Assembly: GCF_000763385.1 (NCBI RefSeq)
Contig: NZ_JQFA01000002.1
Span: forward strand, 3,162,001 to 3,226,000
Direction: 5' to 3'
DNA: 64,000 nucleotides
DNA from: Leptolyngbya sp. KIOST-1
GTDB taxonomy: Bacteria > Cyanobacteriota > Cyanobacteriia > Phormidesmidales > Phormidesmidaceae
Shown: positions 1-64,000 of the stretch, in pieces
Numbering within the stretch: position 1 is the stretch's first letter
Layout of the letters: each line of letters opens with the position of its first letter
The notes under the pieces: generated by a model
Told to the model about the DNA's origin: nothing
The model's database searches: none
Seen by the model: the letters and a program-made list of their open reading frames with translations, nothing else
Made by a program: the position numbers and the translations under genes

Positions 1-1181
1 GGGTTGGCCCCCGGCTGGGGGTCGTCGGGGGGCACCGGGGCGATCGCCTGGTCGCGAAAGGGGGTCTCTGGCCCAGCCACCTGCGCCTGGTTCACCCAGG
101 CCAGCATCCGGTTGGCGGCGGCCATGATCACCCCGCTGCTGCGCCCCGCCTGATCCATGGTCACCAGCCGGTTCTCTGTCCGACAGGCATCGCAGAACTG
201 GTTGAAGAAAACCGGATCCGCTGGGGTAAAGGTTGAGTTGATCGCCTGGTTAGGATCCCCCACCCGCACCAGGTTAGGTTCAGCCATGGGATCCTCAGGG
301 TCCCCCGCCAGCAGCGTCAGTAATCGACTCTGCAAGGGCGACGAATCTTGCGCTTCGTCTTCAAACACAGCAAAGGTGCGCCCTTGCCAAAAACGACGGC
401 TATCGGGGTCGTCCAGGGTCCGCAGGGCACCCAGGATCATGTCGTCGTAGTCGATCCAGCCCCGCTGCTGAAGCAGGGTCTGGTAGCGATCGTACAGCCC
501 CGCCGCAATGGTGAGCACGTCGTAGTCTGCCCCATCCGTTGGTCGAGTGTAGTGGACGTTTTGGGCCAGGTCCAGTAGTTCACCCGGCATCAGCCCGGAA
601 CTCTTGGCTTCGCGGATCACGGTGTGGGCCAGGCTGGGCAACACCTCAGTCCGCAGCACTGACTGCCGCCGGAGCTGTTCGGTCTCCTCCCCGTCAAACT
701 GGCGGCCATCGACGAGGCGGTAGTAGCGGTCGGGGTTAGCCACAATCCACTGCTCTACGCAGGCCCGCAGAATGCGGTTGTTCTGGGCCGGGGAAACCAG
801 CGTTAGCGTATCCAGGCTCAGGTTGGAAAGTTCAGGGTTGCGGGTAGCAATGGCCAGGGCCAGACCGTGTAGGGTAGAGACGGTAAAGCTGGTCTGGGGC
901 AGGCCCAGCGCCTTGAGGTGGCCGCGCACCTTGGCCTTGAGGTTGGCCGCCGCCGATCGCGTAAAGGTGACCAGCACCAGCTGGCGGTTCAGGTGGAGCT
1001 GGTGGCGGGCGATCGCGATCGCCGCCGCCGCCGCCATCCCGGTCGATTTGCCCGACCCCGGCACCGCCGACACCGCCAGCCGTCCCCCGGCCCAGTCGGC
1101 CAGCTCTTGCTGCCCCCGCCTGAGCCCGGCGCGAATCTCGGTCAGTACTGTCTCTCGATCGACGGGTGTAGCTGCCACCAT
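1..1181 (-). CDS. UvrD/Rep-type superfamily 1 DNA helicase, N-terminal part (runs off the left edge)
   Basis: ATP-dependent DNA helicase of superfamily 1, UvrD/Rep/PcrA class, presumably acting in repair or recombination. About 393 residues are present; the C-terminal half lies outside the window. Visible motifs in order: Walker A VPGSGKST at about residues 40-47, motif Ia TFTRSAAANLKAKV shortly after, Walker B/motif II FEDEAQDS near 274-281 and motif III VGDPNQAI near 309. The order and spacing fit the 1A-1B-2A layout. The ATG at 1181 is used; an in-frame GTG at 1190 is an alternative. No partner gene lies upstream, so the gene is probably transcribed on its own. Family assignment is firm, but the exact orthologue (UvrD versus a cyanobacterial Rep-like helicase) cannot be decided. 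Confidence 0.88.
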   Translation of the reverse strand, partial: MVAATPVDRETVLTEIRAGLRRGQQELADWAGGRLAVSAVPGSGKSTGMAAAAAIAIARHQLHLNRQLVLVTFTRSAAANLKAKVRGHLKALGLPQTSFTVSTLHGLALAIATRNPELSNLSLDTLTLVSPAQNNRILRACVEQWIVANPDRYYRLVDGRQFDGEETEQLRRQSVLRTEVLPSLAHTVIREAKSSGLMPGELLDLAQNVHYTRPTDGADYDVLTIAAGLYDRYQTLLQQRGWIDYDDMILGALRTLDDPDSRRFWQGRTFAVFEDEAQDSSPLQSRLLTLLAGDPEDPMAEPNLVRVGDPNQAINSTFTPADPVFFNQFCDACRTENRLVTMDQAGRSSGVIMAAANRMLAWVNQAQVAGPETPFRDQAIAPVPPDDPQPGAN

Positions 1182-1713
1182 AGGGTTCACCGTGCATCCT
1201 GCGGTTGCCTGCATTAGCCCATTATGTGCCAGCCCTGCTGTGATCCCCACATTTGTCCAGGCTTGAAAACAGGGATTGTTGTAGGGTGCATAACGCTAAG
1301 GCGAGGCTTCGGCAACGCACAGCAATGCACCGCGCAGGGATTATGCCAGAACTGATCGTAGTGGGGCCAAGGGTACGTAAGCAATGGTAGTTGGTGAAAG
1401 CCTGACTTGCCGCCGGGGCCATTTCGCTGGCCCCAGCCCCCCGGCTTCGCACGTCCTGCGGCCTACGAGAATGGCGTCGCCCCTACTGGGGCGCAAACAA
1501 GTATTGGCCGCCCTTCACCCCACGGAAAGGACTGGCCGATCATCGGTTTAAACCTCTGTCCTGCAAAGGAGTGGGTAGGGATCTTTAGACCCTGAGGCGG
1601 CAGTTGCGGAATTTTAGACATACTAAACCGGCGTTCTAGCGCCTTTTCCGTTTCCTGTCTCAATTCAGCAATGTTGGCGTAGTAAGCAGAGTCGATTTTG
1701 GTTGAGGGGGAAC
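1182..1713. other. Intergenic region with repeat-like DNA, no convincing gene
   Basis: About 530 bases between the helicase start and the end of the five-gene operon. It contains a hairpin at 1415-1434 (GGGGCCA paired with TGGCCCC) and GC-rich stretches around 1270-1340 and 1430-1510 that resemble interspersed repeat DNA. A 66-codon minus-strand reading frame at 1463-1663 overlaps this DNA, has no recognisable motif and is not called. Confidence 0.4.
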
Positions 1714-3534
1714 CTACTCCGGAATGATCGGCAGAATCAGCTGGGAGACGGCGGCGGCGTGGTGGTAGACCGTTTGAGTTGCGCTGACCGGCTGGCGCTC
1801 GGTGGGAATGTTGCCGCCCGTGTTGGGGTTGCGATCGAAGCGGGGGTAGCTGCTGCTAGATACCTCCAGACGCAGGCGATGGCCTGGGAAAAAGACCTGG
1901 CTGGTGGGCCACAGGTCGATCGCGATTTCGGTAGGGGTCTGGATGTCCTCCAATCCATCGCTGTCGATCGCGCCCTCGTAGCCCCGCCGCAGAATGCCTT
2001 CAGACACGTTGTAGGCCCTGCCATCGGGGTAGACATCCACCAATTTGGCGGTGAAATCGCTGTGGGGTGCGGTGGTCGCAACCTGGAGCCGCAGCTGCAC
2101 CGGCCCCGTCACCTCGATCGCCTCGCCCAGGGGCGGGCTGGTATAGACCAGCACGTCATCCCGCTGTTCCACCGCGTTTTGGGGCTGAATGCCTGCATTT
2201 GGTCCCAGCATGGTGCCCCCGGCGCTGGGTACCGGGTTTTGCGGGTCGTAGACAAAGCGATCGCTGGGTTCAGTCTCCCCCGGCGGCTCCAGGCTGAGCA
2301 GTCCGTCGCCATTCAGGGTGTTGGCCCGGCCATTACTGTGCAGGTAGTAGGGCGTATAGCGGGTGCGGGGCAGGGGCCAGGCCGATTCACCCCGCCAGGT
2401 GTTGGCACCCATGACGTAGATCAACACCGGCTCGGGGTAGGCCGTCTCGGGGTCACCTTTGAGCTGCTGATCAAACCAGGGCAGGCTGGGGCCAATGCTC
2501 TCGAAGCGGTAGTTGCGGGGGCGGCTGCCGTCGGGGAAGGTGACGGTGTTGGCGTGGGTCCAGGGGCCGATGACCAGGCGGGTGGCCTCGGCGACCTCGG
2601 GGGCAGCGGCGGCGCGGATCTGTTGAAAGTCGGCCAGCTGGGTGGGCAAAAACGGGTCGTACCAGCCCGCCATCAGCAGGGCCGGGGCCTGGAGCCGACG
2701 GGCGCGATCGGTGCCATCGACCGACTGCCAGTAGCGATCGCGCTCCGTGTGGCTGGCCCAGGTGTCAAAAAACGGAATGTTCTGCACCGCGCGATCGTCG
2801 GCCTCGATCAGTGGCCAGCCCGCCAAGCCCCGCTGGAGCTGCTCCGGGGGCAGCGGCACATCGCGGGGGCCGTAGCTGAGGGTGGCCCAGTAGAGGGCGC
2901 TCTCTAAAGAAAACGCGCCGCCGGGGTAGAACATGCCGTAGAAGTCGGTGCTGGAGATTTGCGGCAACAGGGCCGATAACCCCGGATCCGTCTGGTCGGC
3001 CAGCACCCACTGGGTATAGCCAAAGTAGGAGCCGCCCCACATGCCGATGTGCCCGTCGTACCAGGGCTGCTGGGCAATCCAGGCCAGCGTGGCCCGCCCA
3101 TCCTGGGCCTCGTTCAGAAAGGGCGGATCGTAGCTGCCGCCCGACTCGTACCGGCCCCGCGTGCCCTGAATCACGGTGGTGTAGCCGTGACTGGCCCAGA
3201 GATGGCCCACGGTGCGGGCAAACAGAATGTGCTTGAGCTGTTTGGAATAGGGAATCCGCACCAGAATGGTGGGGGTGGGGGCGGCGGTGCGGGGATGGTA
3301 GACATCGGCCACCAGCGCCGTGCCGTCAGGGGCGGTCACGGTTACCCGGCGCTCTAAGCGCACGCCGTACTGGGCGGGGGGATAGTCGAGCTGGTGGCCC
3401 AGCCAGGCGGCGGCGATCGCGCTACCCCGCCCAAGGAGCAGCAGCAGCAGCGCGGTCAGCCCCGCCAGCAGCCCCAGCCAGACCCACCTGGATGACAGCC
3501 ACCGTACGCGATGACGAAAACCTCCTGCCTTCAT
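1714..3534 (-). CDS. CocE/NonD family (X-Pro dipeptidyl-peptidase-like) serine hydrolase
   Basis: Alpha/beta hydrolase of the CocE/NonD family, which cleaves esters, acyl-amides or peptide bonds. The 606-residue product has an N-terminal hydrophobic segment (about residues 15-35), so it is membrane-anchored or secreted. Catalytic triad by pattern: Ser169 in GGSYFG, Asp293 in GWYDPFL, His327 in GPWTH. The C-terminal third fits the jelly-roll PepX_C domain. The start chosen is the ATG at 3534, which overlaps the upstream stop as ATGA; a longer frame begins at 3573 but would run into the upstream gene. Last gene of a five-gene overlapping operon, so its substrate is probably made or modified by the GH3, epimerase and diiron enzymes upstream (inference). 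Substrate unknown. Confidence 0.88.
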   Translation of the reverse strand: MKAGGFRHRVRWLSSRWVWLGLLAGLTALLLLLLGRGSAIAAAWLGHQLDYPPAQYGVRLERRVTVTAPDGTALVADVYHPRTAAPTPTILVRIPYSKQLKHILFARTVGHLWASHGYTTVIQGTRGRYESGGSYDPPFLNEAQDGRATLAWIAQQPWYDGHIGMWGGSYFGYTQWVLADQTDPGLSALLPQISSTDFYGMFYPGGAFSLESALYWATLSYGPRDVPLPPEQLQRGLAGWPLIEADDRAVQNIPFFDTWASHTERDRYWQSVDGTDRARRLQAPALLMAGWYDPFLPTQLADFQQIRAAAAPEVAEATRLVIGPWTHANTVTFPDGSRPRNYRFESIGPSLPWFDQQLKGDPETAYPEPVLIYVMGANTWRGESAWPLPRTRYTPYYLHSNGRANTLNGDGLLSLEPPGETEPSDRFVYDPQNPVPSAGGTMLGPNAGIQPQNAVEQRDDVLVYTSPPLGEAIEVTGPVQLRLQVATTAPHSDFTAKLVDVYPDGRAYNVSEGILRRGYEGAIDSDGLEDIQTPTEIAIDLWPTSQVFFPGHRLRLEVSSSSYPRFDRNPNTGGNIPTERQPVSATQTVYHHAAAVSQLILPIIPE

Positions 3535-4019
3535 GCTTTCCCCCCGGTGCGATGACCCTGGCCCCAGAGCCAAAGGTAGGCGGCCAGCACCCAGTGAAAC
3601 ACAATCGGAATGGTGCCCTCCCCCAGCCAGCGGCGCTCTGGGTAGAGGGCCATGGTGAGGCCGTAGCGAACCACCATCACCAGGGCGTAGCCATAGCTAA
3701 AGTACTGCAAGCCCCGGCCCAGGCGAGGGCGAGGCCGCTGAAACCAGCCCCGCCCCTGGGCCAGATCGCGGTTAATTTTGACCTGGAGGGCCAGAATTAG
3801 CAGCTGGCTGGGCAACAGCAGCGGGTAGGGCAGCAGGCCCGAATACCAGTGGGGCATGGACGGCAAAAAGGGCACCTGGCAGCAGGCCACCAGCACCTGT
3901 CCCAGCACCCGCAGCAAAAACAGCAGGGTCAGCCCCCACAGGTAGGGCACCAGCCGCCGACCAGGCACCAGATGTTGAGGCAGACCGTCAGTGGGGGTGG
4001 GCATAGGGGGGGTGGGCAT
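3531..4019 (-). CDS. Small polytopic membrane protein of the GH3-epimerase operon
   Basis: Unrecognised 162-residue protein with about four hydrophobic segments (roughly residues 25-45, 60-78, 108-125, 138-152) separated by short Arg-rich loops. No family motif is seen. Its 5' end overlaps the GH3 gene by 32 bases and its stop overlaps the CocE-like start as ATGA, so it is translationally coupled on both sides. The first codons are built from a short tandem duplication (about 4000-4022) that gives two in-frame ATGs, at 4019 and 4004; either could be the start. Its position suggests an export or membrane-anchoring role for the pathway product (inference). Confidence 0.7.
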   Translation of the reverse strand: MPTPPMPTPTDGLPQHLVPGRRLVPYLWGLTLLFLLRVLGQVLVACCQVPFLPSMPHWYSGLLPYPLLLPSQLLILALQVKINRDLAQGRGWFQRPRPRLGRGLQYFSYGYALVMVVRYGLTMALYPERRWLGEGTIPIVFHWVLAAYLWLWGQGHRTGGKA

Positions 4020-5658
4020 AGGGCAGCGTCAGCTCGTAGGTTTGCGCGATCGCCTCCGTATCCAGCGGCAGGGGCTGCTGGGTGAGCACCGGCCATTTGT
4101 ACTGCACCTCCCGCTGGCCCTGGGCCACGGCCCGGCGCTGGGTTGCCTCTGCCCAGCCCGGCTGCATGCGGTGAAGGCAGGGGAAATTCAACCGTTGAGA
4201 GGCGCGTTTTTGGGCGTATTCGGTGTTGTTCCCGGCCAGAGCCGTATCTAGGGCTGACAGCAGTTGCTGAACCCAGTCCTGGCTGGGGATGTCAGGCGTT
4301 TCCCAGTACAGCTCGTAGCGCATGGCCTCGGCATTGGCCACCAGGCGATAGGGGCCGATGGGCTGGTGAAACTGGCGCTGGAGGGCTGCGATCGCCGCCA
4401 GCACATGGTTGACATGCAGCTTTTCCCCGGTCAGGTTGCTCATGTCGCGCCCTTTGCGCAAAAAGGCCACCAGGGGCGATCGCTGGTAGAACCCGGTCAC
4501 CTCCACCACGTCGTTGATGTGGTAGCGGTAGAGGCCGCCGGGGGTGGTGAGCAAAATCTGGTAGCGCTGCCCCGGCTCTAGCTCATGGCTGAGCAGAATT
4601 GGCGGGTCGGCCATGTCCACGCAGTCTTCGGGAATAAATTCGTAGACATTCAGGGTCAGATCCAGCAGGCCAGCGGGGGTGTTGTCCTGGTAGGGCAGGG
4701 TGATACGGGCCTCGCTGGCCAGGTAGCCCAGATCGCGAATCGGCAGGGGGCCGTAGTCGGCGGTGAGCTGGCGGGCCTGGGCTCCCACGGAGCCGCCCGT
4801 CCAGCAGCCCAGCAGGGCCAGGTGGGGCCAGCAGTCCCGAGGCCGCAGGGCTCCTGTAGTGGCGAAAATTTGCTCTAGCTGTCTGGCCCGCTCCGGCTGG
4901 GGCCGCTGGACGGGCAGGCCCTCGCCCCCTGCGCCGTCGTGGATGGCGCGAATCAGCGACTCTGCCTGGTCGGTCATTACCGTGGTCAGGCGCTTCAGGG
5001 TGCTGGGGTTGGGCGTACAGAGAAACGACACCTGCCGGGCCAGGGCGTAGCGGGCGATCGCCCAGTAGCGACGATCGTAGTCGGGGATCTCAAACACCGG
5101 GTAGGGGATGGCGTAGCGGCGGCGAATCAGGGCCGGAATCTGTTGGTAGATCCGCCCCGATAGGCTGCCGTAGGGAATGCCGCCGGGGGTGTAGCCCTCA
5201 ATCGCCGGGCTGACGATCCCCACCACCGCCCGGTTCAAAAAGGTCGGGTGCTCTTGCAGAATGCGGTAGAGCCACTGGCGCATCAGCGCTGCCCCGCCCC
5301 GCTCGACCCCAGCGGTGACCGGAATATACTTGGGCTGCCCGGTGGTGCCGCTGGTCATGGTGAACATCCGCACCGGCTCATTCACCAGAATCTGCTCCTG
5401 CCCGGCCAGCATTTGCGCCACGTAGGGCCGAAAGCCTTCGTAGTCGCGGATGGGCACGGCCCGGCGATAGTCGAGCGGGGTGCGGATGCGATCGAAGTGG
5501 TGCTCGCGGCCAAACTGACTGTCGCCGTGGTGGCTGAGCAACTGCTGCAACAGCTGCGTTTGGGCCTGCTCCGGCTCCTGGGTGGCGGCCTCCAGTCGGT
5601 GTTTCAGGGCTCGTCCCTGCCAGCGCAGGCCGAGGGTGTAGAGGTTGGCCATGCTCAC
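3988..5658 (-). CDS. GH3 family acyl-adenylate/amino acid ligase-like protein
   Basis: Member of the GH3 (auxin-responsive) branch of acyl-adenylate-forming enzymes. Plant relatives conjugate amino acids to carboxylic acids such as jasmonate or indole-acetate, using ATP. The 556-residue length is normal for the family. The ATP-binding motif TSGTTGQPKYIP is at about residues 102-113; further conserved GH3-like stretches (LGYLASEARI and the Tyr-Arg-Tyr region near GGLYRYHINDVVEV) are present. The start ATG at 5658 overlaps the epimerase stop by four bases. The C-terminus carries a duplicated PYAHP element from a local tandem repeat. Bacterial GH3 substrates are mostly unknown; the context of epimerase, diiron oxygenase and peptidase-like hydrolase suggests an amino-acyl amide or dipeptide product (inference). 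Confidence 0.9.
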   Translation of the reverse strand: MSMANLYTLGLRWQGRALKHRLEAATQEPEQAQTQLLQQLLSHHGDSQFGREHHFDRIRTPLDYRRAVPIRDYEGFRPYVAQMLAGQEQILVNEPVRMFTMTSGTTGQPKYIPVTAGVERGGAALMRQWLYRILQEHPTFLNRAVVGIVSPAIEGYTPGGIPYGSLSGRIYQQIPALIRRRYAIPYPVFEIPDYDRRYWAIARYALARQVSFLCTPNPSTLKRLTTVMTDQAESLIRAIHDGAGGEGLPVQRPQPERARQLEQIFATTGALRPRDCWPHLALLGCWTGGSVGAQARQLTADYGPLPIRDLGYLASEARITLPYQDNTPAGLLDLTLNVYEFIPEDCVDMADPPILLSHELEPGQRYQILLTTPGGLYRYHINDVVEVTGFYQRSPLVAFLRKGRDMSNLTGEKLHVNHVLAAIAALQRQFHQPIGPYRLVANAEAMRYELYWETPDIPSQDWVQQLLSALDTALAGNNTEYAQKRASQRLNFPCLHRMQPGWAEATQRRAVAQGQREVQYKWPVLTQQPLPLDTEAIAQTYELTLPYAHPPYAHPH

Positions 5659-6821
5659 GCCCCCTCGGTTGAAAGGGTAATGGTCTGCTGGGCGTACTTC
5701 TCCAGCAGCTCGTCCTCAATCTCCACCCCCAGCCCTGGCCCTTTGAGCGGTTTTGCCAGGCCCTGGTGGCCAAAGTGAATCGGGCGGCGGCTGAGATCTT
5801 CCCGCAGCAGCAGGCTGCCGTAGGAGCCTTCGCAAAAGCTGATCTCGGGCAAGTGGGCCGCCAGGTGCCGCCCCGCCGCCGAGAGAATCGCCGTCTCACC
5901 CACCTGACAGCCCACCTGCACCACCACCCCAGCGGCGGTGGCCAGCTCGGCGATCGCCAGGGTTGGCCCCAGCCCCCCGCATTTAGCCAGCCGCAGGTTA
6001 AAGCCCCGGCAGGCCCCAGCCTCAATCAATGCTGCGGCATCGGCCAGGGTGATCAGCGACTCATCGGCCATTTGAGGAATGGCGGTGGCCCTCTGCACCG
6101 TTGCTAACTCCTGGGGACTACCACGCGGAATCATCTGCTCGGCGCTGTCAATGTGGAATTCGGCCAGGGCTTCACAGGTGGCGATCGCACCCTCCACGCT
6201 ATAAGCCCCATTGCCATCCACTCGCAGTGACATCTCTGGCCCCACCGCTGCGCGAATCGCCGCCAGCCGTTCGCGATCCGACTCTCCGGTGATCTTCACC
6301 TTGATGTGGGGCAGGCCAAACTGCTTAAACCGCCTGGCGTGCTTCACCGCGCCTTCCACGCTGCTGGCCGTGATCACGCCGCTGTAGGTGACCGGGTGCC
6401 GGGGCGGCAGCAGTTCTCCCAGGGAGACCCCGGCAGATTTCAGCAGACAGTCCACCAGGGCCAGCTCAAAGCCACAGCGCGCCCCGTGCCAGGCCACCAC
6501 GCCGGGGTGGGCCATAGGATCGGCAGCGGCGGGCAGGGCCAGGGACTCCAGCCAGGCGATCGCCCCCGGCCCGGCCCAGCGGGGGTAGTCATTCGCCTGC
6601 ACCGCAGGCCACAGGGTGCGCTCCATGAATTCCAGACAGCCCGCCACGGTTTCACCGGTGACGTAGGGCCGCGCCACTGCTTCGCCGTAGCCCACGGTGC
6701 CGTCGTCGGCCCGCAAGCGCACGACGATGGAGTCGGAACTGCTGCGCGATCGCACGCTGTGGGCAAAGGCTTCCACAAAGGGAATTTGCAGGGCAAACAG
6801 GGTGGCCTCAACAATTTTCAT
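5655..6821 (-). CDS. Enolase-superfamily epimerase/racemase (MLE subgroup, dipeptide epimerase-like)
   Basis: Enolase-superfamily enzyme, 388 residues from the chosen start. Visible catalytic set: Lys174 and Lys176 in the KxK motif (HIKVKI), metal ligands Asp202 (RVDGNG), Glu228 (SAEQM) and Asp253 (MADES), and the second-face Lys280 (RLAKCGG). Two opposed lysines imply 1,1-proton transfer, meaning epimerisation or racemisation as in L-Ala-D/L-Glu epimerases and N-acylamino acid racemases. A longer frame starts at 6869, but the ATG at 6821 begins with the usual MKI and has GGAG about six bases upstream. It overlaps the diiron gene by 14 bases and the GH3 gene by four. An N-acyl amino acid or dipeptide substrate would fit the GH3 neighbour; the exact substrate is unproven. 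Confidence 0.88.
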   Translation of the reverse strand: MKIVEATLFALQIPFVEAFAHSVRSRSSSDSIVVRLRADDGTVGYGEAVARPYVTGETVAGCLEFMERTLWPAVQANDYPRWAGPGAIAWLESLALPAAADPMAHPGVVAWHGARCGFELALVDCLLKSAGVSLGELLPPRHPVTYSGVITASSVEGAVKHARRFKQFGLPHIKVKITGESDRERLAAIRAAVGPEMSLRVDGNGAYSVEGAIATCEALAEFHIDSAEQMIPRGSPQELATVQRATAIPQMADESLITLADAAALIEAGACRGFNLRLAKCGGLGPTLAIAELATAAGVVVQVGCQVGETAILSAAGRHLAAHLPEISFCEGSYGSLLLREDLSRRPIHFGHQGLAKPLKGPGLGVEIEDELLEKYAQQTITLSTEGA

Positions 6822-7527
6822 GGGCAGCTCCGGCCAGCGAGGGCAGGTCGGCAAAGTAGCGCTTAGCAAAAATGTTCTCGCGGAAGGTGATGTCGAGAAT
6901 CGTCTCCAGATCCTCCGCCTCGATCTCGTAGTAGGCCAGGTACTGCTCCACGCTGTCCAACCCCTCCTCGGCGTGGCGAATATCGACCTCAGAATGGTGG
7001 TGAAACCAGGTCAGGCTCCCAGGCGGCAGGCCCCGATGGGTCGCCAGGGCCTGGCCCATGCGCCCGGCCATGCGAGAGAGCATCCACTCAAAGCAGGTCA
7101 CCTCCAGCAGCACCGACAGCCCCAGCTCCTGCATAGTGCCAAACAGCAGCGGATCGGTGCAGAGCTGCCGAATTTGGGCTTGGGCGGCCTCGGCCAGGCG
7201 GGTCTGGCGATCGCCGTCAAACCCCGCCGCCGCCGCCAATTGATACAGCAGATCGGGGTGGCAGATCGCCACCTCGTCCAGTCCCAGTTCTTCGAGCAGG
7301 TTGTGCTTGATCTGGGGGGCGGCCTCCGGCGGGGCCACGGCGTAGAGAAAGGCCAGAATTTGCGGACTCTTCAGGTGGGTCTGACAGAGGTTGAAAATAA
7401 AAGCATCGTACTCTTGGGGGGTGGCCTGGCCCTGCTCCAGGCGCTGAAACCAGGGGGAGCGCTCAAAGGCCTGCACCTGGTCGGCGTATTGGGTCTCAAT
7501 CAGAGAGCGAAGCGACAGCGCGATCAT
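6808..7527 (-). CDS. Haem-oxygenase-like diiron oxygenase (HDO; CADD/PqqC/TenA fold)
   Basis: 239-residue helical protein of the iron-containing redox enzyme family (HDO fold, as in CADD, UndA, BesC and SznF). Probable iron ligands: Glu79 or Glu80 in LLEELG, His90 in CHPDL, Glu142 in LLEVTCFEW, then His178-x3-Asp182-x2-His185 in HSEVDIRHAEEG. This is the canonical HxxxDxxH signature. In an alignment by eye with chlamydial CADD, the tyrosine consumed in self-sacrificing pABA synthesis is Phe27 here and the lysine donor is also absent, so it should act on an external substrate. First gene of the operon; the start ATG at 7527 has no strong SD. O2-dependent oxidation, N-oxygenation or C-C cleavage are all possible. 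Confidence 0.85.
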   Translation of the reverse strand: MIALSLRSLIETQYADQVQAFERSPWFQRLEQGQATPQEYDAFIFNLCQTHLKSPQILAFLYAVAPPEAAPQIKHNLLEELGLDEVAICHPDLLYQLAAAAGFDGDRQTRLAEAAQAQIRQLCTDPLLFGTMQELGLSVLLEVTCFEWMLSRMAGRMGQALATHRGLPPGSLTWFHHHSEVDIRHAEEGLDSVEQYLAYYEIEAEDLETILDITFRENIFAKRYFADLPSLAGAAHENC

Positions 7528-7914
7528 AAGAACCTATGTAGAGCGTTAAAACCAAGCTATTGCTGTCAAGATGCCCTGATCTATTCGAGGGATTGCAGAG
7601 ACGCCAGGACTTGGTTCGCTGTCTCTGGGGCAATTCTGGTGCAGCCTGTGTAGGCTAGTATTGCCTGGCAGAAATATGGCCACCGTTGCTGAGGATGTCA
7701 GGTCTCGGGTGTCAGGTGTCAGGAATGGTTGGCTGACTTATGCCTCGGGGTACTAGGGTCAGGCTGGCAACCCGGTAGTAGATCTTCAGTTTTTCCATGG
7801 CAGGCAACAGGCTCAGGGGGCAAGACAAGATCTACTTCAATCCAGAGGAGACCCATTCCGGAAATTGTCCACGGGTTCAATAAAACTGTCTCAGTGGTGC
7901 GGGGCGCTGACGCG
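7528..7914. other. Divergent intergenic region with GGTGTCAGG repeats
   Basis: About 390 bases between the divergently transcribed diiron-oxygenase operon and the lipoprotein gene; it must hold both promoters. At 7694-7723 the nonamer GGTGTCAGG or close variants occur three times in tandem. No convincing small gene is seen. Confidence 0.4.
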
Positions 7915-8775
7915 ATGAAGATTTTAGGCGGGTGTCTGACTTTGATGCTGGGTGTTCTGCTGGTTCAGGGATGCAATGCGCTCAGTGTATTTACATGTGG
8001 CAAATTAGAATCGAGGGCTACCTTTGGCAGCCACGAACTGATGGCAGATCAGCGCACGGTTCTCTTTGCAGCAGAACAGGAATATTTCTACTCATGCGAG
8101 TATTGTGCCGAATGTACGCAACGGGTGATATCCAGAGGCAGCTGGGCGATTGGCACCTATGATATTGTCTCCAACCAAGTTGATATTTTGCAGCGCTTTC
8201 AGAACCGCGATCGCACCAGACAATCGTGGCGTATTGTCTCCTTGGCGGGTTCAAGGGCCTTACTGTGGGGAGACTCCTACTACTTTTTTGACATCCCCAC
8301 CCGTCAGTTAACTCCGCTGCCAATCGAAGAGGAATTGGCAGAACTGAGAACAGTTGAGAAATACTTGCCTAGGGACCCTCAGCTACTAGATGAGGCGGGA
8401 ACGCTTTTGGTCACGTTAGATGTTGAAGAAAAGCAAACTTTGAACACCTACGAAGTCGAATCTTGGGTGCGCCATGGGAATGGTGACTACACGCGATTGG
8501 GCCGCCACAGTGACATAAAACAACAGGGGGACAACCTTTACTGGTGGGATCTTGAAACTCGTCAGCCCACCACCTACAGCGTAAAAACACAAACGCTTAA
8601 GCCCCTTTCGAAGCAGCAGTATCAAGCTGCTCTGGCGAATAACACAACGTCTGAACGGACAGTTCACGTTCAGCCCCAGGCGCACCCTAGCGCTCATCTT
8701 CATATTGGCCGTCGGCAAGGAAATGAGTGGCGGTATGAATTATCTTCCATCACAGCAGAAGACCTGGATTGGTAG
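7915..8775 (+). CDS. Putative lipoprotein of unknown function
   Basis: 286-residue product beginning with a short basic-hydrophobic signal and a lipobox-like sequence LVQGC at about residues 16-20, so probably a lipid-anchored envelope protein. The mature part is not recognised. It has a cysteine cluster CEYCAEC near residues 61-67 and repeated YxFD/YWWD-type segments that would fit a beta-propeller-like fold, which is only a guess. A longer frame upstream to 7729 lacks signal features, so ATG 7915 was chosen. The Gln at -2 of the lipobox is unusual. It converges on murJ, and no shared function is implied. Confidence 0.6.
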   Translation: MKILGGCLTLMLGVLLVQGCNALSVFTCGKLESRATFGSHELMADQRTVLFAAEQEYFYSCEYCAECTQRVISRGSWAIGTYDIVSNQVDILQRFQNRDRTRQSWRIVSLAGSRALLWGDSYYFFDIPTRQLTPLPIEEELAELRTVEKYLPRDPQLLDEAGTLLVTLDVEEKQTLNTYEVESWVRHGNGDYTRLGRHSDIKQQGDNLYWWDLETRQPTTYSVKTQTLKPLSKQQYQAALANNTTSERTVHVQPQAHPSAHLHIGRRQGNEWRYELSSITAEDLDW

Positions 8776-8923
8776 CTTAACGGGTGACCATTGCTGATAC
8801 AGGGAGGATGCCATTGGGTCGCCCCATCCGCGACAAAGTCGCCAGCCTGTTGGGTAGCGTACTGCCGCAGGCGCTGCCGCAACCGGCTGGCGATCTGCCT
8901 GGTCAGTTACAAACCTTGACCTT

Positions 8924-10528
8924 CTATCGCCGCACCCGTTCCCGCAGCCGCGCGGCTAGCTGCTTGGCCTCAGGTATGGGCAGCAGAAACGCCCCCACCG
9001 TAAATACCAGCAGCCCCACCCCGCCGGGGATCACCAGTTGTAGCGCCAGCACCCCGAAGCCCTCGGTGCCGAGCCCGGCTTCCAGACCTTGCAGAGTGCC
9101 CCAGGCGGCAGTGCCCGCGACGAAGCTTAGGGCGGTCAGCAGGGCGATCGCGCCGCCCCATTCCCGCAGCGGCATCCCCCGCAGCTTGCGGTGCAGCATA
9201 GCCGTCAGCGCCAGGGTCGAAAACACATTCACTCCCACCGTGGCCAGCACCAGACCCGGTGCCCCCAGCCAACGAATGAAGAAAAAGTCCAGCACCCCGT
9301 TCAGAACGATGTTGATTAGGCTGATGCGAAAAGGCGTCTGCCCATCCCCCAGAGCATAGAACACCCGCACCAGCACATCGCGGGCCAGGTACACAAACAT
9401 GCCAATGCCGTAGACCATCAGCACCGAGGTCACCAGGGCCGAGGCGTCCTCGTCAAAGGCACCCCGCTCGTAGATCACCCGCACAATGGGCAGGGCTAGC
9501 ACCACAAACAGCGCCCCCAGGGGCAGCATGGTCAGTGCCGTAAACAGCAGGCTCTGGCGAATGCGGCCCTTGAGTTCGGGCCAGTTTTCCGGGGCCGCCA
9601 ACCGGGCGAACATGGGCAAAAACGGCACCAAAATCACGTTGGAGATAATCCCCAGGGGCGTCTGCACCAGCAGATTGGCGTAGCTCAGCGCCGCCGCCGT
9701 GCCGGGAATAAACGAGGCGAAGAACAGGTCAGTGAACAGGTTAATTTGCAGCATCCCCGAGGACAGGGTGGCGGGCACCAGCACCCGCATCACCTCGCGC
9801 ACCCCCGGCACCGACCAGTCGAAGCGCAGGCGCGGTCGCCCCAGCCCCGACTTCCACAGGGCTGGAATTTGGGCCAGCCACTGCAACACCGCGCCCCCCA
9901 GGGTACTGGCCGCCAGCACCGCCCCCCCCAGCAGGTAGTACTCCGGGTTGGTGATGTCGCCACCGATCGCCCCGTAGAGCAGCCCCAGCCCCACCAGCAC
10001 CGCCCCACTGGAGAAAATCGGACTGATCGAGGGCAGCCAGAACTGGCTGTCGGCGTTCAGCGCCCCAAAGCCAATGCCAATCAGCCCCGCCAGCAGGGCC
10101 ATGGGCGACATAATCCGCAGTTGCAGCACGGCGATGTCGCGGGCCACCGTGTCCGCCAGCGATAGGCCGGGGGCAATGGTGTCAATAATCGGCCCCGCCA
10201 GCACAAACAGCAGCAGCGACACCCCGATCAAGATCAGCCCCACCAGGGTATTCACCGCCTCGATCAGCTTGGCGGTGTCTTTGCGGTCTTGCCGCGCTAC
10301 CACGCTGACGATCGCACTGTGAAATGGCCCGTTGATACCCCCCAGCAAGATCAGCAAAAAGCCGGGAATGATGTAGGCAAAGCTGTAGGCGTCGGCCACC
10401 GGCCCCACCGCAAAGGCCGCCCCGATCGCCTGCTGGCGAAACAGCCCGACAAACTTGCTGAGGATGGTGGCCGCAGCCACAATGCCCGCAATATTGGCGA
10501 GAGAACGAGAGGGTTTTGCGTCAGACAC
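8924..10528 (-). CDS. murJ: Lipid II flippase MurJ
   Basis: 534-residue polytopic protein of the MOP/MVF superfamily with about 14 membrane segments. It moves lipid II across the cytoplasmic membrane for peptidoglycan synthesis. The N-terminus carries the family signature (ATILSKFVGLFRQQ and FxxAFxxP-like AYSFAYIIPGF), and the central part contains the conserved SLPLALFVxxLP-type region (about 330-350) and the YALGDGQTPFR motif. Length matches the family. It stands alone between convergent and tandem neighbours; the start ATG at 10528 is supported by homology. Another peptidoglycan gene, murF, is 30 kb away. Confidence 0.93.
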   Translation of the reverse strand: MSDAKPSRSLANIAGIVAAATILSKFVGLFRQQAIGAAFAVGPVADAYSFAYIIPGFLLILLGGINGPFHSAIVSVVARQDRKDTAKLIEAVNTLVGLILIGVSLLLFVLAGPIIDTIAPGLSLADTVARDIAVLQLRIMSPMALLAGLIGIGFGALNADSQFWLPSISPIFSSGAVLVGLGLLYGAIGGDITNPEYYLLGGAVLAASTLGGAVLQWLAQIPALWKSGLGRPRLRFDWSVPGVREVMRVLVPATLSSGMLQINLFTDLFFASFIPGTAAALSYANLLVQTPLGIISNVILVPFLPMFARLAAPENWPELKGRIRQSLLFTALTMLPLGALFVVLALPIVRVIYERGAFDEDASALVTSVLMVYGIGMFVYLARDVLVRVFYALGDGQTPFRISLINIVLNGVLDFFFIRWLGAPGLVLATVGVNVFSTLALTAMLHRKLRGMPLREWGGAIALLTALSFVAGTAAWGTLQGLEAGLGTEGFGVLALQLVIPGGVGLLVFTVGAFLLPIPEAKQLAARLRERVRR

Positions 10529-10719
10529 AGGGCCTCGCCGGGGGGAAACAGCACAGGGCCACGGTCAGCCCTCAGAACCATCCCCCATTTAACTGCATAA
10601 TTGAACTAGCTAAGGCCATCTGGTCGGTCTAGACATTGACCATGCCAGTCAGGTGGCCAATTTGTCTAAGCTAGAGGCCAATGCCCTGCCTATCGCCTGC
10701 GGCTAGACGACCTAATGCC

Positions 10720-11532
10720 CTAGACAGCCTTGCTTGCTGGCTTTCCGGTGGAGCGAATGTAGCGGGATAGATGGTAAGACGCTAGCTTCACATCTTCATC
10801 AGGTAATACTTGAGGCTGGTGGTTGAGAAAACCAGGTAGCGCCTTGGGGTTCAGCACCCAGACCGGAGAAGATTTTGCCGCAGGCGTGGTTTCGATAAAC
10901 CAGCCGGGGAAGACGATCACGGGTTTGACTGCAAAGTCTTTGCCAGTGCATTCTTTCAATAGAGTTTGCAACCATTTTGCCTGGGCTTGGGCCTGAATAA
11001 GGGCATCGGGCTGGGCAAAGGCCGTATTGTTAATCTTGAGCTGTTCGCCATCAAAGATGATGGTTGGGCGACCCGATTCAGGCTTGCTGTAGGTTTTGGT
11101 CTCTACGGTGTAGATGCCACGGTCAGAAATAATCACGTGATCGACGTTGAAGCCTGTACCAATGACATCGTGGTAGGTGCGGTAGCCCTGCTCGCGCAAG
11201 TCGGACAAATATTGGCCGACGGCTTTCTCCCCATCCCTGGCCATTCGCAGACGCTTGATCGTCTGCCGGACGCGGTAAAGCCTAAAAACGGCATACCCAA
11301 TGCCAGCGAGCAGCAGGATTGTGAAAATTAGGGGGTGAGAATATGACTTGGTCAGCCAGCGAAACCACTCTAGGAATATGAACACAAAACCAAATGAAAT
11401 GGCAAATGCCCATGGAGCGACATCGTCAATCACTAGGCGAAGGAGTTCTTCGTCGAGGGACTGCCCTGGGTTGCGGAGTGGGTTGTCGGTAATGGGAGAC
11501 TTTCGGGTGGGTTGACGAGGCAGAATGGGCAC
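10720..11532 (-). CDS. NERD domain-containing membrane protein
   Basis: 270-residue protein with two N-terminal membrane segments (about 41-58 and 68-86) followed by a NERD (nuclease-related) domain at about 98-220. The PD-(D/E)xK-like core is visible as NVDHVII (Asp131) and YTVETKTY (Glu144-x-Lys146), so nuclease residues seem intact. NERD proteins are usually linked to DNA processing or phage defence, but the role here is unknown. It is flanked by murJ and the adenine deaminase with spacers of about 190 bases, so probably monocistronic. Start ATG 11532 is taken because the membrane segments follow at the usual distance. Confidence 0.82.
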   Translation of the reverse strand: MPILPRQPTRKSPITDNPLRNPGQSLDEELLRLVIDDVAPWAFAISFGFVFIFLEWFRWLTKSYSHPLIFTILLLAGIGYAVFRLYRVRQTIKRLRMARDGEKAVGQYLSDLREQGYRTYHDVIGTGFNVDHVIISDRGIYTVETKTYSKPESGRPTIIFDGEQLKINNTAFAQPDALIQAQAQAKWLQTLLKECTGKDFAVKPVIVFPGWFIETTPAAKSSPVWVLNPKALPGFLNHQPQVLPDEDVKLASYHLSRYIRSTGKPASKAV

Positions 11533-11714
11533 GACTGGGTAGACGGAAACACTGATGTACAGGGTGCCCAGACAGTGCTTTATGGCAGCATCGTAATCTT
11601 AGCTTTTTCAATCAGTAAAGTTATGTGTAAACGGTGGGCTAGTTAAAAAAGATTCCCCCACTTGCCCTAACTCACCCTAGGAGAACCCTCATTTCTACTG
11701 TTGACGCCGCCCTC

Positions 11715-12710
<996 letters not shown>

Positions 12711-12782
12711 TCACCAACACATTTAAGCGGCTATTATGCCCTAACGACCCGGCAGGCCGCATCATAGAGCATGACGGCAGCT

Positions 12783-13448
12783 CTATGGAACGGAATCAGG
12801 GGCGGCGCGGGGGGGCAACACCTGCGTCACAAAACTAGCTATGCCGTAGAGGATGAAAGTTTCCCCCAGGAGTTCGCCAAATTCTTCAATCGTGATTCTG
12901 AAGTGTTCGCCCAGGAAAAGGCCCTGGGCGAAGGAATGGCTGGCCAGTTCTGCGGCGATCGCGCCCTTTGCCGCCTCGGCCCCAAACCCACCCAGCAGAA
13001 AAACGCCTATCCCTACCAGCACCCACAGGACCGAGGCGCGATGGGATTGCCAGATCCAGGCCAGGTCTCGCCATCCCAGCACCGGAATGGCGATCAAAAT
13101 GCCCAGGTAGATCAGTTTCCAGTCGACCTGGTTGAGGGCCAGGTGAAGTTTGGTCAGCTCGTCTACTCCCCCGTAGAAGCTGAGCAGCGCCAGGGCGCTG
13201 GGCAAAAACCAGGAAACCGGACGGACCATGCGCTGGCGATACCGCAGCAGCACCAGGCACAGGCCACCGATGGCAAACAGGTGCGCCGCCTGGAGCCAGG
13301 AGGGCAGCGATCGCAGACCGTTGAGGTCGAGCAGCGGCACCGCCTCCCCACGCCGGTAAACCGTGGCCAGGTAGACTAGGGCCAGCCCCAACTCGAAGCC
13401 AACCAGAGAGATCGCCACTCGCGGCAGCCAGTTTTTTTGTACGTGCAT
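12783..13448 (-). CDS. Conserved-looking polytopic membrane protein, function unknown
   Basis: 221-residue protein with five or six hydrophobic segments and charged, probably cytoplasmic loops (RYRQRM, WRDLAW). The C-terminus has an acidic helix EEFGELLGE before the last membrane segment. No known family motif was recognised. The reading frame continues upstream to a TTG at 13550, but that extension is polar and atypical, so the ATG at 13448 (MHVQKNWLPR) is preferred. Transcribed toward the adenine deaminase gene, 75 bases away, in the same direction; the two may share a transcript. Confidence 0.6.
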   Translation of the reverse strand: MHVQKNWLPRVAISLVGFELGLALVYLATVYRRGEAVPLLDLNGLRSLPSWLQAAHLFAIGGLCLVLLRYRQRMVRPVSWFLPSALALLSFYGGVDELTKLHLALNQVDWKLIYLGILIAIPVLGWRDLAWIWQSHRASVLWVLVGIGVFLLGGFGAEAAKGAIAAELASHSFAQGLFLGEHFRITIEEFGELLGETFILYGIASFVTQVLPPRAAPDSVP

Positions 13449-13753
13449 AAAAATTAAGCGGGATTGATTAGATCCATCTTGCCCTTGGACAGGGGGTGAA
13501 CCGCCGCCAGAAAAAGTCGGATTTAGGCGGCCAAGCAGCGCCCTGGCCAATCACCAAACTCAGTTCGCGCAATCAGGGGCGAACTAGCGGCAGGACGGGC
13601 AATTGAGCAGGGAAAATGGCCCGCAACCCAGAGCGATCCCTGCCCTAGGGCAACGGAAAAACGCACTGAATTTATTGCGAAAGACGGAGGTTGAGGCCAG
13701 TGCCAATCTTTTAAGGTCTACGCAAGAACATGCATGATTAAGGAGACAACCTC
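13449..13753. other. Divergent intergenic region upstream of ChaB
   Basis: About 305 bases that must contain the promoters of the membrane protein and ChaB genes. A strong Shine-Dalgarno sequence (AAGGAGA at 13740-13746) precedes the ChaB start by seven bases. Nothing else is recognised. Confidence 0.4.
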
Positions 13754-13996
13754 ATGCCTTACGAAAATGTAGACCAGCTGCCGCAAGAGACCCAGTCTCT
13801 GCCTCAGGAGGCAAAGCAAATCTTTATGGCCGCATTCAATGCTGCTTCCCAGGACGGTTTTAGTGAAGACGGCGCTCGCGAAGTTGCCTGGAACTCGGTC
13901 AAAAATACCTTCATGCAGGACAGCAACGGCGAGTGGACCTTTAAAGCTGACAAAATTGACTCCCGCAGCCAAACCGGAGCTATGCCTGGGAACTAA
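13754..13996 (+). CDS. ChaB family protein
   Basis: 80-residue soluble protein of the ChaB family, small helical proteins named after the putative cation-transport regulator of E. coli. Visible family features: the start MPYENVDQLP, the LPxxAKxIFxxAFN helix at about 16-30, and the Gly-Ala-x-x-x-Ala-Trp segment near 41-46 that ends in WNSVK. The start ATG is backed by a near-perfect SD. The gene is isolated and marks the last typical cyanobacterial gene before the AT-rich island. Molecular function is not established for the family. Confidence 0.85.
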   Translation: MPYENVDQLPQETQSLPQEAKQIFMAAFNAASQDGFSEDGAREVAWNSVKNTFMQDSNGEWTFKADKIDSRSQTGAMPGN

Positions 13997-14158
13997 TGCT
14001 TTAGACGGCGACGGGATTTTGCAATTGCGATCGCTGCTTAAACCACTTCTTCGGTTTCAAAGGGTAAAATCGGGCGGAAAGGGTTGGATACTAATCTGTA
14101 TCAAACTTTTTTCGCCTTTTCTAAGGCTAATTTATGAAGTCTTCAATTAACTTAATTT

Positions 14159-14392
14159 TTAAGAAGCAAAAGCAGGAGTCTTGAGGGGAACAAGAGCTTT
14201 GTGCAAAATGCAGGGTTTTGCGTTTAGGTAAATTTCACGCCGGTTGCTTTCGCTATAACCAACGACAACTGCACCTACGATTTTGCCGACTTCTGGATAG
14301 ATCAACTCACTCAACTCTCCTTCATCTAAAAAATCAGACGTTCTGCTTAACCCTTTTGTTAGAGATTTGTCAATTCGGCTTGACGAATCTCT
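14159..14392 (-). pseudogene. Truncated copy of the S1-like gene at 15478-15804
   Basis: The frame encodes a C-terminal piece closely matching residues about 40-108 of the S1-like protein encoded 1.3 kb away (shared blocks DFLDEGE, VVGY, ESNRREIYLNAKP, ILHKALVPLKTPAFA). The N-terminal half of the S1 fold is missing and replaced by unrelated sequence containing an upstream ATG (14422). This looks like the remnant of a segmental duplication within the island. A short expressed peptide cannot be excluded. Confidence 0.7.
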
Positions 14393-14432
14393 CAATCTTG
14401 CATGGGTTCTATCTTGTCTCACTCAAGTCTGC

Positions 14433-14660
14433 CTACTGAATGGGACTGAGCTGTCCCAGTTCAACGCTGACAGCATCAAAGCGATCGTCACCAGGATGGT
14501 AGGAGAGAATTTCCAAGCCAATGGGTTCTCCTGTTGTGGAGTCTTTGATTAGGATGACTCCATCACCTAGTTCGGTGCTGATTTGTTCTTTTCTAGGTGG
14601 TTGCCAGAAGACTGTCAGCAACTCGGTTTCTGGTTCGTAGAAGACTTTTACCTGCGCCAT
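14433..14660 (-). CDS. DUF2283 domain protein
   Basis: 75-residue protein that matches the DUF2283 pattern: alternating short strands VKVFYEPETELLTVFW, then a stretch ending IGLEILSY. DUF2283 proteins often sit in toxin-antitoxin-like pairs. The ATG at 14660 is preferred over a longer frame that runs into the MazF coding region; GAGAGA lies a few bases upstream. It lies 61 bases downstream of the MazF-like gene, in the same direction, so it may be a third gene of that module. Function unknown. Confidence 0.72.
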   Translation of the reverse strand: MAQVKVFYEPETELLTVFWQPPRKEQISTELGDGVILIKDSTTGEPIGLEILSYHPGDDRFDAVSVELGQLSPIQ

Positions 14661-14721
14661 ATTGTCTCTCTCTTTCAGTGACTTCAAATTTGTTGCCAGA
14701 AACCTCCTCACTGGGTATGCA

Positions 14722-15069
14722 TCAAGAGTTATGGCCATCCATTGCAGCGAAGGCAACTTTGACACAAGCTTTAATGCCTTGCCAGTCCTTTGCCGATACG
14801 TGCCCAATTACAACTAGGTTAGCGGAGCGGGGCAAGGTCACGATAAAGCTACGGAAAACCGATGGCACCCTCAACCCTGCGGTCTGCCAGTCTTGAAGCA
14901 CATAATCTGTGGTGCCCAGCCTTTTGGTTTGAGAGGTGATTAGGCCAATAATGACATCAGGGCGAAGGTCATGATACTCGTTGGAAGACAGTACAACGGC
15001 TGGGCGGCGTTTAATGCCTGTCACACCAGGAAAGTCAACCGTTACTATGTCACCCGGACTGCAACTCAC
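14722..15069 (-). CDS. MazF/PemK-family toxin (type II toxin-antitoxin endoribonuclease)
   Basis: 115-residue protein with the MazF/PemK/Kid signature: N-terminal GDIVTVDFPG, the RRPAVVLS segment (about 21-28), and the strand with SQT before KRLGTTDY. Such toxins cleave mRNA at short sequences to arrest growth. Its start overlaps the stop of the small upstream gene as ATGA, the usual antitoxin-toxin coupling. The expected arginine and the serine/threonine of the active site are present by pattern. AT-rich composition matches the surrounding island. Confidence 0.88.
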   Translation of the reverse strand: MSCSPGDIVTVDFPGVTGIKRRPAVVLSSNEYHDLRPDVIIGLITSQTKRLGTTDYVLQDWQTAGLRVPSVFRSFIVTLPRSANLVVIGHVSAKDWQGIKACVKVAFAAMDGHNS

Positions 15070-15287
15070 TCGGTCATCTCCTCATCTTCCGGAAATGCAC
15101 TCATCGCATATTGAAGAGAAAATGTCGTGAGATCAAGTTGATCTTGTTCTGTCCAGGTATCGCTGTCATCCACACCAACAGTTCCCTGAACCAAGTTATT
15201 GAGGATAAGGGTTGCTAGTTGGAGGCGTTCATTAGGCGATAGAGTTGATAAAACGTGGTTGTAAATGTCCTGAATTGCTGCTGACAT
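15066..15287 (-). CDS. Antitoxin partner of the MazF-like toxin
   Basis: 73-residue acidic protein directly upstream of, and overlapping by four bases, the MazF-like toxin gene, so almost certainly its cognate antitoxin. The N-terminal helix (IYNHVLSTLSPNERLQLATLIL) resembles the dimerising helix of Phd/DUF2281-type antitoxins; the C-terminal acidic tail (EDEEMTE) would bind the toxin. The DNA-binding fold is not obvious. A candidate autoregulatory palindrome lies about 70 bases upstream. Confidence 0.75.
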   Translation of the reverse strand: MSAAIQDIYNHVLSTLSPNERLQLATLILNNLVQGTVGVDDSDTWTEQDQLDLTTFSLQYAMSAFPEDEEMTE

Positions 15288-15326
15288 ATCACACCCCTTC
15301 TATAGAATTCTAAGGTCAGGTTGAAA

Positions 15327-15447
15327 GGCTCTTCTGGGTTTATGACTGAGACTGTATATCGTGATACACTTCACTTCCGATTGAGGGGCTGAAACCCTTG
15401 CCAAGCTTGATATAAGGCTGGCTTATCACCAGATACCCAGAAGAGCC
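15327..15447. repeat. Inverted repeat-flanked module upstream of the toxin-antitoxin genes
   Basis: A perfect 13-base inverted repeat (GGCTCTTCTGGGT at 15327-15339 and its complement at 15435-15447) encloses about 95 bases. Inside is a stretch sharing AGCTTGATATA with repeat family B elsewhere in the window, so it may be a decayed mobile repeat. Confidence 0.55.
15353..15368. promoter_or_regulatory. Candidate autoregulatory operator of the toxin-antitoxin module
   Basis: Imperfect palindrome TGTATATCGTGATACA with five-base arms, 66 bases upstream of the antitoxin start. Placement fits a toxin-antitoxin operator. No binding evidence is available. Confidence 0.35.
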
Positions 15448-15477
15448 GGTTGAAATAACCATTCTGGCTTCCACTCA

Positions 15478-15804
15478 CTAAGTAGCGAAGGCTGGTGTCT
15501 TGAGAGGGACAAGAGCTTTGTGTAAAATGCTGGGCTTTGCATTTAGATAAATTTCGCGGCGGTTGCTCTCGTTATAGCCAACGACAATTGCACCTACAAT
15601 TTCACCAAGTTCTGGATACATCGATTCATTCATTTCTCCTTCATCTAGAAAATCAGGAATTCTGATTAATCCTTGTGCTGGAGATTCGTCAATTTTTAGG
15701 AAAACCCCAAAAGGCGCATGAAACTCAACTTCGCCTTGCACAAACTGGCCCAACTTATATCGAGATTTGACTTGCTCCCAACTTGTGTCATCCATTCTGC
15801 TCAC
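15478..15804 (-). CDS. S1-like RNA-binding domain protein
   Basis: 108-residue protein whose first 75 residues fit an S1/OB fold: the opening GQFVQGEVEFHAPFGVFLKI followed by GLIRIPDFL, as in ribosomal S1 repeats. It probably binds RNA or nucleic acid. Its start overlaps the upstream orphan gene by four bases, so the two form a coupled pair inside the island. A truncated duplicate lies at 14159. Role in the pair is unknown; an antidote or immunity function is a speculation based only on gene order. Confidence 0.72.
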   Translation of the reverse strand: MSRMDDTSWEQVKSRYKLGQFVQGEVEFHAPFGVFLKIDESPAQGLIRIPDFLDEGEMNESMYPELGEIVGAIVVGYNESNRREIYLNAKPSILHKALVPLKTPAFAT

Positions 15805-16166
15805 CGTGGTTTAAGGACTCGTGAAAATTGATTTAGGACTGGAAATAGATTTTGAGGGATGACTACCTCAACTCTTCTGAGACCGTCTTGCTCATCATAG
15901 CAATACTCTAATGACTGGAAATACTGCTTGTAAGCCTCTCGATCAATAGTGACTTCAAGGATGCCTTCTTGGTAGCTTTGGTTGAACTCTTCGGCAATGC
16001 TTTTGTCATTGGGGCCAGCGAAGTAGCATTTGCCATCGAAGTAGGGAGGATTGTAGGGGAAGTCATCGAGTTGAAATCCTTTTTCTAGTAGTTTTTTGCC
16101 TTTGCCTCTTTGAGGGGCTTTATATATGGTAACGAACTGGATAGATGATGCCTGATCAGACTGCAT
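15801..16166 (-). CDS. Orphan protein coupled to the S1-like gene
   Basis: 121-residue protein not recognised with confidence. The segment YFAGPNDKSIAEEF followed by GILEVTIDREAY (about residues 47-75) has the layout seen in some ADP-ribosyltransferase-fold toxins, where an aromatic-rich strand is followed by a helix and a GxLxVxI strand. This is a weak visual resemblance only. Its stop overlaps the S1-like start by four bases (ATGA), so the products are probably made in fixed ratio. AT-rich codon use as in the rest of the island. Confidence 0.6.
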   Translation of the reverse strand: MQSDQASSIQFVTIYKAPQRGKGKKLLEKGFQLDDFPYNPPYFDGKCYFAGPNDKSIAEEFNQSYQEGILEVTIDREAYKQYFQSLEYCYDEQDGLRRVEVVIPQNLFPVLNQFSRVLKPR

Positions 16167-16457
16167 GATTTAGCGTTTCAATAGAGAAATCAGTATATTT
16201 TCTCTACAGACCAACCGTAGGCAAGGTAATCCATGGCGATCTGGGCGACGCGAACCCGTGGAAGTCGCTGTAATCGGACAGGTTGATCGTCTTGCTTCTC
16301 AATGTGTGGGTAACTCAGGGCTAGCATACTCTTTCGTTGTTCCCTAGCTAAGTTTCCATATTCCTACAGTGTAATATCTTCTACTGATAGCAAGTATTTC
16401 TCTGCCAAGGTAACTCTAAAATCAGCGGCGAATTGACGAGTCCAGCATATTGCCTTG

Positions 16458-17540
16458 TTAGCTTTTCTCTTGAGTGCTTGATCTTGTATTACTAGTACAA
16501 AAATCAAGAAACTCTTTGCGCTTCTTATACTCTAAATTTATCATATACTGAGACATATACTCATAGTCAGGTGTACAAATATTGGTAACAGGAAGCATGA
16601 TTTTTTGACGTTTCAAGCGTGATTCGTTGAATTTGTAGGCGTATTGGTACTTACTCTTCTGCTTTAGAATTATATTTTTTAAGAAAAGATATAGATATTT
16701 GCTTCCTTCAATGCTCTTGAGAGATAAGCGTTTTACATCGTCTGAAAAAATGGCGGTGTATGGGTGATAAAAGTTTTCTACAACACTGCCATTGTAATTC
16801 ACACCAAGAATATTGCTGTCTTCTGAGGAATTGGTATTTGCAACAAAAGCAGTTATGCCGTTGTTAGAGTCTGTTGAACCAATAAAGGGTTTTCTGCCTA
16901 CTTTCATATCAGCCTTAGTTAAACGTCTGCCAGCCTTAATCTCTGCTATATCTTCAATAAAGAACTCATGCCACTCCTTATCTTCAAGTGGTTCGATATC
17001 TTTGAGTTTGAGCCTGGCTAATTCTTTTCGACAATGCTTGATATACTCAGCTTTTTTTTGCTCCATCAAGGCTTTTATGTAATTCTCCATGAATTGCCAG
17101 TCAGGTTCTCCACTAGCATTAATAGGAAGCATAACTTTTTGGCGTTTTAGTCTTGCCGTTCCCATCTTATAACCGTAGTTATACTTATCACGCTGACTAC
17201 AGATCTGAGTAGATAGGAAGAGCCCAACGTATTTTGATTTGTTATACGGACGTAACTTACGGCAATCATTTGAGAACAGTCCCTTATATGGGTGATAAAA
17301 AGAATAACCCACGGAACCATTACGATTCACTGAAAGGCAGTTTTCTTCTAACGTATTGTTACTGTTTCCTACAAAATGGCTGATGCCGTTATTTTTTGCA
17401 GTAGAAGAAATATACGGAGTATTTCCAGCATATCGTTCTGCTTCATAAATATCTCTTCCTGATAATATTTCAGCAACATCTTCAATAAAAAATTCACTCC
17501 AATCTTTATCCTCAAGATTCAACAACATTTTCAGCCTCAT
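16458..17540 (-). CDS. BcgI-like type IIB restriction system, specificity subunit
   Basis: 360-residue specificity subunit with two target-recognition halves of similar design: each begins with an EFFIED-AEI-type segment (near residues 16 and 192) and ends with a conserved RLKRQK-MLP block. Two different half-site recognition domains separated by helical spacers should read a bipartite target. Length is close to the BcgI B subunit (about 341 aa). It overlaps the endonuclease-methylase gene by 29 bases; an ATG at 17528 is an alternative start. The AT-rich composition indicates transfer. Confidence 0.85.
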   Translation of the reverse strand: MRLKMLLNLEDKDWSEFFIEDVAEILSGRDIYEAERYAGNTPYISSTAKNNGISHFVGNSNNTLEENCLSVNRNGSVGYSFYHPYKGLFSNDCRKLRPYNKSKYVGLFLSTQICSQRDKYNYGYKMGTARLKRQKVMLPINASGEPDWQFMENYIKALMEQKKAEYIKHCRKELARLKLKDIEPLEDKEWHEFFIEDIAEIKAGRRLTKADMKVGRKPFIGSTDSNNGITAFVANTNSSEDSNILGVNYNGSVVENFYHPYTAIFSDDVKRLSLKSIEGSKYLYLFLKNIILKQKSKYQYAYKFNESRLKRQKIMLPVTNICTPDYEYMSQYMINLEYKKRKEFLDFCTSNTRSSTQEKS

Positions 17541-19446
17541 CCGTCTCTAAAGATTCAAACAAATATTTTCGATTTTGCATAATCATTGAAAACTCGAAAG
17601 TGAGATAGTCTCCAATAGTCTTTTCAAATTCTGCATCGGAGGGGACTTCATCATTAAAGTAATAGAAGCTATGTAGCCACTCATCATTGGCTTCAACAGT
17701 CGTTTTAACACAAAATTTGCTTTCTGCTTCGATTCGGTCAAACCAAACATCCAGCAAGTGTTGTTTTCTATCTTTAGCTTGTTCCGTTTCAATTAAGCCA
17801 ATATGGGGACTGACCTTAAAGCCATCTTCTCTAAAATCAATAAACTTACACTCTTTATCTGCAATATGTGGCTCACCTGCTGTAAAGATGGCAATACAGG
17901 GCATAGTCCCAACGCCATAGAATGTGTCTTTGTTTAATGTGATAACGCCTTCCAAGGTGTGTTTTTTGAGAATATTAGCTTGAATGGCTTTTTCTTCATG
18001 AGTTTTGCCCGTAACCGAAGATTGAGGAATAATTACGATAGCCCGGCCACCCTCAACTAAAGAATCCAATAGATGCTCGGTGAACGCAATTTCGTACAAG
18101 TCAGGGTTTTTCTTTGATCCTTGTGAGTAAGGCGGATTCATCATCCCAACCGTAGCTGCCTTGAGTTGTAGCTTGTTTGGGGCTTCTTTTAGAAAATTGC
18201 AATTGATTAAGTTGCTTTTGCCATCGCCTCTAAGAATCATATTGGTTGTAGCAATGGTAAACATATAAGGCTGCAACTCAAAACCATGTAGTTGTTTTTG
18301 CCGAATATTTTTCTTGGTGTTTTCGTTGCCGGTTTGGGCAAGCATATAGTGCATTGCGGCAATTAAGAAGCCAGCAGTTCCAGCACAAGGATCAAAAACC
18401 ACGTCATCAGCTTTCACGCCTACCAATTCACAAAATAAATCGGTGATGTGCTTTGGAGTTAATACAATTCCAAGTGTTTGCCCATCTCCACCGGAATATG
18501 ACATAAACTCACCATAAAATCGCCCCAAGTAATCTTCTGACGAGCTTGTATACTTGATGCTTTTGTAAATTTTCTCATGCAAAAATTCAGTAAAGTGCTT
18601 GAGAGGTGTTTTGTTTAATGTTGAATTCAGTTCATTCAGAAGATGAGTATCTTTGATGATAGAGAATTGACTTAGGATCTTGTCTCTCTTGACTTCTGGT
18701 GAAACTCTCGAACGCTTTAAGTTTTTCTCAATAGAGTTGTAAATTTTCTCGCCATCTGTATCAATTTCATCGCCGTTCAAGTTATCAATTTCAAAGCTAC
18801 CAAATTCTGCTTCACGCAATGCAAGAAGTATCCCTGAAACGATAAGCGGCTTATCAATATCCTTGAGATTTCCATAATTACGCAAGTCTTCATGTAACTC
18901 TGCGGCATCTCTGAGGATTTCGGCCAGCTCTTTCTCTCGATCAGTATCTTCCTGAAGAACTTCTCTGATGTAATACTCAGAAATGTTTTGTTCGTTGAAT
19001 GAGATAAAAGACTCTACCTCGGGTAGCTCACGATAGTATTCTGTCTCATCAATAAATAAAGGGCTGATTTTGTGCTTTTTCTCGTCACCAGAAATCCCGA
19101 ATGCTATGATTTTTTTATATAAAGTATTTTGAGCTAGATGCTGGCCGTAAAACAGAGCTCCATTTACGGAAAAATCTTGAACATCTTTTGCTACAAGGCT
19201 TATCAAGCCCTTGGAATCCAGTTTTATGTGTTTGGCTAAGTCGGCCTTGTTCTCAATAACAATAAGAAAGTCTTTAACTACACCAACAAACTCAGGAAAA
19301 CCTACTTTGCCAGAACCGCTCTTGGATGCTGTCTTTAGGGCTTTGTCAATTTCAAGAATGGTGCTTCCTTGAGGTTCTAACTCAATGCCAGCGTCTTTTA
19401 ATAAACCATGAACCCAGAAATCCGTTTTTGCTTCTTTCTTAGCCAC
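17512..19446 (-). CDS. BcgI-like type IIB restriction endonuclease-methyltransferase subunit
   Basis: 644-residue fusion of an N-terminal PD-(D/E)xK nuclease with an N6-adenine methyltransferase. Nuclease core: Pro51-Glu52, Asp59 and Glu65-x-Lys67 (IVIENK). Methylase motif I DPCAGTAGF near 350-358 and motif IV NPPY near 435-438. Length almost equals that of BcgI A (about 637 aa), and the next gene is the matching S subunit, so together they should cut on both sides of a bipartite site and protect by methylation. All key residues look intact, so the system may be active. Start ATG 19446. Confidence 0.87.
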   Translation of the reverse strand: MAKKEAKTDFWVHGLLKDAGIELEPQGSTILEIDKALKTASKSGSGKVGFPEFVGVVKDFLIVIENKADLAKHIKLDSKGLISLVAKDVQDFSVNGALFYGQHLAQNTLYKKIIAFGISGDEKKHKISPLFIDETEYYRELPEVESFISFNEQNISEYYIREVLQEDTDREKELAEILRDAAELHEDLRNYGNLKDIDKPLIVSGILLALREAEFGSFEIDNLNGDEIDTDGEKIYNSIEKNLKRSRVSPEVKRDKILSQFSIIKDTHLLNELNSTLNKTPLKHFTEFLHEKIYKSIKYTSSSEDYLGRFYGEFMSYSGGDGQTLGIVLTPKHITDLFCELVGVKADDVVFDPCAGTAGFLIAAMHYMLAQTGNENTKKNIRQKQLHGFELQPYMFTIATTNMILRGDGKSNLINCNFLKEAPNKLQLKAATVGMMNPPYSQGSKKNPDLYEIAFTEHLLDSLVEGGRAIVIIPQSSVTGKTHEEKAIQANILKKHTLEGVITLNKDTFYGVGTMPCIAIFTAGEPHIADKECKFIDFREDGFKVSPHIGLIETEQAKDRKQHLLDVWFDRIEAESKFCVKTTVEANDEWLHSFYYFNDEVPSDAEFEKTIGDYLTFEFSMIMQNRKYLFESLETDEAENVVES

Positions 19447-19518
19447 TCAGTTACTCCAGATTGTAAAATTAATATTTCAGCTTTCCAAACCAGACTAATC
19501 ACAAGGTATGCTAACTAG

Positions 19519-19628
19519 CTAGTACTCTGAGGCGGAAGTAAATCTACCGCTGCGCAAGTTTCTGGCTTGCCATAAGCACACGACGACTGCGCTACAATAG
19601 TTGAGAAATTTCTGACTCAGTGTACTAG
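19519..19628. repeat. 110-bp MITE-like foldback element
   Basis: Ends are inverted copies of CTAGTAC(T/A)CTGAG (19519-19531 and 19616-19628, one mismatch), with weaker complementarity continuing inward, so the element could fold back almost completely. No coding capacity. It lies at the right edge of the AT-rich island, between the restriction operon and the tubulin-like gene. A target duplication is not obvious. Confidence 0.6.
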
Positions 19629-19650
19629 ATATTTTGGGGTATGCACTTCC

Positions 19651-22600
19651 CTAAGCCAATTCCGATCGCACGTTCTCCTCAATAATCGCCACCTGCTCAT
19701 TGGTCAGGCCCAGTTCTTCCTGGAGTTCCAGCAGTTGGGCCTGTTCTTCCAGGTCAACCTCGCCGTCATTTTCGATGAAAGCGCGGAACATCAGGGCGTA
19801 TTCAGCGGCGGCCTGTTCGAGGGTGTTTTGAGGTTGGTATTGGGCGGCGATCGCATTCGCCTGTTCCACCGATACCCCGTACTTCACCCGGAATTTCTCC
19901 AGCAGCTCTAGCTCCGTGGGCGAGGGATTGCCTCGCCGATAGCAGGTTTCGACCAGCTTGGCGTATTTGGCCAGGTTTTCGGAGTCGAGGGCGGGGGGAG
20001 GGGGGGGAGATTGGGGAGAGGGGGAAGAGGGGGAAGAGGGGGTGGGCGGTTGGGGCGGTTGGGGCGCACTGCTGTGCGCCCGTACGGGGGCTTCGGGCGC
20101 GGCGGATTCGCCGGGGATGAAGAGGCGGTGGGTGGTGACGAAGTCGGCGATCGCCGCCTGGATGCGCTTGTACTCGTCGCTATCGGAGCCACCGGGGAGC
20201 GTTTGTTCTTGCTGTTGCAGGTAGGTCATCACCTGGGTGTAGAGGACCTGCTTTTGAGGTTTGGTAGCGGCCTGTTCACCGATGGCGCGGATGCTGTTGT
20301 CCAGGGTTTCTGCCAGTCGGCGGTTTTGGTCGGTGAGGAGAAAGTCCTCCGCTTCGGCCCAGGTGGCCCCCATGACTTCGGTTTTGTCGAAGCCGGTGAG
20401 CTTGTCGCGGTAGGTGAATTTGACCTCGGCAAAGCCCGTCACCCGGTTGTCTTCGCGGCGCACCAGGCCCAGGGCGTTGGCCAGCATCAGGTTGTAGCGG
20501 GCCTGGCGTTCGTTGCTGGTTTCAGGCATCACATCGCCAAACTGGCGGTAGTCCTGGTGGGTGTGCAGGGGGTTGTGGTCGGCCTGGCCCACGGCGCGGT
20601 AGAGCGATCGCATCCGTTCCATGCCCTCAATCAGCCGCAGCGGGAAGGCTCCGGTCTCCTGCACAAAGTAGATGTGGTAGGGGTCGTTGAGGGGGCGAAT
20701 TTCCTTGTCGGTGACGGTGCTGGTCTTGCGGATCATCGGCAGCAGGGCGGAGACCGCCGGGTCGGTGGGTTTGCTGCCCCCCTGGATGCCGACCAGCTTC
20801 TGGTACTTCTCCAGCTTGTCGTCCCAGCCCAGTTTTTTCTGCTCCTGGCTGAGGCGCAGGAAGGGTTCCGACTTCTCAAAGGTGGTCTTGATCTGGGCTT
20901 CCTGCATTTCCACGGTGGGGTACTGCTCCAGGAACTTGCGGGCGGTGGAGATGTCGAGCTGGCTGCGGCGGCGAAACACCTCCATGGCTTGCCCCAGCAG
21001 CCGTTCGTAGAGGTCTTTGGTCTTCAGGGCGTCGAAGGGGTAGAGGTCGAACAGGCGCAGCCGCAGGTCTTCCAGCACCTGCTGGGAGAGGGTCTGGCAG
21101 AGGGTTTCTTCCTGGTCGGCGACGGTGCTGCGGTAGGCGGCGTCGATCTCCTTTTCGTCGTAGAGCAGAATGCCGTTGACCGTCAGGCCGCTGGTTTCGC
21201 GGGTGTAGACCCGCTCCTTGTCGCGCAGCTCGCTCTGCACGGTGGTCAGCACGGTTTCAAAGGCGGTCAGATCCACCAAAAGCTGGTCGATTTCCTCCCG
21301 CAGGCCGTCCAGCAGCATCACCCCCAGGGTGCGGGCCTTGACCTCGACTTTGGACACGTAGATCTGCTCCAGCGCCTGCATGATGCCCTGAAAGTCGTCT
21401 TCGATGACCTTCTTGCGGTTGAGCATCATCATCTGCTTGGCGTGGTTGTCGATCTGCTTCAGCAGGGTTTGCAGGGCGTTTTGGGCCGATCGCTCCCTGG
21501 GCAACCAGTACTTCTGGCGGTCCTGGTCAAATTTGCTGCGAAAGTCGGCAAACACCTCGATCAGCACTTCCAAAAACTGCCGGGTGAACTTTGGCCCCCG
21601 GAAGCGGTCTTCCACCATCTGGTACACCGCTTCCCGCAGTTCCCGCCGCTTTTCGGGGATCAGCCAGCTGAGGTTGTCCCACATTTTTTGGAAGTAGTCG
21701 CTCCAGCGTTTGGGGTCAGTGCCGGTGTCGTGGAAGTGGGGCCGATACTTTTCTTCTTCGTTGGAGATGAACCGTTGCAGGTTCTCGAAGGGGATGTTGA
21801 GGTCGTTGCGGCGCTTGCGGATGCTGGCCACCCAGTCGGCGACTTCCTTGGCGTAGGGCTTTTTGTTGTCGCCCATGCTGATGCTGTCGATGATCTGGTG
21901 ATCGTGCTCCGATTCGGCCAGAAATAGGCCAGGCAAAATCTCGGTGCGAATCAGGTCGGACATGGCGGCGGGGGCGGGGGTGGGGTTGCTCCACCAGTCC
22001 ACCAGCTTGCCCGCCAGGCGGGCCGAGCAGGCGTTCAGCACCCGCTCCACCGGAAACTGCACGCTGGAGAGGCCAAAGCTCATGAAGTTCTGGGGGTAGC
22101 CCAGGGCGTCTGGGCTGGCCCAGTGTTTGCGCACGTTGTCGCGCACCAGCTTTTTGTACTGGCTGAAGCCGGAGGTGAAATCTAGAAACACATTCTGGGC
22201 CACCATCTCCAGCACGTCCCCCAGGGTGGGGAAGGTGACTTTGTCGTTACTGTTGCCCACCAGGTAGGTGAAGTTGAAGGGGGTGTCGAGACCGCTCTGG
22301 CTGGTGATGCGATCGCTCTGGCTGTCGCTGTACTGAGCGTCGAAGCGGGTGTCGCTGCGGCTGTAGTGGTTCAGCTCCATCAGGGCGGCGTAGGCATTGG
22401 CAATGACGCGATCGCCCAACCCCGAAAACGCCCCCGGCAGCACCAGAAAAGCGCTGGTCTGGGGCAGCTCGGAGATCGGCACCCAGTCGCGCAGGTTGTA
22501 GGCCAGATCCAGCACCATGCCGGAGCCGGTACCGCCCGAGAGCGAACACACCACAAAGATGTTGATGCCCTTGTCGAGCTGCACCTTCCAGCGATCGAGC

Positions 22601-23046
22601 ATGAACTTTTCGTGGCCGACGATGCGCCCCTTGGCTTTGTTGAAATAGTCTTTGATCAGCGGGTAGTTGAGGGCAAAGGCAAACCGCCCCAGGGCGCGAA
22701 TCTGCCCCGCCCCCGCCAGAATCGAATCGGTGCCCTTCAGCTCGCTGGGGAACCACTCGTCCAGGTATTGGTAGGCCGAGAGCTTGTTGAGAATCGCCTT
22801 GGCGTCCTCCACCTTGGCCCAGATCTGCTCGATGGGCCGCAGGGAAATATCCTGCTTCAGTACAGTTTGCGCCTCGGAGACCCGCGCATTCTGCTCGGTG
22901 TCAATGTGCAAAAACGACACAATCGGCAACGCATCCAGGGATCCGTACTGCTCCACCACCATGCGGCGAATTTTGATCAAGATCTCTTTGCCGGTTCCCC
23001 CCACGCCGATGATCACGGTGGGGGTCATGCCTGTGTATTCGCTCAT
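19651..23046 (-). CDS. Tubulin-like GTPase (Tubulin_2 family) with C-terminal TerB-like domain
   Basis: 1131-residue protein. The N-terminal 350 residues form a tubulin/FtsZ-like GTPase domain: GVGGTGK at 14-20 and the tubulin signature SGGTGSG at 170-176. It belongs to the large bacterial tubulin-like proteins (PF13809) rather than to cell-division FtsZ. A long helical middle region follows, then a Pro/Ser-rich linker at about 990-1020 and a C-terminal acidic helical domain (about 1035-1131; DGEVDLEEQ) resembling TerB-like domains. It likely forms polymers or membrane-associated assemblies (family inference). Divergently transcribed from a membrane coiled-coil protein. No VWA or chaperone partners of related systems are in the window. 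Confidence 0.85.
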   Translation of the reverse strand: MSEYTGMTPTVIIGVGGTGKEILIKIRRMVVEQYGSLDALPIVSFLHIDTEQNARVSEAQTVLKQDISLRPIEQIWAKVEDAKAILNKLSAYQYLDEWFPSELKGTDSILAGAGQIRALGRFAFALNYPLIKDYFNKAKGRIVGHEKFMLDRWKVQLDKGINIFVVCSLSGGTGSGMVLDLAYNLRDWVPISELPQTSAFLVLPGAFSGLGDRVIANAYAALMELNHYSRSDTRFDAQYSDSQSDRITSQSGLDTPFNFTYLVGNSNDKVTFPTLGDVLEMVAQNVFLDFTSGFSQYKKLVRDNVRKHWASPDALGYPQNFMSFGLSSVQFPVERVLNACSARLAGKLVDWWSNPTPAPAAMSDLIRTEILPGLFLAESEHDHQIIDSISMGDNKKPYAKEVADWVASIRKRRNDLNIPFENLQRFISNEEEKYRPHFHDTGTDPKRWSDYFQKMWDNLSWLIPEKRRELREAVYQMVEDRFRGPKFTRQFLEVLIEVFADFRSKFDQDRQKYWLPRERSAQNALQTLLKQIDNHAKQMMMLNRKKVIEDDFQGIMQALEQIYVSKVEVKARTLGVMLLDGLREEIDQLLVDLTAFETVLTTVQSELRDKERVYTRETSGLTVNGILLYDEKEIDAAYRSTVADQEETLCQTLSQQVLEDLRLRLFDLYPFDALKTKDLYERLLGQAMEVFRRRSQLDISTARKFLEQYPTVEMQEAQIKTTFEKSEPFLRLSQEQKKLGWDDKLEKYQKLVGIQGGSKPTDPAVSALLPMIRKTSTVTDKEIRPLNDPYHIYFVQETGAFPLRLIEGMERMRSLYRAVGQADHNPLHTHQDYRQFGDVMPETSNERQARYNLMLANALGLVRREDNRVTGFAEVKFTYRDKLTGFDKTEVMGATWAEAEDFLLTDQNRRLAETLDNSIRAIGEQAATKPQKQVLYTQVMTYLQQQEQTLPGGSDSDEYKRIQAAIADFVTTHRLFIPGESAAPEAPVRAHSSAPQPPQPPTPSSPSSPSPQSPPPPPALDSENLAKYAKLVETCYRRGNPSPTELELLEKFRVKYGVSVEQANAIAAQYQPQNTLEQAAAEYALMFRAFIENDGEVDLEEQAQLLELQEELGLTNEQVAIIEENVRSELA
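19988..20066. repeat. Homopurine G-rich low-complexity tract inside the tubulin-like gene
   Basis: Long run of G tracts with scattered A on the plus strand encoding the Pro/Ser-rich linker on the minus strand. It has quadruplex or triplex potential and is a likely site of length variation. Confidence 0.7.
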
Positions 23047-23246
23047 AGCTGGGGCACCGAGGAGGAGGACTGAGGATCGCTAACGCTTAAGGTTTCCCAG
23101 GTAACTACCGCTCAATTTTGGCAATTCCGCAGGAGCTTATTAAATGTTGATAATAGCGCCGACTATCGGGGGTCGGGGGTAGCTGGGAATGCTAAGGACA
23201 ATCACTCCGTCTTGGCGGCCCCGGAGCCCAGGGGAGATGGCGTAAA

Positions 23247-23738
23247 ATGGCACTATTCAACCGTCGGGTGTGGATCAACTTTTTGGGGCTGCTGCCCGGC
23301 AGTCTGGTTACAGTACTGGCGATCGCCGTCGCGTTTCTGAGGTTCTATGACCAACAAGACTTCCAATTCCTCAGCATCGTCGCCCAGCCCCAGCTCTGGA
23401 GCAACCGACTCACTGTGGCAGCCCTCCTGGCTGCACTGGCTAATTTCGGCGTTGAGTGGAACCGTCGAAATCGAGAAGGAGACCGCGAGGCTGAGGCACG
23501 AGACCGCGAGGCTGAGGCACGAAACCGCGAGAATGAGAGAAGAGAACGCGAAAATGAGAGAGCAGAACGCGAAGCTCGACGAAATCGACAGGAAGCTCGA
23601 CGCGATCGACAGGAAATACGCTACCGCAAAGCCCAACTCCGCTACCAGCTCGACCCCAGCGAACCCCACCGCCGAGAGCTAGGGTTGGTGCTGGCGGCTT
23701 TGGAGGAGTACGAGCAGACCCTGGAGGAGATGCTCTAG
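23247..23738 (+). CDS. Membrane-anchored charged coiled-coil protein
   Basis: 163-residue protein with two N-terminal membrane segments (about 11-30 and 52-66) and a long Arg/Glu-rich helix (about 68-140) likely to form a coiled coil, partly encoded by a 21-base tandem repeat at 23480-23520. No family recognised. It is divergent from the tubulin-like gene across a 200-base spacer, which suggests, but does not prove, that it is a membrane partner. Start ATG 23247. The repetitive DNA keeps several other frames open; this frame is chosen for its membrane segments. Confidence 0.68.
   Translation: MALFNRRVWINFLGLLPGSLVTVLAIAVAFLRFYDQQDFQFLSIVAQPQLWSNRLTVAALLAALANFGVEWNRRNREGDREAEARDREAEARNRENERRERENERAEREARRNRQEARRDRQEIRYRKAQLRYQLDPSEPHRRELGLVLAALEEYEQTLEEML
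23480..23520 (+). repeat. 21-bp tandem repeat in coiled-coil gene
   Basis: Two near-perfect copies of a 21-base unit (beginning GAGACCGCGAGG), followed by degenerate GAGAACGCGA-type units to about 23580. They encode the Arg/Glu-rich helix, and the unit length gives a 7-residue heptad. Confidence 0.7.
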
Positions 23739-23848
23739 ATCGCTGAGCCTGCCGGGCCCAGGTCAAAAAAACTTCACCGAAATACAGGAGTTGGGGGCCG
23801 TTACGCTAGGATCGAGCCCTGGTAAATCCCTCACGTTGCCCCTCCCCT

Positions 23849-26629
23849 GTGACCTATTCCCCCGCAAAAACCTGGCGTTTGCGTCGCCTGCTGCCCTGGT
23901 TGGTGGCTATCACCCTGCTGCTGGTGTTCTCCGGTGCTCTGGTCCATCTACTGACCGAATCGTGGTGGTTTGAGTCAGTGGGCTATGGGTCAGTGTTCTG
24001 GCTGCGGCTGCGGTGGCAGTTGGGGTTGGGGCTGGGGACAGCGATCCTCTATGCCGGGGTGCTGTGGGTCAACTACCAGATCGCCCAGCGGATTACCCGC
24101 GATCGCAGCTACCGCTTCCTCAGCCGCTACAGCGACCTCACCCAGCGCAACTACCTGGAGCGGATGATCCATCTGGGGGTATTGGGGCTGATCCTGGTGA
24201 TCACCCTGGGGGTGGCCCTCCAGGCCGCCGGGGCCTGGCAGCGGGTGCTGCAATTTCTCAATCCCACCCCCTTTGGCACCGTCGATCCGATCTTTCAGCG
24301 GGATATTGGCTTCTACATCTTTCAGTTGCCGCTGTGGCAGGGCCTCCAGGAGGATCTGCTGGGGCTGCTGGTGTGGGCCCTGCTGATTGCCGCTGGGGTC
24401 TACGCCCTGAAGGGGGAGGTGCGCCCCGAGCGCGGCTGGAAGTACTTTCTCACCGGGGAGGCCAAGGCCCACCTGTGCCTGCTGCTGGCGGCGATCGCGG
24501 TGGTGCTGGCGGCGGGCTTCTGGCTCGATCGCTACGGGCTGCTGTACTCGGGCAGCGGGGTCATCTTTGGGGCTGGCTACACCGACGTCCACGCCCGCCT
24601 GCAAGCCCTCAGGCTGATGGGGTTTGTCACCCTGGCGGTAGCAATGCTGTTTGTGGTGGCCCTCACCCGCAGTGGTTTTTCGCTGCCTATTTTTGGCATT
24701 GCCATCTACCTGGGGGTGCTGGTGCTGGTGAATGGGCTGTACCCCTGGTTTCAGCAAAACTTTGTGGTCGAGCCCAACGAGCTCACCCTGGAACGCCCCT
24801 ATATCGAGCACAATATTGCCTTTACTCGGCAGGCCTACAACCTCGATAACGTTGCCACAGAACCCTTTCGCGCCGAAAATGACCTTACCCGCGAGGCGAT
24901 CGATGCCAACACCCCCACGGTGGGCAACATTCGCCTGTGGGACTACGCCCCGCTGCTGAGCACCTACAAGCAGCTGCAAGAAATTCGCCTCTACTACAAC
25001 TTTGAGGATGTCGATATCGACCGCTACACCCTCAACGGCGACTACCGCCAGGTCACCCTCTCGGCCCGGGAACTGCCCGTGGAGCAGCTGCCGCCGGAGG
25101 CCCAGAACTGGATCAACCGCCAGCTCAAATTCACCCACGGCTTTGGGGTGGTGATGAGCCCGGTGAACCAGGTCACCGCCAACGGGCTACCGGAATTTTT
25201 CATTCGCAACGTGCCCCCCGACAGCACTGTCGATCTGCCCCTGGACCAGCCCCGCATCTACTACGGCGAAGGCACCCGCAACTACATCTTTACCGGGGCC
25301 AACACCGACGAGTTTGACTACCCCCTGGGGGACACCAACGCCGCCTACCGCTACACCGGAGTCGGGGGGGTGCAGCTCAACTCGTGGCTGCGGCGTCTGT
25401 TCTATGCCTACGACCTGGGCAATGCTCGCCTTCTCATCTCCAACTATTTCAGCCCCGAGACCCGCATTCACTATCACCGACTGATCACCGAGCGGGTGCG
25501 CCAGGTGGCTCCCTTCCTAACCTACGATAGCGACCCCTACCCGGTCGTGCTGGACGGGCGCATCAAGTGGGTGCTGGACGGCTACACCACCAGCGATCGC
25601 TACCCCTACGCCGAGCCGCTCAACTACCGCACCGACCTGATCTCTCTGGTCGAGAGCACCAATCCCCTGGTGCGCAACAACATCAACTACATCCGCGATG
25701 CCGTCAAGGTGTTCGTCGACGCCTACGACGGCACAATCGAATTCTATGCCCGCGATCGCAGCGATCCGCTGCTGGCCACCTTCAGCCGCATCTTCCCTGC
25801 CCTGTTCAAGTCGATGGACGATCTGCCCGCCAGCTACCGCGATCACCTGCGTTACCCCCAGGACATTTTTACCGTCCAGGCCCAGATGTATCGGGCTTTC
25901 CACATGGAGAATCCCGAGGTCTTCTATAACCGCGAAGACCTGTGGCGCTTTCCAGAACATGAGGAGGACGGGGCCACCCAGGCGATGGAGCCCTACTACA
26001 TCATCATGAAGCTACCCCGCCTGGAGCGGGAGGAGTTTTTACAGATTTTGCCCTTTACCCCCGCCAACCGCGACAACATGATCGCCTGGATGGCGGGCGG
26101 CTCCGACGGCGACAACTACGGCCAACTGCTGCTCTACGAATTTCCCAAGCAGGAGCTCGTGTTTGGCCCCACCCAGGTCGAAGCCCGCATCAGCCAGACC
26201 CCAGAGATCTCAGAGCAGCTCACCCTCTGGAGCCAGCAGGGGTCGCGGGTGATTCGCGGCACCCTGCTGGTGATTCCGGTGGAGCAGTCGCTGCTCTACG
26301 TGCAGCCCATCTACCTGCGGGCCGACCAGGGCGAACTGCCCGAGCTGCGGCGGGTGATCGTTGCCTACGCCGATCGCGTCGTGATGCGCGAAACCCTGGA
26401 GCAAAGCCTGGATGTTATCTTTGGAGAAGCGAGCACACCGCCAACCACGGCGCCCCCCGAGGGAACTCCTGCGCCGATCACCACGACCACAGCCGAGCTG
26501 GTGCAGGCTGCCCTGGAATCCTATCAGACGGGGCAACAGGCGCTTCAGCAGGGTGACTGGCAGCGCTATGGTGAGGCCCAGCGGCAGTTGGAAAGTCTTT
26601 TGCAGCAGCTAAATCAACAAATTCCTTAA
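23849..26629 (+). CDS. UPF0182 family membrane protein
   Basis: 926-residue protein of the UPF0182 (COG1615) family, widespread in cyanobacteria and actinobacteria. Several membrane segments occupy the first ~320 residues, followed by a large extracytoplasmic region with the family-typical PNELTLERPYI and WLRRLFYAYDLGNARLLIS blocks. A Thr/Pro-rich linker and a short C-terminal helical piece (AALESYQTGQQALQQGDW) follow, resembling the end of other family members. GTG start at 23849. Function is unknown for the family; an envelope role is likely from topology. It stands 110 bases after the coiled-coil gene, in the same direction, so co-transcription is possible. Confidence 0.93.
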   Translation: MTYSPAKTWRLRRLLPWLVAITLLLVFSGALVHLLTESWWFESVGYGSVFWLRLRWQLGLGLGTAILYAGVLWVNYQIAQRITRDRSYRFLSRYSDLTQRNYLERMIHLGVLGLILVITLGVALQAAGAWQRVLQFLNPTPFGTVDPIFQRDIGFYIFQLPLWQGLQEDLLGLLVWALLIAAGVYALKGEVRPERGWKYFLTGEAKAHLCLLLAAIAVVLAAGFWLDRYGLLYSGSGVIFGAGYTDVHARLQALRLMGFVTLAVAMLFVVALTRSGFSLPIFGIAIYLGVLVLVNGLYPWFQQNFVVEPNELTLERPYIEHNIAFTRQAYNLDNVATEPFRAENDLTREAIDANTPTVGNIRLWDYAPLLSTYKQLQEIRLYYNFEDVDIDRYTLNGDYRQVTLSARELPVEQLPPEAQNWINRQLKFTHGFGVVMSPVNQVTANGLPEFFIRNVPPDSTVDLPLDQPRIYYGEGTRNYIFTGANTDEFDYPLGDTNAAYRYTGVGGVQLNSWLRRLFYAYDLGNARLLISNYFSPETRIHYHRLITERVRQVAPFLTYDSDPYPVVLDGRIKWVLDGYTTSDRYPYAEPLNYRTDLISLVESTNPLVRNNINYIRDAVKVFVDAYDGTIEFYARDRSDPLLATFSRIFPALFKSMDDLPASYRDHLRYPQDIFTVQAQMYRAFHMENPEVFYNREDLWRFPEHEEDGATQAMEPYYIIMKLPRLEREEFLQILPFTPANRDNMIAWMAGGSDGDNYGQLLLYEFPKQELVFGPTQVEARISQTPEISEQLTLWSQQGSRVIRGTLLVIPVEQSLLYVQPIYLRADQGELPELRRVIVAYADRVVMRETLEQSLDVIFGEASTPPTTAPPEGTPAPITTTTAELVQAALESYQTGQQALQQGDWQRYGEAQRQLESLLQQLNQQIP

Positions 26630-26758
26630 CATTTAGGACGCTATTTCACCAGGTTCGCATGCCGCTAAAGGTTGATTGTGCCAATATCAGTCGGCACGGG
26701 CATACTATAGGGAATTCTCCGGCCCTTGCGCTGAATTCATCGAATTCAATAGACCTCT

Positions 26759-29700
26759 ATGTCTACTACGCCTCCCAATGTTCTGCAATTGGCCCGCCAG
26801 GGTGACCCAGACGCGATCGCGGCTTTGATGAATCGCCATCTCGAGGCCCAGGGCATTACCGCCCATGTGGTGCAGCAGGAAAGTACGCTCCAGGTCAACC
26901 TCGAAGGGGCTGAAATTCCCAATCAGGCCGATCTGGTTGCCTACGTCAAAAAAGGGATTACCGGACTGGAGCTGGCGACGGTTCACCACCTGACGGTGAG
27001 CGGCAAGCAGTCGGGGTCCGACACCAGCGCCTGGCGTGAAGATCTGGTGCTGCAAACGGCCCCCAACGACCTGGATTTTGATTTAAATTTCGACACCGCC
27101 GCCGGAGATGCGATCGCGGCAGACAATCTCCCCAGCGACGACCTAGATCTGGGGCTAGACCTCGACAGTTCAGCGCTGGATACCACCGAATTTGGCGATC
27201 TCGACGGGTTAGATGCCGCGCTGGGCGGCACCGATCTGGACCTGGATTTGGATCTTGGCGATGCTGAACCGGGGCCAGAAGCGCCTGCTGACTTTGAGTT
27301 GAACTTTACCGACAGCGACTTTGGTCTCGATCTGGGCGATCTGAGCGATGCCGACGCCGAACCGGCCCTCGCAGACAGCCTCGACCTTACCTTTGACGAG
27401 GGTACCGACGCTGCCCTCGACCTCGATCTGGGCAGCAACGACTTTGGCAGCAATGACCTGAGTAGCAGCCTGAGTGACGATCTGGCCAGTGAGAACAGTT
27501 TCGACCTGGATCTGGGGCTTAGTGACGACAGCCCCGCCAGCCCCGTCGACCTCGATTTTGATCTGGGGCTCACCGACACCGCCGAGCCTAGCGCCGAGCC
27601 AGCGGACCTTGACTTTGATCTGGGGCTCACCGACACCGCCGAGCCTGCCGCCGAGCCAGCGGACCTCGACTTTGATCTCGGTCTCACTGAAACCAACACC
27701 GAATCTGCCGCCGAAGCTGAGGATCTCGATCTAGATTTCGACCTCGACCTCAGCGACGGATCGTCTGAAGCCGATGCCCTCGCCGCTCTAGGCACAGAAG
27801 AACCAGGCACAGATCTGGACCTCGATCTGGACTTTGACCAGGAGACTGCCGAATCTACCCCCACCAGCGACCTGGACTTTGACCTGGGGCTGAGCGAGAG
27901 CACCACCGATGCCGCCGAACTAGATTTGGACTGGGCCGAAGAACCTACCGCCGACGGGTTGGACCTCAGTTTTGATGCAGCCGATCCCCTGGGCGCAGCC
28001 AGTGCCGCCGAGGAACTGGAGCTGGAGACCGCTGGCTTCGACCTCGATCTGAGCTTTGCTGACGCTGACCCAGACACGAGTAGCACTGATCTAGACCTGG
28101 GTTTGGGGGCGACCGAAGGTTTCACACAGGATGACTTCAGCACCGACCTGGGGTTTGACACCGCCGATTTTGACCTGGACTTTGATGGCGAAGCGGCAGT
28201 TCCAGACGTGAGCCCAGCAGCGAGTCTAGAGACTGATAACGAGCTGGACCAAGAGCTTAGCGACTTCGACGACGACGCAGGGCTGGATCTGGATGCAACC
28301 GATGACTTGGACGCGATCGCAGGCGTTGAGCCTCCCCCAACTGACTCCGGCTTTGACTTCAACACCCCAGCGGCGGTGAAAGCCCCCGACATTGACACCG
28401 ATCTAGACGATCTGTGGAACGATGCCGAGGCCAGTACCCCTGCACCTGCAGCCGCCGACTTCGCCGCCGTCGATGACTTGGCCGCGTTCGATACCGACCT
28501 GACCGTCGACAGCCCGAGTACGGACGCATGGGACGATTTAGGAACGGACGATCTAGGAACGGACGATCTAGGAACCGTTGATCAGGCTCTGCCTGAGGCT
28601 CTGGAAACCGACGACTTCCCCCCGCCGCTGACCACCCCTGAGGAGAGCGTCTTTGAAGACCTGGGCGCGGCTGCCGATCTCGACCTGGCAGCGGAGCCCC
28701 TTACCGACGATTGGGACCAGCCCACCACTGATTTCCCTTTGGGGGATGAGGCCGATGCCAGTTGGGATGTCACCGCTGACTTTGACCCCATGGCCCTGGA
28801 CAACGGCGAAGATTTAAGCGTCCCCTTCAGCGATCAGGTAGACCTGGGGGTCACGGAGGATTTTTCCGCCGACCAGCTGAATGAAGATCCCCTCGGCGAT
28901 GCTTTGTCTGCCAATCAGGAGTTTGCCGTCGAAGACCCGGACGCTGCTGTTGACCCAGCCTTTGGGGCGGAGCCGGAAGCAGACTGGGCGGTCCCTGGGG
29001 CAGAGGCTGAGCTTGGGGACCTGGCTATGCCAGCCTGGGAAGACGCCGATAGCAGCTTTGACCCAGATCTCGCTGTCGACCTGAGCGGCGTAGCCGAGGC
29101 CGATCTGGGCACCGAATTTGACCCCAATCTGGTTCTAGACGCACCAGCTGATGGTTTAGATGATGGTTTAGATTCGGTTGCCAACCCCTTTGAAGCAGAG
29201 GCCTTTGTAGAAAACGAGGCTCCCTACTTTGGCGCCACTCCCGACTTTGCGGCAGAAAGCTTCCCTGAAACATTTGATACCAGTACCACCCCAGGGTTTG
29301 CTCCGGACCAGGACACCGATTTGCCCTTCTCTACCATGGAGCTAGATCAGACAGCAGCGGGAAATTTTGCCCCCGATCTTGCCCTGGACGACAGCCCCAG
29401 TCCGCTAAACGCCTATGACGATACCTTCCTGGAGCAGCCCGTTGAGAGCTACTCCGAGTTCGACGCCGAACCCTCCCCTGTTCCTCTGGGGTTTAGCGAT
29501 CAATCAGACGAGGACTTAGCCTTTGAATCGGTGGAGCTGGAGGGCAGTGATTTTGCTGGTACTGCTGGATTTGAAACCCCCGGCTTTAATGTCGGCAGCT
29601 TCAACGGGGAAACGGATTTTGATAGCCCAGACTTTGGGGATGATGCCGACTTTGACAGCCCGGACTTTGGCGACGATAACTTTGGAGTCGATGCCTTTAG

Positions 29701-30295
29701 CGACAGCGGGCAGGACAGTAACGGCTTTATTCAAGACCGCAACGGCACAGCCCCCATGGACGATGAGCCCGATGCCACCGACGATTTTATTCAGGAATTT
29801 GGCTCAGATCCCTCAACTCACGTTTCGCTCACCCCCGATCAATTTAACGACGACGGCAGCGTACGGCGATCGGGCGGATCCGGTCTGCCCCTGCGACTCA
29901 TTCTAGGGCTGGGACTGGGGGCCCTGGTGCTGGCCCTGGCGGGGCTACTGCTGAATGGATTGCTGGGGCGGCTGCGGCAGCCGGGTACAGGCGAACCCAC
30001 AGTCACCGAGCCTGCGGCCCCAAATCTAGACTCGCTGCCAGCGGATCCTGAGGTCGTGGCCGAGGCTGACCTCTTCCGGCAGGCGGTCAACGCCGCCCAG
30101 ACAGCGGCCAACCAGGCTCAGACAGCGGCAACATCGGCTCAATGGCAGGAGGTGGCCGACACCTGGGCCCTGGCAATTGACCTGATGCAGCGGGTTCCCG
30201 ACTCTGACCCCAACTACGCCACGGCTCAACAAAAAGCCGTAGAGTACCAGCCCAACTTGAGCTACGCCCAGCAAAACGCTGAGCGCTTGCCATAG
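26759..30295 (+). CDS. Hyperacidic repeat protein with C-terminal membrane anchor
   Basis: 1178-residue protein. Residues 1-95 form a small N-terminal domain (LARQGDPDAIAALMNRHLE) that recurs in cyanobacterial proteins. Residues about 100-1030 are extremely rich in Asp, Leu, Phe, Ala and Glu, with a repeated DLDFDLGL core; three 57-base units start at 27548, 27605 and 27662, and further short tandem repeats lie at 28541-28580 and 29625-29690. A hydrophobic segment at about 1041-1070 should span the membrane, followed by an Ala/Gln-rich helical C-terminal domain (NAAQTAANQAQTAATS...). Almost no Lys or Arg in the long middle. Function unknown; a polyanionic spacer, cation-binding or scaffold role is possible. 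Start ATG 26759. Confidence 0.8.
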   Translation: MSTTPPNVLQLARQGDPDAIAALMNRHLEAQGITAHVVQQESTLQVNLEGAEIPNQADLVAYVKKGITGLELATVHHLTVSGKQSGSDTSAWREDLVLQTAPNDLDFDLNFDTAAGDAIAADNLPSDDLDLGLDLDSSALDTTEFGDLDGLDAALGGTDLDLDLDLGDAEPGPEAPADFELNFTDSDFGLDLGDLSDADAEPALADSLDLTFDEGTDAALDLDLGSNDFGSNDLSSSLSDDLASENSFDLDLGLSDDSPASPVDLDFDLGLTDTAEPSAEPADLDFDLGLTDTAEPAAEPADLDFDLGLTETNTESAAEAEDLDLDFDLDLSDGSSEADALAALGTEEPGTDLDLDLDFDQETAESTPTSDLDFDLGLSESTTDAAELDLDWAEEPTADGLDLSFDAADPLGAASAAEELELETAGFDLDLSFADADPDTSSTDLDLGLGATEGFTQDDFSTDLGFDTADFDLDFDGEAAVPDVSPAASLETDNELDQELSDFDDDAGLDLDATDDLDAIAGVEPPPTDSGFDFNTPAAVKAPDIDTDLDDLWNDAEASTPAPAAADFAAVDDLAAFDTDLTVDSPSTDAWDDLGTDDLGTDDLGTVDQALPEALETDDFPPPLTTPEESVFEDLGAAADLDLAAEPLTDDWDQPTTDFPLGDEADASWDVTADFDPMALDNGEDLSVPFSDQVDLGVTEDFSADQLNEDPLGDALSANQEFAVEDPDAAVDPAFGAEPEADWAVPGAEAELGDLAMPAWEDADSSFDPDLAVDLSGVAEADLGTEFDPNLVLDAPADGLDDGLDSVANPFEAEAFVENEAPYFGATPDFAAESFPETFDTSTTPGFAPDQDTDLPFSTMELDQTAAGNFAPDLALDDSPSPLNAYDDTFLEQPVESYSEFDAEPSPVPLGFSDQSDEDLAFESVELEGSDFAGTAGFETPGFNVGSFNGETDFDSPDFGDDADFDSPDFGDDNFGVDAFSDSGQDSNGFIQDRNGTAPMDDEPDATDDFIQEFGSDPSTHVSLTPDQFNDDGSVRRSGGSGLPLRLILGLGLGALVLALAGLLLNGLLGRLRQPGTGEPTVTEPAAPNLDSLPADPEVVAEADLFRQAVNAAQTAANQAQTAATSAQWQEVADTWALAIDLMQRVPDSDPNYATAQQKAVEYQPNLSYAQQNAERLP
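27548..27720 (+). repeat. 57-bp tandem repeat in the hyperacidic gene
   Basis: Two nearly identical 57-base units and a diverged third, starting at 27548, 27605 and 27662. Each encodes 19 residues beginning DLDFDLGL. Evidence of recent tandem expansion. Confidence 0.85.
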
Positions 30296-30315
30296 CGGCA
30301 AAATGCCGCTATGGC
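30289..30315 (+). terminator. Hairpin at the end of the hyperacidic protein gene
   Basis: Perfect 12-base inverted repeat GCCATAGCGGCA/TGCCGCTATGGC with an AAA loop. It overlaps the stop codon. No U-tract follows, as is common in cyanobacteria. Confidence 0.65.
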
Positions 30316-30442
30316 AGCGTCAAAGCTAAAAATTAGGGTTCCCGTAGGTTGGGTGAAGCGGAGCGTAACCCAACGACAGTCAGCCTTTTGGGATTCTGCT
30401 AGCGCCCCACCCAACCTACAAACCTAGGTTTGACAGAGCACT
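30316..30442 (+). repeat. Dispersed repeat family A, copy 1
   Basis: About 127 bases similar to copy 2 at 37672-37805, with shared blocks CGTAGGTTGGGTG, GGATTCTGCTAGCGC-like and CACCCAACCTACAAA. The two halves are inverted relative to each other (GTAGGTTGGGT and ACCCAACCTAC), so the element folds back. No coding capacity. Confidence 0.75.
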
Positions 30443-30492
30443 GGTTTTGGCTGGAGGAGACCGTGGTCCTGGCGATCGCGGTCCCAGGTCGG

Positions 30493-30500
30493 GATGAAGT
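30493..30500 (+). promoter_or_regulatory. Possible -10 element of purB
   Basis: A TATAGT-type hexamer about 70 bases before the purB start. No clear -35 is seen. Weak. Confidence 0.25.
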
Positions 30501-30569
30501 ATAGTGCGGCAATTCTCCATCCCGGAGAACAGCCGGGTAAAATGGGACGGTTGTATTCAGACCAAAGCC

Positions 30570-31865
30570 TTGATTGAACGCTATACTCTGCCCGAAATGG
30601 GCGACCTCTGGACCGACGACTACAAGTTCAAAACCTGGCTGCGGGTCGAGATCGCCGTGTGCGAAGCTCAGGTCGAGTTGGGCTATATTCCCCGGGAAGC
30701 GGTAGCGGAGATCAAGGCCAAGGCCAAATTCGACCCCAAGCGCATTCTCGAGATCGAGGCTGAGGTGCGCCACGACGTGATCGCCTTCCTCACCAATCTC
30801 AACGAGTACGTGGGCGATGTGGGGCGCTACATCCACCTGGGCATGACAAGTTCCGACATGCTGGACACAGCCCTGTCGCTTCAGCTCGTCGACAGTCTCC
30901 AGGTGATTATGATCCACGTGGAGAAGCTGATCCAGGCCATTCGCTACCGGGCTCAGGAGCACCGCGACACGGTGATGATCGGGCGATCCCACGGTATTCA
31001 CGCCGAACCCATTACCTTTGGGTTTAAGCTGGCGGGCTGGCTGGCGGAAATGCTGCGCCACCGCGAGCGGCTGGCTCATCTGCAGGATGCGATCGCCGTC
31101 GGCAAGATCTCCGGCGCGGTGGGCACCTACGCCAACATTGACCCCCAGATCGAGGCCCTGGCCTGCCAAAATCTGGGTCTGCGCCCCGATACCGCCTCCA
31201 CCCAGGTGATCTCCCGCGATATTCACGCGGAGTTTATGAACGCTCTGGCGCTACTAGGAGCCTCCATCGAGCGGTTTGCGGTAGAAATCCGCAACCTCCA
31301 GCGCACCGACGTGCTGGAGGTCGAAGAGTTTTTCTCCAAAAAACAGAAGGGCTCCTCGGCCATGCCCCACAAGCGCAACCCCATTCGCTCCGAGCGCCTG
31401 ACCGGAATGGCTAGGATTTTGCGGGGCAATGCCATGGCCGCCCTGGAAAACGTAGCCCTGTGGCACGAGCGAGACATCTCCCACAGTTCCGTGGAGCGGG
31501 TGGCCTTCCCCGACAGCTGCATCCTCACCCACTTCATGCTGGTGGAGACCACTGAATTGGTGAAAAACCTGCTGGTCTACCCCCAGAATATGACCCGCAA
31601 CATGAATGTTTACGGCGGTGTGGTGTTTAGCCAGGGGGTGCTGCTGGCCCTCGTCGACAAGGGGCTATCCCGCGAAGAGGCCTACGCGATCGTCCAGGGG
31701 TGCGCCCACCAGGCCTGGAATACCGACGACGGTAACTTTAGGGCGTTGATTGAGGCTGACCCACAGGTTGCAAGTCATCTATCGCCTGAAGAGCTTGACC
31801 ATTGCTTTAACCCCGATCGCCACCTGCGCAATCTCGATCAGGTTTACCAGCGCCTGGGGATTTAA
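30570..31865 (+). CDS. purB: Adenylosuccinate lyase
   Basis: Cleaves SAICAR and adenylosuccinate, releasing fumarate in purine and AMP synthesis. From the TTG at 30570 the protein is 431 residues, the exact length of the Bacillus-type PurB, and begins with the conserved IERYTLPEMGDLW; the frame is open upstream to 30504 but that extension is not family-like. Fumarase/aspartase signature GSSAMPHKRNP at about 260-270; the catalytic-loop serine and the histidine in TSSDMLDT/GRSHGIHAEP regions are present. Monocistronic, flanked by repeat A and a strong hairpin. Confidence 0.95.
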   Translation: MIERYTLPEMGDLWTDDYKFKTWLRVEIAVCEAQVELGYIPREAVAEIKAKAKFDPKRILEIEAEVRHDVIAFLTNLNEYVGDVGRYIHLGMTSSDMLDTALSLQLVDSLQVIMIHVEKLIQAIRYRAQEHRDTVMIGRSHGIHAEPITFGFKLAGWLAEMLRHRERLAHLQDAIAVGKISGAVGTYANIDPQIEALACQNLGLRPDTASTQVISRDIHAEFMNALALLGASIERFAVEIRNLQRTDVLEVEEFFSKKQKGSSAMPHKRNPIRSERLTGMARILRGNAMAALENVALWHERDISHSSVERVAFPDSCILTHFMLVETTELVKNLLVYPQNMTRNMNVYGGVVFSQGVLLALVDKGLSREEAYAIVQGCAHQAWNTDDGNFRALIEADPQVASHLSPEELDHCFNPDRHLRNLDQVYQRLGI

Positions 31866-32683
31866 GCTTCTAGAGCCCTCAGGCCCCAGAGCCATCGCCT
31901 TGCCCCACGAGCGATGGCTCTAAAGAACCCCAGCACTGGGAAAAAGGGTGTTATACCAAATCCGAATTACACAACCCCGATTCATAACCAGCAACGCCGG
32001 GAAAAGGCACTTCTCTGCTGACAGACAATTTGTGGTGGGACTTTGCGGTAAGAAAAACCTTTCCTGCAATGGTTTCATAGGCTGTCTGCTGGGCGGTAGC
32101 GATAGGCCATGCTTCCTTTTTTCCACCTTAGAAAAGGACATTAGATACAAAATTTTCTTATCTAACCTCTTTGTTCTAGAAAGTACAGCAAAATAATTCC
32201 CAACCTTGCTTTGCTTCAGTTTTAATCTGTTCTTCATCGGCACTTAGTCAATTACACCACCATCTTTAGCCTTAGCAAGCTAATAAAATAGAAACACTAT
32301 TTGTAGTCTTGGTCGCCGTATTGAAGCCTTCAATATTTCCCTTGTTAACCCATCGTTCTTAAGGAAATAATTCACTCCTGTAATCAGCTAATGTCAGCAG
32401 ACAGCACAACAAGGAATTAGCTTCTATACCTTTTGACAGGTGCGATCGCAAATTCTTTGCCATAGTTTCTAGAGGCTAACCAAAGCTCTCCGCAGTCATA
32501 GACTGATGTCGAAGACAGGTTAAACAGGCGGATACATTCCAGGGTGGAGAATAGTCCAGCAATATCGCTTCAAACTATGGCGATCCCAGCTTTCTTGGGG
32601 GAGTGTAGGGTGAGCATGCCAGGACAATGTTGATCGAACATTGAGCCCGTTCCGTATAGTTGTCTCCAAAGCATCTCAATTAT
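31866..32683. other. AT-rich intergenic region, possible decayed insertion sequence
   Basis: About 800 bases with no credible intact gene. A weak 107-codon frame on the minus strand (31920-32243) and an 82-codon frame on the plus strand cover the same DNA; neither has a recognisable domain. The block near 31951-32010 (TTATACCAAATCCGAATTAC and following) resembles the end of degraded insertion sequences. From 32250 to 32683 I see only the upstream region of the glycosyltransferase. Confidence 0.4.
31888..31921 (+). terminator. purB terminator hairpin
   Basis: Perfect 11-base inverted repeat AGAGCCATCGC/GCGATGGCTCT around a 12-base loop, 23 bases after the purB stop. No long U-run. Confidence 0.65.
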
Positions 32684-33769
32684 ATGAATTATCACATTGT
32701 GCTCCATCGCGAGATGGATTTAGCTGCCCAAGCTGAGCAAGCCAGGTTGGGACTGTCTCCCCGCCATGCCATGGGGCAGTTGGCTAAACGCCTGGGGGCC
32801 ACCGTTCATGCCCCTCCTGAGCAACTGCCCACGAACCGCCAAGATTACCTCCTGAGCAAGCTGATAGGCTCTCCACAAAACTGGGCTTTCGCTCGAAAAC
32901 TTGTTCATCAGTTTGGCCCAGAGGATACGGTTTTTTGCAACAGTGCTGCCGCCGGGTTGCCTCTGGCTGGGCTGCTGAAAGACCGTCCGAACCGGCCTAA
33001 GCTCGCTATCTTTGCCCACAATCTCGATCGCCCCCGCAGCCGCGTTGCGCTCCGGGTGCTCCGGGCAGCCTCTAAGGTAGATTGGTTTGCAGCCTGCTCT
33101 CAGCACCAAGCAGAGTTCTTGAAGCAGTTCCTTAAGCTCCCCGATGAACGAGTGAGCTTTGTTTGGGATCAAACCGACCTCAATTTCTTTTCGCCGGGTC
33201 CACCGTCGCCCCGAAAGCGGCGACCCATCATTGTAAGTGCTGGGTTGGAGAAACGAGACTATCGCACTCTGGCGGCCGCAACGGAGGATCTGCCAGTGGA
33301 CGTTAAGGTCACCGGCTTTTCTCAGGATGCTGTGAATCTTAAGAAGGCTTTTCCAAAGGTGCTGCCCGCTAACATGAGTCGCCAGTTCTACGAATGGCCT
33401 GATCTGCTGCAACTCTATCGCGATGCGGATGTTGTGGTTGTTTCAACCTTTCCTAACCGCTATGCCGCCGGTGTGCAGGGCATGATGGAAGCAATGGCCT
33501 GTGCCCGGCCAGTAGTGGTCACCCAGACCGAGGGCCTAGGGGTTTACCTCGCCGACAATGGGGGAGTGGTTCAAGTCAAACCTGGAGATGCAGTGGCCAT
33601 GCGCCAGGCCATTGAGCAGCTTTTAGACCATCCAGAGCAGGCCGATCGCCTGGGTAAAATGGCGGCGGCGATCGCCCAGGAGCGACACGACAGCGATCGC
33701 CATATAGCTTGTCTGGCCCAGGGGTTAGAAAAGCTGCGGGAGGTACCTTCCTTAGTCGCCATTCGGTAA
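32684..33769 (+). CDS. Glycosyltransferase, GT4-like
   Basis: 361-residue GT-B fold protein. The C-terminal domain holds the nucleotide-sugar site: Rossmann strand RPIIVSAGLEKRDY (about 188-201) and the EAMACARPVVVT motif (about 270-281) with the conserved Glu. It should transfer a sugar from an NDP-sugar or lipid-linked donor to an envelope polysaccharide or lipid; acceptor unknown. The ATG at 32684 (MNYHIVLHRE) is preferred to a TTG at 32660. It stands alone, with no neighbouring polysaccharide genes, and an unusually long AT-rich upstream region. Confidence 0.85.
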   Translation: MNYHIVLHREMDLAAQAEQARLGLSPRHAMGQLAKRLGATVHAPPEQLPTNRQDYLLSKLIGSPQNWAFARKLVHQFGPEDTVFCNSAAAGLPLAGLLKDRPNRPKLAIFAHNLDRPRSRVALRVLRAASKVDWFAACSQHQAEFLKQFLKLPDERVSFVWDQTDLNFFSPGPPSPRKRRPIIVSAGLEKRDYRTLAAATEDLPVDVKVTGFSQDAVNLKKAFPKVLPANMSRQFYEWPDLLQLYRDADVVVVSTFPNRYAAGVQGMMEAMACARPVVVTQTEGLGVYLADNGGVVQVKPGDAVAMRQAIEQLLDHPEQADRLGKMAAAIAQERHDSDRHIACLAQGLEKLREVPSLVAIR

Positions 33770-34227
33770 GCCCGTACCCCACTCTGTGAAATCGGTTAGA
33801 CAGCCCTCTAGTGGGATGGCTCTAGTCAGTCCGCCTGAGACATTTTCTAATTGGTCTGGGGCGATCGCGAAGGCAGCGCTCTGCTGGCGCTCGCTGCGAT
33901 CGTTCATCGCGCTGCAATGGTAGCGAGGGCCATCGTTTGGCCTATTGCTCCCTTACCACGGTTGCGACCAGGGGCAGCGCAACGGCCTTCAGCCACCATC
34001 TAAAGCGGATCGGCCATGGCCTGACTGTTCTGGCTATGGCTACAAAGCCTTATACTAAATTCGCCTTGGCTACCCTCGGTGGGGCCGGTCAAACGCCGTT
34101 TGCCCCTGCGCAAACCTCCTGTTTTCACCGGAGTTATGCGATTCGGATTTGCCCTGAAAAGAGCCCAGCTTTTCATCGTTGGGGTGGCGTGCCAGCGGCA
34201 TGGACAATTGGTAATGGAGGCGCTGTC
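33770..34227. other. Intergenic region before the antiporter gene
   Basis: About 460 bases. Contains a HIP1-bearing foldback at 33861-33902 (GCGATCGC at one end, CGCTGCGATCG at the other). An in-frame extension of the antiporter gene runs through it from 33937, but its translation has no antiporter character, so it is treated as non-coding. Confidence 0.4.
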
Positions 34228-36300
34228 GTGAACGGACTGCTGAACTTTCTACCCGACAGCCCCATCGTGTCATTTACGGTGCTGCTGCTGGTCACACTGA
34301 TTATTCCGCCCATTTTTGAGCGGCTGCGGTTGCCGGGACTGGTGGGGCTGCTAGCGGCGGGGGTCATCCTAGGCCCCAGCGTCCTGGGTTTACTCGATCC
34401 CGCTGGCGATGTGGAAACCCTGCTATCTGACGTGGGCAAAATCTACCTCATGTTTGTGGCTGGGCTAGAGATTGACCTTAAAGACTTTAAGCGCACCCGC
34501 AACCGCTCCCTGGGGTTTGGCTTTACCACCTTTGCAGTGCCCCTCACCACAGGCTTGCTGCTCAGCCGGGCCTTTGGCTTCGACTGGATTGCAGCCGTGC
34601 TAATAGGATCGCTGCTGGCCTCCCACACCCTGCTGGCTTACCCAATTGTGATGCGGCTGGGGGTAACCAAAGAACCGGCTGTAACCGCTACCGTTGGCGC
34701 CACCATCTTTACCGATATTGGAGCGCTGCTGGTTTTGGCCATGTGCGTTGCCGCCGAGGCCGGAGAATTCTCGGCGCAGACTGTAGCGACCCAGTTGTTC
34801 ATGCTGGGAATTTTCGCCATTGCCGTGCTGGTGGGCATCGACTGGGCCGGCAAGCAGTATTTTCAACGCAACGGCGATCGCGAGGGTAACCAGTTTTTAT
34901 TCGTGCTGGCGGCGGTCTTTTTGGCGGCGGTGGGATCGCAGCTGATCAACGTGGACAAAATTGTGGGGGCGTTTTTGGCTGGGCTGGCGGTCAACGATGT
35001 GGTGGGCAACGGCCCGGTCAAAGAAAAAGTGGAGTTTGTCGGCGGGGTGCTATTCATTCCATTTTTCTTTGTCTGCATGGGGCTGCTGCTCGACCTGCAA
35101 GTCTTTGTGGAGTCGATGACGACCAACCTGGCCTTTACCCTGGCGCTGACGGGCACCCTCATCCTCAGCAAGTTTGTAGCAGCAATGGCCACCAAGCCCT
35201 TCTACGGCTACAGCTGGTCCCAGGTGTTGACCATGTGGTCGCTGTCGATGCCTCAGGTGGCGGCGACTCTGGCTGCAGCCCTGGTCGGCTTGCAACAGGG
35301 CATTATTTCAGGTCTGGAATTTAATGCCGTGATTGTCATGATGCTGGTCACGTCGGTAGTCGGGCCACTGCTCACCGCTCGCTTTGCGGGTCGGCTGATC
35401 AATCCCAAGCTGCCCCGCGTCGAGACGGCTTCGCTGTGGTTTGACTACGGAGCGAACCCTGACAACCACCAGGGCTCAGACATTACTGGCCCTTTTACTG
35501 TGGTGGTGCCCATCTACAACCCCGTAACCCAGCGCTACCTGATTGAGATGGCGGCTCTGCTAGCGAGCCACGAAAAGGGCTTTGTCATTCCGGTTACGGT
35601 AGCCCGCGCCCACGTACACATGGATGACCCCAACCTGGTAAATACCCTGGGGCAGTGTCGCAAGCTGCTGCACAAGGCAGAAACCCTGAGCCAGGATCTC
35701 AACGCTCAGGCTTACTCGGTGCTGCGGATTGATGACGACGTCTCGGAAGGGATTACTCGCACCGCCCGTGAACAAAACGCCAGCCTAATTTTACTGGGCT
35801 GGAGTCGTCGAGGGTTTCGGGCCAGACTGTTTGGCACCCTGGTGGATGAGGTGTTTTGGTCTAGTCATTGCCCGGTTGCCGTAGCCCGTCTGCTCACCGA
35901 GCCGATCCACATTCACCGCATTCTGGTGCCAATGAAAACGGTCACTCCCCAGGCCGTCCGCACGGTGCGCTTTGCCCAAGTGTTTGCCGACACTCACAAT
36001 GCTTCAGTAACTCTGCTGCACGTGTGCGATCGCCACACCCCCGACGATCAGGTTAAAGCCCTAGAGACCGCTTTCAGTAAGGCCATGACCGAAGGTCCCC
36101 AAATTAGCTGGAACCTGCGCACTCTTCCTGGCGACAACCCCGCCGATGTCATTCTCGAAACCGCTCAATCCCACGACATGATTGTGCTGCGATCGATGCG
36201 GCGACGCACGGCGGGCGGCTTAGCGGTGAGCGATGTTACCCACCAGGTGATCGACGAAGCGACTTGCTCCCTGGTGCTGTTTGGCGAACCCCATACCTAA
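34228..36300 (+). CDS. CPA2 cation:proton antiporter with C-terminal universal stress domains
   Basis: 690-residue membrane transporter. Residues about 1-395 form the Na+/H+ exchanger (CPA2/KefB-like) domain with 12-13 membrane segments; the N-terminal PPIFERLRLPGLVGLLAAGVILGP block is diagnostic. The soluble C-terminal region (about 410-690) comprises two universal-stress-type (Usp) alpha/beta domains, each with a nucleotide-binding-like GWSRRG or LRSMRRR stretch. Probably imports or extrudes Na+ or K+ in exchange for protons, with nucleotide regulation. The GTG at 34228 has GGAGG eight bases upstream; the longer frame is rejected. Monocistronic, with a bidirectional terminator after it. Confidence 0.92.
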   Translation: MNGLLNFLPDSPIVSFTVLLLVTLIIPPIFERLRLPGLVGLLAAGVILGPSVLGLLDPAGDVETLLSDVGKIYLMFVAGLEIDLKDFKRTRNRSLGFGFTTFAVPLTTGLLLSRAFGFDWIAAVLIGSLLASHTLLAYPIVMRLGVTKEPAVTATVGATIFTDIGALLVLAMCVAAEAGEFSAQTVATQLFMLGIFAIAVLVGIDWAGKQYFQRNGDREGNQFLFVLAAVFLAAVGSQLINVDKIVGAFLAGLAVNDVVGNGPVKEKVEFVGGVLFIPFFFVCMGLLLDLQVFVESMTTNLAFTLALTGTLILSKFVAAMATKPFYGYSWSQVLTMWSLSMPQVAATLAAALVGLQQGIISGLEFNAVIVMMLVTSVVGPLLTARFAGRLINPKLPRVETASLWFDYGANPDNHQGSDITGPFTVVVPIYNPVTQRYLIEMAALLASHEKGFVIPVTVARAHVHMDDPNLVNTLGQCRKLLHKAETLSQDLNAQAYSVLRIDDDVSEGITRTAREQNASLILLGWSRRGFRARLFGTLVDEVFWSSHCPVAVARLLTEPIHIHRILVPMKTVTPQAVRTVRFAQVFADTHNASVTLLHVCDRHTPDDQVKALETAFSKAMTEGPQISWNLRTLPGDNPADVILETAQSHDMIVLRSMRRRTAGGLAVSDVTHQVIDEATCSLVLFGEPHT

Positions 36301-36320
36301 AGCAGCATCAGCCTCTCAAA

Positions 36321-36348
36321 AGCCCCAGGTAAAAGTCGACCTGGGGCT
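36321..36348. terminator. Bidirectional terminator between antiporter and DoxX genes
   Basis: Perfect 10-base inverted repeat AGCCCCAGGT/ACCTGGGGCT with an eight-base loop, in the 67-base gap between two convergent genes. Confidence 0.75.
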
Positions 36349-36367
36349 GCAAGAACGCATGGGAAAC

Positions 36368-36949
36368 CTACAGACCGGATTTGGTTTCGGCCTTAGCGTC
36401 ATCCGAGAGCTGAAAGACAGTTTCCAGGGACGCCCGCTTACCGTCCGCCTGCTGTGTCAGCAGACCACCCAGCAACCTGGTCAACAGCGCATCCACAGAA
36501 AATCGGCCGCCGCCATTGATGGCAAAGAAGAGGAAGGTGGCTGCGTAGAGGGCCGATAGCTCCAGGTAGGGAATGCTCAGCCCTGCCACTTTAACGTGGT
36601 GGTACATGGCTACCGTCATGGTAAAAAACAGGCCCAGGGCGGCGGGTCGGGTGAACAGGCCCAGAGCGACCAGAGGAGCGCCAATCAGCTCGGTAAAGGC
36701 GGCCATGTAACTGAGAGTAATGGGAAAGGGCAGCCCCAGGTAGGCCACATAGGCCTGGGCGAAGCTTTCGATGTTGGCCAGCTTGTCGAGACCGTTATGA
36801 ATCATAACGATACCGGCTACAACTCTCAGAATTGTCCAGGAAATCTGAAAACCGATATTTACGGACTGATTTGGCTGAAGCGCAAGGCGGCCAAGGGATA
36901 GGATGCGTTGCTGAGCAATCATGGGATTAATAAAAGTTAACTTCGTCAT
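36368..36949 (-). CDS. DoxX family membrane protein
   Basis: 193-residue protein with four membrane helices of the DoxX family: WTILRVVAGIVMIHNGLDKL at about 38-57, then the AFTELIGAPLVALGLFTRPAA segment (about 84-104). DoxX proteins are linked to redox or quinone-related membrane functions and are poorly characterised. The first 30 residues are polar and not conserved. Start ATG 36949; an ATG nine codons later is possible. It stands alone and converges on the antiporter. Confidence 0.88.
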   Translation of the reverse strand: MTKLTFINPMIAQQRILSLGRLALQPNQSVNIGFQISWTILRVVAGIVMIHNGLDKLANIESFAQAYVAYLGLPFPITLSYMAAFTELIGAPLVALGLFTRPAALGLFFTMTVAMYHHVKVAGLSIPYLELSALYAATFLFFAINGGGRFSVDALLTRLLGGLLTQQADGKRASLETVFQLSDDAKAETKSGL

Positions 36950-37237
36950 TAATTATGCTAACGAAGTTTTAAGAGAAATAAAGGGTCTGCTTACACAAAT
37001 TTGCTTTGCTCACGAAAAATAGAGGTCGACGGTGACTTCGGCGCCCAGGCTTGGGATAGATTGCACCCGCCAGGCGATCGCACCCAGTCCACCGACCGTC
37101 TTTGACCCACCCTGTCGGCAAGTAGGATCCCTGAGAGACAAATTAACTTTTGTATCTAGTTACTCCGTCGCCTTGTGATGAGGCGTAACGGAACTTGATA
37201 ATTAGATCAACAACGCAGATTCTTCAAGGACATACCC

Positions 37238-37657
37238 ATGGGTTTAATCAAGGCTATTTTTGGGGCTATCTTTGGGCTGATTGGCGGCATCTTCAAGACC
37301 GTTGGCGGTCTGGTGGGTCTGGGCAAAAAGTCTGAATTTTTCATGGAACTCGATGAGGTTGACAGCGGCAGCCAGCCTGCGATCGCCCCCAGCGAACCCG
37401 CTCCCGCGGCTAAGGCTGTAGAAGCCGCTCCGGCGAAGGCGTCTAGCCAGGCCACTAAAACTGCCGCTCCAGCCGCCAAGGCTCCGGCCCAAAAGGAGGC
37501 CAAAGCCCCCGCCCCAGCGACGCCCGCAGGGCCCGTGCCCACTGGCTTTGCCACCAACTATCTGACCAGCGTGGGTACGGCTCTGCCTCGCCGTCGCCGT
37601 CCCGGCCCCAGCCTGTCGCCCTTTATGGATATGGCCAAACAGGTCAAGGCCCGCTAA
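37238..37657 (+). CDS. Small cyanobacterial protein with N-terminal hydrophobic helix and Ala/Pro-rich linker
   Basis: 139 residues: a glycine-rich hydrophobic/amphipathic N-terminus (IKAIFGAIFGLIGGIFKTVGG, about 4-23), a conserved-looking GKKSEFFMELDE block (29-40), an Ala/Lys/Pro linker (about 50-105) and a C-terminal PRRRRPGPSLSPFMDMAK patch. The ends look like cyanobacterial conserved sequence; function unknown. The N-terminal helix may bind membrane. Start ATG 37238 with AAGGA eight bases upstream. The minus-strand frame across the linker is a codon-bias shadow. Confidence 0.75.
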   Translation: MGLIKAIFGAIFGLIGGIFKTVGGLVGLGKKSEFFMELDEVDSGSQPAIAPSEPAPAAKAVEAAPAKASSQATKTAAPAAKAPAQKEAKAPAPATPAGPVPTGFATNYLTSVGTALPRRRRPGPSLSPFMDMAKQVKAR

Positions 37658-37671
37658 CTCACCACCGCAGC

Positions 37672-37805
37672 TAGTGCAACGTCAACACTAAAATTTAGGG
37701 TTCTCGTAGGTTGGGTGGAACGAAGTGAAACCCAACAGCAGCTAGCTTTATTGGGTTCTGCTAGCGCGCCACCCAACCTACAAATTTAGTCCTGACAGAT
37801 CACTA
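37672..37805 (+). repeat. Dispersed repeat family A, copy 2
   Basis: Same element as at 30316-30442, roughly three-quarters identical by eye. Ends are TAGTG and CACTA; internal inverted blocks GTAGGTTGGGTGG and CCACCCAACCTAC fold back. Overlaps the first two bases of repeat B copy 1. Confidence 0.8.
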
Positions 37806-37920
37806 GGGGCTGTCGTCAATTAGCGCTAAACGCTCAGAAATCAAGGCTTACAGCCCCTAGCCTGGCTTTTGGGTCGGGCTTGGCAAAGCTTGATATACCG
37901 GGCTTTTGGCCAAACTTGAT
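37804..37920 (+). repeat. Dispersed repeat family B, copy 1
   Basis: Begins TAGGGGCTGTCGTCAATTAG, has an inner inverted TAGGGGCTGT/ACAGCCCCTA pair about 50 bases apart, then CTTTTGGGTCGGGCTTGGCA and a GCTTTTGGCCA end. Strong match to 51750-51860 and to the reverse complement of 55411-55524. Confidence 0.85.
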
Positions 37921-37970
37921 CCCACGGTCTGGGTGTTGAGCGATCGCCGGATCGTATGTATACTCCATGA

Positions 37971-38005
37971 CAAACCCGGATCTGCCATCAGCGGATCCGG
38001 GTTTG
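37971..38005 (-). terminator. Terminator of the TPR gene
   Basis: 12-base inverted repeat CAAACCCGGATC/GGATCCGGGTTTG-type stem with an 11-base loop, just beyond the TPR gene stop. Confidence 0.75.
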
Positions 38006-38007
38006 CT

Positions 38008-39096
38008 TTAGGTCGGGTTTGGGGCGGCAGCAAAAAACCTGAGGCTGCTGTAGAGATGAAAGCCCACATCCCAGGCCGAGGGCAGCGATCGCGCCAGGTC
38101 GATGTGGGTCTCAAAGGGAGGCAGCAGCTCGATCAGCTCGAGGGCGCTTTCCCCGAATCCATTAAAGTCAGTGATTGGTGCTGGGGCAATGCAGTCTTCA
38201 AAGTAAGCTCGCATCGCTTTCCAGGTGGCCGAGGCAATCAGCGGTGAGGAAGGCACCGCCCCCGGAGGCAGGGACACAGAATCGCGGTATTTGTAGGTGC
38301 GATCGCAAAACCGCAGCACACAGCCTCGCTGGTGCAAATGCCAATCAATGATCTCGCTGAAGTCCTGGGTGGCGTCTTTGCGCTTGAGCTTGCCCCGGGC
38401 ATCTAGATCTACAACCGATTCATAGATGGGTAGCTGCCCTACCACCCACTGCGTAATGTCATCCCAGGCGAGCTGAATAGTGCCCTGCTGACCAGCCTGG
38501 TTTTGGCATACCACCGTCAGCTGTGGCTCCAGCGCCTGAATTGCCTGCACTCGAAAAGTGGACAACCCCTTTACCTGGTCGGTCGTGGCCCAGCGGGCCG
38601 GGGTGCCCACCGCCTGTAGCTGCTCACAGAAGTACTGCAGTTCTCCCGCTGGCCCCACCCGCAGCAGTCGCCAGGACTTGCTGGGCAGACGAGTGCGGGC
38701 CGTGTAGGCGTCAATCTGCATGACGCGGGCCAGGCCTTGGGCCGCGGCCTCCCGGCGATCGCCTGTTACCGGTTCCAGGGCCAGCACCGCCGCCGTGGTC
38801 GCGCCCGGCTGCTGCTTGGCGGCCAGGAGTTCGTGCTCGCGGCGCTGGGCCAGGCGATCGCGCACCCGCCGCACGCCCTCGCGCGCATTCAGCATCACCT
38901 TGGGGTTGGCGGTACTCTGGAGCAGCCGGGTATAGGTGACCTGAGCTTTTTCAAACTCCTCCTTGGCCTCCCAGTACTGCCCAATAGCCAGCTTCAGCCA
39001 CGGATCCTGGGGGGTCTTTTGCTGCCACTGCTTGATCAGCTGAGCAGCCTGGGTAAGCTGCTGGGCGCCCAGAGCGGCAGAAACAAGGTCGTACAT
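38008..39096 (-). CDS. TPR-containing cyanobacterial protein
   Basis: 362-residue protein. Residues 1-75 form one to two tetratricopeptide-type helical pairs (PWLKLAIGQYWEAKEEFEKAQVTYTRLL), followed by a charged helix (about 75-95) and an unrecognised mixed domain with short strands (about 115-360). No catalytic motif is seen. Probably cytosolic and a protein-interaction factor. It is 65 bases downstream of the next gene on the minus strand and probably co-transcribed with it. Start ATG 39096. Conserved in cyanobacteria as far as I recall, but no function is known to me. Confidence 0.75.
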   Translation of the reverse strand: MYDLVSAALGAQQLTQAAQLIKQWQQKTPQDPWLKLAIGQYWEAKEEFEKAQVTYTRLLQSTANPKVMLNAREGVRRVRDRLAQRREHELLAAKQQPGATTAAVLALEPVTGDRREAAAQGLARVMQIDAYTARTRLPSKSWRLLRVGPAGELQYFCEQLQAVGTPARWATTDQVKGLSTFRVQAIQALEPQLTVVCQNQAGQQGTIQLAWDDITQWVVGQLPIYESVVDLDARGKLKRKDATQDFSEIIDWHLHQRGCVLRFCDRTYKYRDSVSLPPGAVPSSPLIASATWKAMRAYFEDCIAPAPITDFNGFGESALELIELLPPFETHIDLARSLPSAWDVGFHLYSSLRFFAAAPNPT

Positions 39097-39161
39097 GGTG
39101 ACTGACGGAGATCTTCGGTGCGTGGTACGACTTTAACACCGTCTTCGGCAACCGCCTTCGA

Positions 39162-40457
39162 CTAGCGGGAGTGAGTATGGGAGAGATCAACGCTGCCAAA
39201 GTTGAGGCTAAGGGCAATGTTGATATTTTCAAACATGTTGACCAGCCAGGCTACTGTTTCGCTGGAGGCAGTTTCGTAGTGGTTGAACAACACGGAGAAG
39301 CGCCGCTCCAGAAAAGGCTTCACCTTGTGGCAGATCAGCAAAATTCTCAGCAGCAACCCGGTGGTCTGTACCGGCCCCAAATTGTTGATCAAGTCGAGGA
39401 AAACGTAGTGCTGGCGGCCGGCAGTAGGATCAACCACCAGAAAATTGAACAGATTGCTGCAGGTGCGCACCCGGAGGAAGTCATCTACGGGCCGACCGTC
39501 GCTGTCAGAAAACGTTGAAAGCAGATGGTCTTCCAGCATGGATTTGAACTGACGCTGGCTGTAGCCCACGTTCACGTCAGCCATGATGTAGTCAAACAGG
39601 TCTTCTTTAAATTCTCGGAACGAGGCCCCCTGGTTGTGGGTGAGTAAAAAGCGCTGGGCTCCGTCACGGTAGCTCGGGCCGTGGTCCCGGCGACGGGCAA
39701 AGTGCTTGAGGGAGGAAACCAGGTCCTGATCGTTCAGCAGGGTGGGATTGGGCACCACCCGCAGCTTCTGGATGCCGTCCGTCTGCCCCTGGCGATGCAG
39801 CCTCCCCTGGCGCATTCGATAGGTGACGTAGTGGGTCAGATCGACCTCAAACTTGTGCTGGGCCTCCACCTGTATGGAGCGCACGTACTGCTGATGCTGG
39901 AGGTCGCTGTCTTCGGTCACCAGGCAGTGTTCGTAGAGGTAGGGATAGCGGTTGATCAGTGAGCCCAGGGGCACCGCCTCGGCCTGGCGGGGACGGGGTA
40001 GGGCAGAGTGCCGCGCCTCAATGATGCGGGCCAGGCGCTTCAGAGCTAGATACTGCTCGGTGTCGCGGAACCCGTGGGTGACCTGCCGCAGACGCCGAAC
40101 CGATCGCGATCGCGACAGTTCCAGCACCCGATCGTTGGGGACTGACTCCAGTAGCTCAACTAAAATGGGAATGGCCGGCTGTAGCTGGGTGTTGGTCTGC
40201 CAGCGATTGATCAGAATGTGGCAGCAGCGATTGAGAACGAAGCGGAAGTATTCTTCAATTTCGGGACTGGCGAGGAGGCGGTCGAGGGCAGCTACGACAT
40301 CGCGATCGGGGTAGCCGCATCCATCCAAAAACAATGACTGAAATCGATCAATCATCGCATCGGGAGACTCTACCGCCACACAGGCCAGCAGATGACTGTA
40401 CAGGCGCTGCTCGTCGGCGGTAGTGATTCGATTGTTATAGGTCGCTTTTGTCTTCAC
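39162..40457 (-). CDS. Conserved cyanobacterial protein of unknown function
   Basis: 431-residue protein, largely helical, without membrane segments or recognised catalytic motif. Notable features are a Leu-rich N-terminal helical region (SHLLACVAVESPDAMIDRFQ), basic patches (RSRSVRRLRQ), and a C-terminal hydrophobic helix region (TGLLLRILLICHKVKPFLERR). A GTG at 40457 follows a GGCGGTG-type SD; a longer start at 40511 would add residues translated from repeat-like DNA, so the GTG is preferred. Forms a two-gene unit with the TPR protein downstream. It resembles proteins annotated only as cyanobacterial hypothetical. Confidence 0.7.
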   Translation of the reverse strand: MKTKATYNNRITTADEQRLYSHLLACVAVESPDAMIDRFQSLFLDGCGYPDRDVVAALDRLLASPEIEEYFRFVLNRCCHILINRWQTNTQLQPAIPILVELLESVPNDRVLELSRSRSVRRLRQVTHGFRDTEQYLALKRLARIIEARHSALPRPRQAEAVPLGSLINRYPYLYEHCLVTEDSDLQHQQYVRSIQVEAQHKFEVDLTHYVTYRMRQGRLHRQGQTDGIQKLRVVPNPTLLNDQDLVSSLKHFARRRDHGPSYRDGAQRFLLTHNQGASFREFKEDLFDYIMADVNVGYSQRQFKSMLEDHLLSTFSDSDGRPVDDFLRVRTCSNLFNFLVVDPTAGRQHYVFLDLINNLGPVQTTGLLLRILLICHKVKPFLERRFSVLFNHYETASSETVAWLVNMFENINIALSLNFGSVDLSHTHSR

Positions 40458-41067
40458 GGATTCACCGCCCTTGCCCCATCCCCGGATAGGCCTACGCGTG
40501 TAGCCCCCCATCGGTTGGGATGAGAAAAACTTTGGAAAATAACCAACAGCTAGAGTACGAAGCTGGAAGATGCACGGTCTCGATGGCAGTATCGGTCCTC
40601 AACCTTATTAAAGGCGGTAGACAAGCTTGTCCGCGTCAGTTTTTACACCGGGCTGCCGCTTGAATACCTCTAGATTACTGCGTGAATTTTCTAGTTTCTG
40701 AGATTATGTCAGAGGCGTTAACGAAATTCCGGTAAAGTTTGCTACCAGACCGTAAGGTAAGCATGAACATGACCTCAGTCTTCAGCCATCGGTGGTGTCT
40801 ACTCCCTTCCTCCATCAATCTCCAAGACTTTAAGCCACAGTGGTACCGATGGGAAGAGGGCCTAGAACCATCACCGCCGTCAGTCGCCCAACCCTACAAA
40901 CTGCCGCATAGCTACACCCGATAGAGATTCAGGCGTAGAGTACCCAAAGGCGGGGGCGGGCTTGTCAATTTTCCCTACCCAAATTCCCCTACAATCAGGT
41001 CACTCTGTAGAGGGACGCTGGTCGCAAGCGGTTAGTGCCATCCCTGCAGCACACGTTAGGTGAAGCC
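40458..41067. other. Long divergent intergenic region upstream of murF
   Basis: About 610 bases between divergently transcribed genes. Only a weak 61-codon plus-strand frame (40739-40924) lies here; its C-terminus looks like the translation of repeat DNA, and no SD is apparent. No tRNA fold could be drawn convincingly. Promoters for both sides must be inside. Confidence 0.35.
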
Positions 41068-42423
41068 ATGGGTTTTTCATCACTAGCTACCCTCGCGGCG
41101 GTAATCGGGGCCTCGCTGGAAAGTATTCCGCCCCAGACCCAGGAAGAAAAGGTATTAAATATTACCACAGACACGCGGGAATTACGGGGAGGAGACCTGT
41201 TTGTAGCCCTGGTGGGGGAGCGCTTTGACGGCCACAGCTTTGTGGAGCAGGCGATCGCCCAGGGCGCGATCGCAGCCGTGGTAGAGCAGGGCAAGTCTCT
41301 ACCCCACCTGCCCTGTCTGCCGGTGGCCGACACCCTGACCGCCTACCAGGCCCTCGGCCACTGGTGGCGATCGCAGCAGGCCGCCAGCATTGTTGCCATC
41401 ACCGGCTCAGTGGGCAAAACCACCACCAAGGAGCTGATTGCCGCCGCGCTGGCCACCCAGGGGCGGGTGCTCAAAACCCAGGCCAACTACAACAACGACA
41501 TTGGCGTTCCCAAAACCCTGCTGCAGCTACAGCCGGACCACCGCTTTGGGGTGGTGGAAATGGGTATGCGTGGGCCGGGAGAAATCGCCCGCCTAGCCCG
41601 GATTGCCGTCCCCGATGTGGCTGTGATCACCAATGTGGGAACGGCTCACATCGGTCGGCTGGGGTCGGAGCAGGCCATTGCCGATGCCAAGTGTGAACTC
41701 CTAGCGGAGCTGCCGCCCCAGGCCACAGCGGTGCTCAACCACGACAATGCCCGGCTGATGAGCACCGCCAGCACCGTGTGGGGCGATCGCACCCTCACTT
41801 TTGGGCTGGAGGGGGGCGATGTACACGGGCACCTGCTCGACAGCAAAACCCTGGAGGTGGAGGGCGTCCGGTTGCCCCTGCCCCTGCCGGGTCGCCACAA
41901 TGCGTTGAATTTGCTGGCGGCGATCGCCGTGATGCAGGCCCTCAACCTTGACTGGCGAGGACTCAGCACAGGCCTCAGCGTCGATCTGCCCAGCGGTCGG
42001 GCCCGCCAGGTGCGGCTGCCCCACGACATTGTGGTGCTCGATGAAACCTATAACGCCGGGGCCGAGTCGATGACCGCTGCCCTCTACCTGCTGGCCGAAA
42101 CCCCAGGCCAGCGCCGCCTTGCCGTACTCGGCACCATGAAAGAATTGGGAGAACAATCGGTGGCGCTCCACCGCCAGGTCGGGCAGGTGGTCAGCCAGCT
42201 GGGGTTGGATGGCCTGCTGACCCTGGCCGATCCGGAGGAGGCCAGGGCACTGGCCGAAGGCGCAAGCGACGTTGAGGCGATCGCCTTTGCCGACCACAGC
42301 AGCCTCACCCAGCACCTGATCCAGATGCTGAAACCGGGCGATCGCGTCCTGGTTAAGGCCTCGCGATCGGTTGCCCTGGACCGGGTCGTCGATGGCCTGA
42401 TCGCCGCTCTGAGCGAGGCTTAG
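41068..42423 (+). CDS. murF: UDP-N-acetylmuramoyl-tripeptide--D-alanyl-D-alanine ligase
   Basis: Adds D-Ala-D-Ala to the UDP-MurNAc-tripeptide, the last cytoplasmic step of peptidoglycan precursor synthesis. 451 residues. ATP loop GSVGKTTTK at about 113-121; the conserved NYNNDIGVP and EMGMRGPGEI blocks follow, and LDETYNAGAESM (with the asparagine) lies near 324. The ATG at 41068 has AGGTGA six bases upstream; an in-frame GTG at 41035 is less likely. Single gene with no mur cluster around it. Confidence 0.95.
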   Translation: MGFSSLATLAAVIGASLESIPPQTQEEKVLNITTDTRELRGGDLFVALVGERFDGHSFVEQAIAQGAIAAVVEQGKSLPHLPCLPVADTLTAYQALGHWWRSQQAASIVAITGSVGKTTTKELIAAALATQGRVLKTQANYNNDIGVPKTLLQLQPDHRFGVVEMGMRGPGEIARLARIAVPDVAVITNVGTAHIGRLGSEQAIADAKCELLAELPPQATAVLNHDNARLMSTASTVWGDRTLTFGLEGGDVHGHLLDSKTLEVEGVRLPLPLPGRHNALNLLAAIAVMQALNLDWRGLSTGLSVDLPSGRARQVRLPHDIVVLDETYNAGAESMTAALYLLAETPGQRRLAVLGTMKELGEQSVALHRQVGQVVSQLGLDGLLTLADPEEARALAEGASDVEAIAFADHSSLTQHLIQMLKPGDRVLVKASRSVALDRVVDGLIAALSEA

Positions 42424-42512
42424 GCTCTGCGGTTCAAGCCCACCCGTGGACCCGAAACCTGAGACCGTAAACCCTCCTACCTGATCATTTTGGGTTTGGC
42501 AGCCCCTTACCC

Positions 42513-43679
42513 CTAGTAGTAGTCAGACTCAACCACTGGATTCATCGGGTCGGGGGCGAAGGCCAGCCACAGCGGAAACTGGAGCAGCGCCAGGCTAATT
42601 ACCGCCTCAGCTTCGTCTACGACGATGAAGGGCAGCCCATTGTCGGCGGTAATGCGATCGGCGCGCTGGGCCAGAGGCTCTGGCGCATCGAACAGCATCA
42701 CCCCCTGCCCGGTGCCAAAGTCCGCCCGAGAGATGCCCAGGCAGTCCTGTAGCCCCCGTCGCCAGTCGCCCAGGCGCTCGGGGCTATTGGACAGCACCAG
42801 GGTACGCAGGCGGTTGCCGTAGAGGGCGTGCAGAATCGACAGCGCCGCCGAGGCTACCAGCACGTTTTGCAGGCGACTGCCCATGCTCTTCACCGCGCCG
42901 CGCCCGCCCTGGGCAAAAAACCAGTTGGACACGCGATCGGCGTGGATCGGCTCGAAGGTGCGCCGCAGCTGCCAGAGCGGCCCGTAGTAGTCGGGCCGCA
43001 TCCGGTACTGGTCGAGCAGGCTGCGAATGCGCTCGGTCTGGTCCTGAAACGCGTTGGAGGCAAAGGCAGGTTGGGTGGAGGCAGGGTCGGCCCCAGCCCG
43101 GCGAGGGGCAGCGGTGCGACTCGAACTGCGATCAGCCGCTGGCTCAGATCGGAACTCGGTCTCGAAGCGGCCCCGATCCTCCCCTGGGGAGGTACCTCGC
43201 GATCGCCCCGGCGAGGACAGGTTGAGCTGCTCCGCCGCCGCCGACAGGTCTTGCAGGCTGCCCACCAGATAGTCCTTAAAGCCCTGAACCCGCACCGCCA
43301 GGTCCTGGGAAGCGCCCGCAAAGGTGGTGCGCATCTCGGTTTGAATGCGCTCCTGGCGGCGCTCCAGCGCTTCAATTTCTTTTTGCAGCGATCGCTTGCG
43401 CTGCTCCAAATCGATGGTGCCCTGCTGCACCATGCGGCCAATATCGGCCTGAATCTTTTGAAACTGATCCTGAGTGAGGCGGTTGTAGGTTGTCTGCAGC
43501 TCGGCAATGCTGCGCTTCAGGTCAGCTTCCTGCTGACGCAGGGCGTCTATGCGCGTACTCCAGTCTGACTTGAGACCAGCGGACTCAGACACGGCCGGAC
43601 TCATACCAGACTCGAAACTGCCGTTGCCCCCCCTGCTCTCTGGCCCCAGGTTGGATTTTGGTAACTCCTCTGCGGTCAT
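42513..43679 (-). CDS. DUF3086 domain-containing protein
   Basis: 388-residue protein specific to cyanobacteria. A disordered N-terminus is followed by a long coiled coil (about 35-125; repeated RIDALRQQEADLKRSIAELQ-type heptads), a Ser/Arg-rich linker and a C-terminal globular domain with YYGPLWQLRRTFEPIHADRV (about 225-245) and IVVDEAEAVI near 360. Function unknown. ATG 43679 has GGGAG upstream; an ATG at 43691 is an alternative. Lies 75 bases after the DUF3119 gene on the same strand, probably one transcript. Confidence 0.88.
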   Translation of the reverse strand: MTAEELPKSNLGPESRGGNGSFESGMSPAVSESAGLKSDWSTRIDALRQQEADLKRSIAELQTTYNRLTQDQFQKIQADIGRMVQQGTIDLEQRKRSLQKEIEALERRQERIQTEMRTTFAGASQDLAVRVQGFKDYLVGSLQDLSAAAEQLNLSSPGRSRGTSPGEDRGRFETEFRSEPAADRSSSRTAAPRRAGADPASTQPAFASNAFQDQTERIRSLLDQYRMRPDYYGPLWQLRRTFEPIHADRVSNWFFAQGGRGAVKSMGSRLQNVLVASAALSILHALYGNRLRTLVLSNSPERLGDWRRGLQDCLGISRADFGTGQGVMLFDAPEPLAQRADRITADNGLPFIVVDEAEAVISLALLQFPLWLAFAPDPMNPVVESDYY

Positions 43680-43765
43680 AACGGCTCCCATAGACCCTGA
43701 TGTCAGGGTATCAGATGAGGGTCAGGTTCGCCTTCGCTCCAGACCTCCCCAACCACTGCCCCTGC

Positions 43766-44155
43766 CTAGGGTTCATCTTTAGCCGCTGCACAGTGAGTCT
43801 CTAAACAGGTGCGCAGTTCGCTGGGGCTAAACAGCACCGGCAAAAAGTGAATGCTGTTAATCTCACGGAAGTAAAACAGCACGGGAATTGGATGCCAAAA
43901 GATTTCCCAATGCTGCCACTCGGCGTAGGGAAAGTGGCGAATGACCGTGTCGCGCCGGTATACCTCCAGGGCGCTGTCGGTAAATCGCAGCGTCAGCGTA
44001 AGGGTCTGCACCAGCAAAAACAAGCCAAAGAGACCCACCACAGCCCCCAGCCAGAGCTTGAGCAGCGCCAGGGGAATTGCCAGGCTGAGGATAGCCAGGG
44101 GAATCCGATAGCTGCGGGACAAATCGGTGTAGGTGGTGGCGGAGGTAGACGTCAC
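43766..44155 (-). CDS. DUF3119 family membrane protein
   Basis: 129-residue protein with two close membrane segments (about 20-55, LAILSLAIPLALLKLWLGAV and the following stretch) and a C-terminal domain beginning LTLRFTDSALEVYRRD, the DUF3119 signature. The family is found in cyanobacteria and plastids. GTG start at 44155. It sits between the MlaE-like permease gene and DUF3086, all on the minus strand, which suggests a link to lipid transport at the envelope (inference). Confidence 0.88.
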   Translation of the reverse strand: MTSTSATTYTDLSRSYRIPLAILSLAIPLALLKLWLGAVVGLFGLFLLVQTLTLTLRFTDSALEVYRRDTVIRHFPYAEWQHWEIFWHPIPVLFYFREINSIHFLPVLFSPSELRTCLETHCAAAKDEP

Positions 44156-44322
44156 AGCTAGTTAACCCAAAGGGACTACCTGAAAGTATAGATGGCTCAG
44201 CGGCCAGAGTCAGGCCAGGCCAGATCCTGTTCTGAATTTATGCATACAGCGTTCAATCAAAGCTTCAACAGCTCTCGTCGATGGCAGACTCTCATCGATA
44301 GCAGATTTGAAGGCGATCGCCC

Positions 44323-45120
44323 CTAGAAGTTGCTGATCACCGCACTACCAGTGCCCTGGAACATCAGCCAGGACAGAAAGAAGTTGCTGATAAAGATAGC
44401 CAGCAGGGCCGTCACCACCGCCGTGGTGGTCGATTGGCCCACCCCCTTCGCACCGCCGGTGGTGGTGAGCCCCCAGCTGGTGCCAATGACAGCGATCAAA
44501 ATGCCAAAGAAAAAAGCCTTGATCAGCGAACTGACCAGATCCCAAATGGACAGGAAGTTTTTGGCGGAATCTAAAAAGACCGAAACGGGAATGTTGTACT
44601 GGTTGGTGGCAATCAGCAGCCCCCCAGTCATCCCCGTGATGAAGGACAGCACGTTGAGCAATGGCAGCATGAGCGCGCAGGCGATTACTCGGGGAATGAC
44701 CAGGTAGTCGATGGGATCGGTTTTGAGGATTTGCAGGGCGTCAATTTGCTCGGTAACCCGCATGGTGCCGATTTCGGCGGCAAAGGCTGAACCTACCCGC
44801 CCCGCAATGATCACCGCCGTCAACACCGGACCCAGTTCCCGCGCCAAGGTGAGGGCCAGCACCCCTCCCACCGCAGCGCCCGCCCCAAAGCTCAGAAATT
44901 CTCGCGTCACCTGGATGGTAAACACCATGCCCACAAAGGCGGCGGTAATCAGTGCAATGAGCAGTGACTCTGGGCCGACCGCAGCCATTTGCTCGACGGT
45001 GTTGCGACGGTGGATGGGGCGCGAGATCAGGTGCATGACCACCTGACCAGACAAAAAAATTGCGGCTAAGGCCCGACGGCCCCACAGTTCCAGATTTGAG
45101 CTATCCACCGCCCGTGTCAA
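44323..45120 (-). CDS. MlaE-family lipid ABC transporter permease
   Basis: 265-residue permease of the MlaE/YrbE family, the membrane component of lipid-importing or retrograde phospholipid transport complexes (TGD1 in plastids). Five to six membrane segments; the EIGTMRVTEQIDAL block (about 116-129) and the ALTLARELGPVLTAVI stretch (about 87-102) are diagnostic. TTG start at 45120 preceded by a G-rich stretch; a GTG at 45108 is an alternative. ATPase and MCE-domain partners are not in this window, as is usual in cyanobacteria. Confidence 0.9.
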   Translation of the reverse strand: MTRAVDSSNLELWGRRALAAIFLSGQVVMHLISRPIHRRNTVEQMAAVGPESLLIALITAAFVGMVFTIQVTREFLSFGAGAAVGGVLALTLARELGPVLTAVIIAGRVGSAFAAEIGTMRVTEQIDALQILKTDPIDYLVIPRVIACALMLPLLNVLSFITGMTGGLLIATNQYNIPVSVFLDSAKNFLSIWDLVSSLIKAFFFGILIAVIGTSWGLTTTGGAKGVGQSTTTAVVTALLAIFISNFFLSWLMFQGTGSAVISNF

Positions 45121-45549
45121 AGCCTGCCCCCTTTTTGTCGTCTTTGGCTACCTTTAGTGCTTAGTAAGGCCGATATCGGTGGGGCTGACCACCCTATCAC
45201 CATCTGCAGTGGTTCAATGCGCTTAGACGGGACGCTTAGATCGGTGAAAGAAACCCGAAAAGGCCCGGTGGTAGTCAGGCGGATGGCAAGCGCGATCGCT
45301 TCCACCCAGGCCAACGGGCAGGTCCGGTTTTCGCTCGCAGGCCCTGGTCAAGGTTCTAAAGGAACTCTACCCAGGATTTGAGGCTTTGACAACCATCCTA
45401 AGGCTGACTGGGCACAGCCTCAACCCAGACCACCTGAGCATCGGGAGGCCCAGTGGTCATTGTCCCTAGGACTCCACTATCCTGAGAGTCGGGGTCTGAC
45501 TCCTTCCCCGGCCAATACCTTACGCCAATCCTCTGATTGAGTACCGCTT
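45121..45549. other. Divergent intergenic region between MlaE and M16 genes
   Basis: About 430 bases carrying both promoters. One small hairpin (GAGTC/GACTC, 45486-45502) lies about 50 bases before the M16 start. No gene or repeat recognised. Confidence 0.4.
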
Positions 45550-47133
45550 ATGAACGCAAAACCACCCACGGTTCGAGGTTTTTGGGCCGGCAAAGTACGC
45601 CTGCGCCCAGCCTTAATAGGCCTGGTGGCTTTCGTGGGCCTGTGGCTGTGGTGGCCAATTGCCCCGGCGGCGGCACGCCAGCCCATGCAGACCGCTCAGT
45701 CAATTCAGCCCTACCTGGACCGGGTAGCGGAGGCCATCACCGAGTTCAGCCTCGACAACGGCATGAGGTTTATTGTGCTGGAGCGGCACCAGGCTCCAGT
45801 GGTGTCGTTTATGATTCATGCCAACGTGGGGGCGGTGGACGAAGACGATGGGAAAACTGGTGTGGCCCACTACCTGGAGCATTTGGCCTTCAAGGGCACC
45901 AGCCGCATTGGCACCAGGGATTTTGCGGCGGAGCAGGTGCTTTTTACCCAGCTCGATGCCATCTTCGATGACTTTTTAATCGCCTACGCCGCTGGCGATG
46001 CCGACAGGGCAACTGAGCTCCAGGGGCAGCTGGCGCAGCTACAGCAGGAGGCGGCCAGCTTTGTAGTGCAAAACGAGTACGGCCAGATTGTGCAGCAGGC
46101 TGGGGGAGTGGGCCTCAACGCCACTACCTCCGCCGACGAAACCCGCTATTTCTATAGCCTGCCTGCCAACAAACTGGAGCTGTGGATGTCGCTGGAGTCG
46201 GAGCGCTTTTTAGACCCGGTCTTTCGGGAATTTTTCGAGGAAAAAGAGGTGATTCTGGAAGAGCGTCGCATGCGGGTCGACAATTCCCCCATCGGCACCA
46301 TGATTGAGCGCTTTCTGGAGGAATCTTTCGTCAGCCACCCGTACCGCCGTCCGGTGATTGGCTACCAGGAGGACCTGCTTCTGGCCACCCGCAACGACAT
46401 TCAAACCTTTTACGACACCTACTACGGGCCTGGAAACCTGACTGTAGCTGTGGTTGGCGATGTTGACCCCGCCGAGGTGCGGCGGTTGGCTGAGGTCTAC
46501 TTCGGTCGCTACCAGGCTCGGGCGGTGCCGCCTGAGCCCGTCGTTGACGAGCCGCCCCAGACCGCACCGAGGGAGTTTGCCCTGGCGCTGCCCTCTCAAC
46601 CCTGGTATCTGGAGGGGTACCACCGGCCCAGCCTGAATGACCCCGACCACGTCATCTACGGCATGGTTGATAGCCTGCTGGTGGGGGGGCGCACCTCAAG
46701 ACTCTACGAGACCGTAGTAGACAACGCCCAGGTAGCCCTCGACATCGGCAGTTTGAATGGGTTTCCGGGCGATCGCTACGACAATATTTTTCTGCTTTAC
46801 GGCCTCACCGCCCCTGGCCATGCGCCTGAGGAGATTGGGGCACTGTTTGCCCAGGAGCTAGAGCGGCTACAGCAGGAGCTCGTCAGCCCAGAGGAGCTGG
46901 ACCGGGTGACCACTCAGGCCAGGGCCGACCTGCTGCGGCGTCTGGCCTCCAATAGCGGTATGGCCTCGCTGCTGGCCGAGTACCAGGCTAAAACTGGCGA
47001 CTGGCGCAATATCTTCGACAACCTCAGGGCGATTGAGACGGTGTCGGCGGATGATATTCAGCGGGTGGCGCAGACCCTGTTTCGCCCCGAAAACCGTACC
47101 GTGGGCAAGCTGGTACAGGCTTCGGCTGAGTAG
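45550..47133 (+). CDS. M16 family zinc metallopeptidase (catalytic)
   Basis: 527-residue processing peptidase-like protein. A hydrophobic segment at about 22-40 suggests export or membrane anchoring. Inverted zinc motif HYLEH at 107-111 (HxxEH) with Glu110 catalytic; the third ligand lies in the EEKEVILEER helix near 230-239. About 50 extra residues separate them compared with mitochondrial-type enzymes. A second, inactive M16 domain occupies the C-terminal half. Followed 110 bases later by a non-catalytic homologue; the two probably form a heterodimer, as in bacterial and mitochondrial M16B pairs. Target substrates unknown. Start ATG 45550. Confidence 0.9.
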   Translation: MNAKPPTVRGFWAGKVRLRPALIGLVAFVGLWLWWPIAPAAARQPMQTAQSIQPYLDRVAEAITEFSLDNGMRFIVLERHQAPVVSFMIHANVGAVDEDDGKTGVAHYLEHLAFKGTSRIGTRDFAAEQVLFTQLDAIFDDFLIAYAAGDADRATELQGQLAQLQQEAASFVVQNEYGQIVQQAGGVGLNATTSADETRYFYSLPANKLELWMSLESERFLDPVFREFFEEKEVILEERRMRVDNSPIGTMIERFLEESFVSHPYRRPVIGYQEDLLLATRNDIQTFYDTYYGPGNLTVAVVGDVDPAEVRRLAEVYFGRYQARAVPPEPVVDEPPQTAPREFALALPSQPWYLEGYHRPSLNDPDHVIYGMVDSLLVGGRTSRLYETVVDNAQVALDIGSLNGFPGDRYDNIFLLYGLTAPGHAPEEIGALFAQELERLQQELVSPEELDRVTTQARADLLRRLASNSGMASLLAEYQAKTGDWRNIFDNLRAIETVSADDIQRVAQTLFRPENRTVGKLVQASAE

Positions 47134-47243
47134 TCGAGGCGGCCAGCGGGCCGACCCCTGTTGTCCCGCCATGGTATGAGCGGCCAGAACAGGCCTCTTC
47201 AGGATAGTCACCCTTCAGACCTACGGTATTGGAACGCACAGTG

Positions 47244-48743
47244 ATGAACGCGATTAGCTGGTTTATGGGTACCCGCCGCAGCCTACGGCGTCGAATGATG
47301 CCGCTGTTGGCCCTGGTTGGGGTGTTCGCTGTACTGCTGCTGGCCTGGCAACCCGCGGCCAGTGCTCTCACACCGCGCCACTACGACGAGCTGGAGTTTC
47401 CGCCCCTGCGCGATATTGAAATTCCAGCCTACGAGCGTTACGAATTGCCCAATGGCTTGGTGGTCTACCTGCTCGAAGACCACGAGTTACCCCTGGTGAG
47501 CGGTAGCGCCACCTTTCGCACGGGCGGACGGTTTGAGCCCAGCGAACAGGTTGGACTAGCGAGCCTGACGGGCGAGGCCATGCGGGTGGGGGGTACCACT
47601 AGCCTGACCGCCGACGCCCTCAACCAGGCCCTGGAGCAGCGGGCCGCGTCGATCGAGACCAGCATCGACACCAGCGAAGGCAGCGCCAGCTTTAATGCCC
47701 TGACTGAAGATGTCGCCGACGTCTTTGCCCTGTTCGCCGATGTGGTTCAGCGGCCTGCCTTTGCCAATGACAGAATTGATTTGCTCAAGCGCCAGTACAG
47801 CGGCAGCATTGCCCGCCGCAATGACAACCCCGACAGCATCACCAGTCGAGAGTTTCGCAAGCTAGTCTACGGGGCCAACAGCCCCTACGCCCGCACGGTG
47901 GAGTACGCTACTCTGGCCGCCATTGAGCGGCAGGACGTCGAGCGGTTTTACCAGGCCTCGATTCGCCCGGAGCAGACCATTTTGGGCATTGTGGGCGACT
48001 TTGACAGCGCCCAGATGAAGCAGTGGGTCGCCGACTACTTTGGCCGCTGGCAGGGGACTGGTCCGGCGCTGGATACAGCCCTGCCAACGGTGGAGCAGGC
48101 CAGAGCGGGGGTGTTCAAGGTGGAGCAACCTCAGCTCACCCAGAGCTACATTCAGCTGGGCCACCTGGGGGGGCAGCTTGACTACCCCAACCATGCCGCC
48201 CTGGCGGTGATGAACGAGGTGCTCAACGGCTTTAGCGGGCGCCTGTTTAACGAGGTGCGATCGCGCCAGGGGTTGGCCTACTCGGTCTACGCCTTTTGGG
48301 CTCCCCGCTACGACCACCCGGGGCTATTTGTGGGCGGTGGACAGACCCGCTCTGAGGCTACAGTGCCCTTTATCCAGTCCACGCTGGCGGAAATTGACCG
48401 CATCCGCACCGCGACCGTCAGTGATGGGGAGCTCGCCCAGGCCAAAGATGCCGTGCTGAACAGCTTTGTGTTTAATTTTCAAAATCCCAGCCAGATTCTG
48501 GCTCGGCTGATTCGCTACGAGTACTACGACTACCCCCAGGACTTTGTGTTTCAGTTCCAGGACCAGGTGCGCGAGGCTACCGTAGCCCAGGTTCAGGCCG
48601 CTGCCCAGGCCAATCTGCGCCCGGATCAGATGGTTATTTTGGTGGTTGGCAATTCGGCGGCCATTCAGCCCAGCCTGGACGCCCTGGCCCCCAATACCGC
48701 CGTGACGCCCATCGACATCACCATTCCCTCGCCCGGAGCTTGA
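47244..48743 (+). CDS. M16 family peptidase-like protein lacking the zinc motif
   Basis: 499-residue partner of the upstream M16 peptidase. The position of HxxEH is occupied by a SLTGEAM sequence, so it cannot bind zinc in the usual way. The C-terminal half retains the substrate-binding RQGLAYSVYAFW segment (Arg and Tyr) typical of M16B subunits. A hydrophobic N-terminal segment (about 15-40) suggests export. The ATG at 47244 is preferred over a TTG at 47229 because of a GGAA 9-12 bases upstream. It ends 31 bases before the convergent kinase gene. Confidence 0.9.
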   Translation: MNAISWFMGTRRSLRRRMMPLLALVGVFAVLLLAWQPAASALTPRHYDELEFPPLRDIEIPAYERYELPNGLVVYLLEDHELPLVSGSATFRTGGRFEPSEQVGLASLTGEAMRVGGTTSLTADALNQALEQRAASIETSIDTSEGSASFNALTEDVADVFALFADVVQRPAFANDRIDLLKRQYSGSIARRNDNPDSITSREFRKLVYGANSPYARTVEYATLAAIERQDVERFYQASIRPEQTILGIVGDFDSAQMKQWVADYFGRWQGTGPALDTALPTVEQARAGVFKVEQPQLTQSYIQLGHLGGQLDYPNHAALAVMNEVLNGFSGRLFNEVRSRQGLAYSVYAFWAPRYDHPGLFVGGGQTRSEATVPFIQSTLAEIDRIRTATVSDGELAQAKDAVLNSFVFNFQNPSQILARLIRYEYYDYPQDFVFQFQDQVREATVAQVQAAAQANLRPDQMVILVVGNSAAIQPSLDALAPNTAVTPIDITIPSPGA

Positions 48744-48774
48744 GCTTAAGGGGGCTGTTGCGAGATTAAGCGAC

Positions 48775-51243
48775 TCAGGAGTTGACCTCGGCGCTGCCGG
48801 AGTCTGGTTCGCTGGCGGAGGCTTCTTCGGCAGTGTCAAACCAGTCACCGGGCAGCATTCGGGTGGGGTCGTCGCCCGCTTCCGGGTCTTCCATGTTGTC
48901 GGTGGCCACGCTATCGATCCACACTCCGTAGGAAAGTGCTCTCCCGTCATTGGGGCTGGCGGGGTCAGGGATGCCCTCGGGGAGAACGTGCGATCGCACC
49001 ACGCCCTCAACCCGGCTCAGGTCGGCCAGGACCTCCTCGGCCCGCTGGTAGCGATCGGTGAAGTCGTAGAGCACCAGCCGGGTCACAATATCGCCAAAGT
49101 CGGGGTCCAGGTTAGGGGCCTCGTGCCGCCAGATCAGCTCGCCATTGATGTCGCGGCGCAGGGCATAGGCCGGAATGCCGGTCAGCGCCTCCACGGCGGT
49201 GACGCCCAGGGCGTAGAGGTCGCTGCCAAACTTGGGCAGCCCCGCCGACTGCTCACTGGGCATATAGCCCTGGGTGCCCACCCCAATGGTGGAAGTGGAG
49301 GTGAGGTTGACCCCCGTATCGGCCAGCTTATTGGAGATCAGCTTGACAGCGCCAAAGTCGATTAGCACCAGTTGTCCGTCAGACTGCCGCCGAATGATGT
49401 TGGAGGGCTTGATGTCGCGGTGAATCACGCCCTGGTCGTGCACGAAGGCAATTACCGGCAGCAGCCCCAGCAGCAGATCGAGCACGTAGGCCTGGGGCAT
49501 GGGGCGGCGGCAGGCCAACTCATCCTTGAGCAGACGGCCCTCAATCATTTCTTCAACCAGATAGAATGAGTTTTGGGCCTCAAAATAGGCCAGCAGCCTG
49601 GGAATTTGGGAGTGGTGACCCAGTTTTTCCAGGGTTTCGGCTTCTCCCTGGAAGAAGCGCCGGCCCAGACGGTGAGCCCTGGGGTCATCGCTGATGATGC
49701 GCAGCTGCTTCACAACGCAGATGGGCGACCCGGGGCGCTGGGTATCTTCGGCCACGTAGGTTTCCCCAAAGCCCCCTGACCCCAGCAGCCGCACAATCTG
49801 GTAGCGGTTGCCCAACAGCAGGCCAATCACCTCCGCCTCCCGCAGCTTCAGCAGGTCCTGCAGGTCCTCCTGCTGACTGATGATTTCCTGCACGATAGGG
49901 GAGGTGACGTACTGCTCTAGGGTTTGACGCAGTCGCTGCTTGCGCAGCTGTTCGGTGACGATATCGGCCACAATGTAGGTGCTGCCCAGCACCATCAACC
50001 CGGCGATCGGGGCGCCGGTGGGCAGGAGCACCCCGGCCCCGGCAAAGGCACCGTAGCTGAGCCAAAACCAGCCGCCGTTGGCCGCTGCCGTCCAGCCCAG
50101 GCGGGCGATCGGACGGTTAAACCGCCGCAGCAGCAGCACAAACCCAGTCCCGCCGACCACCACCAGCAGCCCCCGCAGCCAGGGGTTGGGAATGCCCAGG
50201 CGGAGCGCTCGGTGATCGCGCAGGTTGGCCATGTCATTGGCTAAAATTTCGACCCCGGCCATGGCCTCGGGGTGTAGCAGGGTTTCTGAAAAAGGGGCCT
50301 GGTGAAAGTCCTGCAGAAATCTGGCGGTGGCCCCTACCAGCACAATCTTGTCCCTGAAGTAGCGCCCGTTGTTGAGGTATTCAGCCCAGGGGTCGGGGTC
50401 GAGCACGTACCAAAACGGCACGTGGCTAAAGCTGCGCGACGGTCCGTAGAAGTTGATAACGTCGCCTCGGGGGGCAGGGTAGTCTACCCCAGCAGCATCG
50501 AGGGTGGCCTCGGCAAAGGAGCGGGTGTTGTCCACATCGCTCTCCAGGCTGCTGAGCGTATCAATTTCGGCCAGGCTGGCTTCTAAGCCGTTGAGATAGG
50601 CCCGGCCGTGGCGGTGGATCCGCCCATTGGGCTCAATAAAAAAGTTGATATTGCCGGTGTGAACAGGCGTATCGAGCAGTTTGGGCAGGGGCGGGGTGGG
50701 GCGAATCAGCGCCCCCTGGCGCAGCTGGGCATCGTCGACGCGGGTGGCCAGCACCACCCGATCGCCGTAGCGGCTCAGCACATCGGTCAGGGCCTGGTCG
50801 TCGGCAGGGCCATAGCTGCTTTCGGAAAACATCAAAATATCCAGGGCTACCGCTCTGGCCCCCGCCGCCAGCAGTCGCTCGATCGCGATCGCGTGGGCCT
50901 GGCGCTGCCACGGACTGCCCGCGATCGGGGCCAGGTGGCTGTACTGATCGGGGTCGGTGCGGTAATACTCGGCCTGGCCGAACGACTCATCGTCCATAGC
51001 CAGAATGACAATGTCGTTAGGGGCCACCGCCGACCCGCGAATTTCAAAAAAAAGGGTTTGCAGGCGTCGCTCCAGCAGCTGCGTCGGCACCGAGTCGGTG
51101 GCCACATGGGCAGCCACAAAGCTCAGCCACAGACCGGCCAGGGAAAGCTTGACCCAGTCGCGCTTGATTTGGCGCTGCACCCAACCCTTGACGCGGTAGG
51201 TGGTAGAGAGAGCCGCGGTCTTAGTTTTAGACGACGAGAGCAT
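48775..51243 (-). CDS. CHASE2 domain-containing serine/threonine protein kinase
   Basis: 822-residue membrane receptor kinase. An N-terminal segment (about 33-48) is followed by an extracytoplasmic CHASE2 sensor (about 55-345; GARAVALDILMFSE), three membrane helices (about 360-430) and a cytosolic Hanks-type kinase: glycine loop GSGGFGETY near 486-494, HRDIKPSN near 604-611, IDFGAVK near 627-633 and APE-region GTQGYMPSEQ. All key residues look intact. The acidic C-terminal tail is probably disordered. The architecture is common in cyanobacteria and implies sensing of an envelope signal; ligand unknown. Confidence 0.93.
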   Translation of the reverse strand: MLSSSKTKTAALSTTYRVKGWVQRQIKRDWVKLSLAGLWLSFVAAHVATDSVPTQLLERRLQTLFFEIRGSAVAPNDIVILAMDDESFGQAEYYRTDPDQYSHLAPIAGSPWQRQAHAIAIERLLAAGARAVALDILMFSESSYGPADDQALTDVLSRYGDRVVLATRVDDAQLRQGALIRPTPPLPKLLDTPVHTGNINFFIEPNGRIHRHGRAYLNGLEASLAEIDTLSSLESDVDNTRSFAEATLDAAGVDYPAPRGDVINFYGPSRSFSHVPFWYVLDPDPWAEYLNNGRYFRDKIVLVGATARFLQDFHQAPFSETLLHPEAMAGVEILANDMANLRDHRALRLGIPNPWLRGLLVVVGGTGFVLLLRRFNRPIARLGWTAAANGGWFWLSYGAFAGAGVLLPTGAPIAGLMVLGSTYIVADIVTEQLRKQRLRQTLEQYVTSPIVQEIISQQEDLQDLLKLREAEVIGLLLGNRYQIVRLLGSGGFGETYVAEDTQRPGSPICVVKQLRIISDDPRAHRLGRRFFQGEAETLEKLGHHSQIPRLLAYFEAQNSFYLVEEMIEGRLLKDELACRRPMPQAYVLDLLLGLLPVIAFVHDQGVIHRDIKPSNIIRRQSDGQLVLIDFGAVKLISNKLADTGVNLTSTSTIGVGTQGYMPSEQSAGLPKFGSDLYALGVTAVEALTGIPAYALRRDINGELIWRHEAPNLDPDFGDIVTRLVLYDFTDRYQRAEEVLADLSRVEGVVRSHVLPEGIPDPASPNDGRALSYGVWIDSVATDNMEDPEAGDDPTRMLPGDWFDTAEEASASEPDSGSAEVNS

Positions 51244-51615
51244 GGGCGGGGCGAGGCGGGGGGCAACCTTAGCTTAATCACCAAACCGCTGCGCTGGGCC
51301 ATGAGTTTACGGAATCTTAGCCCCAGGCGCTACTGGCTCTGACGAAACACCGCCTCCACCCGCAGCGCCAAGACATGCAGCAGCCCCGGGGCCAGCTGAG
51401 GATGGGGCATGGTGTCGGCCAAAATTACCGTGGTCAAAAGAGCCAGCAGTAAACGGTGCCACTTAAGGTTTCGGTAAACGCGCGTTGCCATCGGCCACAC
51501 CCACCCGTTGGTCACTACAGCAAAGTTCACCCAGCGATCGCGCCACTAGGCCCAGGGCCGAGCCTGGGAGCTAGACCACTCAACCCCCATCTTGCCGCCA
51601 AGGGACTACAATTAA

Positions 51616-51651
51616 ACTAAACGGTTTGGTAAAATTAGTCAACGGATTAGT
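51616..51651. promoter_or_regulatory. Tandem TetR-type operator candidates
   Basis: Two 15-base near-palindromes, ACTAAACGGTTTGGT (51616-51630) and AGTCAACGGATTAGT (51637-51651), with centres 21 bases apart (two helical turns). The pattern ACYAAAC-G-GTTTRGT resembles operators of TetR/AcrR repressors. They lie 300 bases upstream of a TetR gene. Confidence 0.5.
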
Positions 51652-51660
51652 TACACAGGG

Positions 51661-51674
51661 GTATAGCGCTATAC
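51661..51674. promoter_or_regulatory. Perfect 14-base palindrome
   Basis: GTATAGCGCTATAC, ten bases downstream of the tandem operators. It contains TATA-like sequence that could form a -10 element. Confidence 0.35.
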
Positions 51675-51749
51675 ACTACTGCTGGAGTGGCCTGGGAAAA
51701 TTTCAGCAGGTGTGATCGCCTGAGGCTGGTCGGCAGCAGCACCCCAGAC

Positions 51750-51860
51750 TAAGGCTGTCATCAATTAGCCTTAGAAGGTCCTAAAAGCAGCGGGTACAGC
51801 CCCTGGCCTGGTTTTTGGGGCGGGTGTGGCAAGGCTTGAAATACAAGGCTTTTGGTCACC
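51750..51860 (+). repeat. Dispersed repeat family B, copy 2
   Basis: Matches copy 1 over its length: AGGCTGTCATCAATTAG, TACAGCCCCTGGCCTGG, GGGTGTGGCAAGGCTTGA and AGGCTTTTGG. The left inverted arm is less perfect than in copy 1. Confidence 0.75.
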
Positions 51861-51951
51861 CTGGATGACACCCCCTAGCGCCCTAGGCTACTGTGCCGCT
51901 GAGTAGTCAAGTGGTATACAAGAGTCAACCCGGTTAGGAAGGTATCCACGC

Positions 51952-52554
51952 GTGGTCCAAAGTCCGTCAGTGCTCAACGACAAAGCCGTACAAATTTTGC
52001 AGGGAGCGATGCAAGAGTTCCTGCAAAATGGCTACGCGGGCACCAGTATGGACAAGGTGGCCGCCACCGCTGGAGTCTCCAAACCCACGGTCTACAACTA
52101 TTTCAAAGATAAAGAGGGGCTGTTTCGATCGCTGATTCAGTACGTGGCCGAGTCACGCTGTCAGCAGGTGATGGGGGACGGCAACCTGGAAGGCCGCCCC
52201 GAAGTGGTAATTCGCCGGTTAATTACCAACGCCATTGAGAGCGAACTACACGACCTGGACTACCAGAACTTTGTGCGGCTGGTGGCGGGCGAGTCGGGCC
52301 GATTTCCGCAGCTGGCCCAGGCTTTTGTTGAATATCTGACCAAACCCGCCGCCGACCAGCTCACCGCCTACCTCAAAAGCTGCCCCGAACTCAACCTGCC
52401 CGACCCTGAGGCCACGGCGCGGGTGATCCTGGGGGCTACGGTCTTCTTTATCATGACCCAGTCGGTCATGCACGGTGAGCACATCATGCCGATGGAGCCG
52501 CAGCGCCTGGTGGATAGCCTGGTGGATCTGGTCATGCGATCGCAGGCGGCCTAG
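51952..52554 (+). CDS. TetR/AcrR family transcriptional regulator
   Basis: 200-residue repressor. The N-terminal helix-turn-helix (about 28-55; [22 protein letters not shown]) is typical; the C-terminal ligand domain is unspecific but includes a helix with [18 protein letters not shown] start at 51952. It probably controls its own expression and possibly the neighbouring DNA through the tandem palindromes upstream. Its last bases overlap the end of bioB (tail-to-tail, CTAG). Ligand unknown; AcrR-like regulators often respond to hydrophobic compounds. Confidence 0.9.
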
Positions 52555-53585
52555 GGCATGTCATCCATCTCTTCACCGTTGGGGCCTTCGAGCACAAACC
52601 CGGCGTCGCGGATCATGGCGTAGTCCGCCTGGACCGCCTGCCCGGGGGTGGTGAGGTAGTCACCGACAAAAATTGAGTTGGCGGCATATAGCCCCAGGGG
52701 CTGAAGCTGCCGCAGCTGCACCTCGCGGCCCCCGGCAATGCGAATTTCCTGGGCGGGCAGCAGCAGCCGATACAGGCACAAGATCCGCAGGCACTGGCGC
52801 GGGTTGAGGTCCTGTCGCCCTTCGAGGGGCGTTCCCGGAATCGGAATCAGAAAGTTCAGCGGCACGCTGGTCACCTCCAGACGCCGCAGGGCCAGGGCCA
52901 TATCGATGACGTCGTCGCTGGTTTCGCCCAGGCCAAAGATACCGCCCGAGCAGGTGGTCATCCCTGCCGACTGCACTGCCTCCAGGGTGGCAACGCGATC
53001 GCCAAAGGTATGGGTGGTGCAGATCTCGCCGTAGTTGTTCTCCCCCGTGTTGAGGTTGTGGTTGACCCGGTCTACCCCCGCCGCCGCCAGCTGCCGGGTC
53101 TGCGCCTCGTCGAGCAGCCCCAGGCAGGCGCAGATTTTCATGGGGTACTGGGCTTTGACCTGGCGCACCGCGTCGAGCACCTGAGCAAACACGCGATCGG
53201 AGGGCGATCGCCCCGAGATCACCATACAAAAGGTGCCCGCCTTGAGGCTGTTGGCCCGTTCCGCCGCCGCCAGAATTTTCTCCTGGGCCATAAACGGATA
53301 TTTCTCGATCTCGGCGCTGGAGATCTTCGACTGCGAGCAGTAGTGGCAGTCCTCGGGGCAGAGACCGCTCTGGGCATTTAGCAAAAAGTGCAGCCGCACC
53401 CGATTGCCCCAGTAGTAGCGTCGCACCCGGTAGGCCGCCGCCAGCTGATCGAGCAGTTCGGTGTCGGGGGCCGCCAGCACCGCCTGGGCCTGCTCCCGGC
53501 TGAGCACGTCCCCCGCCAGGGCCTGATCCGCCAGCGCTTGCCAATTAACGCGGGAGGTCGCAATAGAGGTCGCCGTCATAGCCAT
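52551..53585 (-). CDS. bioB: Biotin synthase
   Basis: Radical SAM enzyme converting dethiobiotin to biotin. 344 residues. SAM iron-sulfur cluster cysteines are Cys76, Cys80 and Cys83 (CPEDCHYC); other BioB hallmarks are [18 protein letters not shown] and NHNLNTGE. The conserved arginine and cysteines of the second cluster appear in the expected regions. Start ATG 53585; an ATG at 53579 is possible. No other bio gene is nearby, as is usual in cyanobacteria. Its 3' end overlaps the tetR stop by four bases. Confidence 0.96.
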
Positions 53586-53727
53586 CAGGTGAATAGGTCA
53601 GGGTAAGCAGAATCCATTGTCTCAGAGTTGGAGGCTCAGGGTTAGCTTGCTCTTTAGTTTGCTCTGAGGTTGGATCGCTCTGAAGCATGAACTATAGGGT
53701 TCAGAGGTTGGCCCTTTTCACGCCGGC

Positions 53728-54261
53728 TCAGTTGTCCAGCACCCGCACGTCAACGGTGCTGGTATTGAAGTTGTAGAGGTCGCCGTCTAGCTCAATTTGG
53801 GTGCCCACCTTGACCTTGCTGTTGCCAAACACCGGGCCTGTGCTGGTGATTTGGGCGTTGTCTTCCAGGGTGATCAGCATATCGATGGTGTAGTTCAGCT
53901 CTGGACGCGGGTCGGGCAGGGCAATCACCGTGCCGTCGGGCTGGGGCACCGCCGTACTGCGGGGCAACAGACGCGCCTCTTTGATCTTGACTCGCCCGTA
54001 GGGCTGGTTGCGAATGATGATGTTGGTGGTGTCGGAATTTTGGATGGTTTCAAACAGCCGGGCCGGATCTGAAGAGGTCAGACCCCGCACCATCACATCG
54101 ACTTCCACCGGCCTGGTGGTCGCCCCTACCTGAGCCACCGAGCCCGACGTGCCAGGGTACAGAAAAATGCCGAACAGCACCATCAAAATAATTAGGGCCG
54201 CCGCCACATCTAAAATACTGACTTTGCCGAACAGGCGACCTTTAGCGTCAAGGAGGGTCAT
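53728..54261 (-). CDS. DUF4330 domain-containing membrane protein
   Basis: 177-residue protein with one N-terminal membrane helix (about 14-35; VSILDVAAALIILMVLFGIFL) and a predicted beta-rich periplasmic or lumenal domain. The opening MTLLDAKGRLFGKVSILD is diagnostic of DUF4330. Function unknown. The ATG at 54261 is preferred; a longer frame to 54450 adds a polar stretch with no family match. Single gene between bioB and the M48 peptidase gene, divergent from the latter. Confidence 0.88.
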   Translation of the reverse strand: MTLLDAKGRLFGKVSILDVAAALIILMVLFGIFLYPGTSGSVAQVGATTRPVEVDVMVRGLTSSDPARLFETIQNSDTTNIIIRNQPYGRVKIKEARLLPRSTAVPQPDGTVIALPDPRPELNYTIDMLITLEDNAQITSTGPVFGNSKVKVGTQIELDGDLYNFNTSTVDVRVLDN

Positions 54262-54525
54262 AGCTGGGGTGCCCTCAACCGGGGGAGGGGATGAATGGTT
54301 TAGACCAGCGCAATATTGGAACAGCGCCAGGATCGATACCATTGAAGCACAGGCAGGCTCTTTTGCGGCATCTGCAATCTGCCGCTGCCGCCAGATAGAG
54401 GCCCAAGCAGGCTTTCTGCTGTAAGAGGAGACAAATTTATTATTGACCACTGCCTGTGGCCGGCTCAGGCCGAGCAGGGCAAGATGGAATTAGTCATGAC
54501 TCTCAGCAGCACGTGAGGCATTTCT

Positions 54526-55377
54526 ATGCTTTCTCCTCTCACATATTTCAAAAAAAATTCTATCTTGCGCCGTGGTCTCTACGGCCTGATGGCCACTCTG
54601 ATGGCGATCACCATCGGTTTGGCTACCCCCACGCCTTCCCATGCCAGCCTGTTTGATCTTATTTTTCAAGGCATTCGCTACGTTCAACTGGGCAATATGT
54701 CCAACCGTGACGAAGTCAATCTGGGCACCCAGATCGACCGTCAGCTCAAGGCCCAAGGGGTGCGAGTGTACAACCGCAACCCAGCGATTAATAGCTACAT
54801 CAACGAAATTGGTCAACGCCTGGCCGCCACCAGCGATCGCCCCGATCTGCCCTACACCTTCCAGGTGGTGGACAACAACAGCGTCAACGCCTTTGCCACC
54901 ACCGGAGGCTTTGTCTACATTCAGACCGGCCTAATTCGCGCCGCTGAAAACGAAGCCGAGCTAGCTGGGGTCATGGCCCACGAAATTGGCCACATCACCG
55001 GACGGCACGCCCTCAACCAGATGCGCCAGCAGGCGCTGGCCAGTGGCGTAGCGGGCAGTCTGGGGGTGCGTCAAGACGCCCTGGTTGGTCTGGGGGTGCA
55101 GCTGGCCCTGCAGCTGCCCAACAGCCGCGAGGCTGAGCACGACGCCGATCGCCGTGGGTTCAACAACCTGGGCCGGGCGGGCTACGACACCACGGGCTTC
55201 ATCAGCTTTATGCGGAAGCTGGAGGGGGGCAGAACCGCTGAGTTTCTTAGCACTCACCCCAACCCCGGCAACCGGGTGAACAACCTGCAGAACATGCACA
55301 GCGCCGGCACCTTCGCCGCCAACACCGGGGTCGGCACCGATGCCGCCGCCTACCGCAACCGGATTCGAGGTCTATAG
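54526..55377 (+). CDS. M48 family zinc metallopeptidase, secreted
   Basis: 283-residue protein with a signal peptide (about 1-36; cleavage probably after SHA). Zinc motif HEIGH at about 152-156, and the third ligand plus conserved aspartate in REAEHDAD near 201-208. This is the compact BepA/LoiP-like form of M48 with no membrane helices beyond the signal, so likely periplasmic and involved in envelope-protein quality control (inference from family). Start ATG 54526. Its 3' spacer is filled by repeat B copy 3. Confidence 0.92.
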   Translation: MLSPLTYFKKNSILRRGLYGLMATLMAITIGLATPTPSHASLFDLIFQGIRYVQLGNMSNRDEVNLGTQIDRQLKAQGVRVYNRNPAINSYINEIGQRLAATSDRPDLPYTFQVVDNNSVNAFATTGGFVYIQTGLIRAAENEAELAGVMAHEIGHITGRHALNQMRQQALASGVAGSLGVRQDALVGLGVQLALQLPNSREAEHDADRRGFNNLGRAGYDTTGFISFMRKLEGGRTAEFLSTHPNPGNRVNNLQNMHSAGTFAANTGVGTDAAAYRNRIRGL

Positions 55378-55410
55378 GGACTGCGGACACCCTAGGGCGT
55401 GCCATTAGTT

Positions 55411-55524
55411 GTGGCCAAAAGCCGGGTTATCAAGCCTTGCCACGCCCGACCCAAAAAATAGGCTAGCTAGGGGCTGTAACCGTTGACTTCTGGGTCATCA
55501 AAGGCTAATTGATGACAGCCCCTA
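55411..55524 (-). repeat. Dispersed repeat family B, copy 3 (overlaps the end of coaX)
   Basis: Reverse-orientation copy with the inverted TAGGGGCTGT/ACAGCCCCTA pair intact. Its left boundary in repeat orientation (TAGGGGCTGTCATCAATTAG) contains the last codons and TAG stop of coaX. Confidence 0.85.
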
Positions 55525-56374
55525 CCCCCTGACGATAGCAGACCTCCAACCCCCAAAACCCCAGATCTGGATCGAGGTGGATCCCCTGGGCGGGGTTGGG
55601 GGTCTGCGCTGTTAAGGCCCCGTGGATCGCCGTCCCGTCGCCCCCGGTCAGCACCACCGCTCCGGTGGGCCAGTCGGCCCTCCAGGCGGCGATGAAGTCG
55701 CGGATGCCCGCCAGCTGAGTGTGCAAAATGCCGCTGGCGATCGCCCCGGCGGTGTCGGTAGCCCACCGCTGGGGCCACGGGCTGAGGCTGAGGTCTAAAT
55801 CGAGGGCGGGCAGCTGATCGGTGTGGGCGTGAAGGGCGCGAAACTGCGATCGCAGTCCCGGCAGAATGGCGCCGCCAATCAGGCGCTGATCCACGCCAGC
55901 GGTAAAGGTGAGGGCCGTGCCGCAGTCCACCACCAGCACCGGCCAGCCCCAGCGATCGCCAGCCCCCACTAGAGCCAGGGCGCGATCGATCCCCAGGGTG
56001 GGGTAGGTATCGCGCAGCGGCACCGCCCCCAGGGTGACCGGGTGCAGCGTCGGGTAGTTGGCCAACCAGGCCACCGGGGCCTCAACCACTGCCGCCAGCC
56101 ACAGATCGATAGGCGCAGGCCAGGTGGTTTCCCCGGCGATGAAGGCTGGCGGCAGGGTGACCTGCCGGTCGATCTGCCGCCAGGCCTCAGGGGCAAAGTG
56201 ATGCCGCTGGAGGATCTGGACCTGATCCTCGGACAGGGGTGTCGTGTGCCAGCTTCCTAGCCAGCGAGTGCCCTGAGGGGCAGGTTCTGAACCATCGCCC
56301 TCAAAAGTGCCCCAGTGCCAGCGGCTATTGCCAATGATTAAAGCCAGCCACAGTGTCTGACCACTCAATCTCAC
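55505..56374 (-). CDS. coaX: Type III pantothenate kinase
   Basis: Phosphorylates pantothenate, the first step of coenzyme A synthesis. 289 residues, ASKHA fold: the start LALIIGNSRWHWG (Asn-Ser at the phosphate loop), the VVDCGTALTFT motif with the catalytic Asp (about 149), and VVLTGGDG near 247. GTG start at 56374. The extreme C-terminus (GAVIN and stop) is encoded by the edge of repeat B copy 3, so its tail probably differs from close homologues. Cyanobacterial CoaX proteins have a divergent N-terminus like this one. Confidence 0.9.
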   Translation of the reverse strand: MRLSGQTLWLALIIGNSRWHWGTFEGDGSEPAPQGTRWLGSWHTTPLSEDQVQILQRHHFAPEAWRQIDRQVTLPPAFIAGETTWPAPIDLWLAAVVEAPVAWLANYPTLHPVTLGAVPLRDTYPTLGIDRALALVGAGDRWGWPVLVVDCGTALTFTAGVDQRLIGGAILPGLRSQFRALHAHTDQLPALDLDLSLSPWPQRWATDTAGAIASGILHTQLAGIRDFIAAWRADWPTGAVVLTGGDGTAIHGALTAQTPNPAQGIHLDPDLGFWGLEVCYRQGVGAVIN

Positions 56375-56977
56375 AACTCCATTTGTAACAGCAGGAACAG
56401 CGAAATCTCAATCAGGATTCAAGCTGGGGTGTTTAGGGAACCCGCATTTTTTGAAGACAGGGGCTGTTGGAAACTCGAGCGAGCGCCCGCAACCCGTTAA
56501 GGACCCTTTAAACAACTGAAGAGTGACCGTCATGGCCACTCTTCGTTACGTATTTTTTGGTGTAGGGGCCAGACAAAATTAGGATTGCCGTGGCTGGAAT
56601 AGGTTGCTTAACCGGGTTAAACACCTCTTGAAAGAACAAAGAATTCAACGAAATGGGCGAACTCTCTATACTACAGTTACTTTGCACAACCCGTTGCCTG
56701 ACCGGCATTTAGGATAGGAAAGACCAGGAATGGTCGCCTCTGGATGGGTTGTTGAAAAGCGGTTTTTGGGTTTGTTGCTGCTAGAGCACCAGCTTGTTTA
56801 GGTGATTAAACTGATTTTGGCTGGCGGGTTATTCAGTTGTCTTCGATATATCTAAAGTATCACAGGCAGGGGGGGCTGGGAAGGCTATTGACCTATCGTT
56901 ACCCGTTGTTACAGCGGTTAGCAATGCTAACAACATTTCCCGCAAAGAATAGTTTTTAGGATCCTATCAGCCCCGGT
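56375..56977. other. Intergenic region between coaX and priA
   Basis: About 600 bases. Contains a hairpin at 56519-56545 with an eight-base stem (GAAGAGTG/CACTCTTC) and inner CC/GG pairs. A 66-codon minus-strand frame has no support. No other signal is seen. Confidence 0.4.
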
Positions 56978-59605
56978 CTAGGCCAGATTGAGCGGATCGA
57001 CATCGATGGTGAGGCTCACCGCAGCCGGACAGTGGGGCTTCAGGTCCTGTAGGTTGGGCAGAGGATGCCCCAGCGGTCCCTTGACCAGCAGATGCCAGCG
57101 AAACCGGCGCGCCACCCGGGGAATGGGAGCGGGGGCGGGGCCGAGCAGTTGGTAGGGTGAGTCCTGAAGACGCCGGGTCAGGCGGTGGGCCAGGGTTTCA
57201 GCCGTCTCCTGCACTGCCTTGGGGTCGGTGCTGCTCAGCCGCAGCAGAATCATTTGCCCCGCCGGGGGGTACTGCAACAGCTGTCGCTGCGCCCACTCCG
57301 TGGCGATAAACCCCTCGTAGGCGTGCCGGGTCACCGCTTCGACCACCGGGTGGTCGGGGGTGTAGGTCTGCAAAATCACCTGGCCAGGCTGAGCACCCCG
57401 TCCCGCCCGGCCCGCCACCTGAATCAGCATTTGCAGGGCGCGCTCACTGGCCCAATAGTCATTCATATATAGGAGTCCGTCGGCGGCGATAATGCCGACC
57501 AGGGTGACCTGGGGCAGATCGATGCCTTTGGTCAGCATTTGGGTGCCCACCAGCAAATCCGCCTCGCCTGCGGCAAAGCGAGTCAGCAGGGCGCGGTGAG
57601 CCCCTTTGGTACGCGTCGTGTCGCTGTCGAACCGAATGCAGCTGAGGTCGGGAAAGGTTTCGGCCAGGGCATTGACCACCCGCTGGGTGCCGCTGCCAAA
57701 GTGCTTCAGGTAGGGCGAGCTGCACGCCGGGCAGTGTTTGGGATGGCCCTGGCTAAAGCCACAGTAGTGGCAGCGCAAGGTCATGGCGCTGGTGGCCCCA
57801 GGCTGGTGGTACGACAGCGATACATCACAGTGGGGGCACATCATCACGTGGCCACAGCTGCGGCAGGAGACGAAACTGCTGTGCCCCCGCCGATGAATGA
57901 ACAGCAGGCCCTGGTTGCCCTCGGCTTTCATGGCGCTCAGGGCTTGCTGCAGCGATCGGCTGAGAATGCTGCGGTTGCCCTCCTGGAGTTCGTCGCGCAT
58001 GTCGACAACGTTGACCTGGGGCAGGGGCTGGGCCTGGACCCGCTCGGGGAGGGAGAGGTAGGTCCAGGGGAGAGAGGGGGGAGTGGATGGGTGGGTGGGT
58101 AGATGGGTGGATGGGTGGATGTGGGTAGGGGAAGATTTAGGGATTGGGGTGCTATTAGAGGAGTCTGGGCGGGTTTCGGCGACGGGTGAATCGGTAAGGT
58201 TTGGGTAGAGGGTGGGCAGTGCCCACCCTACGGGTTCTAAACCCTCATCACCTAGGCCCTGGCACTGTACCCAGGTATCGAGGGAGGGGGTGGCCGAACC
58301 CAGCACCAGGGGGCAGTCTTCTAACTCGGCTCGCCAACGGGCTACGGTGCGGGCGTGGTAGCAGGGGGGTACGTCCTGCTTGTAGCTGCTGTCGTGTTCT
58401 TCGTCGAGAATGATCAGCCCCAGGGTTGGCAGGGGCATAAAGATCGCTGAGCGGGTGCCCACAATCACCAGGGGTTGGGGGGGCCTGAGACTCTGTCGCC
58501 AGGTGTCGTAGCGTTCGCCATCGGCCAGAGCGCTGTGGTAGACCAGCACCTGGGCCCCAAAGCGGCGGCGAAAACGATCGGTGAGTTGGGGAGTGAGGCC
58601 AATTTCGGGCACCAGCACCAGGGCCGACTGCCCGGCGGCCAGCCGTGGGGCGATCGCCTGCAGGTACACCTCGGTTTTGCCCGACCCGGTGACCCCGTGC
58701 AGCAAAAACTGACCGCCCTGCCCACACCTATTAATAGAATCGAGCGCCTGGGCCTGGAGGGGAGTCAGGGGCTTGGGCTGATCGCGGGCCAGGGCTGGCC
58801 CGGCTTCGACCCGCAGCTGCTCCCGCGATTCAATCACCAGACAGCCAGCCTGGGCCAACCGCCTGAGGGTGGGACTGGTGGTCTGACAGAGCTGCAGGGC
58901 GTCGCTGAGCCACAGGTCACCGCCCTGGCGGCGCAGGGTGGCCACAATCTGCTGCTGGCGAGGGGTGAGGCCGGGGGGAAGGGTATCGCCACAGACCAGC
59001 GTGACGGCCTGGCGCTGTTTGGCCTGGGGCGGCTGAGGGGGAGCCAGGTACGACTCGGCCCAGCCCAGCTGAATTAACTGCTGTATGGTTCGATAACTAT
59101 GGCCGCGCCGCTGCAGGTAGGGCCAGGTGTAGTCCCCCGTGGGCGATCGCTGGAGATCATCTAATAGATCGTTCACCCCTGGGGTCAGGGGATGGGGCAG
59201 GGGGTGGGCGGTGCGATCGCGCCGCAGCCGCAGCCGTCGCTGGGACCTGGCCAGCAGCCCCGGTGGCAACGCCGTCTTCAGTACCTGGATGAGCGGCACC
59301 TGGTAGTGGTGGGCCACCCGCTGCAGCAGCGCCCAGTAGGCCGGGGCAAAGAACCGCTGCTCCACCACCCCCTCCACCGGACGAATTTGGCCGGGCACCA
59401 GGTTGGCGGGCGGGGTGGTGGAGAGGGAAAGCGCGATCCCCCCAATGCTCTGGTGACGAAATGGCACCGTCAAAATATCGCCCACCTGTACCGCTAGGTG
59501 ATTGGGCACAGCATAGGTATACTCTGCGGGCTGGCCGCCGTAGTCCACCAAAACATTGACCCACTGGGGCTGGGTATCGCTCTCACCAAGGCCCACGCTT
59601 GCCAC
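56978..59605 (-). CDS. priA: Primosomal replication protein N' (PriA helicase) with expanded linker
   Basis: Restarts stalled replication forks by loading the primosome. About 875 residues from the chosen GTG. Walker A GVTGSGKTE at about 304-312, DEEH box at 401-404, and the zinc-binding cysteine pairs of the primosomal domain (CRSCG, CPHC, CHYCG, CPAC) near 600-650 are all present. Between the helicase lobes, about 65 residues (449-514) are Pro/Thr/His-rich and translated from a palindromic repeat and a (GGGTGGAT)n minisatellite. The GTG at 59605 is preferred; the frame extends to 59674, but that DNA is a DnaA-box cluster. Confidence 0.9.
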   Translation of the reverse strand: MASVGLGESDTQPQWVNVLVDYGGQPAEYTYAVPNHLAVQVGDILTVPFRHQSIGGIALSLSTTPPANLVPGQIRPVEGVVEQRFFAPAYWALLQRVAHHYQVPLIQVLKTALPPGLLARSQRRLRLRRDRTAHPLPHPLTPGVNDLLDDLQRSPTGDYTWPYLQRRGHSYRTIQQLIQLGWAESYLAPPQPPQAKQRQAVTLVCGDTLPPGLTPRQQQIVATLRRQGGDLWLSDALQLCQTTSPTLRRLAQAGCLVIESREQLRVEAGPALARDQPKPLTPLQAQALDSINRCGQGGQFLLHGVTGSGKTEVYLQAIAPRLAAGQSALVLVPEIGLTPQLTDRFRRRFGAQVLVYHSALADGERYDTWRQSLRPPQPLVIVGTRSAIFMPLPTLGLIILDEEHDSSYKQDVPPCYHARTVARWRAELEDCPLVLGSATPSLDTWVQCQGLGDEGLEPVGWALPTLYPNLTDSPVAETRPDSSNSTPIPKSSPTHIHPSTHLPTHPSTPPSLPWTYLSLPERVQAQPLPQVNVVDMRDELQEGNRSILSRSLQQALSAMKAEGNQGLLFIHRRGHSSFVSCRSCGHVMMCPHCDVSLSYHQPGATSAMTLRCHYCGFSQGHPKHCPACSSPYLKHFGSGTQRVVNALAETFPDLSCIRFDSDTTRTKGAHRALLTRFAAGEADLLVGTQMLTKGIDLPQVTLVGIIAADGLLYMNDYWASERALQMLIQVAGRAGRGAQPGQVILQTYTPDHPVVEAVTRHAYEGFIATEWAQRQLLQYPPAGQMILLRLSSTDPKAVQETAETLAHRLTRRLQDSPYQLLGPAPAPIPRVARRFRWHLLVKGPLGHPLPNLQDLKPHCPAAVSLTIDVDPLNLA
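58081..58128. repeat. GGGTGGAT minisatellite inside priA
   Basis: Tandem GGGTGGAT/GGGTGGGTAGAT units on the plus strand, encoding the Pro/Thr/His-rich insert. Likely variable between strains. Confidence 0.8.
58209..58229. repeat. Palindromic GGGTGGGCA repeat inserted in priA
   Basis: 10-base arms AGGGTGGGCA/TGCCCACCCT around one base. A related palindrome lies upstream of lipA at 61864. Here it is in frame, adding residues without breaking priA. Confidence 0.75.
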
Positions 59606-60103
59606 ACCATTGCTGTCACCTCTGCCAGTGTACGAGGTTGACGGTTTGCTTCCCCAAACCCACAGGTTTTCCACAACTTATTTTCTGTGGAAAACTTTTC
59701 CACAGGGTGGAAAAGTTCGGCGGCGAGGTTCATCGGAAAACCTGGAGAGATCCCCGGTGCCGCCAACAGCAACCCCACTCTGCCAAAGGACATAAGTGAT
59801 TATTCCTAGACTCCGATCAATGCTTGGGCAAAGTACCCGAGGATAGCAAAAATTCCTTTAAGGTTTCCCTTATATTTTCAGTCCACTTTTTGATTTCACT
59901 GCTACACTACGCAAGTTGCCAAAGAAATGTTACATTGCCTGGGAATTCACAAAAATATCCGTATTGTGGACTCACAAAATAAGTCGAAGATCCGTTTCCG
60001 GGATCAAGTCTTTTGTTAGGGGTTGCCGTCGGCAGGGCGCTCCGAATATACATGCCCCACATCTGCATGATTCGACCTGTAGGTATACCGTTCTATTAAC
60101 CCC
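59606..60103. other. Divergent priA/sigma spacer with DnaA boxes and AT-rich stretch
   Basis: About 500 bases. The priA-proximal part holds the DnaA-box cluster; the stretch from about 59840 to 59990 is clearly AT-rich. Promoters for priA and the sigma factor gene must lie here. Confidence 0.6.
59667..59714. promoter_or_regulatory. Cluster of DnaA boxes
   Basis: Three perfect copies of the cyanobacterial DnaA box TTTTCCACA: 59667-59675 (+), 59686-59694 (-) and 59696-59704 (+), plus a one-mismatch copy at 59706-59714 (-). The middle two form the palindrome TGTGGAAAACTTTTCCACA. Confidence 0.75.
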
Positions 60104-61282
60104 ATGAATACTACGTATAACTCTGACAGAGATAGCTCTATTGCCTGGCCCGACGACGCCATAGACGGGTTCGACACCGACCTGAATCGGATGGCCGAAA
60201 AAGTCTCCGCTGCGGACAGCCAACTCGCCCCTGACCTCACCGCCTGGGACGAAGATCGGGAGGTGCTGGCTAAGTTTTCTCAGTCAGAGGCCATGTCCGA
60301 GATGGGGCTGACGGGCTACAGCAAAACCCTCACCGACGATGCCGTTGGGGCCTTCTTTAAAGAGATGGCCCGCTACCCGCTACTCAAACCCAGCGAAGAA
60401 ATTGAGCTGGCCCGCCAGGTACGATTCTTGTCCAAGGTGGAAACTGCCAGCGAAAAACTCCAGAAGGAGCTAGGTCGGAAACCGACTCGACAGGAACTGG
60501 TGGAGAAATTAAAGCTCAGCGAAGCAGAGTTTACCCAAAAGCTCCACGACGGCAGAACGGCTAAGCGCCGAATGATTCGCTCCAATCTGCGGCTCGTTGT
60601 GTCGATCGCCAAGCGCTATTTAAACCGTGGGGTACCTTTTCTCGATCTGATTCAGGAGGGCGCGCTGGGTTTAAACCGGGCTACCGAAAAATTTGATCCC
60701 GACAAGGGCTACAAATTTTCGACCTACGCCTACTGGTGGATTCGCCAGGGCATTACCCGCACCATCGCCAACGATGCCCGCACCATTCGCCTGCCGATCC
60801 ACATTGTGGAAAAGCTGAACAAGCTGAAGAAAGCCCACCGCGATCTGCGCCGCGATTTGCAGCGCAACCCCAGCGAACAAGAGTTGGCCGATGCCCTGGA
60901 TGTGACGGTTGATCAGCTCAGAAGTTTGCAGCAGGTGCGCCGCCGCTCCCTGTCCCTCAACCACCGCGTAGGCAAAGGCGAAGATACCGAGCTGATGGAG
61001 TTGCTCGAAGACAGCAGCACCCAGACGCCGGAGTCAAAAATCAGCGAGAACATGATGCGCCAGGAAATTACCAGCGTGCTGGCGGAGGTGCTGACCGAGC
61101 GCGAGAAGGACATCATTACCTTGCGCTACGGCCTCGCCACGGGCGAAACCCACACCCTGGAGGAGGTAGGCGGCATCTTCAACCTGTCGCGGGAGCGGGT
61201 GCGCCAGATTCAAACCAAGGCGATGCGCAAGCTGCGCCGTCCCCAGGTGGCGGCTCGCCTGAAGGGCTGGCTCAACAAGTAG
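60104..61282 (+). CDS. Group 2 RNA polymerase sigma factor, SigC-like
   Basis: 392-residue sigma-70 family protein with an acidic N-terminus (1-75), region 1.2 (AVGAFFKEMARYPLL), region 2 (NLRLVVSIAKRYLNRG... KFSTYAYWWIRQGITRTIAN), region 3 and region 4 ending in LRRPQVAARLKGWL. Lacks the long region 1.1 of the primary sigma. The GAFFKEMARYPLLKP sequence points to the SigC branch, a guess from memory. It should direct transcription under stress or stationary conditions. Start ATG 60104. Divergent from priA; followed by a strong terminator. Confidence 0.9.
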   Translation: MNTTYNSDRDSSIAWPDDAIDGFDTDLNRMAEKVSAADSQLAPDLTAWDEDREVLAKFSQSEAMSEMGLTGYSKTLTDDAVGAFFKEMARYPLLKPSEEIELARQVRFLSKVETASEKLQKELGRKPTRQELVEKLKLSEAEFTQKLHDGRTAKRRMIRSNLRLVVSIAKRYLNRGVPFLDLIQEGALGLNRATEKFDPDKGYKFSTYAYWWIRQGITRTIANDARTIRLPIHIVEKLNKLKKAHRDLRRDLQRNPSEQELADALDVTVDQLRSLQQVRRRSLSLNHRVGKGEDTELMELLEDSSTQTPESKISENMMRQEITSVLAEVLTEREKDIITLRYGLATGETHTLEEVGGIFNLSRERVRQIQTKAMRKLRRPQVAARLKGWLNK

Positions 61283-61351
61283 TGAACCAACGATTGTTTG
61301 CCCCTCGGCAGTTGTCCATCTCAAACCCCATTTCCCTCTAGGATCCCCCTG

Positions 61352-61375
61352 CCCCCCTTTATCAAGGGGGGTTTT
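61352..61375 (+). terminator. Rho-independent terminator of the sigma factor gene
   Basis: CCCCCCTT/AAGGGGGG stem with a four-base loop followed by TTTT, 70 bases after the sigma stop. The most classical terminator in the window. Confidence 0.88.
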
Positions 61376-61437
61376 AGTTGGTAGGGTTGCCGTCAGTCGA
61401 GGGAGCAAACTGTATTGACGGCTTTGCGATCGAAACC

Positions 61438-61803
61438 ATGGATGCCATTCACCTCACCAACATTCGCGCCTACGGCTACACGGGGGCACTGCCGGAAGAA
61501 AACGTGCTGGGCCAGTGGTTTCAGGCCGATATCATTTTGTATTTAGATCTGACGGCGGCGACGGTGAGCGATCGCCTGGCTGACACCCACGACTACCGCA
61601 CCGTGATCGGGGGCACCCAGCAGATCATCCGGGAAGCCCGGTTTGCGCTGATTGAGCGGCTGGCGGGGGCGATCGCCGCCGCCGCCCTGGAGTCTGACCC
61701 CCGGCTACTGCGCGTGACCGTCAGCGTGACCAAGCTCACCCCCCCCATTCCGGACTACACCGGCCAGGTCGCAGTGGAGATTAGCCGCGATAGAATCCAG
61801 TAG
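61438..61803 (+). CDS. folB: Dihydroneopterin aldolase
   Basis: Converts dihydroneopterin to 6-hydroxymethyl-dihydropterin in folate synthesis. 121 residues, the usual size. Family marks: the opening [20 protein letters not shown] with the catalytic-region Tyr and Glu, THDYRTVI (about 50-57) and the C-terminal [17 protein letters not shown] with the conserved Lys (about 102). ATG at 61438; the frame is open further upstream, but that part is not conserved. Precedes lipA by 89 bases on the same strand. Confidence 0.92.
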
Positions 61804-61863
61804 GGGCAAATGATTGTTTGCCCTGGGCTGGTGGAGTTGACTCCTACTGGCGGCAAAGAATCT

Positions 61864-61880
61864 GGTGGGCCATGCCCACC
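61864..61880. repeat. Palindromic GGTGGGC/GCCCACC repeat before lipA
   Basis: Seven-base arms with a CAT loop, followed by CCTACGGTGG. Related to the palindrome in priA at 58209. It lies in front of the preferred lipA start. Confidence 0.6.
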
Positions 61881-61892
61881 CTACGGTGGCCC

Positions 61893-62801
61893 ATGACTCC
61901 TTCTACAGCGGATCGACGACGGCAGCTGCGGGCTGAACTAGAGCGCATGCCCGACTGGCTGCGGCGGCCCATCGGCAACGCCAGCGAACTTTCGACGGTG
62001 CAGCGCATTGTCAAGGAGCGGCAGATCCACACCATTTGCGAAGAGGGCCGCTGCCCCAACCGGGGAGAATGCTACGCCAACCGCACCGCCACCTTTTTGC
62101 TGATGGGGTCGGTGTGCACCCGCGCCTGCGCCTTTTGCCAGGTGGACAAAGGCCACGCCCCCACGACCCTCGACCCCCACGAGCCCGACAAAGTGGCCGA
62201 GTCGGTGCGGCTGCTGGGCCTGCGCTACGTGGTGCTGACCTCGGTGGCACGGGACGATCTGCCCGACCACGGGGCGGGCTGGTTTGTGCAGGTGATGGAA
62301 ACCATTCGCCATAGCAATCCAGACACCGCCATTGAAGTGCTAACGCCCGACTTCTGGGGCGGGCCAACCCGCGACGCTGGTCAGGCCGATCGTGTCCAGA
62401 CGGTGGTGGCGGCCAAACCCGCCTGCTACAACCACAACCTGGAAACCGTGCGGCGACTGCAGGCCCCGGTGCGGCGCGGGGCTAAGTACGATCGCTCCCT
62501 CCGCGTCCTATCGCTGGTTAAAGACTTTGACCCCACCGTTCCTACCAAGTCGGGGCTGATGGTGGGCCACGGCGAAACCGAGGCCGAGCTAATCGAGGCA
62601 ATGCAGGATTTGCGGGCCGCAGGGTGCGATCGCCTCACCCTGGGCCAGTACCTGCGCCCTTCCCTCGACCACCGTCCGGTCGAACGCTACTGGACACCGG
62701 AGGAGTTTGACCGGCTGGGGGAGATTGCCCACGACCTGGGCTTTACCCACGTGCGCTCTGGCCCCCTGGTACGCAGCTCCTACCACGCCGGAGAAGCACC
62801 G
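61893..62801 (+). CDS. lipA: Lipoyl synthase
   Basis: Radical SAM enzyme that inserts sulfur at C6 and C8 of protein-bound octanoyl groups to form the lipoyl cofactor. About 303 residues from ATG 61893; the coordinates given stop one codon short of the TGA at 62802-62804. Auxiliary cluster cysteines Cys49, Cys54 and Cys60 ([12 protein letters not shown]) and SAM cluster cysteines Cys75, Cys79 and Cys82 (CTRACAFC) are all present, as is the C-terminal RSSYHA with the cluster-ligand serine. The longer frame from 61818 passes through repeat DNA. The stop overlaps the lipM-like start. Confidence 0.95.
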
Positions 62802-63610
62802 TGAGCACGACCCCCTGGCGGCTGATTCCCCCGCTGGCCGCCCCCGGTGCCATGCAGATGGCGATCGACACCTGGCTGCTCGACCAGCACCAGCACCATG
62901 GCCACCCCCCCACCCTGCGGTTCTACACCTGGCACCCGGCGGCGATTTCCCTGGGCGTCAGCCAGCGCAGGCAGATGCCGGCCCACTGGCAAAATCTAGT
63001 CTGGCAGGGACAGCCCATGGACCTGGTGCCGCGACCGACCGGCGGCCGCGGGGTGCTGCACCAGGGCGATCTCACCTACGCGGTGGTGACATCCCAGGGG
63101 GCAGGCCAGTGGCCCAGCCATCTGTACCAAAATCGCCACCAGCTCTATCAAACGCTCTGTCAGTTTTTGATCCAGGGCTGGGAGTCGTTGGGTGTGCCCC
63201 TCAGCTTTGGCCAGCCCGGGCGAGACTATGGGCGATCGTCCAACTGCTTTGCCCTCGCCACCAGCGCCGACCTAATCGATGCCCAGGGCCACAAAGTGAT
63301 CGGCAGCGCCCAGCGGCGGCGGGGGGCCTACCTGCTCCAGCACGGATCGATCGCCCTATACCCGGACCCTACCCTCTGGCAGCAGGTCTTTCAAACCCAG
63401 GCTCCACCCCCCAGCCAGGTGCAGATCGCCATGCGCCACCTCGCGATCGACCAGGTTGTGGCCGCCCTCACCCAGGCGGCCAGCGACTGCTTTGGCGCTC
63501 AGTTTGTGGCCCAGCCCTTGAGCCCGCCGGAGTGGGCCGCCATCGGCGCGATCGCGCAAAAAAATGGCCCAGAGTGCCAGCGCACCGGGCCATTTGCCGT
63601 ATTGGCTTGA
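62801..63610 (+). CDS. Octanoyltransferase/lipoate-protein ligase family (LipM-like)
   Basis: 269-residue protein of the BPL/LplA/LipB fold. [16 protein letters not shown] (about 78-93) is the family motif. Cys149 in SSNCFA aligns with the catalytic cysteine of Bacillus LipM, and Lys165 in [11 protein letters not shown] is the conserved lysine, so an octanoyl-ACP:GcvH or E2 octanoyltransferase is the best guess. The GTG start at 62801 overlaps the lipA stop as GTGA, coupling cofactor attachment with sulfur insertion. The last codons contain a hairpin that may act as terminator. Confidence 0.85.
63562..63595. terminator. Hairpin inside the 3' end of the lipM-like gene
   Basis: Nine-base stem AAATGGCCC/GGGCCATTT with a 16-base loop, within the last 20 codons and facing a convergent gene. 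Candidate bidirectional terminator. Confidence 0.5.
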
Positions 63611-63613
63611 GGG

Positions 63614-64000
63614 CTAGCTCATGGCGGTGGAGCTGCGATCGTAGCCAGAGAAATCGTGGGGCATTTTGCCCTGGATATGGCTTTCGTAGTGGGCCGCATC
63701 CTCTATGGGCATACCGACTTCAGCGGCTAAGCGCACCATCATGCCCTGTTCGCGCCGACGGCTGCGCTGGTGGCGGCGAATGAACAGGTTTCTTGCCAGG
63801 TCAGGAATGTTAGTAGCCATGGGTGCAGCCGTGACAATAGTTTCAGTGACAACAACAGTCTCGGTAACCACAGCCGGGGCGGACAGGCTGGCGGCCACTG
63901 CCGGAATTTCGATCGGAGCGACCGGAGCAGGAAGTGCCGTGCCTGTGCGATAGGGAACCCCACGCCAGGTCAAATTCGCGGAGGGTTGAGCGGGCAGGTC
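63614..64000 (-). CDS. DUF4278 domain-containing protein, 5' end beyond the window
   Basis: Reading frame open to the right edge, about 128 residues visible. The first part ends in LTWRGVPYR, the short strand motif typical of DUF4278 proteins. A Val/Thr/Ala-rich linker follows, then a helical C-terminal tail with RNLFIRRHQRSRRREQGMM and ESHIQGKM...YDRSSTAMS, which I recall from other cyanobacterial DUF4278 proteins. An internal ATG at 63820 is possible but would discard the DUF4278 motif. Function unknown. Convergent with the lipM-like gene, with only three bases between the stops. Confidence 0.7.
   Translation of the reverse strand, partial: DLPAQPSANLTWRGVPYRTGTALPAPVAPIEIPAVAASLSAPAVVTETVVVTETIVTAAPMATNIPDLARNLFIRRHQRSRRREQGMMVRLAAEVGMPIEDAAHYESHIQGKMPHDFSGYDRSSTAMS

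Follow-up and report, generated by a model that had tools for sequence, protein, structure and literature searches.

The window analysed here, a stretch of 64,000 nucleotides from the genome of Leptolyngbya sp. KIOST-1, contains a cluster of DnaA boxes far beyond chance in the gap between a sigma factor gene and priA. We propose that this cluster is an extra-origin DnaA-binding array of the titration or control type, lying close to the likely replication origin, an explanation to which we give about an even chance. It would be a further case of the known extra-origin DnaA-box clusters and is probably not an origin itself. DnaA binding, titration and an effect on initiation are what we infer from the sequence.

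Boxes and layout of the array

The array spans 48 bases, positions 59667-59714 of the window, and consists of three exact TTTTCCACA boxes and one near-match, TTTTCCACC. The initial annotation had placed three perfect boxes and a near-match in 48 bases, and both coordinates and letters were confirmed. Box 1 (59667-59675, plus strand) is the priA-proximal one and is kept in most of the array clade. Box 2 (59686-59694, minus strand), 19 bp from box 1 and kept in the array clade, pairs with box 3 (59696-59704, plus strand) as a 19-base palindrome. The near-match (59706-59714, minus strand) stands at a place where most relatives have an exact box. The box spacing in this genome is 19, 10 and 10 bp. 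The palindrome, also claimed earlier, indeed covers 59686-59704 with the exception of the central base. TTTTCCACA is given as the known cyanobacterial DnaA box in the available part of PMC4674748, with which the earlier identification of the box agrees. The window has a fourth exact box (60805-60813, minus strand), which stands alone within the sigma reading frame, where the coding sequence alone perhaps accounts for it. No Rfam family reached the gathering score in the gap between the sigma gene and priA.

The four exact boxes of the window compare with 0.53 expected, and 0 of 100 shuffles reached that count. Boxes as such are hardly enriched genome-wide, as the 6,320,123-base genome has 38 exact boxes versus 30 for the reversed control. 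The array is the sole place in the whole genome with two exact boxes within 1 kb, and about 2e-6 triplets within 38 bp would be expected if the 38 boxes were placed randomly. When one mismatch per box was allowed, a scan of 862 kb of this genome found more than two boxes per 200 bp only at the array (four) and in the region upstream of dnaN (five). Of 63 genomes in the order, 59 have direct-orientation pairs of exact boxes, indicating that arrays are common in this group; the reversed pattern gave one hit in one genome. Some of these order-wide pairs are the dnaN site, and several lie at other genes. Exact-box pairs away from dnaN and priA were seen in related genomes at loci L126, L153, L155, L157, L159 and L164, the L159 pair being near a ParA-like gene (named by eye).

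Flanking genes and the distance to their starts

The two genes flanking the array are divergent. On the minus strand lies priA, encoding the replication restart helicase (56978-59596; TIGR00595 and NF004066 above cut-off), and on the plus strand the gene for a sigma-70 family sigma factor of the cyanobacterial RpoD/SigA family (60104-61282; TIGR02997 above cut-off). The PriA protein shares 80-89% identity with its counterparts at the eight nearest loci, some of which belong to named Nodosilinea strains, and by its sequence the source of the window is a filamentous cyanobacterium close to Nodosilinea. The longest priA frame starts at 59674 and overlaps the array. From conservation we infer that priA starts at the GTG at 59596, with which the array boxes would probably be intergenic.

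The place of the array in a gap between divergent promoters would fit a role in transcription. DnaA at the array may repress or activate the sigma gene, priA or both, thereby coupling restart capacity or the transcription programme to the DnaA level, and we regard this as a real though tentative alternative to the extra-origin array. The distance from the sigma start to the first box is 387-413 bp in 18 of 18 array genomes, and such a fixed distance fits control of the sigma gene as well as it fits a titration array; however, nearly 400 bp is far for classical repression. On the priA side, a putative conserved -10-like element, TACACT (59627-59632, minus strand), was found upstream of the gene by alignment. 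It is 34 bp from box 1 in this genome, a spacing which favours promoter control, but much farther from it in some relatives. The distance from the nearest box to the priA reference codon, 33 bp inside the start at 59596, also varies widely among the array genomes, from 112 to 356 bp, and the conserved blocks upstream of both genes persist in array-less genomes, which argues against such control. A consensus promoter scan of the gap returned no site. In the DnaA-independent cyanobacteria, a passage of PMC7198777 suggests, DnaA likely acts as a transcriptional regulator of specific genes, which is in line with promoter control.

Conservation of the array in relatives

Of 26 genus genomes, 18 have an array between the sigma gene and priA, 15 of the consensus and three of a variant type; in two of the 26 (G026 and G027) contig ends make the gap unreadable. 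One genome counted as consensus (G028) has a near-match beside two exact boxes. G029 and G037 have two lone boxes each, separated by 210 bp, and G034, G038, G039 and G040 have none. The variant arrays, in which TTTTCAACA/CTTTCCACA replace most consensus boxes, belong to the closely related G033, G032 and G030 (loci L235, L237 and L249, respectively). Altered DnaA specificity was considered for these three genomes with TTTTCAACA boxes and found no support upon comparison of the DnaA end, the core of which is nearly the same as in relatives. Across the 12 genomes compared, the core of the DNA-binding part of DnaA is nearly identical. The array genomes form one clade, supported at 98/99 by DnaN (17 array rows in the tree) and at 99/99 by DnaA (16 array rows).

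In the array alignment the pairwise identity averages 93% over 27 box columns and 50% over 141 other columns, a contrast arising partly by choice, as the box columns were defined by boxes present in at least half of the genomes. A neutral cluster without function, retained by common descent, would be confined to one clade, as the array is; however, the box columns stand out in this alignment and G030, G032 and G033 retain an array despite the changed letters, making neutrality very improbable.

Exact boxes were also searched for up to 1.5 kb upstream of priA at 76 of 80 loci, leaving out L009, L032, L064 and L069, which have little or no upstream DNA. At least two exact boxes within 60 bp upstream of priA were found at seven of the 76 loci, namely the close relatives L003, L005, L006, L007, L008 and L010, and L021, whose distant box pair is at about -900. 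L007 is that of Nodosilinea nodulosa PCC 7104. An exact-box scan does not pick up the variant array of L004.

In most relatives the boxes run head-to-tail at 20-22 bp, and a further box at 19 bp is inverted. Among the 18 array genomes, a 10-bp distance between exact boxes is confined to this genome and G043, and therefore the palindrome is not the conserved feature. The near-perfect 19-base palindrome of this genome might suggest an operator of a different dimeric regulator reading TGTGGAAAA-N-TTTTCCACA, but this has very little to recommend it, given the lack of conservation and a dnaN site built of the same box unit. As the array is conserved and beyond chance, it is likely a DnaA-binding site.

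The AT-rich stretch beside the boxes

The AT-rich DNA reported earlier beside the boxes was found again, with 36-40% GC over 59800-59999 in 100-base windows versus 54-63% in the sampled stretches. Its sigma-proximal part (59920-59990, plus strand) is a conserved upstream region of the sigma gene, showing 94-95% identity with the other members of the array clade and 80-85% with six array-less genomes. Irrespective of the array, all 24 genomes compared have AATGTAACATTTCTT there, and 22 of the 24 have GTGAGTCCACAATACG. Since it is conserved without boxes too, this part belongs to the sigma gene and is probably its promoter or leader. The remaining part (59840-59919, no strand assigned) has 30-42% GC. 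It is 79-83% alike within the array clade versus 45-54% in array-less genomes, and may be linked to the array; the equivalent place in array-less genomes is also AT-rich, with 40-43% GC. Elsewhere in the window, positions 14000-20000 have 38-45% GC and carry frames resembling type I restriction-modification methylase and specificity genes (named by eye), a region that was probably acquired.

A candidate oriC upstream of dnaN

The dnaN gene is located at C2:3247917-3249035, and dnaA is on another contig. The array is 26 kb from dnaN and 27.6 kb from a box site upstream of it. This site contains five one-mismatch boxes at -508, -487, -414, -385 and -332 (C2:3249359-3249543), all near-consensus and without any exact box among them in this genome. 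The spacing of about 21, 72-73, 28-29 and 53-54 recurs in most genus genomes and in eight sister-genus rows, with fewer of the boxes in G030, G032 and G033; of these, G032 and G033 have just two left within 700 bp of dnaN, both with one mismatch. The gene order is dnaA-boxes-dnaN in four rows of genus g3 and two of g4, and priA-boxes-dnaN in one of g5.

Past the last box upstream of dnaN follow a box-like TTTTCACA/TTTCCACA, a short spacer, a CTA-type run resembling a DnaA-trio and an AT-rich tract. Across 25 genus rows the trio-like run reaches scores of 11-18 of 18; it always lies on the dnaN-sense strand and has flanks of the same kind. The score exceeds the maximum of 20 shuffles in 19 of 25 genus rows and in eight of eight sister rows. 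In the other six genus rows it does not, this genome scoring 13 with shuffles up to 13, so that the case for the trio rests on the like flanks in all rows, box-like before and AT-rich after. The layout is that of the basal unwinding system of boxes and DnaA-trio as described in an excerpt of PMC8287927. All 24 genus genomes that gave a dnaN hit show the oriC anatomy upstream of dnaN, as do the eight sister-genus rows, although it is weaker in a few, and from this anatomy replication likely starts upstream of dnaN. The oriC of S. elongatus is also near dnaN, going by the part of PMC7198777 that could be accessed. About 4 kb past the oriC boxes, a 350-bp unit is repeated 7.9 times with 99% identity (C2 about 3253325-3256091; L109:7325-10091); it lies in reverse-transcriptase-like frames (named by eye) and reflects either internal tandem expansion or an artefact of the assembly. 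Extra dnaN-like copies (L196-L201) were seen in G022, G034, G038 and G039, and one copy in G039 (L196) has a box-rich upstream region of its own.

Two other indicators of an origin were tried and set aside. At 26 genus dnaA loci, some of them shortened by contig ends, the neighbourhood of dnaA shows no clustering: a locus has four boxes at most (exact or one mismatch), and these are scattered. The GC skew over forty sampled stretches and the window is mainly gene-strand skew; the best break in the sampled C2 is not significant (permutation 0.15), and the sampled skew is unchanged at both the dnaN-upstream site and the array. Such a skew resembles the irregular profiles of DnaA-independent cyanobacteria shown in the accessible section of PMC7198777, and hence neither supports nor refutes an origin. 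In cyanobacteria with an irregular GC skew, e.g. Synechocystis and Nostoc PCC 7120, replication does not need DnaA, according to the same portion of that paper.

The initial annotation had suggested a replication origin component at the array, a proposal that the conserved oriC anatomy 27.6 kb away and the missing trio in the gap speak against. The best CTA-repeat score in the gap of this genome is 10 of 18, with a shuffle mean of 10.0, and across relatives the gap scores 9-12 of 18 at scattered places, with 0 of 24 rows above shuffles. A denser box cluster elsewhere and a GC-skew minimum had been named as what would count against an origin here: a conserved origin-like cluster does exist upstream of dnaN, but its boxes are near-consensus instead of exact, and the skew shows no significant break. 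A second or relocated origin, or its relic, now with strong boxes, would explain why the array is the sole multi-box site of exact boxes in the genome while the dnaN boxes of the same clade are mostly off-consensus, and would make use of the AT-rich DNA about 125 bp off, of which 59840-59919 is alike in the array clade and not in array-less genomes. However, besides the missing trio, the dnaN site retains the box positions, the trio-like run and the AT tract, and the array is not next to dnaA or dnaN. The AT-rich stretch argues against an origin at the array only in part, its most conserved portion being present without boxes, and a GC-skew break is found at neither site. For want of a trio and in view of the separate oriC-like site, an origin at the array is rejected, and a second or relocated one appears improbable.

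Box strength at the array and at the probable oriC

The array and oriC are about 22-40 kb apart in all eight array genomes in which a single contig carries both (G000, G022, G030, G031, G042, G043, G044 and G045). In the array-less G038, priA and dnaN are about 450 kb apart if the 4.3-Mb contig is circular, and farther otherwise. Of 17 array-clade genomes, 13 lack any exact box up to 700 bp from dnaN, the exceptions being G031, G030 and G044 with one and G043 with two. Among the other seven genus genomes, G029, G037, G026 and G038 have two to three exact boxes at this distance (G026 being included although its array status is not readable), G040 has one, and G034 and G039 have none. G034 has one exact box beyond 700 bp but within 1 kb of dnaN, whereas G039 lacks one at its main dnaN although it is array-less. 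All eight sister-genus rows have three to five exact boxes within 700 bp of dnaN.

This inverse relation of box strengths suggests that strong DnaA sites have shifted from oriC to a decoy array. A more specific version, which we consider rather doubtful, is an initiator decoy swap in which the consensus boxes were lost from oriC on one branch of the genus and the array of consensus boxes arose at a fixed place 22-40 kb away. The oriC would then keep conserved near-matches, e.g. TTTTCCCCA, and initiation would depend on the single origin-linked decoy, which would fill before the weak origin. If true, a cyanobacterial lineage would provide a natural case of the initiator-titration model.

Proposed mechanism and comparison with known systems

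For the extra-origin array, we propose that DnaA binds the three or four boxes in the gap between the sigma gene and priA cooperatively. The spacing of 19-22 bp in most relatives corresponds to about two helical turns, which would place the boxes on one DNA face. The array would most likely hold DnaA near oriC as an origin-linked sink, and the DnaA held there would set the amount of free DnaA reaching the weaker oriC boxes. It may also affect the sigma or priA promoter at the same time. Several points weaken this explanation. The distance of 22-40 kb is a shared synteny of one clade instead of a set of independent events, and the link between the array and a degraded oriC likewise represents one branch, into which the array-less G039 and G034 fit badly. 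In addition, DnaA may not control initiation here at all, as in the DnaA-independent cyanobacteria of PMC7198777, in so far as its available text goes.

Clusters of this kind are known outside cyanobacteria. In Streptomyces coelicolor, D78 is a high-affinity DnaA-box cluster outside oriC but in the origin region, stronger than oriC, and lowers the initiation frequency; compared with the array, it has another box sequence and belongs to another phylum. The DBCs of Bacillus subtilis, like the array, consist of DnaA boxes grouped outside oriC. When all six of them are deleted, initiation comes early, as stated in a portion of the review PMC5295017. However, the effect of these clusters is strong only when all six are removed, and they have no significant initiation role according to the same portion of that review, which also counts against titration by the array. 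The DBCs are six sites, whereas the array is one dominant site in a cyanobacterium, in the gap between the sigma gene and priA. The datA locus of Escherichia coli is another extra-origin DnaA-box cluster, with a high capacity for DnaA uptake (PMC5835720, in the part available), and the array resembles its titration side; however, datA acts mainly by IHF-dependent hydrolysis of DnaA-ATP, and its box layout and chromosomal place are unlike those of the array. The cyanobacterial oriC upstream of dnaN in S. elongatus and Cyanothece uses the same box TTTTCCACA, as far as the accessible text of PMC4674748 shows, but the array is away from dnaN, its gap has no DnaA-trio and a separate oriC-like site is present. 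Published titles on cyanobacterial DnaA, on DnaA boxes with priA and on Nodosilinea DnaA, mostly judged by title, included none on an array at priA.

In this genome the sole cluster of exact boxes and the site with oriC anatomy are different places, and scanning for boxes by itself could therefore misname the origin. If DnaA binds the array, the clade would be a simple natural test of DnaA use in a cyanobacterium without visible GC skew, in which a strong decoy and a weak origin could be set against sister species whose origin boxes are still strong.
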